This document shows, in pieces, positions 1 to 44,948 of a stretch of DNA of 44,948 nt. A program made the translations under genes and the position numbers. The notes below the pieces were generated by a model. The model did no database searches. It saw only the letters and a list, made by a program, of their open reading frames with translations, and had not been told where the DNA came from. Position 1 is the first letter of the stretch; every line of letters starts with the position of its first letter. The stretch lies in IMG/VR virus record IMGVR_UViG_3300023199_000025, positions 1-44,948 of that record. One strand, 5' to 3'. This DNA comes from a virus.

Positions 1-108
1 GGGCGGTATCGGGTTGCCGTTTTCGTCTTGTCCTTTGTTCCTGCCCGGTTGCGGTACTTGCGGGAATGCGGCATTAGGATCAAATGCGATGTTGATTATA
101 TGGCTCAC
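1..108 (-). CDS. Fibre-associated small protein, N-terminal fragment (cut by window start)
   Basis: Only the first 36 codons are present; the gene runs off the left end. The start is a GTG whose G is shared with the TAG stop of the fibre gene (TAGTG), with a GGAGG ribosome-binding site 7 nt upstream, so the two are translationally coupled. The peptide closely matches the N-terminus of the 177-residue protein at 44183-44716: both contain FDPNAAFPQ- or FNPNAAFPQ-like sequence, then QPGRN and GQDENGNPIPP. It is therefore a second copy of that gene. The position right after a fibre suggests a fibre chaperone or distal adhesin subunit; that role is inference and I do not recognise the family. Confidence 0.8.
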   Translation of the reverse strand, partial: MSHIINIAFDPNAAFPQVPQPGRNKGQDENGNPIPP

Positions 109-1829
109 TATCTTACCCTCCTAACTAAGTTCCACCGCATCCACGTTTCGTCTTTAGCCGCATCCCCCCTGACGTTCCTGTCAAAGTCTGAGTATAAGTA
201 CCACTCAAGATAATCGCCCGCCGAAAGAAAGATTTTCCATGTATGTGGTAAGTTCGGGATACCATTTGTAGAACTCGCACTTACATCGAAAGTTTTTGAA
301 CCATTAAGGTAACAATGAATAGCCGCTACATTGGAATACGCTATATCGCTCGCTGCATAAAGCGTGAACTCGCACAAAGCGTCGAATGGTGCATCAAATC
401 TGTGATTTGTCGTGGCATCCCAAGCGTTGCCCCGATTCATGTCCAAGCTCACGTTTGCATTAAGAATTTTTGTATCTGTGTTGGCCGTAGTAGCATTATC
501 ACCGGTTAAGTACAATTCGCCCTCAACCGTTGCACGCTCGGCGACTATATGCCGCTGTGCATTAGGGTATGACGCCCGTAGTCGATCTCCGACCTGATAA
601 CCCGTCCACACTTCGGATGCGCCGCTAGTCAGCACCCGGGCCTTGTTGCTCGATAAGTCTCCCGCATCCGCGACAATGACATACTCCACCACGCCGCCCA
701 TGTCGGCGAGCGCCAATTCGGTGATATCGACACTGTTGCTGGATATGTCTATCGGGACTTCGACGATGCCGCCGGGCACGTCGGCGGACAAGAGGGTATA
801 GTTGCTGGATTTAGTTGAAAGTCGGGTGTAACTAGACGGAAACGTAACTGCGTCCCACTCACCAGACGTATCATTCCATTGAATTGTGTCTTCGTCATTA
901 GGTGAACTAGGTAATTCAGCGGATGCAGCCGATGCAGCAGCCTTTGCGGCCCAATGCAATGCACTATACTTATCTGGCCCTGTTTCTACCGGAGAATCTT
1001 CTGCCTTCTCTGCCCATTCCCCTGCTTTTGTCTCCGATGCAGCAGCATTTGTTTCCGAAGTTGCAGCGTTTGTCTCGCTAGTTGCTGCATTTGTTTCACT
1101 AGTAGCTGCATTAGCTTCTGAGGTTGCAGCATTGGAAGCAGAAGTAGAAGCATTAGATTCTGAAGTTGCTGCATTAGTTTCAGAGGTAGCCGCATTAGTC
1201 TCTGAAGTTGCAGCGTTAGTTTCTGATGTAGCTGCTGCAGTTTCACTAGCAGCCGCAGCTGCTGCAGCATCTGTAGCTGTGCTAAAGTCTATGTATATAG
1301 CCCATTTACCTGCAGCTAAGTCTGTAGCAAACGTTCCTGCAGTATGCTCTTCATAGCATACATAGTAGTTTCCTGTAGCATCAGGATGTTGAACAATATC
1401 ATCAGGACTGTATACAGTGCCTGTTACCCATATACCTTTTAAATTAGTTAAAGAAGCCTTAGACCCTATTGAAGTTTCTTGCTGTTGAAGGATCATAGCC
1501 ATCCTATCAAAGCCTCTCTCCAACGTTTCCATGTCTAGTGCGTCTCCATTAACCCAATCCGTTTGTTGGTCAATTTCCATATTTCTTCGTATTTGAAGAA
1601 AGCCTGTAGTAGGAGAGTACGTAGTAGTTACAGACCCTCCGTCTCCTACAGCTGGATCTGTTATAGTTACAGTATAATCTGTAGTTAAAGTTAGTACAGT
1701 AGCTACACCGTCCGTATCTATATGCTGAACTTCTACATCAGCATCTTCATGCACTCTAAAACTAAAGGCATAAGTTCCGGGACCAGTGTAGACTAAGCGA
1801 ACTAAAGGTGTAGTAGTTCCTATGGTCAT
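108..1829 (-). CDS. Tail fibre protein with T7-type N-terminal anchor
   Basis: 573 residues. Residues 1-120 look like the T7 tail-fibre N-terminal domain (Phage_T7_tail family) that docks the fibre on the tail. Residues about 130-180 form a small domain. Residues 195-267 are Ala/Ser/Thr/Asn heptads (SETNAAT type), expected to form a trimeric rod, followed by a GEWAEKAEDS-type linker seen in many fibres. The C-terminal third has a beta-rich, C1q/TNF-like feel, with an SAGD motif and a GDAAKDE motif near the end. A second fibre C-terminus at 44717-44948 shares both motifs. DNA for the C-terminal third is clearly richer in GC than the anchor half. The start overlaps the preceding gene by 4 bp (ATGA). 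Confidence 0.9.
   Translation of the reverse strand: MTIGTTTPLVRLVYTGPGTYAFSFRVHEDADVEVQHIDTDGVATVLTLTTDYTVTITDPAVGDGGSVTTTYSPTTGFLQIRRNMEIDQQTDWVNGDALDMETLERGFDRMAMILQQQETSIGSKASLTNLKGIWVTGTVYSPDDIVQHPDATGNYYVCYEEHTAGTFATDLAAGKWAIYIDFSTATDAAAAAAASETAAATSETNAATSETNAATSETNAATSESNASTSASNAATSEANAATSETNAATSETNAATSETNAAASETKAGEWAEKAEDSPVETGPDKYSALHWAAKAAASAASAELPSSPNDEDTIQWNDTSGEWDAVTFPSSYTRLSTKSSNYTLLSADVPGGIVEVPIDISSNSVDITELALADMGGVVEYVIVADAGDLSSNKARVLTSGASEVWTGYQVGDRLRASYPNAQRHIVAERATVEGELYLTGDNATTANTDTKILNANVSLDMNRGNAWDATTNHRFDAPFDALCEFTLYAASDIAYSNVAAIHCYLNGSKTFDVSASSTNGIPNLPHTWKIFLSAGDYLEWYLYSDFDRNVRGDAAKDETWMRWNLVRRVR
1029..1247 (-). repeat. 21-bp tandem repeats coding the fibre heptads
   Basis: About ten imperfect 21-bp units each encode a heptad close to SETNAAT (variants SESNAST, SASNAAT, SEANAAT, SETKAGE). 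Third-position differences between units show the array is not freshly duplicated. Long open frames on the opposite strand here are a by-product of the repeat and are not annotated. Confidence 0.9.
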
Positions 1830-4800
1830 TGCTGAGTTCTCTCTCGTTGACGAAGTAATGCTCTTTTCTTGTCCTCAAACTGAGTTTGCAAGTCTTCGTC
1901 GTGGCCAAACATGTATTCCTTAGCTATTTTAGTCGCATCAATTAGCCTTTCAGCAACTTGATTCCTTTTATCTATGTCTGCAGCTTGTTGGTATGCAGAC
2001 GAATTCATCATTTCCATCATAATTTCCTTTAAGGATGCTCCACCCTCTACTCCTTTTCCTCTTAATAGCTGAAACTGAGCCCTTTGTTTAGAGCTCAACT
2101 CCAACTTAATCTCAACACCCAGGCCTGTAGCTGGGGCTGTAATCTCTCTAGGAGGCTCGTTGGGTATGCTTAGATTATAGTCATCTATTAACCTTACTAT
2201 TTCCTTGTCCACCCAGTCTGGTTCTTTTGTTTTTGTCCTAATAGAAGATATAATGTCAGGACCTAAGCCTTCTGGGTATAGCTGAATGTCTCCCCATAGT
2301 GTATAGTTATGAGGCAAAGAAGTACTACCTTCAACTCCCAAAGGAGCTAAATTAGGGATTCTTCTTTGTATCTGCTCTAAGTAAGTGCTAGCCATTCTCA
2401 TATTTTTGTCAAAATGTTCCCTATTGATTTGAGCAACAAACTGTGGAACGACCATATTAGCAGAAATTTGCTGAAACTTTTGTAAAGCATAATCTGGATT
2501 TCCTGTAGAAACCCCATCCACTATGTCCAGCATACCTCCTATCGCTTCTATCATATACGTATCTCCCATTGTATTGATAAAAGCTCCCGTTACATTAGTT
2601 ACTAAATCCGAATAATAAGGATTTTCTTCTCCTGTTACAGGGTCTATAGCTTTAGTGTTGTGCATAGCTTCTTTAGTGTTGACTAATAAGCCTAGAATAG
2701 AACGTAAAGGCTCTATTTTTTCGTAGCTATGCCATTCGTCCCCTATCTTTATAGAGTATGCAGGAATACCGTTTTGTATTTTAAACCTGCCTTCTGCAGT
2801 AGAAGGGTCTATTCTTCCTGTTATTCTATCATCTAACATAGACATAGCAGTAAAAGGAACCATAGTACCCATTGCTATTTTAGCTCTAACAGTATCTGCT
2901 TCTGGACCTCCTTTAGTTAGAGCAGGTATTAGGTCTTTAAATATGTTACCCCAGATTCCGTTTCTAGCTCCTTGCTTAACAATGTTAGTAGGAGTCCTAA
3001 AAAACGGTATAGAAAATTTAGTTGCATAGTTGCTAGATATAGCTTTATTGAATGCTGTACCTGTTTTTCCTAAATTTTTAGTAAATGTATAGTGTTCAGC
3101 AACATCTACTGATTGATCCACCATACTTTTTAGTGGGTTGTTTTTTAATGTATTAAAAACCCTCAATTTGTCTTGAGCTGTTCCTTGTGTAGTTGCTGCT
3201 TTTCTTGCCGCCTGTGCAGCAGTTTCCATTCTGTAGTGGACAATTTTAAATGCTATATCTTCCTCTACTAGGGCAGCCCCTGGTATCCTTATAAATTTAC
3301 CTAAATAGTCTACGAGCGGGGCCATAGGACCGTTAATTTCCATATTTTCTGAGGTTATAGCTTTTCTGTATCGATATCCCTCTATCTCACTTTGACCCCT
3401 CATATCTGTAGGGATATTTAACTCTTCCCATGACTTACCTAGTCTTGTACTTCTCGCAGCATGCCTAAATGCATCTGAAATACCATGGGCCATACCAGTT
3501 AATCTTGCAGTAGTTTCTGCCCCTTTAATTGAAGCTTCCCTAAAGTCTAGCCTAGCTGCAGCAGACATTCCTTCTACAAAAGACTGTGTAGGAGCCCATG
3601 CTAAGTTTAATGCATTGGAAGAAATATTAACAGCATGAGTAACTGGGCCGGACAGAATAGCATTAGTAAAAACTTCAAATAGACTAGCTAATAATTTACT
3701 ATCCTTTACATTAGATACTATCTTATGGGCTTCAGAAGGAGTAGTAGTAGACAGCATTTCTTTAAGCACTTTTCGTGCTTTGCTATCCATCTTACCAAAA
3801 GTAGCTAACTGATCTATTTGCTTATTAATAGAAGCAAGATCACCTTCAGCAGAAATGTTAAAGGATTGTAATAACCGACCAGCTTGGCCTTTAACTCCTA
3901 AAACTTTTTCATGAATAGCTAGGTGAACTGCAAGAGCTTTGTTAAACGCTATATTATCCACATTTGTTGCATTAGCTCCATTAGCTCTTGTGGCTAACCT
4001 TACTAAGTTTTGCCCAGATGCTAATAAAGTCTGACGAAGTGCATATGCGTCTTCTGCAGAAAAGTGGTGTACTTTTTTGCCTAAAAGATCGGATAGTTGC
4101 TGGTCTTGGGCAAGCTCTATAGTCTCTTCGTTTGTCTGGTGCCCTACTGCAGCACGGAACCTTTCTTTATATACATCAGTAACTTCCTGTAAGAACGCAG
4201 TAACATCTTCATCACTAGTAAGTTTAGCATAATTTAGATGTATATTTGCAGACAAAGTGTCTGAGCTTATAGACTGCCTTGTTGTTTCTAAAGAGGTCTC
4301 TAACTCGTCTAGCACTTCAAAAGCAGGTCTTGTAGTATCTCCTAGTTTTTCAGTTATAGTTCCCTGAATTTCTTCTAAGCCTTCTCGTTCTGCTCTTTCT
4401 GCCTCTCGAATAACATTTATATCTTCTCCTATAAGACGGTTAAATTCCGTAATTTCTTCAGGAGAAGCTGTACCTTCGTCTATTTTCTGGGCTATAGTTC
4501 CAATCTCTCCCATAGATTTAGGATCTATGTTAGCAGATCCGCCTCCTGCTAATAGCTCAGCAAGGCCTTCTTGTACTATTCCTTTAAAGGTTTGTGCTCC
4601 TGATTCTGCAATTTCAGCAGATCTAGCTACTAATAAACCTTTTTGTATAACCTTAGCAAAAGGCAGGCCTAATACTATAGTAGGGTCTGAAACTAGTTCT
4701 ATAGTAGAGGCAGAAAGATCCTTTACGTATTTAGGAGCTCCAGGCATTATTCTTTCTACAAGAGCTCTAGAATGCTCAGGGCTTGTCTCTTGCTCAGGAT

Positions 4801-5344
4801 CTAAGCCAGGTAAAGCTCTTCGTTTCATTTCCTGAAGCATAGTAGAAAAGTCTTCACCTATCCTAGTGCTAAAATCTTCCGCCTGAGACGGGTTAGCTAA
4901 AGGAGCTATACCAGATCCAAACACAGTAAGAGGACTAAGTAAATTTCCTGTCCCTTCTACAAAATCCCCTATAATTCCTCCAGGATTTGTATTCTCTTCG
5001 TCTTTTTTAACTGCCTCTATTCCATGCTCATTTAAAGTTAAAGGCTCATTTACATAGTCTGGTTCATCTATTTGCCGTATAGACTCGTCTATTTGGTCGG
5101 GACTTAGTTGGCTTTCTTCTGTGCTTTCTACTCTGTTGTCTTCATTGCCTTCTCCACTTACATTGCCTACGGATCCGGCAGACTCTGACGGCATCCCTTG
5201 CAATTGAGACTCAAGGTTGTTAATAATCTCAAGCCTTTTATCCAAAGACTCTTCATTGTTGTTAATCTTGTCTACAATTGCTCTATGCTCAGTGTAAGCA
5301 TCAAACTGAGTATTAGAAGCAGAGGTTAAAGGAGTTTCTCTCAT
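1826..5344 (-). CDS. Large internal virion protein (ejectosome candidate)
   Basis: 1172 residues. Between nozzle and fibre in T7-like order, this place is held by internal virion proteins that leave the capsid at infection and form a channel across the envelope. The first 120 residues are acidic and low-complexity. The middle is long and helical, with a stretch containing LSGPVTHAVNISSNAL, a pattern I associate with the large internal proteins of non-T7 podoviruses. I see no lytic transglycosylase motif such as that of T7 gp16, so peptidoglycan cutting at entry may come from elsewhere. It overlaps both neighbours by 4 bp. The assignment rests on size, composition and position. Confidence 0.7.
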   Translation of the reverse strand: MRETPLTSASNTQFDAYTEHRAIVDKINNNEESLDKRLEIINNLESQLQGMPSESAGSVGNVSGEGNEDNRVESTEESQLSPDQIDESIRQIDEPDYVNEPLTLNEHGIEAVKKDEENTNPGGIIGDFVEGTGNLLSPLTVFGSGIAPLANPSQAEDFSTRIGEDFSTMLQEMKRRALPGLDPEQETSPEHSRALVERIMPGAPKYVKDLSASTIELVSDPTIVLGLPFAKVIQKGLLVARSAEIAESGAQTFKGIVQEGLAELLAGGGSANIDPKSMGEIGTIAQKIDEGTASPEEITEFNRLIGEDINVIREAERAEREGLEEIQGTITEKLGDTTRPAFEVLDELETSLETTRQSISSDTLSANIHLNYAKLTSDEDVTAFLQEVTDVYKERFRAAVGHQTNEETIELAQDQQLSDLLGKKVHHFSAEDAYALRQTLLASGQNLVRLATRANGANATNVDNIAFNKALAVHLAIHEKVLGVKGQAGRLLQSFNISAEGDLASINKQIDQLATFGKMDSKARKVLKEMLSTTTPSEAHKIVSNVKDSKLLASLFEVFTNAILSGPVTHAVNISSNALNLAWAPTQSFVEGMSAAARLDFREASIKGAETTARLTGMAHGISDAFRHAARSTRLGKSWEELNIPTDMRGQSEIEGYRYRKAITSENMEINGPMAPLVDYLGKFIRIPGAALVEEDIAFKIVHYRMETAAQAARKAATTQGTAQDKLRVFNTLKNNPLKSMVDQSVDVAEHYTFTKNLGKTGTAFNKAISSNYATKFSIPFFRTPTNIVKQGARNGIWGNIFKDLIPALTKGGPEADTVRAKIAMGTMVPFTAMSMLDDRITGRIDPSTAEGRFKIQNGIPAYSIKIGDEWHSYEKIEPLRSILGLLVNTKEAMHNTKAIDPVTGEENPYYSDLVTNVTGAFINTMGDTYMIEAIGGMLDIVDGVSTGNPDYALQKFQQISANMVVPQFVAQINREHFDKNMRMASTYLEQIQRRIPNLAPLGVEGSTSLPHNYTLWGDIQLYPEGLGPDIISSIRTKTKEPDWVDKEIVRLIDDYNLSIPNEPPREITAPATGLGVEIKLELSSKQRAQFQLLRGKGVEGGASLKEIMMEMMNSSAYQQAADIDKRNQVAERLIDATKIAKEYMFGHDEDLQTQFEDKKRALLRQRERTQQ

Positions 5345-7080
5345 TTTCCGAATAGCTCCTTAGATTGGTTTTGTCTTTTCAAAATTTCCTCTATATCTTT
5401 AGCGTACCCGTTGAGCTGGGCTTGGATTCTTTCCCATTCCTCTTCGGTATAGGAATCCCTTCGGTTCTTATAGTAAGAAATTGCATCCCGTAGCTGAGAG
5501 CCTGTCTGAGGCTGATGCCCATCCGGCAATGAACTTCTTAGTTTTAAGTTATTAATGGAAGAATTATACTTAGTAAATAAATCCTTCATTACTGTAGTAT
5601 AGTCTTCTCCGTTCAATAGTCTAGTTTTAAGCTCTTCTGTAGCTTTCCATCGTATAGTGCCTAGCTCCTCTGCCTGTAGTTTATGCCACGGCATGCCTTC
5701 AGTCCAAATCTTAATTAACTCTGAACCTCTTTTTTCTCTATCTCTATAGTCCGGATCGTTTAAGGATTCTTCGTAGTTTCTTAATATGGTTCTAGCTTCA
5801 CTAAATACTCCAGGAACCTTGTTGTAAAATCCTTTTAAGCTTTCTTTAATTATATTTCCTGCAGAGTCATACTGAATCTTAAAGTTTCTTTGAGCATTTT
5901 CTCTTATCTGGTCAGTAAGCTCTTGCATTTGAATAGGATCTGGAGCTTTTATAGTATCGTTGTAATACTCTGATTTGATGTTTCTTCCATATTCTGGACT
6001 TATACTGCCATTAACTACTAAATCTGAAACATAACTAGAACTAGGAATATTTCCTCTTATAATATCTGCTTCTAGCAAAGCTTCATTATGTTCTTGTATT
6101 TCTTTTTCTCTTCTCTCTGCTTGTTTTATAGCTAAAGTTTCTTCGGAGACGTAAGCAGCTCTTGCTTCTTCCTCATACCTCTTCAAGTCAGCAAGCAAAA
6201 CTCCCATATGCTTAGGAGCATTTGCTAACTCAGGTGCAGCCACTTGATTTACAAATTGTTGAGAAGCAGCTCTAGCTTGTTTTAAGGCAGTGGATTCTCT
6301 TGCTCCACTAGAGAGCGTTTGTCTATAAGTATTTAAATACTTAAGTTTTGCTACATCTACAAGAGCATTTCTCCAAGCAGAATCTGCATCTTCTAATGTA
6401 GAAAACGAAGAATAAAACTTAGACTTTAATGTCTGCCCTGTTACAGGATCTGGGACATTATAGGACTCAGGATTAGCAGCAAGATCGTACATAAGAACTT
6501 GTTGCTTTGCATACCTCTGGCTTTCTTGCACCTGCTGAAGTCCCTGTGCCCGGTGCGTAGAAGCTTTTCCTAAATACGTGCCTTTAGCACTTTGAAGTTT
6601 TAATAAAGCTTTGGCCTTTACACGAGGCTCTAAAGTAGACGTAATTTCTGAGAAAGCTTCTTGAGAAAACTTTTCAAAACCTGCGTACCCTGTTACTGCA
6701 GTATCTCCAGATGTGCTAGAGTACCCAGGTATGTGGTTTCCCTCTGAATCCTGTGTGCCATAGAATTTGTTTCTAAGAGCTTGCTCATACTGCAAATAAG
6801 CTTTGTTAGCTAAATATTCACTTTCTCTTTCCTGGTAATCCCATACAGAACTAACTACCCTGCCTGCGAACTCGTTGAGAGCAGGAGTAACTTGATCTTT
6901 GACTGTAGCAGGAATCTGCGCAGGAGTAAACTCTACATTAGCTGCATTAGGATTAACTTGGCCCAAAGCTAAGGACAATCTGTCCAAGCCTCCGCCTGCT
7001 GGAAGCAAAGAGGGACTTAAGCCTCCAGACCCTCTGGAAGCTTCTAGTTTTTTAGTGCTTAAAGTTCCACCATTTGCCAT
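5341..7080 (-). CDS. Internal virion protein (gp15-like position)
   Basis: 579 residues, mostly predicted helical and rich in Gln, Glu, Ala and Lys, with no signal peptide or membrane segment. It opens with a Gly/Ser/Pro-rich tail. Order and size match the middle of the three ejectosome proteins in T7-like podoviruses. Its end overlaps the start of the next gene by 4 bp, implying coupled translation and fixed stoichiometry. No catalytic motif is visible; function is inferred from context. Confidence 0.6.
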   Translation of the reverse strand: MANGGTLSTKKLEASRGSGGLSPSLLPAGGGLDRLSLALGQVNPNAANVEFTPAQIPATVKDQVTPALNEFAGRVVSSVWDYQERESEYLANKAYLQYEQALRNKFYGTQDSEGNHIPGYSSTSGDTAVTGYAGFEKFSQEAFSEITSTLEPRVKAKALLKLQSAKGTYLGKASTHRAQGLQQVQESQRYAKQQVLMYDLAANPESYNVPDPVTGQTLKSKFYSSFSTLEDADSAWRNALVDVAKLKYLNTYRQTLSSGARESTALKQARAASQQFVNQVAAPELANAPKHMGVLLADLKRYEEEARAAYVSEETLAIKQAERREKEIQEHNEALLEADIIRGNIPSSSYVSDLVVNGSISPEYGRNIKSEYYNDTIKAPDPIQMQELTDQIRENAQRNFKIQYDSAGNIIKESLKGFYNKVPGVFSEARTILRNYEESLNDPDYRDREKRGSELIKIWTEGMPWHKLQAEELGTIRWKATEELKTRLLNGEDYTTVMKDLFTKYNSSINNLKLRSSLPDGHQPQTGSQLRDAISYYKNRRDSYTEEEWERIQAQLNGYAKDIEEILKRQNQSKELFGK

Positions 7081-7087
7081 TATATTG

Positions 7088-8107
7088 TCACTGAGATATT
7101 AAAGAAGTACCAGGCTGATTTGAGGTTTGCCAAGGAGCTCTATATGTAGTTGAGCCATCCCACTTGGGGCTAAGGTAAGCTCCTGTTCCGGCGCCTCCTT
7201 CACTAGCAACTGTGTCTGTCGATGGAGTTTTTCCTTTATAATAAATAGATGCTGCTGTTCCAGCGGCACTAAATAGACCAGAAATCATGTTTTGATTTTG
7301 CTGATAACTAAAGGTCTGTGTAGCATTCATTATATCGTGAGTCCCTTGAGTGAGTGCCAATCTCCTAGAATAATCTTGGGCTTTTGCATTTATATTGGCA
7401 GTAGCTAGCGTACCTGCAGCTCTCATTCCCGCATTAGCTACAGTAACCGCAGCTTGAGTTCTGCCTTCCCACAAAGTTTGGTCTATAGCAACTTGACCTT
7501 GCCAGTAGCCTTGTGCTCTTTGGTTCAGAATATTAGCAGCTTTTCTGTCCGCATTATGGGAAACAATAGTAGCGTCAAGAGCTCTTTGGGTGGATTGATC
7601 TATAACCACATCTTGGTTAGAACCTTCCCCTATTACGGTACCAGAGGCAGCTTGGTTTGCTACTATCTCTCCTCGTTCTCTTAGCCTATAGTTTTCTATT
7701 TGCTGTAAATCTAGTTCTTCATCCTCCCAAACTCTGTCTAGCTCTTCGTTTAGTAAAAGAGAGTTATATACAGTAGTAGCATAAATAATATTAGCATTAT
7801 ATTCAGAATTCCTTTTTATTGCGGTAGCCTGTATTGCAGCAGAAGCCAATTCTAGCCCTGCGTTCATTTGACTAATAGCTAATTGATTGCTTATATTACT
7901 AGCAGCTATTTTATCCCTTGCAGCTAAGTTGTATCTGGCCCATGCTTGCTGATTCTCAAACTGCGCATCTTGACCGCTCCCTATAATATAGCCTCCTATA
8001 GCTCCTACTCCTGCTCCTATAGCAGTTCCCCAAGGACCAAACATAGATCCATAAGCTGCGCCTTGTGCTGCTCCACTTACTGTGGAAGATGTTCTTGCAT
8101 CTGTCAC
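7088..8107 (-). CDS. Internal virion protein (gp14-like) with glycine-zipper segment
   Basis: 339 residues. Residues about 10-45 are a Gly/Ala-rich hydrophobic stretch (GAAQGAAYGSMFGPWGTAIG, then GAIGGYIIG) like the glycine-zipper segments of proteins that insert in outer membranes. The rest is Ala/Gln/Asn-rich helix. This matches the smallest T7-type ejectosome component (gp14), thought to form the outer-membrane pore. It starts 4 bp inside the end of the nozzle gene. Family call by architecture and position. Confidence 0.65.
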   Translation of the reverse strand: MTDARTSSTVSGAAQGAAYGSMFGPWGTAIGAGVGAIGGYIIGSGQDAQFENQQAWARYNLAARDKIAASNISNQLAISQMNAGLELASAAIQATAIKRNSEYNANIIYATTVYNSLLLNEELDRVWEDEELDLQQIENYRLRERGEIVANQAASGTVIGEGSNQDVVIDQSTQRALDATIVSHNADRKAANILNQRAQGYWQGQVAIDQTLWEGRTQAAVTVANAGMRAAGTLATANINAKAQDYSRRLALTQGTHDIMNATQTFSYQQNQNMISGLFSAAGTAASIYYKGKTPSTDTVASEGGAGTGAYLSPKWDGSTTYRAPWQTSNQPGTSLISQ

Positions 8108-10167
8108 TCGTACACCTCAATTTCGTCCGTAACACTTCGTACAGTAAATGGCAAAGGCTTATCTTGTTTTATATAGTATTCAGAATCCCTGTCAAAGCCT
8201 TCAAAAAATGCTACATGCTTTACACCGGAGAACAAAGGAACCGCCTCCCCTGTGTTGTGGTAAGGTTGACGAAATGGAAGCTCTTCTTCTTCTTCACCAT
8301 CTTCGGAATCAGCCCTACCTATTACTGCACCTACTGTATTGTAAAAGTTTATATTAATGTTAGTAATTCTTTGTGTCCTACCTGCAGAGGCACCTTCTCT
8401 AGTTTGAGCCTCTGATAGCATTGGTCGTATTTCTGCAGTTATGTTCTTTCCTACTACTACTTTTGTATACGTATCATTATCTAAGGTTATAGACCCAGAA
8501 GTTACAGTCCTGTTAGGATGCACTGCTCCGTCAGAGAGAACCCCTACCTCCTCTCCTTCTAAATGATCTAAACCTGTAATTGTATCTGTAGCTGCACCGT
8601 CGTACAAGAAATAACTGTCTAAAAATAAACCATCTTCGGGAGCAGAAATAAAAGCTAAGGAAGCTAGTTTTTCTACATAGTACTTAACAGCTCCATTTAT
8701 AGTTCTTTTTACGGTTACCCACACCTCGTCCTCATTTGTACTTCCAGGGATAGTTGTGACCGTCTTAAAAGTACCGTTTAAGCTAGTATGGACATGCCAA
8801 CCTATAACATCATGCTGCCTTTGGTAGGTAATACCCAACAAAGTGCCATCAGATCTTATTGCCCATATTATGTTATGAGGTGTTTGCTGATATGCCCACG
8901 AAACTATGCTATAGTCTCTAGTAATATGTTCTGCTATTACCGCCATATCAGAAGTTGTATAACTATCCACGTTGAAATCGTATACAAATTCGTTTACAGC
9001 TCTTCCATACCTTTCTACAAATAGTGTAGTAACTCCTATCACCAAAGGCTTTAAAGGCTCTGATCCCAGATTTGTTTGTCGTTGAGCTAGCAAATTAGTA
9101 GGAGTTAAAGCAGTTCTATTAGAACCTACTACAGTCCATTCATTTCCAATAGTACCTATATTTAGAGATTGAGTAGATACCATCCATACAATTTTATTCT
9201 GAGTACCAGAATCCAAAGTAAAGGTAATAGCATCACTATCTACTATTGGACTAGACGTACCGAAATCGTCAAAGTCGCCTGCCTTGGATGTCCATACTGT
9301 CTGCCTATTTAGTATGTTAGCACCAAAAACCAGTCTTTGTTGATGGAATGTAACTGTCTCTGGCCACCCGTTAGTGTCACTCCATGCTGCTGGCTGATTA
9401 GTGAAAGTTTTACTTACAAGCTCCCAGCAAGTATGCCCCCACCTTCTTATTATATGGCAGTTTAGTCCTGTTTGAGCTGTGTATACTTCGTCTCCTGACT
9501 GTGCATAGTCAAAATTTTCTATGTCCCATCCAGACAGTAGAGGAAGTACAACAACTTGCCCTGCTACTCCGTCGTTGTTTCTATAAACATCTATGTGAGA
9601 AGACCCTGTAGTATCTAAGCCTGCTCTAGTAATGTTTATAACATGCGGAGGAGGATCGTTTATTGTTATTGTAAAGTCTGTAGTAGGAGTTAATGTAGTT
9701 TCTGTGCCTCCATTATCCGTATGTATAACTGTAATATCATCTATTCCAGACAATATGTAGTCTATGTTATAGTTTCCTGTTCCCGTATATGCTTCATCCT
9801 CTAGTATAGGGTCCGGCGGACAGTAATCTGCAGGAGGGTCTGGGTAGACTACAAGACCGTCTCCAGTAGCAAAAACTACTCTAGGAACTCCGTCGGTGTG
9901 TATAAAAAATATTAAGGTATAGGCTTGACTTTCATTAAAAATAAAGTCAATAGACCGCAGCTTAGGATCGTTAACATCCATTCCTAAAGCTACTAGATCA
10001 TCTATATACTTAGTTCCTGGCCTTCTGGTAGCAGGTCCTTGTGTAGTACATACAGCGTTAGTTAGCTTCTTGCATCCGTTTACAGCTCTTTCAAAATCTG
10101 TACGAGAATACAGAAGAGGAGTGACCTCTCCTGATGTAAACGAATGTGTAAGTCTATGTATAGCCAT
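8104..10167 (-). CDS. Tail nozzle / tail tubular protein B-like
   Basis: 687 residues. The N-terminus (FTSGEVTPLLYSRTDFERA, then GCKKLTNAVCTTQGPATRRPGTKY) is the hallmark of podoviral nozzle or stabilisation proteins: a 'GEV-PL' opening, a 'GC--L-N' segment and an 'RRPGT' turn. The body is beta-rich, with repeated Thr/Asp/Gly strands. The product should cap the tail tube and carry the fibres. The adaptor gene precedes it, with stop and start sharing one base (TAATG). Confidence 0.85.
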   Translation of the reverse strand: MAIHRLTHSFTSGEVTPLLYSRTDFERAVNGCKKLTNAVCTTQGPATRRPGTKYIDDLVALGMDVNDPKLRSIDFIFNESQAYTLIFFIHTDGVPRVVFATGDGLVVYPDPPADYCPPDPILEDEAYTGTGNYNIDYILSGIDDITVIHTDNGGTETTLTPTTDFTITINDPPPHVINITRAGLDTTGSSHIDVYRNNDGVAGQVVVLPLLSGWDIENFDYAQSGDEVYTAQTGLNCHIIRRWGHTCWELVSKTFTNQPAAWSDTNGWPETVTFHQQRLVFGANILNRQTVWTSKAGDFDDFGTSSPIVDSDAITFTLDSGTQNKIVWMVSTQSLNIGTIGNEWTVVGSNRTALTPTNLLAQRQTNLGSEPLKPLVIGVTTLFVERYGRAVNEFVYDFNVDSYTTSDMAVIAEHITRDYSIVSWAYQQTPHNIIWAIRSDGTLLGITYQRQHDVIGWHVHTSLNGTFKTVTTIPGSTNEDEVWVTVKRTINGAVKYYVEKLASLAFISAPEDGLFLDSYFLYDGAATDTITGLDHLEGEEVGVLSDGAVHPNRTVTSGSITLDNDTYTKVVVGKNITAEIRPMLSEAQTREGASAGRTQRITNININFYNTVGAVIGRADSEDGEEEEELPFRQPYHNTGEAVPLFSGVKHVAFFEGFDRDSEYYIKQDKPLPFTVRSVTDEIEVYE

Positions 10168-10796
10168 TAGTTGTGTATTACAGAAGCATAATCAGGGTTT
10201 ACAAAGCTATCGTAATTTGGATCTTCGTCTGGTTCCCTATAATAATTTCCTTGATTTGCATCTGGCTCCACTGCTTCATGGATATCTATTTTGTACTGCT
10301 CTGCTAAAGCCCTTACTAATGTTTTATCCTGAGTTATGGACGGACCCATTTTAATAGCTAACCGCAAAGCTAGAATATCTGCAAATGTATCTGTAAACTC
10401 ATTTACAGGTGTATCGTTAGAGGTATAAAAAATACTAATAGGGTCTGTGTTAGGAGCTGTAGAATCTATAGAAGAATACAACACTCTTTGCATAACATAC
10501 CACTTATCCCTTGTTCCTCTAGGATATACATCCCTCACCATTCTGCAGTCCGAAGGCAACTGGTAGGGGTACATTCCAGTAGGCACCACATCATCGTCTA
10601 AATCCAATTGATTTAGTTGTTTAAACTTTTTAGCAAACCCCCAGTCATACTTTGTTAACAAGTAATCCTTTTGGGTTTCATATAAAGTGCTAGACATTCT
10701 AGCTCTCTTGTTACTTTCATCGAAATCCCTTATCAAGTCCGCACCCAATATAGCTAGAGCTTGATTGCAAATGCCTACTTTAGAATGTACCGCCAT
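10167..10796 (-). CDS. Tail tubular protein A-like adaptor
   Basis: 209 residues. The opening (KVGICNQALAILGAD, then LYETQKDYLLTKYDWGFAKK) is typical of the gp11-type gatekeeper that links portal to nozzle: 'N-AL--LG' followed by 'Y---R/K--LL----W-FA'. Mid-protein 'YPYQLPSDCRMVRDVY' also fits. It lies directly upstream of the nozzle gene and shares one base with it. Length is normal for the family. Confidence 0.85.
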   Translation of the reverse strand: MAVHSKVGICNQALAILGADLIRDFDESNKRARMSSTLYETQKDYLLTKYDWGFAKKFKQLNQLDLDDDVVPTGMYPYQLPSDCRMVRDVYPRGTRDKWYVMQRVLYSSIDSTAPNTDPISIFYTSNDTPVNEFTDTFADILALRLAIKMGPSITQDKTLVRALAEQYKIDIHEAVEPDANQGNYYREPDEDPNYDSFVNPDYASVIHN

Positions 10797-10800
10797 TTAC

Positions 10801-11148
10801 CTATGCCTGAGCTTTAGGAGGAAGTTGAGAAATATCCATGTCTTTATGCCTGTACCTAATGTCCATAATTTCTTCTACTACGTCTGACTTTTTAACTCCT
10901 TCTTCCCATGTTAAGGATTTTCCAAACGCCGACTGCATAGCTTTATTAGCTTCTGCGAATTTCCAATCAGAATCTAAAAGCTCTTGTTCGCTTGCATTTA
11001 CGAAGTCAATAGACCGACCGTGTAAAGGCTCAAAACAATTCTCATTCCCTTCTATCGTGTCTAAATCTACCGTCTGTCCTTGCTGGACATAGGTAATTTT
11101 ACCTTCAATTCGAGTTTGACATGTGTTAACACATACAGCTCTATTCAT
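10801..11148 (-). CDS. Small virion-region protein, unknown
   Basis: 115 residues, no family recognised. It has several Cys near the N-terminus (CVNTCQTR) and a charged helical C-terminal half. It sits between the capsid/cement pair and the adaptor. A strong hairpin lies just upstream between it and the cement gene, so it may be expressed below the capsid genes. Location suggests a minor head or neck protein; this is inference. Confidence 0.7.
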   Translation of the reverse strand: MNRAVCVNTCQTRIEGKITYVQQGQTVDLDTIEGNENCFEPLHGRSIDFVNASEQELLDSDWKFAEANKAMQSAFGKSLTWEEGVKKSDVVEEIMDIRYRHKDMDISQLPPKAQA

Positions 11149-11167
11149 TTAAGCCTCCGTTGTTAGT

Positions 11168-11191
11168 GGGAGGGCCCCTCAGGACCCTCCC
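11168..11191 (-). terminator. GC-rich hairpin after capsid/cement genes
   Basis: GGGAGGG and CCCTCCC pair, extended inward by a wobble and two G-C pairs around a TGAG loop, about 10 bp in all. On the late (minus) strand no T tract follows; on the plus strand a short CTTTATT follows. It sits where T7 has its partial terminator after the capsid gene. It could act as a leaky terminator or an mRNA-end stabiliser keeping capsid mRNA abundant. Confidence 0.55.
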
Positions 11192-11201
11192 TTTATTGGT
11201 G

Positions 11202-11561
11202 TTATACAGCGGTCTGGATGCCCGGCATGACAATGCCGCAAGACCAAGTACCGCCAGTGCTACCGGACAAGGTAACCTGAGAGTACCTTTTAACTCCAGC
11301 GTTAGGCACCACAAAGTTAATCCCGGCATTAGCTTCAGCAGGAGTCACCACAAGGGATGCCTCTGTAGCGTGGCCGGAACCAGAGGTAGCGCTAGTCTGG
11401 AAGGCGAAAGTAAGGTTCCCAGCAGAAGTCAAGCTGTGCCCCTGAATAAAAATATTCAAAGGCTCGCCTTTACCTGCGTCTACTACAGTAAGATCTACTT
11501 CTGTAGGGGTTCCTCCATGCGCCAGATCGTCAGCATACATGGTGTCGTTGTCTAAAATCAT
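11202..11561 (-). CDS. Capsid cement protein, Bbp16-like
   Basis: 119 residues, all-beta in appearance, opening MILDNDTMYADD, with VDAGKGEPLNIFIQ in the middle. This fits the Bbp16-type cement/decoration family of BPP-1-like phages, whose members start 'MILD---LFSD' and contain 'G-GEPL-I---V'. It lies directly after the major capsid gene behind a GGAGAT ribosome-binding site. GC-rich codon choice, like the capsid gene, suggests high expression. Confidence 0.8.
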   Translation of the reverse strand: MILDNDTMYADDLAHGGTPTEVDLTVVDAGKGEPLNIFIQGHSLTSAGNLTFAFQTSATSGSGHATEASLVVTPAEANAGINFVVPNAGVKRYSQVTLSGSTGGTWSCGIVMPGIQTAV

Positions 11562-11578
11562 TACAAATCTCCTAAATA

Positions 11579-12601
11579 TTAGGTAACTCGGGTTTCAGTT
11601 TCCAGAATGGCATTGCATTCTTTAATGGGACGTCGACGGAATGCCAGAACTTCTTTACCAAACACCTCAGTAATACCTAAAGAAGCATTAGCTTTATCGA
11701 CAGCAGCCAGATCCAACATAGCGCTAATAGCTGCACCACAGTAGAACACACCCATGTTACGACCGGGAGCCGGAACTGCGTGCATAGCCTTGACCATGTT
11801 CTGATACAAGGACTTCTGGTTAGCTGCAGTTTCCATGGTGGTAACATCAATGTTAGCTACACGAACGATGTACCTCCAGTCCCGGACCGAGAGTCCCATC
11901 TTCCACTGATAATGAGACTGGTAACCACGGAAACGGCCTCCGTCGTTGTCCACCAAAGTAACTTCACCAAGATCTTCTGTTAAAAGACCTGCCTGAGACC
12001 CTTTAGGATAGATGCCATGAACAGTATTTTCTCCCCATACAACGTACCAGAGAGAAGTCAAGTTAGACGTATCTCCATGGTCAATCACATGAGTCAACTG
12101 ACCAGAGCCAGTCACTGCGGTAGGCTTGCCTGCTAGAGTTAAATCGTCATATCGAGGAGCAAAGCCTAAAAATTTCTCAGGATCGGTAGCTGTATCTCCG
12201 TAGAACAGAGTATTAGCCATTTCCTGGGACATACCTTCGATATGCGGAGAATCCTCCGAAAGACGAAACTCTGCGGTGTTGCCATTCAGCATAGCCAGGT
12301 CCTTATCAACCTCCGAAAAGGTTTCCAGCATGCCGATAGTATCATCTACCTGAGCCGTGGAGCTTTTAGTAGGACGAACACCATAGTTCAGCTTTCTCCA
12401 AGCGGGCGTCGGAGTATCGGACCGAACCGTAGTACGATGCCCAGTGGGCAGGTTGCCTTCGATAAGAGGAATGTCCTCCACGATGGGGTTAGATTCCTGA
12501 AGCAATTCAGCAATCTTAGCGACAGAACCATCGGGATCCAGTCGTTTTGTAACATTTACCAAATTAGGGAGTTCTCCTCCCTGATACGGTACGTAAGCCA
12601 T
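11579..12601 (-). CDS. Major capsid protein (epsilon15 gp7 / BPP-1 type)
   Basis: 340 residues. The segment DIPLIEGNLPTGHRTTVRSD, then PAWRKLNYGV and the 'FSEVDKDLAMLNGN' block are characteristic of HK97-fold capsid proteins of the GP7/Bbp17 group. 'EGMSQEMANTLFYGD' is also typical. It is flanked by a scaffold-like gene upstream and the cement gene downstream. Codons are visibly more GC-rich and uniform than in surrounding genes, consistent with translational selection on the most abundant virion protein. Ribosome-binding site GGAGAC lies just upstream. Confidence 0.92.
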   Translation of the reverse strand: MAYVPYQGGELPNLVNVTKRLDPDGSVAKIAELLQESNPIVEDIPLIEGNLPTGHRTTVRSDTPTPAWRKLNYGVRPTKSSTAQVDDTIGMLETFSEVDKDLAMLNGNTAEFRLSEDSPHIEGMSQEMANTLFYGDTATDPEKFLGFAPRYDDLTLAGKPTAVTGSGQLTHVIDHGDTSNLTSLWYVVWGENTVHGIYPKGSQAGLLTEDLGEVTLVDNDGGRFRGYQSHYQWKMGLSVRDWRYIVRVANIDVTTMETAANQKSLYQNMVKAMHAVPAPGRNMGVFYCGAAISAMLDLAAVDKANASLGITEVFGKEVLAFRRRPIKECNAILETETRVT

Positions 12602-12614
12602 TGTAGTCTCCTAC

Positions 12615-13334
12615 TTAATTTTGTTTACTTGGGTGATTTTTACCAAACAACGCTTGTGCTGCCGTTGTTTTTCCAGTAGGCCTATTCACTTCGGAAGGAA
12701 GGAATCCGCCTTCTTTGAACTCTTGTCCCATTTCTAGGAAAAAGTCCAAAACAGCAGGGTGATTTCCATACCCTGTGCTATCCAATAGCTCAGTTAATTT
12801 GCCAGACTTATCCACAGTCTTTAGAGTCCTTCTTACTAATGCGAGATTAGTATCCTTGTTGTCTCCCCATTCCTCGACATGAGCCTCTCCAGCCTCTCTA
12901 ATCTGCTTCTGTTGGTACTTATCCATTTCAGTCATGTAAGAACCAAAGAACTGCAGAGAGTTATCCAGCTGACTCTGCGTCATATCGTTATTGTGAGCAA
13001 ATTCACCAACTTCCTGGGGCATACCTTCTGGTAATGTGTACTCAGTAGGAGCAGGAACCTCTCGTTCAGTCTTTTTAGTTTCATCAGACTCGGTAGAGGT
13101 CTCCTCAGATGAAGCACTTTTTTCAGAAGTCTTATCTTCGGTAGAAGATTCTTTTGTACCCTCTTCTGAGGGCTTTTCGGAGGCTGCATTAGTCTCCGTA
13201 GTTTCTTTAGTTTCTGTAGTCTTTTCAGACTCAGAAGCAGTAGCTACAGTAGACTCTTCCGTAGATTCCTCCGAAGAAGCTTTAGGAAGAGTCCATGTAG
13301 TTTCTTTAGTTTGTTCAGCGGTCTCAGTAGTCAT
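12615..13334 (-). CDS. Scaffold-like acidic protein
   Basis: 239 residues. The first ~95 are almost pure Thr, Ser, Glu and Lys repeats (low-complexity, strongly acidic). Residues ~95-239 are charged and helical. Position immediately upstream of the capsid gene and composition fit a capsid assembly scaffold. The ending NRPTGKTTAAQALFGKNH, with basic residues near the C-terminus, could be the coat-binding part, as in other scaffolds. It overlaps the upstream gene by 11 bp. Confidence 0.7.
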   Translation of the reverse strand: MTTETAEQTKETTWTLPKASSEESTEESTVATASESEKTTETKETTETNAASEKPSEEGTKESSTEDKTSEKSASSEETSTESDETKKTEREVPAPTEYTLPEGMPQEVGEFAHNNDMTQSQLDNSLQFFGSYMTEMDKYQQKQIREAGEAHVEEWGDNKDTNLALVRRTLKTVDKSGKLTELLDSTGYGNHPAVLDFFLEMGQEFKEGGFLPSEVNRPTGKTTAAQALFGKNHPSKQN

Positions 13335-13617
13335 TCTCAGTTTCCTCAGTATCTGTAGAGTCTTCAGTCATTTCTCTAGTATGCTTTAAAAGCATATTAG
13401 GGTATACGGTAGGATCCGCTTCATTGAGCATTTCAATTATAGCTAATCCTATTGATTTTTTACCTAGCATATAATAGGTATCATTGTCTCCAGTATAGCA
13501 ATCCGAATACAAGTTACACAACGATAGCAAATGATATACTATATCCCTTCCTGATTTAGTAGAAGCAAATTTAGCAAAATCTTCTACCATTATTTGGTAC
13601 GATTTTTCGTCATTCAT
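13324..13617 (-). CDS. Bbp19-like small head-region protein
   Basis: 97 residues. DFAKFASTKSGRDIVYHLLS, then a C-terminal helix with GKKSIGLAIIEML, resembles the Bbp19-like phage domain ('F-TP-GR-VL--L', later 'G-R-VAL-I'). Such proteins sit between portal and scaffold in BPP-1-like phages; their role is unknown. The tail is acidic. It shares one base with the portal gene's stop. Confidence 0.6.
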   Translation of the reverse strand: MNDEKSYQIMVEDFAKFASTKSGRDIVYHLLSLCNLYSDCYTGDNDTYYMLGKKSIGLAIIEMLNEADPTVYPNMLLKHTREMTEDSTDTEETENDY

Positions 13618-15338
13618 TATCGTATTCCTGCATCGCCTGCTTCCCTTTGAGTTTCTACTAGAGTTAATCCTGCTTCTGCTCTAGTTTTTCCTGCTTGAGC
13701 TTCCTTAAGTTCGGCTTCTGTCCCTATCTGCTGAGCTGCCGCAGCCTCTTCCTTTTCTTGCTGTGCTTTTTGAGCTTCTGCACGCTCCCTTCGTATCTTT
13801 TCTACCTCTTCTCTAGACCTTAAGATACCTAAATCAACGCCTTCTATCTCTGCTCTCTGGACTGCAGCCGAATCTGGATCAACATTATCCAAAATTTCAG
13901 GACTAAACTGAGCAGCAGACCCGAGAAACGCCATAAAAGCGTCTGTACCCTGAGCTTTAACCGCTTTTTGAGCCACCGCCATGGGGCTTATTAGCTCTAC
14001 ATTGAAGTCGCCTGCCAAATCCTCCAATTCTGGAGGTAATTCAGGCAACATATCCTTTCGTCGCATAATATTAAAGCAACGATTGATCACAGGAATGAAA
14101 TATTCAAACTGAAGTCTCTCTACAACGGGACCTAACCTAAAAAGTTTCTCTTGGTCTTGGGCTATAACCTGCGTAGCCTTTAATGGGGATGCATTTGGGT
14201 CCCTAGAAGCAGTTAAAAAGACATCATTGTAAAAATTTCGCTGAATTCGCTCTTCCACTCTTTCTACTGCAGCACTTACTCCCTGGTAATCGAACAATTG
14301 ACGTTCGTATATGGACCCTACTTTCTCATTAGGGTTAGCATAGTAGTTAACTCCGCCGGGCAGCGATGAAACTTTGCCTTTCATTCTAGTAGGAGCATTA
14401 AGAGGAGGGTTTATAGCCTTATGAGTAGCCATTAAGAAGGACTTTTCCATCTCTTGAAGCCTCTTAATGTCTGGTAAAGCTCTAGACCCGGGCCCTATAC
14501 CATATGTATCAGAGCCTATAGTACCCCATCTTGCTACTGGATAAGGAAATTCATAGAAACCGTCTATCTGCAAAGGCTCTTGGTCTTCACTTTTCCTTTG
14601 AGAGTTAGGCGATTTTACCTCATAAAACACTCTTGTGTACTTTTTGTCTCTATGATTTTCCTTAATTATATATTCTAGTACTGTAACATTGGTTTTATCT
14701 ATCCCTTCCCTATTTTCACTAACATTTCTTCGAACTTCTTCGCTAGCTGTTTCAGGAAAATGCTCAACTAACTTGCGTTGAGACATGAAAATAGTCCTTG
14801 AAAAAGGATTAGGAGTCTGAGTCACATCCATAGAGAAGGAAAATTCTCCAGCAGTAAGCAACTCGAACCTAAAAGGTACAAAGTCAGACTCAGTATCTTC
14901 TCCTACATAGGTGCATGCAGTCCCAAAACCTGCATATTCTATGTAAAAGCTGTTAATCATGCTATAAAAATTGCTCTCATGAAGTGCAGCATGTAGCAAT
15001 TTTTCGGAATTTTGCAGCCATTCTACTAAAGGCGTAACACCGTTTAAAGATTCTTCAGCCCATTTGAGGGAAAACCATGGCAAAGTAGGCGAAGTTAGCC
15101 TTCCATGCATATTGGAAGTCAAAATGTAAAGAGCATCTTCTCCAACAGAGTTAATAACATTATTGTTAGTTAGCTTTCTTTTCCTTGGAGCATTATATGT
15201 CTGGAAAATACCACGGCCAGGCAGCAAATTTTCGTTGATCTGTCTCCACTCTGCTTCCCATTCACTTCTCTCATCCCGAAGTTCCTTTTCACTTCGGAAT
15301 ACCTTTTCTGCTTTTAGAGATTCTGGTAGTTCTTCCAT
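13617..15338 (-). CDS. Portal / head-tail connector protein
   Basis: 573 residues, the usual size for podoviral head-to-tail connectors. It opens with 'SEKELRDERSEWEAEWRQIN', includes 'SNMHGRLTSPTLPWFSLKW', and ends in a long Glu/Ala/Gln/Arg helix. The 'YGIGPGSRALPDIKRLQEME' segment is a strong family marker. It forms the dodecameric ring through which DNA is packaged and ejected. Gene order (terminase, small proteins, portal, scaffold, capsid) supports the call. It shares one base with each neighbour. Confidence 0.92.
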   Translation of the reverse strand: MEELPESLKAEKVFRSEKELRDERSEWEAEWRQINENLLPGRGIFQTYNAPRKRKLTNNNVINSVGEDALYILTSNMHGRLTSPTLPWFSLKWAEESLNGVTPLVEWLQNSEKLLHAALHESNFYSMINSFYIEYAGFGTACTYVGEDTESDFVPFRFELLTAGEFSFSMDVTQTPNPFSRTIFMSQRKLVEHFPETASEEVRRNVSENREGIDKTNVTVLEYIIKENHRDKKYTRVFYEVKSPNSQRKSEDQEPLQIDGFYEFPYPVARWGTIGSDTYGIGPGSRALPDIKRLQEMEKSFLMATHKAINPPLNAPTRMKGKVSSLPGGVNYYANPNEKVGSIYERQLFDYQGVSAAVERVEERIQRNFYNDVFLTASRDPNASPLKATQVIAQDQEKLFRLGPVVERLQFEYFIPVINRCFNIMRRKDMLPELPPELEDLAGDFNVELISPMAVAQKAVKAQGTDAFMAFLGSAAQFSPEILDNVDPDSAAVQRAEIEGVDLGILRSREEVEKIRRERAEAQKAQQEKEEAAAAQQIGTEAELKEAQAGKTRAEAGLTLVETQREAGDAGIR

Positions 15339-15670
15339 TACTCTTCAACCAATAGGGAGCCTGTGGTTTCAGCTTCTTCTTCGTCTAGCAAAGGAGAAGT
15401 AAGAATCGTATCTTGCCTATTCTTCTTTTTAGCTTGATTTAAAGTTTCCTCTCCTTTTAGTTTATTTCTAAGCTCTTCCTGCTTTTCTCTCCAGTTTATT
15501 TCTGGTTCTTCAAACACTTGAGGAGCCTCCGGAAGTTGGGGCATAGCAGTTTGCTGGCTGACCATAGACATCATCTGAGCCATCATAGCCATCACGGGTC
15601 CAAAGTCCGCTTGAGGAGGCTCTGGTATAGTAGAAATCGGAGGAGGCGGCGTTGGACTGGATTTACCCAT
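15338..15670 (-). CDS. Small Pro/Met/Gln-rich head-region protein
   Basis: 110 residues. The N-terminus is proline-rich, followed by a Met/Gln-rich stretch (VMAMMAQMMSMVSQQ) and a charged helix. The C-terminus has KKNRQDTILTSPLLDEEE and ends in TGSLLVEE. An 'R--TILTSPL' motif near the C-terminus recurs in small proteins next to portal genes of many podoviruses. Function is unknown; probably a minor virion or packaging accessory. Confidence 0.65.
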   Translation of the reverse strand: MGKSSPTPPPPISTIPEPPQADFGPVMAMMAQMMSMVSQQTAMPQLPEAPQVFEEPEINWREKQEELRNKLKGEETLNQAKKKNRQDTILTSPLLDEEEAETTGSLLVEE

Positions 15671-15671
15671 A

Positions 15672-16373
15672 TTAACCTCCTAATATAGTTGTAGATCCAA
15701 GAGTTTCATCTTCATCGCTCGTTGCAAGACTCTTTGTTTGTCTTTTTCTACCTCTGCTTCGGCTTACTGTCCTTTCGCTTCCAGACTTTTGTTCTGTAAC
15801 GTTTTCTGCATTACCTCGTTCTAGATCAAAACCTTCGAAACCTTCAACTGCACCTACTTGATCAAACAAAGTTTCGAGTCGAGTCTGAGCACCTTCTCCC
15901 CATATAGATGCAAAGTAGTCTTGAATCCTCTGTTGCTTCTGTTCTTCCGGAACTTGAAACTCTACACCTAAAAGGGCAGCGTTAGCGGCTTCACTTTTAA
16001 GCTGATTGTTAATAAAGTCCGTAGCAGTAGTAGCTGCATCGAGATACTCAGAATATAGTTCGTCTCTTTCTCTGCGTTTTGCAGCAAGCTCAGCTTCTCT
16101 TTGTTGTTGCGCCAGAGCTGCAGCTTGATCGGAGGCTGAAGACTGGCTACTTGAAAAAATAGCTCCTAAGTCTGGCATCTCGAAAGCGGGAGCTGGAGGA
16201 GGCTTATTAGCATTTTCTACCCTATTAACATAGCCTTCCCAAGTGCCTCCGCCAGAAAAGTTGGGCACCATAGAGTTTCCGTGCTGTTTCTTAGCAGCCT
16301 CTACATACTGTCGTCTTGCATCACCTTTATATCCTGCAGGACCTCTACTTCCACCGCCTTTTTTACCACCCAT
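15672..16373 (-). CDS. Small virion-region protein, unknown
   Basis: 233 residues. The N-terminus is basic and Gly-rich (GGKKGGGSRGPAGYKG), the middle is an Ala/Gln/Glu/Arg coiled-coil-like stretch, and the C-terminus is Ser/Arg-rich ending in TLGSTTILGG, echoing the ending of its downstream neighbour. No family recognised. Placement between terminase and portal genes suggests a minor head protein. Confidence 0.65.
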   Translation of the reverse strand: MGGKKGGGSRGPAGYKGDARRQYVEAAKKQHGNSMVPNFSGGGTWEGYVNRVENANKPPPAPAFEMPDLGAIFSSSQSSASDQAAALAQQQREAELAAKRRERDELYSEYLDAATTATDFINNQLKSEAANAALLGVEFQVPEEQKQQRIQDYFASIWGEGAQTRLETLFDQVGAVEGFEGFDLERGNAENVTEQKSGSERTVSRSRGRKRQTKSLATSDEDETLGSTTILGG

Positions 16374-16374
16374 T

Positions 16375-16965
16375 CTAGTGTCCTCGTATCTTTACAGTAA
16401 TCATTGCATCACTTATAGTGTCTATATAGTGAAGCCCTTTAGGAAGAACGCCTATTTTAGAAAACCCTGCCTGAAGCACAAAATGGCAAGCAAGCCTATG
16501 CACAGTAGGTGTTAATCCGAATATAGTTTCTAAATACGGTGTATCCGGCTTTTCAGCATTGACCCAGTCATTAAGAACAAGATCAGTAACCTGGTCAGCT
16601 AGAGCTATCTTAGTCTTATAGTCGAGGTCTTGCCTCATGCTAAAGTGGACTTGAGCAGCTCTGCCTGTAAAATTCTCTAAAGTAAACTCAGCTACCATAT
16701 AGCCATCAGTGCAATATATAACAGCAAACGTCTGGTAGTTAGGATCCATCTGTAAACATAAGTCTACCACTTCATCCACCTGCGGATCTTTTATATCTGC
16801 CCATCTATGCTTAAGCTGATCGCTATTGTATAGCTCTTGCCAATAATTAGTAATATGTTCTTTGGATAGATACGATATAGGAATAGCCATATAAGACTCT
16901 TCCAATCCAATCTCATGACAATACTCAACCAGGGTAGAACTTAGCTGTTCTGCTGTTGATTCCAT
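16375..16965 (-). CDS. GNAT-fold-like phage protein
   Basis: 196 residues. The centre (YMVAEFTLENFTGRAAQVHF), then a helix, and the late segment HFVLQAGFSKIGVLPKGLHY resemble phage GNAT-like acetyltransferase families found near head genes (DUF2824/DUF2833 type). In these, 'GR---IHF' and 'F---GF--VG--P---' bracket the acetyl-CoA site. The classic Q/R-x-x-G-x-G/A loop is not obvious, so activity is uncertain. It overlaps the terminase gene by 25 bp. Confidence 0.5.
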   Translation of the reverse strand: MESTAEQLSSTLVEYCHEIGLEESYMAIPISYLSKEHITNYWQELYNSDQLKHRWADIKDPQVDEVVDLCLQMDPNYQTFAVIYCTDGYMVAEFTLENFTGRAAQVHFSMRQDLDYKTKIALADQVTDLVLNDWVNAEKPDTPYLETIFGLTPTVHRLACHFVLQAGFSKIGVLPKGLHYIDTISDAMITVKIRGH

Positions 16966-18467
16966 AGTGAATTCGCATAGGATAAAGGGTCATATTCTTC
17001 TTGGACTTGTTGGGATATTAAATCCATGGCAACGTCCGTAGGAATTCCAAGGTTCTCTAACTTCTGATTTACAGGATCCAATTCTATTTCTTCTGCAAAA
17101 GTTAAAGCTAAACCTTCTGCAGAATCAGGGGAGGACACACCTCTCGATCTTAAGGATTTCTTACTTTCTACCTGAATCTTGTTCTTTTCGTCCAGGATCA
17201 TATAAGGTGTAGTTATCTCAGTGACCAAGTCTTCTATGACCGGCTCATTGGCATAGCTACAGGTGTCAAGATTGGACATATCAGGTGGATTATCGTCCAT
17301 AAACCATTCTAACATTCTTTGCCACATAAGAGCTTTCATGTTAGCTATTCCTTCTACATATACCTTCCCGCCGAAGTGAACAGGGACTACAATATCTTGG
17401 TACCCCAATCTTTCTAATCTTGAGATTACGCCTTCGCCTCTGCCTGCGTCAATAAAAACAACATGCGGCTTTATAGTGCGAATAAATCTAGCTATTTCAT
17501 CTGCAAAAGCCATGTTGTCCATTCCCTTGTATTTACGAAGGAAATGTAACTTTCTTCCCTGCCTAAACGCTAGGGTAGCGTGGTCTCCTTTAGCAGAGTA
17601 TGCTACATCAGCTCCAAATATTTTAGGAGCAAATGCATATTTCTTTGGATCTAATTCTGCATCTTCTTGAACCGTTGGCATAACTATATCCAGAGGAATA
17701 AACACTTCTTCCGAAGATGCGTCCCACTTGCAAAAGTATTCCTGATTAATAAGGCTTTCTTTCATACCAGAGGCTCTATCATCTTCTATAGCTTCTACAG
17801 AAGGATACCCTGTGTCGTCCCTAGTAAGGTATTGATAAAACCAATTGGGATTTTTTGCAGCCATTCGGGACATTTTGTACATATGGTTTAAGCCCCGAGG
17901 GGTTCCATTGAACAAAGCCCATCCACCGTTGCCAGTCATCATTGGCCGGATATAGTCCCATGCTTCTGGCCTTTGAAGCGAGTACTCAGTAAAAACGGCA
18001 CCAATACAGTTAAGCCCCATCAGACTATCGTAATGATCACTGCCCACTAGTTTAATCATTCCACCATTAAAGAGGTCAATTTCCATTACACTAGTACGTA
18101 CAGCTGTAATCATCTGGGGCGGAATATAGTCTAAAAACTTTCTTCCTTCATTCGTAGCCCCCATCCACACAATCTGCCTTGTTTGGTTGTGGAATGGTCC
18201 TATATAAAGGTATAATCCAGGACGTTGCGCAGCTTTAGCAGTAAGTATGTTTAATGCAATTAAATCCTTCCCATTTCGTCGAGGCCATACAGTCAAAGCC
18301 CTTAGCCCCGGGATATCTTGCATCATGTAATCCCATACGGGATTTTGGTAGTCTCGTAAAGTGAGCTTATAAGGCAGGTTGATAGCAGAGTCCATATCCT
18401 TTTGAGTAGCATATTTAGCTACATTTTGAAACTCTCTGGACCTTCCTGTTGCTACTCTACCACTCAT
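16941..18467 (-). CDS. terL: Terminase large subunit
   Basis: 508 residues. An N-terminal ATPase has an adenine-binding region (LTLRDYQNPVWDYM), a Walker A-like WPRRNGKDL at 61-69 and a Walker B-like GAVFTEYS at 156-163. A C-terminal RNase H-like nuclease has acidic residues at FGADVAYS (D287), VVFIDAGRG (D340) and the late SPDSAEG motif. It packages DNA into proheads and cuts concatemers. Ends within the late operon suggest circularly permuted DNA, but I cannot infer the packaging mode from motifs alone. Confidence 0.93.
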   Translation of the reverse strand: MSGRVATGRSREFQNVAKYATQKDMDSAINLPYKLTLRDYQNPVWDYMMQDIPGLRALTVWPRRNGKDLIALNILTAKAAQRPGLYLYIGPFHNQTRQIVWMGATNEGRKFLDYIPPQMITAVRTSVMEIDLFNGGMIKLVGSDHYDSLMGLNCIGAVFTEYSLQRPEAWDYIRPMMTGNGGWALFNGTPRGLNHMYKMSRMAAKNPNWFYQYLTRDDTGYPSVEAIEDDRASGMKESLINQEYFCKWDASSEEVFIPLDIVMPTVQEDAELDPKKYAFAPKIFGADVAYSAKGDHATLAFRQGRKLHFLRKYKGMDNMAFADEIARFIRTIKPHVVFIDAGRGEGVISRLERLGYQDIVVPVHFGGKVYVEGIANMKALMWQRMLEWFMDDNPPDMSNLDTCSYANEPVIEDLVTEITTPYMILDEKNKIQVESKKSLRSRGVSSPDSAEGLALTFAEEIELDPVNQKLENLGIPTDVAMDLISQQVQEEYDPLSYANSLWNQQQNS

Positions 18468-18708
18468 CCTTTATACCTTTTTCCTGCTCCATAAGCTCAT
18501 AGTATTCTCTGTCTTTACGAATCCTTCTGAACTTCTTGTTTCGTCGTGCTTTAGGGATTAGCTTATTTACACTGACGGCATCGGTATAATCCTCTGTGAT
18601 AATTGGAGCGTGTCGTTTTGGCTTGCTGGTTGGCTTATTCATAGACAAAAAAGAGTCGCCTTTAGGCGAACCTTGAGGGTACTCTTCACTTGATAATGAT
18701 ACAGCCAT
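18457..18708 (-). CDS. First late gene, small basic protein upstream of terminase
   Basis: 83 residues with a basic stretch (PKARRNKKFRRIRKDREYYE). Position before the large terminase and its DNA-binding look make it a weak candidate small terminase or packaging factor; no family recognised. It overlaps terL by 11 bp. The start is ambiguous. ATG at 18708 falls about where transcription from the adjacent promoter would begin, implying a leaderless mRNA. The next ATG, at 18642, has no clear Shine-Dalgarno and follows a small hairpin plus T6 (18647-18676), which could terminate some transcripts early. Confidence 0.6.
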   Translation of the reverse strand: MAVSLSSEEYPQGSPKGDSFLSMNKPTSKPKRHAPIITEDYTDAVSVNKLIPKARRNKKFRRIRKDREYYELMEQEKGIKDEW

Positions 18709-18714
18709 GCAGAT

Positions 18715-18742
18715 ATATTATCATACTAAAAATATATGTCAA
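18715..18742 (-). promoter_or_regulatory. Late-operon sigma70-like promoter
   Basis: On the minus strand there is a perfect TTGACA (18742-18737), a 16-bp spacer and TAATAT (18720-18715) preceded by TG in the extended -10 position. It lies directly before the first late gene. Predicted +1 is at or next to the A of ATG at 18708. It would drive the whole minus-strand virion operon using host polymerase. Confidence 0.75.
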
Positions 18743-18803
18743 TAGGCCAAGATAAAATAATTTAAAAAATATTGAAAATAAAAAATAATAGGGAGGGAAC
18801 TGA

Positions 18804-18853
18804 CGGGGCAATACGGATGGCCGCCCCGCAAAATATACAGGGACGGATTGCAA
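18804..18853 (-). promoter_or_regulatory. GC hairpin and TTGCAATCCG box upstream of late operon
   Basis: Within the 594-bp divergent intergenic region (18709-19302). On the minus strand TTGCAATCCG (18853-18844) is followed by a CGGGGC/GCCCCG stem (18828-18804); a T-rich stretch begins about 14 nt further on. The same 10-mer precedes the hairpin in the primase leader (30133-30124). Possible attenuator-like leader; not a textbook terminator. Confidence 0.35.
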
Positions 18854-18960
18854 ACCCCGTAAGCAGCCCTACCGCCCTACAAAATTTTATACGGGTATTC
18901 GATAACAATAGACAAAAACATTTTTTCCCCGGCCTCCTCTCTTCGTGTTAGCCGAGAAAA

Positions 18961-19158
18961 ACAATCATTCTCATTTGATACTGATTCTTATTATCACTAT
19001 CATTCTTACTTCGATTCTCATTATTGCCATCATTATCATCTACGAGATTTTGACTTGTTGTATTTGAGAATCATTATTATTATCACTATCATTTATATTT
19101 ATTATTATACCTTATTATATACACATCTGGGTATACCGAAATGATTCTCATTCTCATT
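18961..19158. promoter_or_regulatory. Cluster of Fur-box-like sites
   Basis: Five exact ATTCTCA/TGAGAAT half-sites lie within 190 bp (18967, 19014, 19065, 19144, 19150), mixed with ATTATC/ATTCTT hexamers. The best site, 19140-19158, matches 14 of 16 fixed positions of the gammaproteobacterial Fur consensus AATGANAATNATTNTCATT. Another at 19063-19081 matches 13 of 16. They flank the minus-strand element at 19104-19120 and precede the plus-strand promoter at 19234. Some of the array may be simple TCATTATTATC low complexity. Confidence 0.5.
19104..19120 (-). promoter_or_regulatory. Minus-strand 17-bp promoter-like element, copy 1
   Basis: On the minus strand it reads ATATAATAAGGTATAAT, containing two TATAAT-like hexamers. 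An identical 17-mer lies upstream of the primase operon at 30172-30188. Being shared by the only two divergent minus-strand upstream regions, it is likely a promoter core or a regulator site. From here the late genes would have a leader of about 390 nt. Confidence 0.5.
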
Positions 19159-19233
19159 TAAGTCTCATATAATCAAAAGTTATAAGCAAGTCATTTCTTA
19201 TAATTATAAAGTATTTCCCTTTGGTTTCTGATA

Positions 19234-19268
19234 TGATATTATGACCGAGTCGAATCAATAAAGATTCG
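19234..19268 (+). promoter_or_regulatory. Early extended -10 promoter and 5' hairpin
   Basis: TGATATTAT at 19234-19242 gives TG plus a TATTAT -10; no good -35. Immediately downstream, CGAATC (19251-19256) and GATTCG (19263-19268) form a 6-bp stem at the predicted 5' end of the RNA, a common mRNA stabiliser. It drives the gene at 19303. Confidence 0.55.
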
Positions 19269-19302
19269 ATAAATCATCAACCTTAATTTGAGAGATATAG
19301 AG

Positions 19303-19623
19303 ATGAAAAAGACAGAAGCCATAGAGATGATCGTTTCCGAGTTCAATTCGGGCCAGACCAAAGACTCAATTGCCTCCAAACTCTTTGAGAACGGGGTTTC
19401 ATTCAGTGATATCCCGAAATACTTCAAAGAATCCGGGGTCAAATTTCGGCGGTCTAAAGGTTCAACCTGGAAAGACATCACGGTCGAATCATTCCTGGAA
19501 AATCCCGAATTGACGGCCGACGAGATGAAAGAGGCCATCGCGGATTCGGTCAAAGATCCAGACTATTATGTCAAGGGATATTATGATGTGTTCAAGAAAT
19601 TGGTTGACGGCCTGACAGCCTAA
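19303..19623 (+). CDS. Early protein, paralogue-like to the 30376 gene
   Basis: 106 residues. An upstream in-frame TTG at 19288 was rejected because it lies inside the TTTGAGAGAT ribosome-binding region; ATG 19303 is correctly spaced. The protein is charged and helical. 'LFENGVSFSDIPKYFK' parallels 'MFSAKIPFSKLNSLYK' in the protein at 30376, and 'NPELTADEMKEAI' parallels 'NPNATKQEAYDTL'. The two probably share helical domains. Both are first genes after an early promoter. A nucleic-acid or regulatory role is possible but unproven. Its codons are more GC-rich than those of most early neighbours. Confidence 0.75.
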   Translation: MKKTEAIEMIVSEFNSGQTKDSIASKLFENGVSFSDIPKYFKESGVKFRRSKGSTWKDITVESFLENPELTADEMKEAIADSVKDPDYYVKGYYDVFKKLVDGLTA

Positions 19624-19630
19624 GCCGAAA

Positions 19631-19659
19631 CCAGGAGACCTCATGGAAGAGGTCTCTGG
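19631..19659 (+). terminator. Strong hairpin after first early gene
   Basis: CCAGGAGACCTC (19631-19642) pairs with GAGGTCTCTGG (19649-19659), about 11 bp with one bulge and a 6-nt loop. No T tract follows, so it is more likely an mRNA-end stabiliser, processing site or leaky pause than a full terminator. Confidence 0.45.
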
Positions 19660-19719
19660 TCTGGCCAGATTGGTCTCTGGTCACTGATGAGGCAGACCCT
19701 CTTAATTTGGAGATAAGTA

Positions 19720-20160
19720 ATGTCTTATGATTTTCAAGTCAATCGAGTGTATCGTTTTGACAGTAAGATAATGGCATTAATGGGTGATATGGATTTGCCT
19801 AGGCCTATAATTCCGATGGCCATAAAACAGATGTGTGATAGATACGAAGTCGAGGCTCCATCCGTAGAATTTGAGCCAAGGCGACGGGTAACTAGCTCAT
19901 ATTACCCGAGCCTTAAATTGATTAAGTTTCCAACTAATCCACACACTGGGCATCACCATTTGGCCATTGTATGTCATGAGACGGCACATCATATTCAGCA
20001 GACACATAAGCTAGGTGCCGATGAGCCAGATCATGGGCCAACATTTGTAAGGCTATACATACAGTTACTGGCCGAGTTCGGAAGCAGCGAACTAAATTTC
20101 CAGGATTTGATGTATGAAGCCAGAAAAATGGGGATTAAGGTAAGCGAGTTCCCCAAGTAA
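19720..20160 (+). CDS. SprT-like zinc metalloprotease-type protein
   Basis: 146 residues. HETAH (in VCHETAHHIQ) is an HExxH zincin motif, and 'DHGPTFVRLYIQLL' about 20 residues later supplies the third His ligand in the SprT-like arrangement. Before it, a strand with 'PSLKLIKFP' fits the family. The C-terminal zinc ribbon of full SprT/Spartan proteins is absent. Family members cut DNA-bound or DNA-crosslinked proteins. An early role in removing host proteins from DNA is inference. The ribosome-binding site is the shared TTAATTTGGAGATA cassette. Confidence 0.7.
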   Translation: MSYDFQVNRVYRFDSKIMALMGDMDLPRPIIPMAIKQMCDRYEVEAPSVEFEPRRRVTSSYYPSLKLIKFPTNPHTGHHHLAIVCHETAHHIQQTHKLGADEPDHGPTFVRLYIQLLAEFGSSELNFQDLMYEARKMGIKVSEFPK

Positions 20161-20358
20161 GGCCAACATAATAGCATAAGCCAAGGACGGCAGCTATCTT
20201 GATACGGTATGTCCGTAGGGCCAAGCCTGCGCGGGCGATGTTTATGGCCAAACTCCTGATATTTAGTATCACGGCCATATTAATTAGCTCAGATGATTCA
20301 TATAATCCACTATGGCTGATTGAATTGGCTAATAATTTAATATACCAAAATCAAAACT

Positions 20359-20717
20359 TTAGATGATTAGATATTTTTTCTTTAATATAGATAATAATAA
20401 TTATTATTATTATTTTAGATATATTAGTTTTTGAGCTAAATCCTGAACTCCTCTCCTAGACTCTCTTTAGACCCTCTTCTCTATCTTAATCTCACTAGAC
20501 CCCTCTCTATGCTCTCCTCTTCATACCTTTAGATATATTAGATATTTAGATATTTTATATAATTTATATAGTTATAATTTTATAACCCCTCCTTATATAA
20601 ATTCATCTAATTATCTAAAGTTTTAAAAAGGCTTAATCTTATTATTTAATTTTAGATACTTTAGATTTGGGAAAGCATCCCGAAAACTAATATATATAAA
20701 GAAAAGACCGTTAGATA
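20359..20717 (+). repeat. TTAGATA iteron-like repeats
   Basis: Exact TTAGATA occurs at 20367, 20415, 20529, 20538, 20546, 20652 and 20711 on the plus strand and once inverted at 20612. Near-copies (TTAGATG 20359, TTAGATT 20661) sit 8-9 bp from a perfect one. Pairs spaced 8-9 bp recur. Two more copies 9 bp apart are at 37634 and 37643, in the other large regulatory gap. Confidence 0.6.
20441..20530 (+). other. Pyrimidine-rich tract with TAGACYCTCT repeats
   Basis: The plus strand is dominated by C and T, with three related units (TAGACTCTCT, TAGACCCTCT, TAGACCCCTCT). The complementary strand is purine-rich. It lies inside the TTAGATA repeat region. Such strand-biased tracts can form triplex or unpaired DNA; here this is speculation. 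Confidence 0.4.
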
Positions 20718-20865
20718 CTTTAGTTTTTAGAATAAATACGTCTAACTAATAAAATCAAACAACAGCCACACTTACTTAGTGGAGCCATTGATACAATATA
20801 AGGTTGGCCATACTGTTATTATTTTCACTAATTGAGCCTTAACTATATACAGGCCGTTTACTTTA

Positions 20866-20903
20866 TGATATAATATCAGTTGAATGAAAGCAGTATTTTC
20901 ATT
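20866..20903 (+). promoter_or_regulatory. Early extended -10 promoter and 5' hairpin
   Basis: TGATATAAT at 20866-20874 is a perfect TATAAT with TG one base upstream; no good -35. AATGAAA (20883-20889) and TTTCATT (20897-20903) form a 7-bp stem with a 7-nt loop at the predicted 5' end. It drives the gene at 20967. Confidence 0.65.
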
Positions 20904-20966
20904 TCAGACAAAATAAGACCATTTAATAAGACTGATTATATCAGCCTATACATGAGAAATACTAAA

Positions 20967-21428
20967 ATGAATGAACCAGATACAACTGAAAAGCCAGATA
21001 CAATTGAGACAATAGATTTAGACTCTCATATTTTCATAGAAAACCAATTCGGCGATTATATGATGATGGAGAATCATTACGAAGACCCAGAACTAATTAA
21101 GTTCTTGCCAGAAAAATTTCTTGGGTTGATTGATAATGACCTTGAAATGAAAATAGATAACGAGATTGGCTTTTATAAAAGATTTAATATTTACAGAATA
21201 TACGAAAACGATTATAACTCTTTCTTATATTCAGACTTTTATGACGACCAGCCTCAAATGATTGACCCTAACGATTTTATTATTCAACCTAATACTTCTG
21301 GAAGATTTACCAAAATAGATTCATCCACTATTTTTGATACTATTAATGAAACACACCATACTCCTCCGCCTTATATCATGACATATATCAATACAAACCG
21401 ATTTAACTTTCTTATAAAAATATATTGA
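20967..21428 (+). CDS. Very acidic early protein, unknown
   Basis: 153 residues from ATG 20967, chosen because GAGA lies 9-12 nt upstream. An ATG at 20952 and a TTG at 20880 (near the predicted +1) are alternatives. By my count about 29 Asp/Glu against 11 Lys/Arg, rich in Asn, Ile, Tyr and Phe, with no family recognised. It is the first gene after a strong early promoter. Size, charge and timing resemble DNA-mimic anti-restriction or polymerase-binding proteins; this is only a hypothesis. Confidence 0.6.
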   Translation: MNEPDTTEKPDTIETIDLDSHIFIENQFGDYMMMENHYEDPELIKFLPEKFLGLIDNDLEMKIDNEIGFYKRFNIYRIYENDYNSFLYSDFYDDQPQMIDPNDFIIQPNTSGRFTKIDSSTIFDTINETHHTPPPYIMTYINTNRFNFLIKIY

Positions 21429-21452
21429 TATACTGGTTTTATATGATATAAT
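21425..21452 (+). promoter_or_regulatory. Early promoter, -35 and extended -10
   Basis: TTGATA (21425-21430), a 16-bp spacer, then TATAAT (21447-21452) preceded by TG. It overlaps the stop of the preceding gene and drives the gene at 21488. The best full sigma70-like promoter on the plus strand. Confidence 0.7.
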
Positions 21453-21487
21453 TAAATTTCAAATCAACCTTAATTTGGAGATACAAG

Positions 21488-21724
21488 ATGGCTACAGTTT
21501 TAGATACTGAAAACAAAGACTATATTTATATTATCAATACCACAGATGGCTGGTGTTGGTCGGCCACAACAAATAAAGACGACTTCGAAGATGCCTTAGG
21601 TTGTCTTATCGAAGATTTAATCCTAATTGATACTGGCCCGTCAGAAGGCAATGCCTATAATCATCCAATAAATAAAGATTGGCTGATTTTCATTCTCATT
21701 AATTACGAAGAAGACCGAGTCTAA
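21488..21724 (+). CDS. Small acidic early protein, unknown
   Basis: 78 residues, strongly acidic (about 16 Asp/Glu, 4 Lys/Arg). Hydrophobic patches (YIYIINT, WLIFILINY) suggest a compact fold rather than a disordered tail. No family recognised. It starts behind the shared CTTAATTTGGAGATA cassette directly after a strong promoter, so it should be made early and abundantly. Confidence 0.7.
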   Translation: MATVLDTENKDYIYIINTTDGWCWSATTNKDDFEDALGCLIEDLILIDTGPSEGNAYNHPINKDWLIFILINYEEDRV

Positions 21725-21748
21725 GCCTTAATAATCTGGAGATATAAA

Positions 21749-21910
21749 ATGTCAAGACCTGAACTAGCTATTTGGAAATACTCTAAGAAGTGTGGCAAGA
21801 ACGACAACAATAAACTGTCGGCTCGACAACATGCCCAGAAACGAAAATTAACCTCAAAAGAAGCAGAAGGTAGAAAGCCTGGTAAATGCTTAAGCTTTAA
21901 GGATTTTTAA
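21749..21910 (+). CDS. Small basic protein, unknown
   Basis: 53 residues (begins MSRPELAIWKYSKKCGKN, ends CLSFKDF), too short for most gene finders. The start is supported by CTGGAGATATAAA directly upstream, the same ribosome-binding cassette as its neighbours. Rich in Lys and Arg, in contrast with the acidic proteins around it. Possibly binds nucleic acid or a neighbour; unproven. Confidence 0.65.
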   Translation: MSRPELAIWKYSKKCGKNDNNKLSARQHAQKRKLTSKEAEGRKPGKCLSFKDF

Positions 21911-21911
21911 C

Positions 21912-22073
21912 ATGGCACTGAAACTTAAAATAAATAAAGCAATACACTATACTACCCTATGCTGTATGGTGTTCTGCTATTCTGTGCTAATAACTTGGGC
22001 TATCCTCATGTTCGGTGCCTTAGCAGGCTTCTGGACTGTGGATCAAGTGCTTAGCTACATCCACATCAAATAA
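21912..22073 (+). CDS. Small membrane protein
   Basis: 53 residues. After a basic N-terminus (KLKINKAIHY), residues about 13-44 are continuously hydrophobic with several Cys (LCCMVFCYSVLITWAILMF), enough for one long or two short membrane spans. AAGGA lies about 10 nt upstream, at the end of the preceding gene. Inner-membrane role unknown; superinfection exclusion or energy disruption are possibilities only. Confidence 0.6.
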   Translation: MALKLKINKAIHYTTLCCMVFCYSVLITWAILMFGALAGFWTVDQVLSYIHIK

Positions 22074-22102
22074 TTCACTCGGCAATTTATTAGGACCATA
22101 CT

Positions 22103-22402
22103 ATGAAAATAGGTGCACTAACCAAAACCTTTTACGTTAATACCGAAATTGGCGATGGAGTTCCTGTCGTTGCAACCTTCACCCTTAAAGCAGGGGACAC
22201 AGAGATACTAGCTCCGAACGATATAGCTAGACCTTCAACTCCTGCAACGATAGAGTTGTCCGAGGTAGCTATAACAGTGCCTAGCTCAAGCCCCGATCGT
22301 AAGGTAGAGACCTACGACATTGTAAGTGAGCTTAACGATAAGTGCTGTGAAAACCTTGTACGAGACTTCTGGTATAGCATAGAGTCAGGAGAAATAATGT
22401 AG
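22103..22402 (+). CDS. Small early protein, unknown
   Basis: 99 residues, mixed strand and helix, with a beta-like N-terminal half (FYVNTEIGDGVPVVATFTLK) and a helical C-terminal end. No recognisable motif. AGGAC lies upstream. It is the first of a tightly packed set with the next three genes, which overlap or nearly touch. Confidence 0.65.
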   Translation: MKIGALTKTFYVNTEIGDGVPVVATFTLKAGDTEILAPNDIARPSTPATIELSEVAITVPSSSPDRKVETYDIVSELNDKCCENLVRDFWYSIESGEIM

Positions 22403-22404
22403 CC

Positions 22405-22605
22405 ATGAGTTTGTCTAAGCTAGTAAATATAGTAGATGATATAGTCTGCGATCCTTTAGCCACTACTGACGATCATGACTATGCTATCATGCTAGACCTT
22501 ATGTGCTGGTCGATTCATTATGGCTGCACTGTAGTAGAGTTTCTATCGGATACAATAGAAGAGCACCTTAACTATGACTGTGAACTTTTAGAGGAGATGT
22601 GGTAA
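22405..22605 (+). CDS. Very acidic small early protein
   Basis: 66 residues with about 15 Asp/Glu, one Lys and no Arg by my count, plus several Cys and Trp. A GGAGAA lies within the end of the preceding gene. Its stop shares a base with the next start. Another member of the acidic mini-protein set; function unknown. Confidence 0.65.
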   Translation: MSLSKLVNIVDDIVCDPLATTDDHDYAIMLDLMCWSIHYGCTVVEFLSDTIEEHLNYDCELLEEMW

Positions 22606-22796
22606 TGCCAATTCATTGGACTAAACTTAGGTATCCCGGAGACGATCCAGAAAATGGGCCTGCAAGAAGAAACCCAATTGGTGGATGCGTAAAGTGTGGA
22701 TCTAAGAATGCGGAAAACTATACCATAGACGGAGTATGCTCTATGTGTAGCTCGGATGAAGTTAACGATTACACCGGAGAACCTTATAATGAGTGA
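22605..22796 (+). CDS. Small zinc-ribbon protein
   Basis: 63 residues from ATG 22605 (GAGGAG about 8 nt upstream; the stop of the preceding gene overlaps as TAATG). CVKCGSKNAENYTIDGVCSMC holds two CxxC knuckles 14 residues apart, a single zinc ribbon. Similar phage mini-ribbons often bind host enzymes or nucleic acid. I cannot name a target. Confidence 0.7.
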   Translation: MPIHWTKLRYPGDDPENGPARRNPIGGCVKCGSKNAENYTIDGVCSMCSSDEVNDYTGEPYNE

Positions 22797-23016
22797 ACTT
22801 AAAATGGAAGTACGTATATACTATAGCCCTACAGGACAATTCGGACCAGACGTACTTAGCACTGAGTCAGAAGTAATTGAAGGAGTATCCCATGTGCTAT
22901 GTAGCCCGGATAAAAAGGGCTCAGGAATATTAACTTTACGAATATCTAAAGGCCAAGAGATAATAGAAAGAGAGATAAATGCAGGAACAGGATACTTCAC
23001 CGTATGGAATATATAA
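22789..23016 (+). CDS. Small early protein, unknown
   Basis: 75 residues from ATG 22789, preceded by GGAG at normal spacing and overlapping the previous gene by 8 bp. An ATG at 22756 would add 11 residues and overlap more, with a poorer site. Mostly beta-like (VRIYYSPTGQFG, then GILTLRISKGQEII). No family recognised. Confidence 0.6.
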   Translation: MSELKMEVRIYYSPTGQFGPDVLSTESEVIEGVSHVLCSPDKKGSGILTLRISKGQEIIEREINAGTGYFTVWNI

Positions 23017-23033
23017 AAGGATATTGCAAGGCC

Positions 23034-23062
23034 TTTACTTTTATATAAAGTTGTGATAGAAT
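23034..23062 (+). promoter_or_regulatory. Early promoter upstream of 23105 gene
   Basis: TTTACT (23034-23039), a 17-bp spacer and TAGAAT (23057-23062) preceded by TG. Same extended -10 family as those at 19234, 20866 and 21425. Followed by CTTAAATTTGGAGATA ahead of the next gene. Confidence 0.55.
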
Positions 23063-23104
23063 ATCCTTCTTACTGTTAATTGTACCTTAAATTTGGAGAT
23101 AGCT

Positions 23105-23266
23105 ATGCAATTGCAAGACTACGAGATAGAAGAACTTGAAGTGGAGTCCCACATAACTATGCAGGATGCAGAAGGCCTGCTAGTTACCCAGTGGATAGAC
23201 ACAAGTGCGTCCTCTGACGAGTACGAGGAAGTATACATCAACTGCCCTTACCAACTTTATTATTAA
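23105..23266 (+). CDS. Extremely acidic mini-protein with no Lys or Arg
   Basis: 53 residues; by my count 13 Asp/Glu, no Lys, no Arg and one His. The start is fixed by TTTGGAGATAGCT immediately upstream and by a dedicated promoter. The stop shares one base with the next ATG. A protein so uniformly negative, made early, is a good candidate DNA mimic or inhibitor of a basic host protein. Unproven; no homologue recognised. Confidence 0.7.
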   Translation: MQLQDYEIEELEVESHITMQDAEGLLVTQWIDTSASSDEYEEVYINCPYQLYY

Positions 23267-23460
23267 TGAAGAAAGCTAAACAGCAGATTCCTAATACTAC
23301 AGTAAAAACCCCGGCAAGGATGCCAGGGTATTACTTTGTAATTCGTATAGGAAGATGGAAGCTATACAACTTTCACATATATAAGTATGTGCTCAATGAT
23401 ACTACTAGCTCTGCTACAGGGGCTAAAACCAGACGATACGAATGGCTAAAAGTCATTTAG
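23266..23460 (+). CDS. Small basic protein, unknown
   Basis: 64 residues, Lys/Arg-rich, with aromatic strands (PGYYFVIRIGRWKLYNFHIYKY) suggesting a small beta fold. Translationally coupled to the preceding acidic mini-protein (TAATG), so the two opposite-charged products may work together; inference only. Confidence 0.6.
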   Translation: MKKAKQQIPNTTVKTPARMPGYYFVIRIGRWKLYNFHIYKYVLNDTTSSATGAKTRRYEWLKVI

Positions 23461-23469
23461 GAGGTTATC

Positions 23470-23664
23470 ATGATGGCCGATCCACAGCTGCAATCCTATA
23501 AAAAGACTATAGAAACCCACCCAGAGATTAAAAAAGCTATGAAGAAGGATCAAAAAAAAGCTATGTGGGCTAGCATACTGACTAAGTCCACCCAGCCTAA
23601 GGGGTCTATGTCTTTATTTGAATTGGCTAAATCCTGGGTTATGCCTTCACGATATAAAAGATGA
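23470..23664 (+). CDS. Small basic protein, unknown
   Basis: 64 residues, Lys-rich N-terminal two-thirds (KKAMKKDQKKAMWASIL). Strong AGGAGG 5 nt upstream of ATG 23470 (a second in-frame ATG follows at once). It overlaps the next gene by 4 bp. No family recognised. Confidence 0.6.
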   Translation: MMADPQLQSYKKTIETHPEIKKAMKKDQKKAMWASILTKSTQPKGSMSLFELAKSWVMPSRYKR

Positions 23665-24224
23665 AAGAAGGTTACATAACAAGTATAGAACCTGGTTGTT
23701 TTGACCATATACCTATTAAGCTACTAACCCATTTTTTGTATATATGGGAGCTTACAATACAAGACAATAAAATAGTGAGAGATCCTAGTATGGCAAACGA
23801 TAAAAGACACATGGAGTATAAAGAATATGTAAAAGCAGTGGATGCTTACATAGAGTTTAGTAAAAACAACAAGCAAGAGTCTACATATATGGAAAAACAC
23901 GAAGTACCAAAGAAAAGCCCTCCTAATCCAGGGCACGAGAGAAAGGCAGCCTATGCCAAGGTACTATCCTTCAAAGATAGTACTATACTTGCAGAAGCTT
24001 TAGGACCAGATGCATGGGCAACGGCCCCAGTAGATCGGGAATTGGATAAAATAGAAGATAGGTTTTGGGTCCGGCTAGCTAAAAGGGTAATCAACGGCCC
24101 TCCTGCAGATCTTACTGACGATGATCCGTGGGAGTATGCAGTATGGTACCTGACTAAATACGTAGAAACAGAGGTGTATGAAAGAGGTCTATTAGTAGGC
24201 TACGGAGATAACCATGAAGATTAA
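23661..24224 (+). CDS. Accessory protein, unknown
   Basis: 187 residues, soluble and charged, no family recognised. Features: 'ANDKRHMEYKEYVKAVDAYI' helix, a Pro-rich hinge (KKSPPNPGHERKAAYAKVLS), and a Trp/Tyr-rich C-terminal half (DPWEYAVWYLTKYVETEVYE). It overlaps both neighbours, so it belongs to the same transcription unit. Confidence 0.65.
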   Translation: MKEGYITSIEPGCFDHIPIKLLTHFLYIWELTIQDNKIVRDPSMANDKRHMEYKEYVKAVDAYIEFSKNNKQESTYMEKHEVPKKSPPNPGHERKAAYAKVLSFKDSTILAEALGPDAWATAPVDRELDKIEDRFWVRLAKRVINGPPADLTDDDPWEYAVWYLTKYVETEVYERGLLVGYGDNHED

Positions 24225-24330
24225 TACCAACTCTTGGCACTACCGTTTAATGGATAAGTTTAACTTTATAATTCCTACTAATTTGTGTCCTTATTTTTGG
24301 TGTGTTGGATACTATTTCTGGAGAACGTAA
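24214..24330 (+). CDS. Conserved-looking mini-protein (KINTNSWHYRL)
   Basis: 38 residues. GGAGATAACC precedes the ATG, the stop shares a base with the next start, and the N-terminus MKINTNSWHYRL matches a pattern I have seen opening very small proteins of many unrelated phages. The C-terminal half has Cys and aromatics (LCPYFWCVGYYFW), so it may associate with membrane or metal. Function unknown. Confidence 0.6.
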   Translation: MKINTNSWHYRLMDKFNFIIPTNLCPYFWCVGYYFWRT

Positions 24331-25163
24331 TGTTTAAACATCTTTTTACTTTACAAAGTATAATAGCTGAATACCTTAAATACATATGCTCTATTACTAG
24401 GCACTGGTGGCATACTTCTAAGCTATCCGTGCAATCCACAGAGATAGTACCTATAGCTGTAGTAAATAAAGTAAAGCTAAAGACTTTTCACTATAGTTTT
24501 ATAGGTATGTTTGTTTTGCTGTGTTTATCAGTAAGCACACACATAGTGGATATAGTAAATGAGCCTAAAGAAGTAACTAAGTTAAAAGATAGTATAGCTA
24601 TACTAGAACAAGTGGCATATAGTCAGCAAACCTATATAGATAGGCTAGTAAAAGAACGAAACCAATTAGCTAAAGATGCTAATTTACAAGAAGGAAGAGC
24701 TACTAAGTATAGACTAATAAGTGTGGAGCTTAAAAACAGATTACATAAGTTGCAGAAAGAAGTAACAACACAAAAGGTACAGTATACTAGCGATTACATA
24801 AAGGAGCATAGCTCAGAAACAGATTCTATAAAGTTAGCTAAAATTCTTGTGGAAGCAAGCGAGATACATGGAGTGCCTCTTACTGTACTTAGATCGGTAG
24901 CTCATATTGAATCCGACTTTAGAGCAGATGTGGTAAGTAGTGCAGGGGCAGGAGGCTTAATGCAAGTTATGCCCAGGTGGAAAACATACTGCCCGGACCT
25001 TATTACTGTAAAAGGCAATGTACATTGTGCAGCAAGGATATTAAAGTACGAATGTAAACGAGCAAAATCGTTAAAAGAATGTTTAGCTAACTATAATGGC
25101 TCCGATTCTCCTGCATCCGTAATGAGATATTGGAATAAATACACTACAGTGGCATTTAATTAA
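24330..25163 (+). CDS. Membrane-anchored lytic transglycosylase (SLT domain)
   Basis: 277 residues from ATG 24330 (GGAGAACGT upstream). Residues 1-54 are cytoplasmic and basic, 55-74 a membrane span, 80-155 a coiled coil, and 165-277 an SLT-type domain. The latter has catalytic Glu194 (HIESDF), GLMQVMP at 209-215 and NYNGS at 254-258. Cys residues 221, 233, 242 and 251 could form disulfides in the periplasm. It would cleave glycan strands beside the inner membrane. It lies far from the holin and endolysin, among early genes, which is unusual for a lysis enzyme. Confidence 0.8.
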   Translation: MFKHLFTLQSIIAEYLKYICSITRHWWHTSKLSVQSTEIVPIAVVNKVKLKTFHYSFIGMFVLLCLSVSTHIVDIVNEPKEVTKLKDSIAILEQVAYSQQTYIDRLVKERNQLAKDANLQEGRATKYRLISVELKNRLHKLQKEVTTQKVQYTSDYIKEHSSETDSIKLAKILVEASEIHGVPLTVLRSVAHIESDFRADVVSSAGAGGLMQVMPRWKTYCPDLITVKGNVHCAARILKYECKRAKSLKECLANYNGSDSPASVMRYWNKYTTVAFN

Positions 25164-25523
25164 ATGAATAAAGAGCATTTACTAGACTTTAGGCTGGAAC
25201 AAGGAAGTACTGGTTTAATTTATGTTCAGCAAGGAATTCCTATTCCTGTAAAGTGGCCAGGTTTGCCTTATATTTGTGCAGGAGAGTTTAAAAAAGCAGC
25301 TTTGCCCTCCTGTAAAAGTACATATTTACCAAAAACTATTACTTTATGTGTAATGCCTCATAGACATGGTAAATGGTATCAAACAGGCTCAGCAGTGGGC
25401 CTATATGGAAGAAGAGAATGGGATATTACTTTTGCTCTATCCGTATTACTACATTCTATTGTTAAAGACTCCGATCATCGTTTTAATTTAGACTTAATTT
25501 TACAGGAGGATTTGTATGTATAG
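25164..25523 (+). CDS. Accessory protein, unknown
   Basis: 119 residues beginning directly after the transglycosylase stop. No signal peptide or membrane segment. Gly/Pro/Tyr-rich middle (PIPVKWPGLPYICAGEF, HRHGKWYQTGSAVGLYGRRE) and a helical end. No family recognised. It overlaps the next mini-gene by 8 bp. Confidence 0.6.
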   Translation: MNKEHLLDFRLEQGSTGLIYVQQGIPIPVKWPGLPYICAGEFKKAALPSCKSTYLPKTITLCVMPHRHGKWYQTGSAVGLYGRREWDITFALSVLLHSIVKDSDHRFNLDLILQEDLYV

Positions 25524-25629
25524 CTTAAAAGACTGGCTAATAGATTTGTGCAAAGTATTTAAAGTGTTTTTGTTTATAGTAGCTGCGTATGGAGTGGCTA
25601 TACTTTCTTTTATCGTACTTTTTGACTAG
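25516..25629 (+). CDS. Mini membrane protein
   Basis: 37 residues with a single strong span (VFLFIVAAYGVAILSFIVLF). AGGAGG lies 7 nt upstream of the ATG. Amphipathic N-terminus (SLKDWLIDLCKVFK). Could be a holin-like or inner-membrane effector, possibly partner of the nearby transglycosylase; inference. Confidence 0.6.
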   Translation: MYSLKDWLIDLCKVFKVFLFIVAAYGVAILSFIVLFD

Positions 25630-25638
25630 GAGATTAAC

Positions 25639-25875
25639 ATGAAAAAAGCTAAGATTACCTATTTTTTGGTTTGTTTGTATGAGAAGGAAGCTAAAGAAAC
25701 AGTAGTAGGGTCCGCATATAGTGTGATGGAACTAGCTCCACTTATGGAGACTGTAGAAAAAGATAGCAGACAGGTAGTTTCTTCTCGAATAGTTAAAGGG
25801 GCTACATGTGCATCTGCCCCGTACAAAGAGTATAAAGAATCTAAGTTTGAGCCTAGGCAAATAGAGTTTGCATAA
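25639..25875 (+). CDS. Small accessory protein, unknown
   Basis: 78 residues behind TAGGAGATTAAC. The start (KKAKITYFLVCLYEKEAKETVVG) looks like a beta strand rather than a signal peptide. No family recognised. Its stop and the next ATG share a base. Confidence 0.6.
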   Translation: MKKAKITYFLVCLYEKEAKETVVGSAYSVMELAPLMETVEKDSRQVVSSRIVKGATCASAPYKEYKESKFEPRQIEFA

Positions 25876-26177
25876 TGAACTTACTTACCCATCTGTTTAA
25901 ACAAATAGCATGGTCTAAAAAGACCTTTGGCCCTCTTCGTTTGAAAGGAGTAATCCACCATGTGGAAAAGGAAGTAGAAGAAATTAAAAAAGACCCTAAT
26001 GACCTAGAAGAGTGGGTGGATCTTATCCTTCTAGGCTTTGACGGTGCTTGGAGATCTGGACATTCGGCCGAACAAATTGTGGATGGTATTAAATCTAAAT
26101 TTGAAAAAAACCAGAAACGGTCTTGGCCAGACTGGAGGGAAGTTGATACAGAGAAAGCAATAGAACATAACCGTTAA
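25875..26177 (+). CDS. DUF550-type dATP/dGTP pyrophosphohydrolase-like protein
   Basis: 100 residues. 'WSKKTFGP', 'GVIHHVEKEVEEIKKDPNDLEEWVDLILLGFDGA', 'RSWPDWREVDTEKAIEH' follow the DUF550 pattern closely. The EExxD-like helices form a MazG-type Mg-binding site. Family members hydrolyse dNTPs (dATP/dGTP) to dNMP and PPi; the MazZ enzyme of diaminopurine phages belongs to this broad group. Here it may trim the host dNTP pool alongside the cassette at 37.9-40 kb. No PurZ-like gene is present. Confidence 0.8.
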   Translation: MNLLTHLFKQIAWSKKTFGPLRLKGVIHHVEKEVEEIKKDPNDLEEWVDLILLGFDGAWRSGHSAEQIVDGIKSKFEKNQKRSWPDWREVDTEKAIEHNR

Positions 26178-26183
26178 TTGATT

Positions 26184-26268
26184 GCCGAGGTGGCGGAACT
26201 GGTAGACGCACTGGACTTAAAATCCAGCGGGTATTCCCGTACGGGTTCGACTCCCGTCCTCGGCACCA
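26184..26268 (+). tRNA. tRNA-Leu (anticodon UAA)
   Basis: 85 nt with the 3' CCA encoded. Acceptor GCCGAGG pairs with CCTCGGC, the D arm contains AACTGGTAGACG, the anticodon stem CTGGA/TCCAG encloses CTTAAAA (anticodon TAA), a long class II variable arm follows, and the T arm is CGGGTTCGACTCCCG. It reads UUA, frequent in this AT-rich genome. Located between DUF550 and a small gene in the same direction. Confidence 0.95.
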
Positions 26269-26282
26269 ACTTGGAGATTCTT

Positions 26283-26534
26283 ATGGGCGACATGGGTGAC
26301 GTTTGGAAAGAAGTAAACCAATACAGAAAAGAAAAAAGAGAATTAAACAGACAAAATAGTGCAGATATATTAAAAGAAAAAGGCATTCATTTTGAGCGTA
26401 AAAACATGGGAGCTCACCTTATAATAAACCATAATAATAAAATAGTAGATTTTTGGCCAGGAACCGGCAAGTGGATTATAAGAAAAACTAATAAAAAAGG
26501 CAGAGGGATATTTAACCTTTTGAAGGTGTTATAA
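26283..26534 (+). CDS. Small basic protein, unknown
   Basis: 83 residues from ATG 26283, just after the tRNA, with CAACTTGGAGATTCTT as ribosome-binding cassette. Frames starting before the tRNA are rejected. Strongly basic; the C-terminal half has strands (HLIINHNNKIVDFWPGTGKW) reminiscent of small nucleic-acid-associated phage proteins. Function unknown. Confidence 0.65.
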   Translation: MGDMGDVWKEVNQYRKEKRELNRQNSADILKEKGIHFERKNMGAHLIINHNNKIVDFWPGTGKWIIRKTNKKGRGIFNLLKVL

Positions 26535-26538
26535 CTGA

Positions 26539-26670
26539 ATGGATAAACTAGGACAAGTAATTGGAGATATTTTAGGGTGGTCCTTCACCCTATGTACTGC
26601 AGCAGGTATTCTTTTTGTTATGTACCTTTTTATTAAAAACTTAATACAGTCCTTCTTGATATTGTTTTAA
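26539..26670 (+). CDS. Mini membrane protein at convergent junction
   Basis: 43 residues with one span (WSFTLCTAAGILFVMYLFI) and an amphipathic end. No strong ribosome-binding site (AAGG at about 14 nt), so it may be coupled to the preceding gene. Its last 30 bp overlap the end of the minus-strand nuclease gene tail to tail. Confidence 0.45.
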   Translation: MDKLGQVIGDILGWSFTLCTAAGILFVMYLFIKNLIQSFLILF

Positions 26671-27039
26671 TTTTTCTTTAGCCCATAATATAAACTCTCT
26701 TGATTCCAACCGAACATACCCAGTGGCTAGGCCTATTTCTGTAGCTCCAATCAAGAATTGCCATTTTTCTTTATTTTTACGAAACATTACAACAGGAATT
26801 AATTGCTCTTTCTTTGCTGTATTAATAGTCTTTACCCACCAATCACGTAGCAGTAAAGATTCGCACCTTTTTATTTCCATACAAAAAGGATCACAGTTAA
26901 TAAGATCATGACCTCCACTTCTGGCTTGCTCTAGGTTTCTTTCTGGCAGAGCATTTAGATTTAGGTTTTCTTTTAACCATTTTGCAGCTTCTCTTTCTCC
27001 TGCAGCACCCTTAGCTCTTGCGTTAGTCTTTTTCTTCAT
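26641..27039 (-). CDS. PD-(D/E)XK nuclease, resolvase-like
   Basis: 132 residues. GAAGEREAAKWL (helix with Glu), GGHDLINCDPFCMEIKR (D...ExK core) and a following QxxP strand (EQLIPVVMFRKN) match the Hjc/RusA-size PD-(D/E)XK endonuclease plan. It likely resolves branched DNA before packaging, replacing T7 gp3. It is the last gene of the minus-strand primase block and overlaps the upstream gene by 17 bp. Confidence 0.7.
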   Translation of the reverse strand: MKKKTNARAKGAAGEREAAKWLKENLNLNALPERNLEQARSGGHDLINCDPFCMEIKRCESLLLRDWWVKTINTAKKEQLIPVVMFRKNKEKWQFLIGATEIGLATGYVRLESREFILWAKEKLKQYQEGLY

Positions 27040-27514
27040 TTTGTATTTCCTCTTGACTTATTTCCAAAGGAGCCTGTGTGCCTGTAGGCTTATATTCTAC
27101 AGAGGCTTGGTCTGCAGTTAGTACATTGATGGTAAACCGAGGTCCACCTCCTTCTCCTGAACCTCCTACATCTTCTTGGTTTATATCCTTTACTTGCTTG
27201 TAAAGATTGAGAAGTTTTTGTCCTTCTTCAAACGTACATCTGCCTCTTGCTACCGCTACAATCACATCTTCAGCTTCTTCTATTTCTAGCTCAAGTTTAT
27301 CGCTAGACTTTAATATAAACTCTTTTAATAAGTTCCACACTTCTTCTCTAGCTGCAGTATTGTGAGACCTTAGTTCTCCTTTTCCTGTAGCTGCGTCTAT
27401 ATATTGTTTTAGCAGTTCTTCGGACTGCTCAAGAAAATACATTTTTAGTTCTTGAGCAGTTCTTCTGCTATTAGACCCTTGCTGGGAATTGTATGTATCA
27501 GGTAATTTAGTCAT
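27023..27514 (-). CDS. Replication-block protein, unknown
   Basis: 163 residues from ATG 27514 (AAGGAT upstream; an upstream TTG at 27520 is rejected). Two charged helical regions (ELKMYFLEQSEELLKQYIDA and KLELEIEEAEDVIVAVARG), a Gly-rich hinge, then an acidic tail. The layout loosely recalls small terminase or primase-accessory proteins, but no motif decides it. Sandwiched between primase-helicase and nuclease and overlapping both. Confidence 0.55.
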   Translation of the reverse strand: MTKLPDTYNSQQGSNSRRTAQELKMYFLEQSEELLKQYIDAATGKGELRSHNTAAREEVWNLLKEFILKSSDKLELEIEEAEDVIVAVARGRCTFEEGQKLLNLYKQVKDINQEDVGGSGEGGGPRFTINVLTADQASVEYKPTGTQAPLEISQEEIQNEEKD

Positions 27515-30053
27515 TTTCAATATCCTTCGGAAGCAGTTCAGTTATGATTTTCCTAGCCTTCTCTTTCTCCATTTCTCTCTTACGAACATAGTCAATTTGT
27601 TCTTCTACTTCTTCCGTGTTTAGGTGGTAGATAGTATCTCCAGGGTATGCTTTACCTCTGGGGTATCCTTTATTCAATTCCGTAGTTCTATCGCTTGTTG
27701 TAGTGAGTAGCCAGTTATGCTCTACCAACAGATCTATTATTTTGTTCCTGTTTTCTTTCGTAATATAACTGAACGTATTTTGCAAATGACTCGTATTAAC
27801 AAATCCTTCATGTATTTTGCCTTTTTTGTAAGAAGCAAGTAAAGCTTCAGCAAAACTAATAGCAGCATGCATAATAGATAGATCATCCATACTAGTAAGA
27901 GAAGTAACCATTCCTTTATAGAACGAAAATGCATATCTGCAGCCCATGTTTATATGTTTAACTTTTAATTCATATACTTCATTTTGAGAAGTATTTTGTA
28001 TCTTCTCCCTGAACTCTGCATCATCTAGTGCAGCCATACATACAGAATAAATAACTGCTTGAGTTATCATTTTGTTAACCTTGTTATACTGCCCTCTCCA
28101 CTCGTTGGATAGCTTATCTCCTAGGTCTTTATTAAGTTCGTTGAGACGAGACAGACCTTCCGAAGATATAGTTACCTTAACAGGATTGTGGAACCTTCTT
28201 ACACAAAGGCTTCTAGTAGCATCATAATAAGGTTTAAGTTTACTTTCATCAATAGTAGCATGCCTATCTGATTCTCTCACCAACTTAATTGGGTTGATGG
28301 GAACAAAGTACATAGGTAACCTGGCAGAAAGTCCAGAACTAGAATATACAGGATGCTCTTTTAATGTAATAGCTAGATCTGGTTGTACGAATAAAAACAT
28401 GTTAAGGCAAGGATTATCAATGACGTATTCTGTACCGCCATCCTTCATTCTGTTATATTTAATTACATCGCCTCCCATTCCATTGATGATGTAACCCTCT
28501 GCCGTGTCATCTTTGTATCTTCCCAAAATATTTTTAATAATATTACGGGAGTCGTCAGATACTACTGAAATACATCCACTATTTTCAGCCATAGCTTTTA
28601 GTACATATTCTTCTGTACTATCTTGAATGTATATAGTGGGTTTGGATACTTGAATGTGTTCCATCTCTTGCTTAATTATTCCCATTTCCTTGGCATAAGA
28701 CTTTGCTTCGTTAGATGAAATTCCTTTTTGAACTGCCTTTTTCATTTCGGATTCTTTTTGTTTTAGCTGTTCTTGTAGTATCTTATGCAAGCTTTCAGCT
28801 TCATGCTTGGTGCTTTCCCAATCTGCCCTGAGTCTTTGTTCGTATTCCTTAATAGGCTTAGCCAAATGCTTATATATTTGAGTCTTTCTTGCTCCACTAT
28901 CCATAGCAAGAATAACTCCTGTATTACAATACGTAGTTGTATGCTCTCCCATTTCATGTATTAATACATTTTTGGAAAGCAAGGTACAGACAACAGAAAC
29001 AGCCGTAATAATAGCAGATTCTTCTCCATTTTTTAGAAATCTGTTAAGCTCTTCTGCTGCGTCTTTTATAGAATCCGGTAAACTCTCTCTATCAATAGGA
29101 GAACTAGACAAATGGTCGTCTTCCAGTAGAGGCTTAGCCTTAGCTGGCATAGGAACTACTTTAGGTTGTTCTTTCTTTTGCTTCCTAACAGATATCCTAG
29201 CTGTTCTAATAAACTTAGGAACTTGTTCTCTTGCGTAATAGTACCTATCTTTGTTTTGCTCAAACACCTCAGGGTCTACTGATTCGAACATATCATCTAT
29301 GTTCTTTTTAACTTTAGTATCCGAGTAATGCCATGCGTAGTGGGCTATCAAAGAATTAATGCTAGGAGATATAGACTCCGCAGACATAAATTTATTGATA
29401 TGCTCTAGTATATTAAAATCAGCAGAACCTTCTGATTTGCCATCCTCTCCAGGAGTATTAGCAAGGTTAGGATCCATAGGTGGAAAGTGTTGAAGCAACG
29501 AGTCCCACTCATATACTGTCCCTAGATTTTGAACAATGCTACATTTAGTTGGAGGATCATCTTTGGTATTAACAAAACCAGGAAGTCTCAGTATTCTTGC
29601 TGTATCTTTAACAGCAATATCAAACTTGTAGTTAATTATAAGATTAGCTTGTACTAATTCCCACTCTTCTAAATTTTCTGTGGAAGTAAGCCAATAGTAA
29701 TGGTATTTATTTCCTTGTTCGTGAGAACTAGTTTGAACTATAAGACTAGGCTCTACGGGAAAGTCAGATCTAGGTTCAGAGCGAGGTACATCATCGTCTC
29801 CGAATATTGCTCTAGCTCTTTTTATATTTTCTTTTTTCCTACCTGAGCTACTGTTTTCGTTTACTGTAAAGTAAACGTGGTGCCCTTTATCGTTAGCCTG
29901 TTTTACTAAGTTAAAGGTATGTTCGGTCGGAGAATCGTAAGTAGTAGGATAACCGGACTGGGATATTAGGGTTATTGTTTTATGTCCCTTAAAGTTTTTT
30001 AGATATTCTATAGTATCCTCTGGAACCGAGGACACTGCTCGTAAGTTCGCCAT
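27507..30053 (-). CDS. Primase-helicase: RepB/AEP-like primase plus DUF3987
   Basis: 848 residues. Residues ~25-180 resemble a RepB-type archaeo-eukaryotic primase: FGDDDVP (metal-binding acids), LIVQTSSHEQGNKYHYYWL, and DTARILRLPGFVNTKD. Residues ~320-640 match the DUF3987 ATPase seen fused to such primases, with an unusual P-loop-like MDSGARKTQI near 385 and SGLSARLPMYFVP later. The C-terminus is helical. It probably primes and unwinds phage DNA. It reads opposite to surrounding replication genes, behind a leader with a terminator-like hairpin. Confidence 0.8.
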   Translation of the reverse strand: MANLRAVSSVPEDTIEYLKNFKGHKTITLISQSGYPTTYDSPTEHTFNLVKQANDKGHHVYFTVNENSSSGRKKENIKRARAIFGDDDVPRSEPRSDFPVEPSLIVQTSSHEQGNKYHYYWLTSTENLEEWELVQANLIINYKFDIAVKDTARILRLPGFVNTKDDPPTKCSIVQNLGTVYEWDSLLQHFPPMDPNLANTPGEDGKSEGSADFNILEHINKFMSAESISPSINSLIAHYAWHYSDTKVKKNIDDMFESVDPEVFEQNKDRYYYAREQVPKFIRTARISVRKQKKEQPKVVPMPAKAKPLLEDDHLSSSPIDRESLPDSIKDAAEELNRFLKNGEESAIITAVSVVCTLLSKNVLIHEMGEHTTTYCNTGVILAMDSGARKTQIYKHLAKPIKEYEQRLRADWESTKHEAESLHKILQEQLKQKESEMKKAVQKGISSNEAKSYAKEMGIIKQEMEHIQVSKPTIYIQDSTEEYVLKAMAENSGCISVVSDDSRNIIKNILGRYKDDTAEGYIINGMGGDVIKYNRMKDGGTEYVIDNPCLNMFLFVQPDLAITLKEHPVYSSSGLSARLPMYFVPINPIKLVRESDRHATIDESKLKPYYDATRSLCVRRFHNPVKVTISSEGLSRLNELNKDLGDKLSNEWRGQYNKVNKMITQAVIYSVCMAALDDAEFREKIQNTSQNEVYELKVKHINMGCRYAFSFYKGMVTSLTSMDDLSIMHAAISFAEALLASYKKGKIHEGFVNTSHLQNTFSYITKENRNKIIDLLVEHNWLLTTTSDRTTELNKGYPRGKAYPGDTIYHLNTEEVEEQIDYVRKREMEKEKARKIITELLPKDIEND

Positions 30054-30075
30054 TAAGTAAGACTCCTAGCTAGTT

Positions 30076-30124
30076 AAAAAGGGCTCTCCGACTAAAGCCA
30101 ACTAGCAGACTCTAATCGGAGAGC
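30076..30124 (-). terminator. Terminator-like hairpin in primase leader (possible attenuator)
   Basis: On the minus strand, GCTCTCCGA (30124-30116) pairs with TCGGAGAGC (30091-30083). Six further pairs with two wobbles extend the stem inward, leaving a 12-nt loop, and CCTTTTTAAC follows. It sits between the minus promoter-like element (30172) and the primase start (30053), so it would stop most transcripts unless read through. Confidence 0.65.
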
Positions 30125-30171
30125 GGATTGCAATAAGGGTCAAGTGTACGAGTTGACAGCAATCTACATTG

Positions 30172-30188
30172 ATTATACCTTATTATAT
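30172..30188 (-). promoter_or_regulatory. Minus-strand 17-bp promoter-like element, copy 2
   Basis: Minus strand ATATAATAAGGTATAAT, identical to 19104-19120. The downstream TATAAT (30177-30172) has a TTTACT-like -35 about 18 bp upstream. The leader to the primase ATG would be about 110 nt. The shared TTGCAATCCG box lies at 30133-30124. Confidence 0.55.
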
Positions 30189-30250
30189 TATGAAAAGTAA
30201 AATAACTTTTAATTATCAATAGATACTTCCTTATAACTTTTAATTATATA

Positions 30251-30268
30251 AGAATATTATAATATTCT
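30251..30268. promoter_or_regulatory. 18-bp perfect palindrome in divergent region
   Basis: AGAATATTATAATATTCT is perfectly symmetric, in the 322-bp gap between the primase operon and the gene at 30376. Size and position suit a dimeric repressor site, though AT-rich palindromes also arise by chance. A similar ATATTAGAA/TTCTAATAT palindrome lies at 37650-37669. Confidence 0.4.
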
Positions 30269-30294
30269 AATATTCTACTATTAAAAAAATTAAT

Positions 30295-30323
30295 TATACA
30301 TTTGTATCTGATTATGATATGAT
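30295..30323 (+). promoter_or_regulatory. Middle promoter upstream of 30376 gene
   Basis: TATACA (30295-30300), a 17-bp spacer and TATGAT (30318-30323) preceded by TG: the extended -10 family again. It leads into CTCTTAACTTGGAGCT ahead of ATG 30376. Confidence 0.55.
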
Positions 30324-30375
30324 TCCTTTTGTACCTGATAAAGGTAATTAAAACTCTCTTAACTTGGAGCTACAA

Positions 30376-31077
30376 ATGACCGAACAAGACTATAAAGCTA
30401 CAGCAACTAAGATCATTGAAAACGGATTTGCTAACGATATGTCCGAAGACGACATTAAGATGGAAATGTTTTCGGCTAAGATTCCATTTAGCAAGCTAAA
30501 CTCTCTGTATAAACAGATTTCCATTGAGCTTGGCTTGATGGTAGATCCTAAGGTCGTTACAGAGAACGTCAACAACCTGCTCGAGCAGATGCCTCTGGAC
30601 GAAATTGAAGAGTGGCATCAGGTTGAGTCTGCTGTACAACACATTGTAGACAATGTGGATGGAGCTACTCCGGCTCGTGTTCTGACTCTTATGAGGTCTC
30701 ATTGCAAAGACCAGGAGATTGAGCTTCCCAAGAAGCCCAAGTCTGCTTCTGGTACCAGTGGTCCTCGTACTTCTAAGCTGTCGGAGGCTGTTGTCAATCT
30801 TGTTAACAAGAACCCGAATGCTACCAAACAAGAGGCCTACGACACTCTGAAGCCTCTGGTAGGTGGAAACTTTCAGCACAAGAATACTCTTTATTACATC
30901 AATACTTCTTTTGCTTTGGCTCTTGCCGCAAAGAAAGGTGTGACGCTGGAAGAGGTAGTTACTGAACTGAAGAAGCAGCAGGATCCGGAAGGTTCTGATA
31001 CGTCTCCGGAAGAAGTAGAGAAGCAAGAACAGCAGGAAGAGCAAGAAGAAGAGCAGAAAGAGCAAGCAATGGCGTAA
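30376..31077 (+). CDS. Abundant-looking helical protein with acidic tail
   Basis: 233 residues from ATG 30376; an upstream TTG at 30364 lies inside the ribosome-binding cassette. Segments: an N-terminal helical domain like that of the 19303 protein, a middle helical region, a Pro/Lys/Ser linker (LPKKPKSASGTSGPRTSK), a second domain with NPNATKQEAYDTL, and a C-terminal tail almost wholly Glu and Gln. Codons are more GC-rich than neighbours, like the capsid gene, and a terminator follows, both suggesting high expression. Possibly a DNA-associated protein; no family recognised. Confidence 0.7.
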   Translation: MTEQDYKATATKIIENGFANDMSEDDIKMEMFSAKIPFSKLNSLYKQISIELGLMVDPKVVTENVNNLLEQMPLDEIEEWHQVESAVQHIVDNVDGATPARVLTLMRSHCKDQEIELPKKPKSASGTSGPRTSKLSEAVVNLVNKNPNATKQEAYDTLKPLVGGNFQHKNTLYYINTSFALALAAKKGVTLEEVVTELKKQQDPEGSDTSPEEVEKQEQQEEQEEEQKEQAMA

Positions 31078-31094
31078 TACCCCCAAGCCCCCTG

Positions 31095-31131
31095 GCAGAC
31101 GGGGCCTAAAACATAGTCTGCTTTTACTTTT
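31095..31131 (+). terminator. Intrinsic terminator after 30376 gene
   Basis: GCAGAC (31095-31100) pairs with GTCTGC (31116-31121), followed by TTTTACTTTT. An alternative GCCCC/GGGGC stem overlaps it (31087-31104). Together they would partly insulate the abundant gene from downstream recombination genes. Confidence 0.6.
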
Positions 31132-31146
31132 AATTTGGAGATTAAA

Positions 31147-31350
31147 ATGCCTATGAGAAATACAAAAGAATATTATATGGACTTAGCAAAGTACCATATG
31201 TATATAGGAGCTGTTCATCTTGGAACAGCCTTCTATAATATAGCAAAATTTGGTAAAGAATTTAATACTACGGATACATTTGATTGGTTTGAAGTTGTAG
31301 GCATAGACCGTAACTTTTACCACAACTTAGAATTTGGAGATTCAAAATGA
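31147..31350 (+). CDS. Small protein, unknown
   Basis: 67 residues from ATG 31147 behind TTTAATTTGGAGATTAAA. Tyr/Phe/His-rich (KEYYMDLAKYHMYIGAVHLG), helical, probably soluble. No family recognised. Overlaps the next gene by 4 bp. Confidence 0.6.
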   Translation: MPMRNTKEYYMDLAKYHMYIGAVHLGTAFYNIAKFGKEFNTTDTFDWFEVVGIDRNFYHNLEFGDSK

Positions 31351-31739
31351 GTGATGTTGATAAAGTAGTAGAGCAATTAGCTAAGTGGGAACATATGTCC
31401 CAAGAGCTAAAAGAACTTAAAGCTAAAGAGATGGAACTTAGAAAAGAAATTTGCAAAGAGTTTGTAAATAGCATTCCATCTTGGCAGGAAGGTAAGATTA
31501 GGGTAAAGACTTCTGTTAACCCTTTTAATGTAAAGGTAGAACAAGGACTTAACTACAAACTAAATACACAGGTGTTAGCTCAAATCTGGGACGATCTTTC
31601 TACCGAAGAAAGAGAGTGCATTAAACTAAAGCCAGTCCTTATTGAGCCGGAGTACAAAACTCTGGATGATAGTGCAATTCTGCATGAAGCAGTAACCACT
31701 TCTTTGTCAGCACCAGTACTTACTGTGAACCCTGTATGA
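31347..31739 (+). CDS. Small coiled-coil protein upstream of Sak4
   Basis: 130 residues. An N-terminal coiled coil (QLAKWEHMSQELKELKAKEM) is followed by a small beta domain (GKIRVKTSVNPFNVKVEQG). Proteins of this layout commonly precede Sak4/DUF669 gene pairs in phages. Role unknown; probably a recombination accessory. Overlaps the ATPase gene by 4 bp. Confidence 0.6.
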   Translation: MSDVDKVVEQLAKWEHMSQELKELKAKEMELRKEICKEFVNSIPSWQEGKIRVKTSVNPFNVKVEQGLNYKLNTQVLAQIWDDLSTEERECIKLKPVLIEPEYKTLDDSAILHEAVTTSLSAPVLTVNPV

Positions 31740-32506
31740 AATTAACAACTACACAACAAAGGCTTACACACCTAAATATTCTTGTATACGGGGAATCCGG
31801 TGCAGGAAAGACATATCTATGTTCTACGGCACCTAAGCCTTTGATTATTAGTGCAGAAGCAGGTCTTTTGTCCTTGTCTGACTTTAACATAGATGTGTTT
31901 GAAATTGAAAAACGTAAGGATTGTGATGAAATTTATGACTTCCTTACTTTAAGTAAAGACTCTAAGAAGTATGATACTATTTGTATTGACTCTATTTCTG
32001 AAATAGCAGAAGTATTGCTAACAGACGAAAAGAAAAGGACTAAAGATGCGAGACAAGCATATGGAGTAATGAATGACGAAATGCAAATAGTGGTAAGAGG
32101 CTTTAGAGACCTGCCGTATCATGTGTACTTTACCGCTAAAAACAAAAAGATTGAAGATGGTGGAACAGGAGCTATATTCCACCAGCCTTCTTTGCCTGGT
32201 AAAGCTATGCTAGACAACCTGCCATACTTCTTTGATATGGTATTTAAGTTGGACTTTGGAAAGAAAGATGATGGCAAATCTTTTAGGTATCTTAGTACTT
32301 CTGGAGGAAGGTTTCATGTTGCTAAGGACCGATCTGGAAAGTTGCTGCCCATGGAAAAGCCTGATCTGACTTATATTATTAATAAGGCAATACCTCAAAG
32401 TACTAAAGAAACAGCCCCTGAACCTACACAAGAGGAAACTAAAGACACAGAGAAAACAGAAAGTAAAGTAAACACAGAAAAGAAAGCAACGTGGACCCCC
32501 AACTAA
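31736..32506 (+). CDS. Sak4-like RecA-fold ATPase
   Basis: 256 residues. Walker A GESGAGKT at 18-25, Walker B TICIDSISE near 84, and downstream sensor-type strands (YHVYFTAKNKK) match the short RecA-fold Sak4 single-strand annealing proteins. The C-terminal 40 residues are a Thr/Glu/Lys linker. Paired with the DUF669 ssDNA-binding-like protein that follows, as usual for this family. Acts in phage recombination and replication-fork repair. Confidence 0.8.
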   Translation: MKLTTTQQRLTHLNILVYGESGAGKTYLCSTAPKPLIISAEAGLLSLSDFNIDVFEIEKRKDCDEIYDFLTLSKDSKKYDTICIDSISEIAEVLLTDEKKRTKDARQAYGVMNDEMQIVVRGFRDLPYHVYFTAKNKKIEDGGTGAIFHQPSLPGKAMLDNLPYFFDMVFKLDFGKKDDGKSFRYLSTSGGRFHVAKDRSGKLLPMEKPDLTYIINKAIPQSTKETAPEPTQEETKDTEKTESKVNTEKKATWTPN

Positions 32507-32524
32507 CTTAACACAGAGGTTATT

Positions 32525-33028
32525 ATGCCCCTACTTCCACAAAAAGCAAACACTGAAGGCAACAACGAAACTCTTGACGATCGTACACCTATTCCTGCAG
32601 GCAAGTATGCTGCGCATATTATCAAGTCAGAGTTTAAACCCACTAAAGCAAAGACAGGACATTATCTGGCTCTTCAGTTCCGTGTCCTGGAAGGAGAGTA
32701 TAAAGGTAAGGCTTTGTTTACCAATCTTAACCTAGACAATCCTAATCAGGTAGCTGTTGAGATTGCTAATAAGGAACTCAATACTATTTGTAAAGCAGTA
32801 GGTAAAGAAGGAGTTGAAGACTCGGACGAACTCCACCAGATTCCTATGATGGTTACGGTTAAGGTGACAGAAGGCGATGCCTCTTATCCACCCAATAACG
32901 AGATTACTGGGTATGAGCCGTATGAAGGCGCAACTTCTGGTCCTGCCGTATCAAGTGACGAGACTCCTACTCAGGAGCCTGCTAAATCTCAAGAATCCGA
33001 AGGAGGCAGCAAGCTTCCTTGGGAATAG
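32525..33028 (+). CDS. DUF669 ssDNA-binding-like partner protein
   Basis: 167 residues. 'TPIPAGKYAAHIIKSEFKPT', 'GHYLALQFRVLEGEYKGKAL' and 'LNLDNPNQVAVEIANKELN' are the DUF669 signature. The tail is acidic and ends GGSKLPWE, resembling the acidic protein-docking tip of SSBs. Likely coats single strands and recruits Sak4. Codons are GC-richer than flanking genes, consistent with abundance. Confidence 0.8.
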   Translation: MPLLPQKANTEGNNETLDDRTPIPAGKYAAHIIKSEFKPTKAKTGHYLALQFRVLEGEYKGKALFTNLNLDNPNQVAVEIANKELNTICKAVGKEGVEDSDELHQIPMMVTVKVTEGDASYPPNNEITGYEPYEGATSGPAVSSDETPTQEPAKSQESEGGSKLPWE

Positions 33029-33091
33029 GCCGCGTGCCAACCTGCTAGAGCCATTGCTCCTCCTCTGGTAAGGCAGGTCTCCAGCACCGCT

Positions 33092-33124
33092 GGCATACCG
33101 GTGGGCACAAAGTATGCCTTTATT
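33092..33124 (+). terminator. Intrinsic terminator after DUF669 gene
   Basis: GGCATAC (33092-33098) pairs with GTATGCC (33112-33118), followed by TTTATT. It lies in a 114-bp gap that also holds a CCTGC/GCAGG stem. It separates the abundant ssDNA-binding gene from the nuclease. Confidence 0.6.
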
Positions 33125-33142
33125 CACTAAGTAGAAGGTAAC

Positions 33143-33955
33143 ATGGCTGATATACATAAACATTTTCAAACTACTTCTCATAAGCTTAAGGGAGAAATAG
33201 TAAAACAAAGACCTAGAGAGTATTTAGGTATGTCAGGCATAGGCCACCCTTGTTCTAGGTACCTATGGTATACCTTTAGACATGCTTATGTGGACTACAT
33301 TCCAAAAAGAATACAACAAATATTTGAAAGAGGGAATAGAATAGAGGAAGGTGTATTAGAAGCCTTAGAAGGCATAGGAGTTAAGTGTGACCAATCTCAA
33401 ACAGAAGTAGTGGATGGGTTTGGGCACATGAAAGGGCATGTGGATGGTATAGTTACAGGAGTAATAGAAGCTCCTAAAACTACGCACCTATTAGAAATAA
33501 AAAGCATGAATGATTCAGGCTTTAAATCTTATTTAAAAAAAGGACTAAGAGAATATAGTTCTACATATTGGGGACAAATCCAGTCCTATATGTATAAGCT
33601 AGGTCTAACTCGTTGCTTATACGTAGTAGTAAATAAAAACACAGACGAAGTGTCAGCTAAAAGATATGAGCTAGACGAACAGGATGCCAAGGCTGTTATT
33701 AAAAAAGGTAAAACTGTAATTCTATCGGAGACGCCTCCGCCTAGAGCATTCGATAAAACATATTATATGTGTAAGTGGTGTTCTGCTTACGACATTTGCC
33801 ATGGAGAATCTCAAATGGAAAAGTCCTGTCGTACATGTAAGTACGTCAGTGTAGAGCTAGAAGGGAAATGGAGTTGTACCTTATATAATGCAGAAATTCC
33901 TAGAGACTTTCTTGCTAAAGGATGTGACCAACATACTTATATAGACAATACTTAA
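33143..33955 (+). CDS. Cas4/RecB-like PD-(D/E)XK nuclease, probable Fe-S cluster
   Basis: 270 residues. The nuclease core reads GHMKGHVDGIV...LLEIKSMN with a following WGQIQSYMY (QxxxY) helix, the RecB-family pattern. Cys near the N-terminus (HPCSRYLW) and CKWCSAYDIC near residue 210 fit the four-Cys Fe-S site of Cas4/AddB-type nucleases. A second cluster (CRTCKY...C) follows. Likely a DNA-end exonuclease working with Sak4, DUF669 and the helicase that overlaps it by one base. Confidence 0.8.
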   Translation: MADIHKHFQTTSHKLKGEIVKQRPREYLGMSGIGHPCSRYLWYTFRHAYVDYIPKRIQQIFERGNRIEEGVLEALEGIGVKCDQSQTEVVDGFGHMKGHVDGIVTGVIEAPKTTHLLEIKSMNDSGFKSYLKKGLREYSSTYWGQIQSYMYKLGLTRCLYVVVNKNTDEVSAKRYELDEQDAKAVIKKGKTVILSETPPPRAFDKTYYMCKWCSAYDICHGESQMEKSCRTCKYVSVELEGKWSCTLYNAEIPRDFLAKGCDQHTYIDNT

Positions 33956-35547
33956 TGAAATTTGAAATAAGAAAGTATCAAGAAGAAGTAGTAGAATCTT
34001 TATGGAACGCTATCCACAAAGAAGGGGGAGAGCTAGATTATAATACTCATCCTGTTATAGCTGCACCCACAGGTAGCGGTAAGAGTGTCATACTGGGGAT
34101 GTTTATTAAGCGGTATTTAGAAGAGTACCCTGATGATAATGTTTTAGTTCTTTCTCATACCCAAACTATTCTTGAACAAGATTTAAACGCTTTAAGGGAA
34201 TTTTTTCCAGAAACGCCTATTGGCCTTTATAGCTCTGGTCTAGGATCTAAAGAAATTGAACAGATTACTGTAGCTGGTATACAGTCTGTATATAGAAGCA
34301 TGGATAGGTTTCAGTGGTTTAACGTTATATTTGTGGATGAAGTGCACAGTGTTAACCACAAATCTCAAGGCATGTATAGGAATTTATTGGATTCTAGTTA
34401 TGCTGTTAAGATAGGCATGTCTGCTACAATATTCAGAACAGGCCACGGCTATATCCACCAGGGTAAGGGTACCTTATTTAATAAGCTAGCTCATGATCTA
34501 ACTTCAAGAGAACAATTTAATAAGCTAGTGGATGATGGTTACCTCTGCAATCTTATTCCAGTGGCTCCAGATACTCAGCTTAAGTCTCATAATGTTAAAA
34601 GATCAGCAGGGGATTATAATGTAAAAGACTTGGCTAGAACCCACGATAAGTCTTATATAACTCAAGCAGCTATAGAAAATATGCTGCACTATGCAGAGAA
34701 GTATAAAAAATGGCTAGTGTTTGCTATTGATATAGACCATGCAGATCACATAGCAGAAGCTTTAAGAAAGAACGGAATTGAAGCAAGATCTATGCACTCT
34801 AGGACAAAGGAAGATAGGCGTAATATAATAAATGATTTTAAGGATAAAAAGTTTAAAGCACTAGTATCTGTAGGCATGATTACTACGGGGTTTGATGATC
34901 CAGAAGTTGATTGTATTATATTGCTTAGACCTACTTTGTCTCCTGTTTTGCATGTTCAGATGGTGGGTAGAGGATTAAGAATCTCTCCAGGTAAAGACCA
35001 TTGTCTTGTACTGGACTTTGCAGGAAATACTCAAAGACTAGGTCCTATAAACAATGTAAGAATACCAGATGCAGGAAGAGGTAGAGAGTTGCCTGGAATG
35101 ACTCCTACTAAAGTATGTAAAGAATGTAGAGTAATAAATCCCATCAGTGCTACTGAATGCTATGTATGTGGCTACGAGTTCATAACAAAAACTAGGCTTA
35201 CTCCTCAGGCTGGTACTAATGAAATTATAGATAGGACTCCTAGTAAAAAAGAGCCAGAATGGGTTATTGTAGATGAAGTTTCTTATGCTTTGCATGAAAA
35301 GTCTGGACAACCCCCTTCCGTTAGGGTAGTATACTTTAGCGGTATTAATACTATAAAAGAATGGTGGTGTCCAGAACATAACGGGTTTGCAGGTAAGAAG
35401 GCAGCCCACATGCTAGGGTATAGAGGATACAAAGGCGAGTTGACAGCTAACGCAGTGGTGCAGAATCCACATAAGATATCAGCACCTAAGAAAATACTAG
35501 TAGATAATACAGGTAAGTATCCTATAATTAAAGACTATATATTTTAA
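33955..35547 (+). CDS. Superfamily 2 helicase with C-terminal zinc motif
   Basis: 530 residues. Motif I APTGSGKSVIL near 39-49, motif II VDEVH near 124, motif III MSATIFR, and motif VI MVGRGLRI near 340 place it in the DEAD/H-type type-III-restriction-like group. CKECRVINPISATECYVCGY is a zinc knuckle pair. Unwinds DNA in recombination-dependent replication. Immediately upstream of PolA. Confidence 0.85.
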   Translation: MKFEIRKYQEEVVESLWNAIHKEGGELDYNTHPVIAAPTGSGKSVILGMFIKRYLEEYPDDNVLVLSHTQTILEQDLNALREFFPETPIGLYSSGLGSKEIEQITVAGIQSVYRSMDRFQWFNVIFVDEVHSVNHKSQGMYRNLLDSSYAVKIGMSATIFRTGHGYIHQGKGTLFNKLAHDLTSREQFNKLVDDGYLCNLIPVAPDTQLKSHNVKRSAGDYNVKDLARTHDKSYITQAAIENMLHYAEKYKKWLVFAIDIDHADHIAEALRKNGIEARSMHSRTKEDRRNIINDFKDKKFKALVSVGMITTGFDDPEVDCIILLRPTLSPVLHVQMVGRGLRISPGKDHCLVLDFAGNTQRLGPINNVRIPDAGRGRELPGMTPTKVCKECRVINPISATECYVCGYEFITKTRLTPQAGTNEIIDRTPSKKEPEWVIVDEVSYALHEKSGQPPSVRVVYFSGINTIKEWWCPEHNGFAGKKAAHMLGYRGYKGELTANAVVQNPHKISAPKKILVDNTGKYPIIKDYIF

Positions 35548-35559
35548 TTTGGAGACATT

Positions 35560-37248
35560 ATGTATTTCTTAATTAGAACAGAAGATGCTTTAGAAGCAGC
35601 TAAAGATGCTATAGATACATCTAAAATAGTATTTTGTGACACAGAAACATATGAAGAAGAAGGCAAATGTAAGGGAGGCGGCTTATATGGGGCTATTAGA
35701 TTATTCCAACTATACCAAGAAGGGTGGGATAGTGCAATACTTATTGATTGCATGTTTATAGACTTAGAAATAGTGTTGGATTTTTTAAAGCCAATGCACT
35801 TAGTCTTTCATAATGCATCGTATGACTTACACACTATTAATTGCCACACTCCTGAGTTATGGCTGCCTACTGATATTGATGATACCCTGTATTTGGCTAG
35901 ATTAGCTCTATACAAAAAAGGTCCTAAGTTTGATTTTTATACTTGCTTAAAAATTACAGGGTGGTACAAAGGAACTGTAAAAGATTTGGATAAAAAAGAA
36001 AACCAACAGGCAGATTGGAAAGGTCCTTTGTCTAAGGTTATGCTTCAGTATGCTGCATGCGATGTATTATATTTAAGTTTGCTTTATAAAGAAGTCGAGT
36101 CTGCTAAAAATACTAAAAACTATATACTAGATAAACAAAACTTATTGTATGCTATTGAATACACCAGAAGAGGTATTCCCCTTAACAGGAAAAAAGTAAG
36201 AGAAGAGCTTAGAAAAGCTACAATAGAATACGAGAAGGTATTAGAAACTTTGCCTGTCAATCCTAACTCTCCTAAGCAAGTTACAAACTTACTGGGCACA
36301 GATAGTTCTGACATGCTTACCTTGGAAACCCTAAAGCTACAAGGAAACCCTCAAGCTGGACAGATACGAGACGCAAGACAATTGAGTAAAACTATTATGT
36401 TCTTGCACAAGTATAATAGGAATGTTATACGAGGTTTCTATAATCCATGTGGAGCAATTACAGGAAGATTCTCTTGCACAGGAGGAGACAGAATAGGATA
36501 CGACAATATCCAACAAATTCCTAGAAGAATCCTTCCTTGTATGGAAGCTCCGGAAGGTAAGATATTTATATATAACGACTACACTGGACTAGAGCTGTAT
36601 ATGGCTGTATCGTGGGTAGGAGAACCCACTATGCACCGGCTTATTACTGAGGGTAAAGATATCCACACGTATACAGCTTCTGTTATATACAAAAAGAAGG
36701 AAGAGGATATTACTAAGTTTGAAAGAATGATTGGCAAAATCTGTAACTTTCTTTTAATCTATGGAGGGTCCCTTAAAACCCTACGAAATACTATCATTTC
36801 TTGGGGACAAGTTCTTATGAACTTTAGTGATGTAAAAGAAATATACAATGCATGGATGGAAGAGTATCATTTCTTTAAAGAATGGCATGCAATGAATAAG
36901 CGAATCCTAAATGTGTATGGACACTACGATGTAAGTACTGCATTAGGCAGAACTGTGAGAGTATACTCTATTAATGACATGCTCAATGTACCTATACAAG
37001 GTAGCAGTTCAGAGGTAACTAAAACATCACTTAAGTATTTAAAAGAAAGGTATCCAGATGAAAACTTAATATCTACTATACACGACAGTAATACTCTACT
37101 TCAAGACCTAGGCACAGAGTCTATCTGGGAAGATAGGCTTAATGAATGTATGGTGGAAGCCTGGAACTACGTGGTTCAAACTCTTGCAATATCCGATATC
37201 AATATGCCGGCTACTGCACAATCCAACACAGTATGGAGCTTTGATTAA
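35560..37248 (+). CDS. polA: DNA polymerase, family A with 3'-5' exonuclease
   Basis: 562 residues. An N-terminal DEDD exonuclease (FCDTET at 25-30, HNASYDL, YAACDVLYL) is followed by the polymerase domain: GAITGRFS, motif A YNDYTGLELYMA near 337, motif B RMIGKICNFLLIYGG, motif C STIHDSN near 506. Short, as in T7-like phages. The ribosome-binding site is TTTAATTTGGAGACATT. It probably copies the phage genome with the primase-helicase. It shares a base with the next gene. Confidence 0.93.
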   Translation: MYFLIRTEDALEAAKDAIDTSKIVFCDTETYEEEGKCKGGGLYGAIRLFQLYQEGWDSAILIDCMFIDLEIVLDFLKPMHLVFHNASYDLHTINCHTPELWLPTDIDDTLYLARLALYKKGPKFDFYTCLKITGWYKGTVKDLDKKENQQADWKGPLSKVMLQYAACDVLYLSLLYKEVESAKNTKNYILDKQNLLYAIEYTRRGIPLNRKKVREELRKATIEYEKVLETLPVNPNSPKQVTNLLGTDSSDMLTLETLKLQGNPQAGQIRDARQLSKTIMFLHKYNRNVIRGFYNPCGAITGRFSCTGGDRIGYDNIQQIPRRILPCMEAPEGKIFIYNDYTGLELYMAVSWVGEPTMHRLITEGKDIHTYTASVIYKKKEEDITKFERMIGKICNFLLIYGGSLKTLRNTIISWGQVLMNFSDVKEIYNAWMEEYHFFKEWHAMNKRILNVYGHYDVSTALGRTVRVYSINDMLNVPIQGSSSEVTKTSLKYLKERYPDENLISTIHDSNTLLQDLGTESIWEDRLNECMVEAWNYVVQTLAISDINMPATAQSNTVWSFD

Positions 37249-37619
37249 TGAAACTATATAATAGAGAAACTCAAGCTTTAGGTTTTGCCTTTACGTTAGC
37301 CTGCAACATTGTTGATAGAGGAGGTGATCCTAGGTTGTACGAGTTACCTGAGGTATTGCATCAATGGGAGAGCCGTAGCTCAGGCATAAAAGAAAATTTA
37401 ACCCATATGAAAAGTGCACCTACAGATGGAGAAAAGTTTTTAGGATATTTGCCATATTATGAAACTCTTGCAATACTGTACTGGGATGCTTATTATGCAC
37501 CAGGAGGCGTAGGAGGTACTCCACATACAAGTGGATTTATAATAGACTTTTCGGGAGAGCCCGTAGAACAGCACGGAGGAGCTTCAGGATGGCTGGCCTT
37601 ACCACAAGTTAAAGCTTGA
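37248..37619 (+). CDS. DUF551-like small protein
   Basis: 123 residues. 'MKSAPTDGEKFLGYLP' and the C-terminal 'GWLALPQV' resemble the 'APkDG--IL-Y-P' and 'W-PLP' bookends of DUF551-type phage proteins of unknown function. The N-terminal part (KENLTHM preceded by HQWESRSSG) is helical. It starts on the last base of polA's stop (TAATG). Confidence 0.5.
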   Translation: MKLYNRETQALGFAFTLACNIVDRGGDPRLYELPEVLHQWESRSSGIKENLTHMKSAPTDGEKFLGYLPYYETLAILYWDAYYAPGGVGGTPHTSGFIIDFSGEPVEQHGGASGWLALPQVKA

Positions 37620-37633
37620 GATTTTATTTATCT

Positions 37634-37755
37634 TTAGATATTTTAGATAATATTAGAAAATTCTAATATGACGCCCTCAGGAGCTGTGTCAGCTGAGATA
37701 ATATTATTGATATGATATATCAAATGAATAAAGAAAATTCAACAGGCAGCTCCTG
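37634..37755. repeat. Repeats and palindromes in the 238-bp regulatory gap
   Basis: Two TTAGATA copies 9 bp apart (37634, 37643), as in the 20.3-20.7 kb array. A 9-2-9 palindrome ATATTAGAA/TTCTAATAT lies at 37650-37669. An inverted pair CAGGAGCTG (37678-37686) and CAGCTCCTG (37747-37755) lies ~60 bp apart and could form a large hairpin enclosing the promoter-like TTGATATGATATATCAA (37707-37723). Confidence 0.55.
37707..37723 (+). promoter_or_regulatory. Extended -10-like promoter inside a 7-3-7 palindrome
   Basis: TTGATAT-GAT-ATATCAA is a perfect 7-3-7 palindrome that also contains TGATATGAT, the extended -10 pattern of the other early promoters. It may be a promoter overlapped by an operator for the nucleotide cassette. 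No clear -35. Confidence 0.4.
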
Positions 37756-37809
37756 GTGCTGAGCACAGCAGCATATAATATTTTCTTGAGCAGCATTCAG
37801 ATTTTCTTA

Positions 37810-37828
37810 GGTGAGAATAATTCTCATT
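37810..37828. promoter_or_regulatory. Fur-box-like palindrome upstream of nucleotide cassette
   Basis: GGTGAGAATAATTCTCATT matches 14 of 16 fixed positions of AATGANAATNATTNTCATT; its core TGAGAAT-A-ATTCTCA is a perfect 7-1-7 inverted repeat. It lies 30 bp before the ATG at 37858, where a repressor would block transcription. The same half-site recurs in the 18.96-19.16 kb region. Confidence 0.55.
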
Positions 37829-37857
37829 TTTATTTATAACTTTATACGGAGAATATT

Positions 37858-38295
37858 ATGCTAGTTTACATAGCAGGCGGATGGTTTACAGACGAACAAA
37901 AAGAAGCAATCAGCGAAATTGAAGACGCACTTAGCATGAACGGAGTAGAGTACTTAAGCCCTAAAGACGAGATTGTATGGAAACCAGGAATGAATCCTAA
38001 GGATATTTTAGAAGCTAATGTAAAAGAAATGGGGCTAGCAGATGTGATCATTGCATCCACAGCGGGTAAAGATATGGGGACGTTGTTTGAGTGTGGCTAT
38101 GCCTATGCTAAGCAAATTCCTTTAGTATATTATTTTAAGCCCCACGCAAAAGATGCTAAGTTTAATGTAATGCTAGCATCCACGGCTGTGGCAGTTTTAA
38201 CAGACTGGGATCAGTTATGGTCTTATGCAGAAATGTTGCATAGTGAGATAATTATGCCAGAGGTTTCTTTAGGCTGGGAAGGAGATATGGAATGA
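37858..38295 (+). CDS. Nucleoside 2-deoxyribosyltransferase-like
   Basis: 145 residues. MLVYIAGGWF opening, 'ADVIIASTAGKDMGTLFECGYAYA' (candidate nucleophile Glu78) and 'KFNVMLASTA' are the family's three landmarks. Enzymes of this type swap bases on deoxyribonucleosides or strip bases from dNMPs. The first gene of the cassette, with GGAGAATATT upstream and a Fur-like site and palindromes in its promoter. It overlaps the HD gene by 4 bp. Substrate cannot be read from sequence. Confidence 0.8.
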   Translation: MLVYIAGGWFTDEQKEAISEIEDALSMNGVEYLSPKDEIVWKPGMNPKDILEANVKEMGLADVIIASTAGKDMGTLFECGYAYAKQIPLVYYFKPHAKDAKFNVMLASTAVAVLTDWDQLWSYAEMLHSEIIMPEVSLGWEGDME

Positions 38296-38822
38296 CTGAA
38301 ATAAAAGAACCAATGCCAGACTTTTCAGATAAGTTTTACCATGACATTTATGTTTTAGCAGAGATTAAAAGGTATAGCACAGACTTTACAATCCGGCCCG
38401 AAAGTGTGGCAGAACATAGTTTTTTCGTTGCTGCTATTCTATTTAAGCTGCACGAAGAATACGAGTTTGATCTAGGAAAAGCTATGATAATGGCTATCTC
38501 GCATGATATGCCAGAAATAGAGCTTAACGATGTTCCTAGAAAACTTAAGAGAAAATACCCAGCTATATCTGAGGCTTTTAAAGAAGCTGAAGAAGATGCT
38601 ATAAAAGAAATGCCAACAGGTGTAAAGGAAGCAGTAGAGTTATACAGAAAAAACAACTGTATAGAAACTAGAATGGTCCACTTTGCTGATGCTATTCAAT
38701 GCTACCAGTACGCATCAGTGGAAGTAAAGCTAGGAAATACAGGATACTTTGGCATTGTTTTATCCGAGTCCGTAGAACGCATTTCCACTTTTATTGGAGA
38801 CCTGAAGTATGCTAAACGATAA
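38292..38822 (+). CDS. HD-domain deoxynucleotide phosphohydrolase, YfbR/DatZ-like
   Basis: 176 residues. 'ESVAEHSFFVA' (His42), 'SHDMPEIELNDVP' (His71-Asp72) and 'FADAIQ' (Asp133) give the H...HD...D metal set with the 'EH(S/W)' preceding it, as in YfbR 5'-deoxynucleotidases and phage dATPases (DatZ). It removes phosphate(s) from dNMP or dNTP. Coupled to the genes before and after it (4 and 14 bp overlaps). Confidence 0.8.
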   Translation: MTEIKEPMPDFSDKFYHDIYVLAEIKRYSTDFTIRPESVAEHSFFVAAILFKLHEEYEFDLGKAMIMAISHDMPEIELNDVPRKLKRKYPAISEAFKEAEEDAIKEMPTGVKEAVELYRKNNCIETRMVHFADAIQCYQYASVEVKLGNTGYFGIVLSESVERISTFIGDLKYAKR

Positions 38823-39090
38823 CGATGTAGGAAAAACTTTAAAAGAAAGGGGTTCTGTATATGGAGAGTACAAATGGCAGAACCAAACTAGAGCAGACAT
38901 GCTACAAATGTTTTATGACAGGTATTTGCATGAGCATGGTGAGCTGCCTTCTCCAGAAGACATTACTAGGGTATACGATATAATAAATAAGTTATCTCGT
39001 TTGCTAGTTAGTCCTAAGCATTTAGACACTTGGAAAGACATAGCTGGGTATGCTATGTTAGCTTACAACGATATTAACGAGGATAAATAA
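38809..39090 (+). CDS. DUF6378-like small MazG-type protein
   Basis: 93 residues. 'KTLKERGSVYGEYKWQNQTRAD' and 'VYDIINKLSRLLVSPKHLDTWKDIAGYAML' match the DUF6378 pattern ('ERG--YG', 'KI-R-L-G----D-W-DIAGYA'). These are all-helical, MazG-like proteins found beside nucleotide genes; activity unproven. Its stop and the ThyX start share one base. Confidence 0.7.
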   Translation: MLNDNDVGKTLKERGSVYGEYKWQNQTRADMLQMFYDRYLHEHGELPSPEDITRVYDIINKLSRLLVSPKHLDTWKDIAGYAMLAYNDINEDK

Positions 39091-40019
39091 TGCCAATTAA
39101 CAATGATTTGCCAGAGAAAACTTTTCCCATGAAATTTCGCTGGAGGGAAAAACCTACTACAGAATATAAGCAGTCTTTAGAGAATCTTTCTGTATCCTGC
39201 TTGTCCCACCCCAGCAGGGGGCAGATACTAAGCCATGTAGCAACTTTCTCTTTAGCTACATGGGAGGATAGACCTAATTTTGGGTATACTACTGAAGAAC
39301 ACGAAAAAGCATTAAAAGGTATTTTACAGGGAAGCGTATTGCCTAACTTTATGGAAACCCTTAAGTTTACCTTTCTTATATCCAACATAGATTTAGTGGA
39401 TGTAACCCACCTGATTAGGCATAGAACATTTACTTTTTCTGCACATTGCACAGGGGACAGAGATCAGCGGCACGATGCAGCACTGGTAAAACCATCTATA
39501 CAAGAGCATGGAGAATTTTACGCTAGATACCAAGAGCTTATGGAAGAAGCTAAAGCTTTGTATGCAGATATGGTGGATTCTAAAGAAATTAGTTTTCTGG
39601 ATGCTCGTACAGTACTTCCACGATGTACAGAAAACCATTACTATGTAAGTGCTTCTCTTAAAGACCTGATACCATTTTTTAAGCAAAGGCTAGATAAGCA
39701 GATACAACCAGAAACAGATAATCTAATAGCTATTAAAATGCTACTTCATGTAGCTAGAGTTATTCCTGAAATAGGATATATAATTGACCTAGATGAGCCT
39801 GACTGGTTTTTTATTAAAACAGCACAACAAGACCATAGCTCTAATTTGTATTACCCAGAGGAGAAAAACGATACCTTTGATTATAACGAACAGTGGTTTG
39901 TATACAAAAGGAAAAGAAAAGATATGCTAGGAGGATATGTATTCCATGAAATATGGTCTAGACTAGCTTTTATCTATAAAGATATAGTTAACACTTTTAA
40001 GGAAAAAACAAATGCTTGA
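39090..40019 (+). CDS. Divergent ThyX-like flavin-dependent thymidylate synthase
   Basis: 309 residues. RHR at 110-112 followed by SAHC and GDRDQR aligns with the ThyX signature RHR-x7-S-x-R, and 'LDARTVLPRCTENHYYVSASLKDLIPFFKQR' with its second half. At the signature, canonical Asn-Glu-x-Ser-x-Arg positions read Ser-Ala-His-Cys-Thr-Gly, so several dUMP-binding residues differ. It could be a true dTMP synthase with an altered site or a pyrimidine-modifying relative, such as a hydroxymethylase. Longer than most ThyX. Overlaps the next mini-gene by 8 bp. Confidence 0.75.
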   Translation: MPINNDLPEKTFPMKFRWREKPTTEYKQSLENLSVSCLSHPSRGQILSHVATFSLATWEDRPNFGYTTEEHEKALKGILQGSVLPNFMETLKFTFLISNIDLVDVTHLIRHRTFTFSAHCTGDRDQRHDAALVKPSIQEHGEFYARYQELMEEAKALYADMVDSKEISFLDARTVLPRCTENHYYVSASLKDLIPFFKQRLDKQIQPETDNLIAIKMLLHVARVIPEIGYIIDLDEPDWFFIKTAQQDHSSNLYYPEEKNDTFDYNEQWFVYKRKRKDMLGGYVFHEIWSRLAFIYKDIVNTFKEKTNA

Positions 40020-40164
40020 TAATTTTTGGTTTTGGTTGCTTATTTCAGGTATTATTATGGTTCAGCTATATCTTTTGTTTAAGCTTGCGAGCATATCCCA
40101 CACTAGTGATAGTCTTTTTAGGTCTTTGTTTGATAAGGTTAAAAAACTGGAGAATAAAGAATGA
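40012..40164 (+). CDS. Mini membrane protein between thyX-like and ligase genes
   Basis: 50 residues, missed by length cutoffs. AAGGAAAAAACAA precedes the ATG, it overlaps thyX by 8 bp and the ligase start by 4 bp (ATGA), typical for this operon. One membrane span (FWFWLLISGIIMVQLYLLF) then a charged helix. The overlapping frame at 40016-40198 lacks such support. Role unknown. Confidence 0.6.
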   Translation: MLDNFWFWLLISGIIMVQLYLLFKLASISHTSDSLFRSLFDKVKKLENKE

Positions 40165-41375
40165 GTATTTCTATAGTCCACGGACTGAGAAAAGCTAGAG
40201 GAACTAACAAAAAGCTTCAAATACTAAAAAAGCATAAAGACAACGATCAATGGAAGCGCATACTAGAAGCTATGTATGATACTGGAGTTAACTACCATGT
40301 GTCCTCTCCTTCTGAAAACACATTCTTAGAAGACCACGAGGTAGATTACGATGATATGCTAGAAGCTTTGAGTACTTTAGCAAGTAGAAAATATACTGGA
40401 AATAAAGCTAGAGACTTTGCAGTTGCATGCTCAGAACAGTATGGAGAAATGTTTAGGCTAGTCCTTGGAGGAAGCCTTAAAGCAGGAGTATCCACTACAA
40501 CTATCAACAAAGCATACCCTGAACTTATTCCTACATATCCACTTATGTTGGCTAAAGATGTAGAAATAAAAGAGTACCCTATATGGGGCTCCACTAAGTT
40601 TGATGGAGTTCGTTTAATAGCTAAAAACTATGGAGATAAAGTAGTTATAATAACTAGACAAGGAAAACATTTTCCACTGGAAGAACTAGAAAAAGAAATA
40701 GCTAAACTCCATCCAGGGGTGTATGATGGAGAACTAGTGGTTGGAGACGGGATGCAGGCAGGGAGAACTAAAATAACAGGCTATGTTAACAAGGTCCTTT
40801 TAGGTAAAGCTAAAACATTGCCTGAATATACTTTTTGTATTTTTGACTATATTCCAATACAAGATTGGGAAAATCAAAAGTCTACATTTGTATACGGAAC
40901 AAGGTACCAGACTCTAGTGGAACAGTTTCCTAAGTATAAACAAGGTAATCTTCGTATAGTACAGCAAGAGTGCTTAAGGAACAACTCAGAAGTTGAGCAC
41001 TTTTTTAACAACAGGCTAGTATTTGGATTTGAAGGAATTATATTACGGTATAAAGCTAGTCATTACCAGTGGAAAAGAACTCCTGACTTAATTAAAAAGA
41101 AAGCTATCAAAGATTGTAAACTTACCTGTGTAGGAACTAATGAAGGTACAGGAAAATACGAAGGCTTAATAGGTGCTCTTGTATGTGTGGGAAGAGTGGA
41201 GGGAAAGCCAGTAAGAGTTAAGATAGGATCTGGCCTTACTGATACAGATAGGCAAGAACCAGAAGCTCATTTTATAGGAAACACTATTGACATAGAGTAT
41301 AACGATGTAGTGACTCAAGAGAAAAGCGATACATACAGCCTTTTTCTGCCTAGGTTTAAAAGAGTTCTTAAATGA
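40161..41375 (+). CDS. ATP-dependent DNA ligase
   Basis: 404 residues. Motif I STKFDGVRLI gives the adenylated Lys near residue 146; then TRQGKHF (motif Ia region), YDGELVV (motif III), EGIILRY (motif IV) and KKKAIKDCKL (motif V). An N-terminal helical ~110 residues and C-terminal OB-fold-like end (VRVKIGSGLTDTDRQE) complete the T7/bacterial LigD-like layout. Seals Okazaki and recombination nicks. Confidence 0.92.
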   Translation: MSISIVHGLRKARGTNKKLQILKKHKDNDQWKRILEAMYDTGVNYHVSSPSENTFLEDHEVDYDDMLEALSTLASRKYTGNKARDFAVACSEQYGEMFRLVLGGSLKAGVSTTTINKAYPELIPTYPLMLAKDVEIKEYPIWGSTKFDGVRLIAKNYGDKVVIITRQGKHFPLEELEKEIAKLHPGVYDGELVVGDGMQAGRTKITGYVNKVLLGKAKTLPEYTFCIFDYIPIQDWENQKSTFVYGTRYQTLVEQFPKYKQGNLRIVQQECLRNNSEVEHFFNNRLVFGFEGIILRYKASHYQWKRTPDLIKKKAIKDCKLTCVGTNEGTGKYEGLIGALVCVGRVEGKPVRVKIGSGLTDTDRQEPEAHFIGNTIDIEYNDVVTQEKSDTYSLFLPRFKRVLK

Positions 41376-41725
41376 AATACTACCATTATGCCTACAGCTT
41401 AGCCCATATGTCCATACAAGACGGATGGCTATTGCCTACAACTCAAGGGGATTTTTATAAAAAACTGTTATTTGTTACAACGTCTACTACGCCTGTATTT
41501 TGTAACTTATCAGAAAAAGCTATATGGGGAGATAGAGACCCAAAGGAATGGCATAGAACTATTGTAACTGTTAAGAGGCCTTTACTTAAGTTACATTTTA
41601 CTCATGCATCTTGGTTTGTATTGTTGAACCAGTGTATGAAACACGGGCTAGATTTAAGTAAACTTACATGGACAACAAAAGCTTTAAAAATAGACAATCT
41701 ATCTTTTATGCCCAATGATGTCTAG
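41372..41725 (+). CDS. Last plus-strand gene, unknown
   Basis: 117 residues, soluble, Trp/His/Leu-rich (GDRDPKEWHRTIVTVKRPLL), no family recognised. Translationally coupled to ligase by a 4-bp overlap. Its end overlaps the minus-strand DUF1353 gene by 27 bp tail to tail; no terminator separates the two operons. Confidence 0.6.
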   Translation: MKYYHYAYSLAHMSIQDGWLLPTTQGDFYKKLLFVTTSTTPVFCNLSEKAIWGDRDPKEWHRTIVTVKRPLLKLHFTHASWFVLLNQCMKHGLDLSKLTWTTKALKIDNLSFMPNDV

Positions 41726-42097
41726 TTTCTTTTTATACTTTTTCCAGGGGAACCTGCCCCACAGAGTTACAGCTTTCCACATTGATTTAGCTTTTATATC
41801 TGTTATATCTGCGGTTAATAAAACTAAGTAAAAATAGTGGTCGGACAAGGACCTGGAAAGTAGCTGAGTAGAGTATAAGAAATCGTGAAGTACAGCGGCC
41901 TTTTCGGTGTCGGCTCTTTGTCTTAGCCAACATCGTATTAGCATAGGGGAAGATAGTAAGTCAGTGGAAAAACCGACAGGAACAACAAATTTTATATTGG
42001 TAGAAAACAGAACTTCAAAAGGTTGGTGAACTACCCAAGACGAGTTAGGCCCGTCTCTTACTATTAGCTCACCAACCTTAGGAAGTGGCATACTCAT
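41699..42097 (-). CDS. DUF1353 protein
   Basis: 132 residues. 'FVVPVGFSTDLLSSP' and 'EKAAVLHDFLYSTQLLSRSLSDHYF' are the DUF1353 hallmark ('VP-GF-TD-AS-P', 'AA--HD-LY', 'R---D--F'). Widespread in phage lysis/tail regions; conserved His and Asp suggest a metal site but activity is unknown. Last gene of the late operon. Confidence 0.75.
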   Translation of the reverse strand: MSMPLPKVGELIVRDGPNSSWVVHQPFEVLFSTNIKFVVPVGFSTDLLSSPMLIRCWLRQRADTEKAAVLHDFLYSTQLLSRSLSDHYFYLVLLTADITDIKAKSMWKAVTLWGRFPWKKYKKKLDIIGHKR

Positions 42098-42873
42098 CTA
42101 AAGTCAGGGATTAGACTTTGGCCGCCATCGTTATCTGACGTAGATACTACAGGAGCATTATTAATCGGGTTTTTCGTAGCACTGGAATTTTGGTTATTCA
42201 CAGTAGACGGATCCAAAGAACTGTTAGGTTGTCCTGTACCGATCAGTACTGGGTTGCGGCCATCAGAAATAATAGACCCGTCTCCTGGTATATTCTGGTT
42301 TCTATTGCCAATAGTAACGAATTGGTCCCCGTTTCCACCAGTCCCAGTGGCTGATCCTTCTCCTGAAGTGGCCATTCCATCATCGGACTTAGTAACATTT
42401 ACTGTCCCAACAGTTGTGCCTCCATTACGTAGTGCTGTTCTCATAGTTTTCTCGGATTCGTGGGCAGTATATGCTGTAGCTAATATCTGGCCTAGCCCAG
42501 GAATAGCAGAAATATATGCAGCTTTAATTTGGGTATCAGATCTCATAGCCTGGACAAGCAATTGTGTATCTGCATCTTGAGACTGGCTCTGTTGCTTACC
42601 GGACATAACTATAGCTAGCACGCATAAAGGCTCATTAGCCTCTGCAAACCCCGCACAAGCACTCATAGCTTGTTTTTGAGCCACCGTATTAGCCAGCTTA
42701 TCGCAATCCGAGCCTTGGAAAGAAACTTCTTGGCCGTCCACGGTAATTGTACAAGTTTTTTGAGGCCTTTCAGCAAGTAGCTGGGCAGCTTTTTCCATGT
42801 TTGATGCGCAACCAGATAGTAGGATTGCTCCACAAAGACTAGTAAGGGTATATTTATGCAGTAATCTAACCAT
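42094..42873 (-). CDS. Phage-encoded lipoprotein in lysis region
   Basis: 259 residues. The signal peptide ends in a lipobox LLSGC (Cys22), so the mature protein is lipid-anchored, probably at the outer membrane. Residues 23-150 contain further Cys pairs (KTC, SDC, SAC, PLC). The rest is a low-complexity Gly/Ser/Asn/Asp tail. Much larger than typical o-spanins. It could be an outer-membrane spanin partner or a superinfection-exclusion lipoprotein. It overlaps DUF1353 by 4 bp. Confidence 0.7.
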   Translation of the reverse strand: MVRLLHKYTLTSLCGAILLSGCASNMEKAAQLLAERPQKTCTITVDGQEVSFQGSDCDKLANTVAQKQAMSACAGFAEANEPLCVLAIVMSGKQQSQSQDADTQLLVQAMRSDTQIKAAYISAIPGLGQILATAYTAHESEKTMRTALRNGGTTVGTVNVTKSDDGMATSGEGSATGTGGNGDQFVTIGNRNQNIPGDGSIISDGRNPVLIGTGQPNSSLDPSTVNNQNSSATKNPINNAPVVSTSDNDGGQSLIPDFR

Positions 42874-42876
42874 ATT

Positions 42877-43089
42877 TCAATCCTCTTCAATAGGCCCTTC
42901 ACGTTGTGTGTTCTCCATAGCATTTTGGATAGCACTAAAACCTGCAGCTAACCCTGCAAACAGGATAGCAATAATACTACTTGTAGTTACATCTCCTGTT
43001 TCAACTATAGCATATGCTCCTGTAATTATAGCAGATGCTGCAGCCTGTATAAAGGTTCTTAAGGATCTTTTTTTCCAGTTTCGTTTCAT
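42877..43089 (-). CDS. Holin candidate
   Basis: 70 residues, basic start (MKRNWKKRSLRTFIQAAAS), two hydrophobic helices (about 12-29 and 36-55) and an acidic C-terminal tail (IEED). Matches the r1t-like holin plan, whose members begin with Arg/Lys then 'RT--QA---A'. Lies between endolysin block and lipoprotein; would permeabilise the inner membrane. Confidence 0.75.
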   Translation of the reverse strand: MKRNWKKRSLRTFIQAAASAIITGAYAIVETGDVTTSSIIAILFAGLAAGFSAIQNAMENTQREGPIEED

Positions 43090-43090
43090 A

Positions 43091-43225
43091 CTATTTCCTC
43101 TTAGTAAAGTGTTTAGCAGTTTTTCGAGGCATGGGCTTCTTGCCTGATTCTCGAAGTTTTTTACGACCTTCAGCTGATCTACTCATTCCTGCAAATTTTT
43201 GCTGAGCTTTACTTTTAGTTGGCAT
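43091..43225 (-). CDS. DUF3008-like small basic protein
   Basis: 44 residues from ATG 43225 (TGGAGCTATTAAT upstream); a longer frame to 43276 overlaps endolysin and lacks a better site. 'MPTKSKAQQKFAGM' is the DUF3008 opening ('MP--SKAQQ--M'), followed by Lys/Arg-rich residues. Found beside lysis genes in other phages; function unknown. Confidence 0.65.
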   Translation of the reverse strand: MPTKSKAQQKFAGMSRSAEGRKKLRESGKKPMPRKTAKHFTKRK

Positions 43226-43226
43226 A

Positions 43227-43607
43227 TTAATAGCTCCAGATAGTTGGCCTAGGGTGCAGTCCTGTTCCATAATCAAGATGAATGAATCTAGTCGTTCCTT
43301 TCTGGTTCCATCCTACTCCTTCTATCCCATGTGCAAGGGCAATGCGTGTAAGTGCATGCCCATGATACCTACTATTATGTGTGTCCACGGCACAACCAGT
43401 CGTATGCGGACCATTATACCCTGTACTTGATACATTATTGTTATGCTCCGGGCAACGGTATGCACTAGAGATGGGCATAGGAATCCCAAACTCCTTACGA
43501 ATTGCTACAAGAAGACGCATAAATGTATCGTTCATTTCCATCCTGCCGCATCCACACTTGCATGTAAGTTCTTCTACTGTAAAGTGGTCCCACTGTGATG
43601 CTGTCAT
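43227..43607 (-). CDS. Endolysin, peptidase M15 family
   Basis: 126 residues. CKCGCG (16-21) opening, then SAYRCPEHN, GPHTTGCAVD (His68, Asp75) and RFIHLDYG (His110) form the zinc-binding set of M15A L-Ala-D-Glu or D-Ala peptidases. No signal peptide, so it relies on the holin. It cuts peptide stems of peptidoglycan. Its end overlaps the ribosome-binding site of the next gene. Confidence 0.88.
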   Translation of the reverse strand: MTASQWDHFTVEELTCKCGCGRMEMNDTFMRLLVAIRKEFGIPMPISSAYRCPEHNNNVSSTGYNGPHTTGCAVDTHNSRYHGHALTRIALAHGIEGVGWNQKGTTRFIHLDYGTGLHPRPTIWSY

Positions 43608-43608
43608 C

Positions 43609-43995
43609 TTAATTCGTTCCTCTGCTTATAAATTGAATTGCATATCGAGCCCACACACGACTCTCTACTCGTTCCAATCTTCTGTGTAACGACTGTGTAC
43701 GCTCATTTAACACATCTACTTTCCTTTCAAGTTCATTCGATCTTGAACTAAGTTGTATCAATTGATTATCCATTGCTTCCATCTGTGCAGATATTTGTTC
43801 TTGTTTCAGTACGACATTACCTGCAAGTACAATAGCACCAATAAGAGGCAAACTGACAAAACTGACAACAGACCAAGGAACACGGACCAACATGGACCCA
43901 TCTTTATATCCGTTTTTCTGCTCCGGGTGTTGGCGCGGTGGTGGATGTGGATGCCGTTTGCTCGAACTTTCATCATTTTTATCATTGCTGTTCAT
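43609..43995 (-). CDS. Inner-membrane coiled-coil protein, i-spanin candidate
   Basis: 128 residues. A Pro/His-rich cytoplasmic start, a membrane span (40-63) and a periplasmic coiled coil (65-115; QMEAMDNQLIQLSSRSNELE, then RLERVESRV). That is the topology of Rz-type i-spanins, here upstream of endolysin. No embedded Rz1-like frame with a lipobox was apparent. The lipoprotein at 42094 might be its partner. Confidence 0.55.
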   Translation of the reverse strand: MNSNDKNDESSSKRHPHPPPRQHPEQKNGYKDGSMLVRVPWSVVSFVSLPLIGAIVLAGNVVLKQEQISAQMEAMDNQLIQLSSRSNELERKVDVLNERTQSLHRRLERVESRVWARYAIQFISRGTN

Positions 43996-44028
43996 ACCGC
44001 AGTAAAACTTCCTTTGGTGTGTTGTACA

Positions 44029-44181
44029 TTAGCTAGGTTTTACCCCAGTTGCTTTCTCAAGTTCACGCACAGACTCGCGTAACTGAGGAACCGCGTTCTC
44101 TTTCGCATTCTGAGACGCATTACGCCGCGCTTGCTGTCGTGCTTCAAACTTTTGCTTATCATACTTTGGAGTATGTGCCAT
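44029..44181 (-). CDS. Small basic protein, unknown
   Basis: 50 residues, missed by length cutoffs. MAHTPKYDKQKFEARQQARRN, helical throughout and basic. It starts 1 nt after the stop of the fibre-associated gene (TAATATG) with GGTGG upstream. GC-rich codons match the fibre module rather than the AT-rich core. Function unknown. Confidence 0.6.
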   Translation of the reverse strand: MAHTPKYDKQKFEARQQARRNASQNAKENAVPQLRESVRELEKATGVKPS

Positions 44182-44182
44182 A

Positions 44183-44716
44183 TTATGCCACCGGAAATGT
44201 TGGGAAGTTTATGGAATCGAGCGCGTCCTGTACTTGCTGCACAGTCGTTGCATCTTCGATAGCAACTTCAACGCGATTTGATTCCTCGACCGTCGCCGCG
44301 ATATCCTTATCTTTCTGATCTTTCACGCCTGCCGGATAGATGCCTGCTTCGGCGTTCATCTGACGGAACATCGGCCACTTGTTAGGGTCGTCTACTGGTT
44401 CCTCGATGTGTTGCCGTGCTTGTTCGCGGACGCTTGCAAGGGCGGTGGCTTTTCGTTCTGGTAACAACACCGCCTCAACTTCCGCCGCATCAACCGCCCG
44501 GAGTGCGGGGCCGTCAACGACTTCGTAGAATCGCTCTATGTCGTCGTTTTTCTTACCGTTGACCAGCTCGGATTCGTCACTCTGTATCGTAAACAGAGAC
44601 ATGCCGTCGGGCGGGATTGGGTTGCCATTTTCGTCTTGCCCTTGGTTGCGTCCCGGTTGGGGCGTCTGTGGGAAAGCGGCATTAGGATTGAAAGCAATGT
44701 AGATGGCGTAGCCCAT
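44183..44716 (-). CDS. Fibre-associated small protein, full copy
   Basis: 177 residues. N-terminal beta-like part (FNPNAAFPQTPQPGRNQGQD), middle acidic helices, C-terminal helix ending FPTFPVA. Its start overlaps the second fibre's stop (ATAATG), exactly as the partial copy at 1-108 couples to the first fibre. Not similar to T4 gp38 or Tfa that I can see. Likely a fibre chaperone or adhesin subunit encoded with each fibre. Confidence 0.75.
   Translation of the reverse strand: MGYAIYIAFNPNAAFPQTPQPGRNQGQDENGNPIPPDGMSLFTIQSDESELVNGKKNDDIERFYEVVDGPALRAVDAAEVEAVLLPERKATALASVREQARQHIEEPVDDPNKWPMFRQMNAEAGIYPAGVKDQKDKDIAATVEESNRVEVAIEDATTVQQVQDALDSINFPTFPVA
44609..44716 (-). repeat. Copy of the sequence at 1-108
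   Basis: The first ~108 bp of the two fibre-associated genes align without gaps at high but not perfect identity; substitutions fall largely in third positions. This is a diverged tandem-type duplication, not a recent copy or a phage terminal repeat. Confidence 0.75.
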
Positions 44717-44948
44717 TATCGGTGCCTCTCGATCATCTCGATTATAAAGAACGACTCGTCTTTCGCCGCATCCCCCGCAAAAGCATAATTATCATCTGTA
44801 TCTATATTATCGACTTGTGGACGGACTACATCGCCAGCCGACACATCGAACTCGAACAGACCGACGTGGATTTCTTGGTTCTGCAAACCGCTGTCAAACC
44901 CCTTCGCTGGTACTCCGCCGATGGAGTAGTTCGGCCTGATCCGATTAA
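44717..44948 (-). CDS. Second tail fibre, C-terminal fragment (cut by window end)
   Basis: 76 codons, running off the right end. It contains SIGGVPAKGFDSGLQNQEIH, FEFDVSAGD and AFAGDAAKDE before ending ERHR. 'SAGD' and 'GDAAKDE' are shared with the C-terminus of the fibre at 108-1829, so both carry the same C1q/TNF-like tip fold while the rest differs. It suggests two fibres, or an allele swap, each with its own companion gene. Confidence 0.75.

Follow-up and report, generated by a model that had tools for sequence, protein, structure and literature searches.

A divergent viral ThyX subfamily in a nucleotide-enzyme cassette: a possible route to modified cytosine in phage DNA

A cassette of overlapping genes for nucleotide enzymes, found in an IMG/VR virus record of 44,948 bases that was analysed at its full length (the window), may form a pathway for a modified cytosine deoxynucleotide, in which a divergent ThyX-fold protein (ThyX*) would act on C5 of dCMP. 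We rate the chances of this proposal, which is based on comparison with ~70 other phages, as about even. A previous sequence-only reading had suspected that the ThyX relative might be something other than an ordinary thymidylate synthase, in a cassette concerned with modified nucleotides. This suspicion was supported by comparative evidence, although the overall reading was only partly supported.

Results

The gene content of the window is podovirus-like: the minus strand encodes tail and internal-virion proteins, a head-tail adaptor and the terminase, and the plus strand carries a replication block. The DNA polymerase of the window most resembles those of ~42-kb phages of Edwardsiella, Pseudoalteromonas and Vibrio. 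All four overlapping genes previously placed at 37858-40019 are present as open reading frames, with overlaps of 4, 14 and 1 nt (Table 1), and family profiles confirmed that they encode a nucleoside 2'-deoxyribosyltransferase-like (NDT) protein, an HD protein, a DUF6378 protein and a ThyX relative. The former DUF550 gene at 25875 likewise proved to match a dATP/dGTP pyrophosphohydrolase family; a tRNA-Leu (taa) gene adjoins it at 26184-26268.

Table 1. Positions of the cassette and associated features in the window
Feature	Position	Strand	Evidence
NDT-like protein, nucleoside 2'-deoxyribosyltransferase-like, 145 aa	37858..38295	+	PF05014 1.2e-15; alignment A7; solved NDT relatives
HD nucleotide phosphohydrolase, YfbR/OxsA type, 176 aa	38292..38822	+	PF12917 6.3e-21; OxsA 2.9e-8, YfbR 6e-3
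DUF6378 small protein, 93 aa	38809..39090	+	PF19905 1.9e-6; alignment A6
ThyX*, divergent ThyX-fold protein, 309 aa, proposed dCMP C5-modifying enzyme	39090..40019	+	PF02511 (Thy1) 2e-20; AlphaFold2, Foldseek, tree
ThyX* rewritten substrate-recognition peptide, residues 110-124, RHRTFTFSAHCTGDR (canonical RHRxxSxNxxSxRY)	39417..39461	+	Column counts
ThyX* Arg200 (T. maritima Arg174), pyrimidine-contacting, kept	39687..39689	+	Alignment columns; R174K mutant chain sets register
dATP/dGTP pyrophosphohydrolase-like protein (former DUF550), far from the cassette	25875..26177	+	PF04447 1.9e-26
Intergenic stretch, site of the dCMP deaminase (ThyX*-ligase interval) in L027-L030	40020..40160	.	Gene order; PF00383 in L027
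ATP-dependent DNA ligase bounding the cassette, syntenic in relatives	40161..41375	+	PHROG 114 1.5e-86

The fold of ThyX* was evaluated by profile, structure prediction and phylogeny. The AlphaFold2 model of the window protein (pLDDT 91, pTM 0.90) returned members of the ThyX family in all of the 50 Foldseek PDB matches listed (M. tuberculosis ThyX, 2.4e-10), in agreement with the PF02511 match. A tblastn search of 50,697 phage records yielded Geobacillus phage GR1, whose ThyX* is UDY80709, as the sole full-length relative (44%). Queries with the window protein alone, GR1 or a small alignment recovered few or no relatives, and the family was opened by a search for the motif F[SA]A[QDH]C[TS]GD, which gave 195 IMG/VR matches, the best 80 of which were used for comparison, with GR1 as the only isolate. 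The same motif was found in four MAG contigs among 84,980 genomes; three of these, which may be phage sequences that were binned, show the NDT-HD-ThyX* order. The ThyX* proteins formed one group in a 78-sequence tree, with 100/100 support and a long stem. ThyX* appears, from sequence comparison, to be an undescribed, virus-restricted ThyX subfamily.

To locate the divergence, column counts were made over 70 ThyX* and 37 canonical ThyX proteins (T. maritima numbering). Ser88 is replaced by Cys, Arg90 by Gly and Tyr91 by Asp in 70/70 ThyX*, so that the canonical motif RHRxxSxNxxSxRY is broken at these residues throughout, whereas the same columns in canonical ThyX hold Ser in 37/37, Arg in 37/37, and Tyr in 35 with Phe in 2. 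In addition, His53 is changed to Leu in 69/70 and Gln75 to His in 70/70. Retained in all 70 are Glu58, Arg78, Arg80, Arg147, Arg174 and Gln180, and the fold, RHR, E58, R147, R174 and Q180 are accordingly common to ThyX* and canonical ThyX/FDTS (PF02511), including the UMP/dUMP methylase PolB. ThyX* otherwise differs from canonical ThyX in its longer N- and C-terminal parts and in its identity of only ~13-19% to solved ThyX, and both types co-exist in the same genomes.

Strict conservation and mutational data mark Ser88 and Tyr91 as critical residues of canonical ThyX, in which Arg174 deprotonates N3 of dUMP and so activates it (PMC8316439). In PolB, pyrimidine O4 is bonded by the counterpart of Arg90, and O2 by that of Arg174 (PMC5003785). 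Since O4 tells uracil from cytosine, a Gly in place of its donor, with an invariant Asp and Cys alongside, is what a switch to cytosine would be expected to produce. We therefore infer that the swaps point to a change of substrate from uracil to cytosine, in a register that may be one residue off. Of two possible alignments, one with a one-residue insertion (S88 to Thr/Ser121, R90 to Asp123) and one without gaps, the gapless one was preferred because canonical phage ThyX such as that of SPbetaL5 reads SFSAQSQRY against SFSAQCTGDR; Arg90 and Tyr91 are lost under either alignment. Asp210 was ruled out as the counterpart of T. maritima Arg174, as the R174K mutant chain places Arg174 at the conserved Arg200. 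The almost universal H53L change may mean that the folate/flavin cavity of ThyX* works differently, a point against the proposed pathway.

Whether ThyX* supplies dTMP was assessed from the genomes that carry it. A canonical ThyX is also present in 16 of 31 long ThyX* records (117-182 bits, vs. 55-86 for ThyX*), and two further GR1-like records encode a full-length canonical ThyA that bears the Asn of uracil-type enzymes. At least 18 of the 31 thus have an ordinary ThyX or ThyA besides ThyX*, and dTMP synthesis is therefore probably not the role of ThyX*. The slot that canonical ThyX holds in the relatives of L090 is occupied in L090 itself by a canonical Asn-type ThyA. The window contains no second thymidylate synthase, no truncated ThyA or other PF00303 protein, no glycosyltransferase related to that of GR1 and no dCMP deaminase; its ThyX* could thus in principle still make dTMP, and the modified-cytosine pathway there rests on homology.

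The truncated ThyA is carried by 25 of 31 ThyX* relatives. In the L009 and GR1 groups its gene directly follows that of ThyX*; in large phages the truncated ThyA is frequently fused to a thymidylate-kinase-like P-loop domain. The A4 set of these proteins keeps the invariant Arg, the Cys nucleophile, the Arg-Ser pair and the His, and has Asp at the Asn177 position, a residue that marks cytosine-type enzymes (PMC5175136; PMC8670742). The best PDB matches were T4 dCMP hydroxymethylase and the CMP hydroxymethylase MilA, with AfhB of phage HY126 (9iqc/9iqu) lower down. Profile comparisons of 98, 96 and 93% probability form a homology chain to a 151-aa protein of GR1, to which Foldseek adds a weak link with TS structures (best E 2e-3). 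The Cys, RS and His are absent from the truncated ThyA of the L117 lineage, indicating that the domain is not always catalytic. The human-gut phage L022 (Phage DP SC_2_H4_2017) encodes, at 2785-5352, a canonical ThyX beside divergent open reading frames, one of which (4612-5352) matches the truncated-ThyA profile and another (3655-4392) does so weakly.

The NDT protein shows the expected fold and catalytic Tyr, Asp, Glu and Asn/Met set, with Tyr4, Asp72, Glu78, Asn103 and Met105 conserved in the family alignment. By profile, NDT was detected in 32/32 ThyX* records as compared with 1/10 controls (phages with canonical ThyX or a ThyA-family enzyme), and the NDT-HD-ThyX order was found again in unrelated phages; together these results argue that the arrangement is not due to chance. 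NDT lies within 10 kb of ThyX* in 66/70 loci, and three of the four loci without it have only a short stretch of sequence on the flank expected to hold the gene. The L009 and L017 phages have NDT joined in one protein with a thymidylate-kinase-like P-loop domain. A second NDT lies outside the cassette in GR1 (OK896991, 8491-8973) and some relatives.

The HD protein has an intact H..HD..D motif and matches its family profile. It had been assigned to a YfbR/DatZ type: YfbR is, with OxsA, indeed among its nearest solved relatives, but a specifically DatZ-like identity was not borne out, despite one PHROG match labelled dATP triphosphohydrolase. The nucleotidase is an HD protein in 21 loci, a dUTPase_2-NT5C fusion in 36 and both in none, as expected of interchangeable parts, although phage kinship makes the loci non-independent and such counts overstate the number of events. 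NT5C enzymes classically prefer uracil and thymine dNMPs. The DUF6378 protein is common to the nearest relatives of the window (L027-L030) and L084; its description as MazG-like found no backing, with hhalign probabilities of 0.3-0.5% against MazG and dUTPase_2 profiles and no PDB profile match.

In these nearest relatives, the gene order of the window recurs with a dCMP deaminase inserted between ThyX* and the ligase, an arrangement that also fits a dUMP substrate. In most of the GR1 clade, the gene immediately preceding ThyX* encodes a nitroreductase-like flavoprotein (e.g., L002:14286-14885). Formamidopyrimidine-DNA-glycosylase-like proteins and an NAD-dependent sugar epimerase occur near ThyX* in 31/70 (e.g., L082:7193-8431) and 36/70 loci, respectively, and could serve DNA base or sugar modification.

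In GR1, the gene for a glycosyltransferase, UDY80704, sits between HD and ThyX* (PHROG alpha-glucosyltransferase, 6e-53). Its sole relatives among the 50,697 phages are gp313 of phage G and ~415 mostly T4-like records, namely the hmC alpha-glucosyltransferases (a-gt), with a T4 match of 1.2e-7; the kinship with T4 AGT is distant (~23% identity, E ~1e-5). The previous statement that no glycosyltransferase is seen thus holds for the window with respect to relatives of the GR1 protein, but not for GR1-type relatives, where one lies inside the cassette.

A Z-genome (2-aminoadenine) cassette was also considered and was rejected for the window, which has no PurZ (PF00709). Adenylosuccinate-synthetase-family proteins (PF00709) were found in 2/18 ThyX* relatives; these genes, possibly PurZ-like, lie at 135346-136356 of G021 (the L068 contig) and 47513-48373 of G014 (the L045 contig), G021 being also the lineage with the degenerate truncated ThyA.

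Discussion

In the pathway that we propose, ThyX* would combine the retained fold, FAD-side residues and pyrimidine-contacting arginines with Cys, Gly and Asp in place of the uracil-type recognition and catalysis residues, and would act at C5 of dCMP. The group added would most likely be hydroxymethyl, with hydroxyl and methyl as the other candidates. Two points favour hydroxymethylation: a methylene unit is what ThyX enzymes handle, and GR1 has a relative of the hmC glucosyltransferases. The product would then be phosphorylated and incorporated into DNA, while HD (the pyrophosphatase-nucleotidase fusion in other lineages) and NDT would clear the competing unmodified dCTP, dCMP and dC, with NDT transferring the freed deoxyribose to another base for recycling. 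The window phage is presumed, by homology, to use the same pathway as its relatives, and the substrate, product and step directions are likewise predictions. The broader evolutionary proposal, to which we give slightly less than even weight, is that a viral branch of ThyX switched from dUMP to dCMP. The switch would have opened a route to C5-hydroxylated or hydroxymethylated cytosine DNA that uses flavin and does not depend on ThyA; it would be present in at least 200 viral contigs, sometimes together with a truncated, folate-lid-less ThyA-kinase fusion.

It is improbable that ThyX* is instead a divergent but ordinary dUMP-to-dTMP synthase in a cassette that rebalances dNTP pools. Such a role would suit a PF02511 protein with its FAD and dUMP arginines retained, the lack of another thymidylate synthase in the window and the adjoining deaminase of the nearest relatives, which makes dUMP, but it conflicts with the absence, from all 70 ThyX*, of three residues used in catalysis or recognition and with the co-occurrence of canonical enzymes described above. 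The retained Arg174, the nearby deaminase in some relatives and the general preference of NT5C-type nucleotidases for dUMP and dTMP could also be read as thymine replacement, with ThyX* modifying dUMP, for example to hydroxymethyl-dUMP, and HD/NT5C and NDT purging dTTP and dTMP. We consider this improbable as well, given that about half of the long records encode a canonical ThyX or ThyA making the very dTMP to be purged, that the associated truncated ThyA domains are of the Asp177, cytosine type, and that the GR1 glycosyltransferase is related to hmC glucosyltransferases.

An unlikely account that retains cytosine as the target is that ThyX* is a folate-independent flavin hydroxylase yielding 5-hydroxy-dCMP, an AfhB-like effect achieved on another fold and possibly together with the truncated ThyA. 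The replacement of His53 in the folate/flavin cavity along with that of Tyr91 by Asp, the AfhB entries among the TS-family matches of the truncated ThyA and the nitroreductase-like flavoprotein of the GR1 clade are consistent with it; against it, the truncated ThyA is absent from the window, and its profile matches T4 dCMP hydroxymethylase better than AfhB.

The proposed modified-cytosine pathway shares with the T4 hmC pathway (gp42 dCMP hydroxymethylase, dCTPase, dNMP kinase, AGT/BGT) the logic of C5 modification of dCMP, purge, kinase and glucosylation, the last represented by the AGT relative in GR1 but by no such glucosyltransferase in the window. In contrast to T4, neither GR1 nor the window has a full-length ThyA-type dCMP hydroxymethylase; a ThyX-fold protein stands in its place, a fold different from the gp42 type with its Cys nucleophile and Asp at the Asn177 position, and NDT and HD/NT5C lie outside the T4 set. 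The modified-cytosine contigs of MetaGPA likewise combine an Asp177 cytosine-type TS fold with pyrophosphohydrolases and dCMP deaminase, but that family is ThyA (PF00303) and ThyX is never mentioned (PMC8670742), so the ThyX-derived dCMP hydroxymethylase from viral metagenomes that the sequence-only reading mentioned was not recovered there. Moreover, full-text searches of openly licensed literature returned nothing coupling ThyX to dCMP hydroxymethylase, hydroxymethylcytosine or dCMP modification. The dCMP hydroxylase AfhB (9iqu, 9iqc), known here from PDB titles alone, is a TS-fold, dCMP-binding and flavin-linked relative of the truncated ThyA and is unrelated to ThyX*. In mildiomycin biosynthesis, MilA and MilB pair a pyrimidine C5 hydroxymethylase with a hydrolase that releases 5hmC from hmCMP (PMC5175136), although this system acts on ribonucleotides in secondary metabolism and MilA is a ThyA-family enzyme.

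The automatic annotation of FAD-dependent thymidylate synthase is probably wrong for the ThyX* subfamily. As GR1 is a cultured isolate, the modified-cytosine proposal is directly testable. The phage enzymes for one-carbon C5 modification of dCMP that we found in the literature are all of ThyA fold; a ThyX-fold equivalent, if true, would represent a convergent solution with different flavin chemistry, would imply modified cytosine DNA in many uncultured phages and might provide a new tool enzyme.
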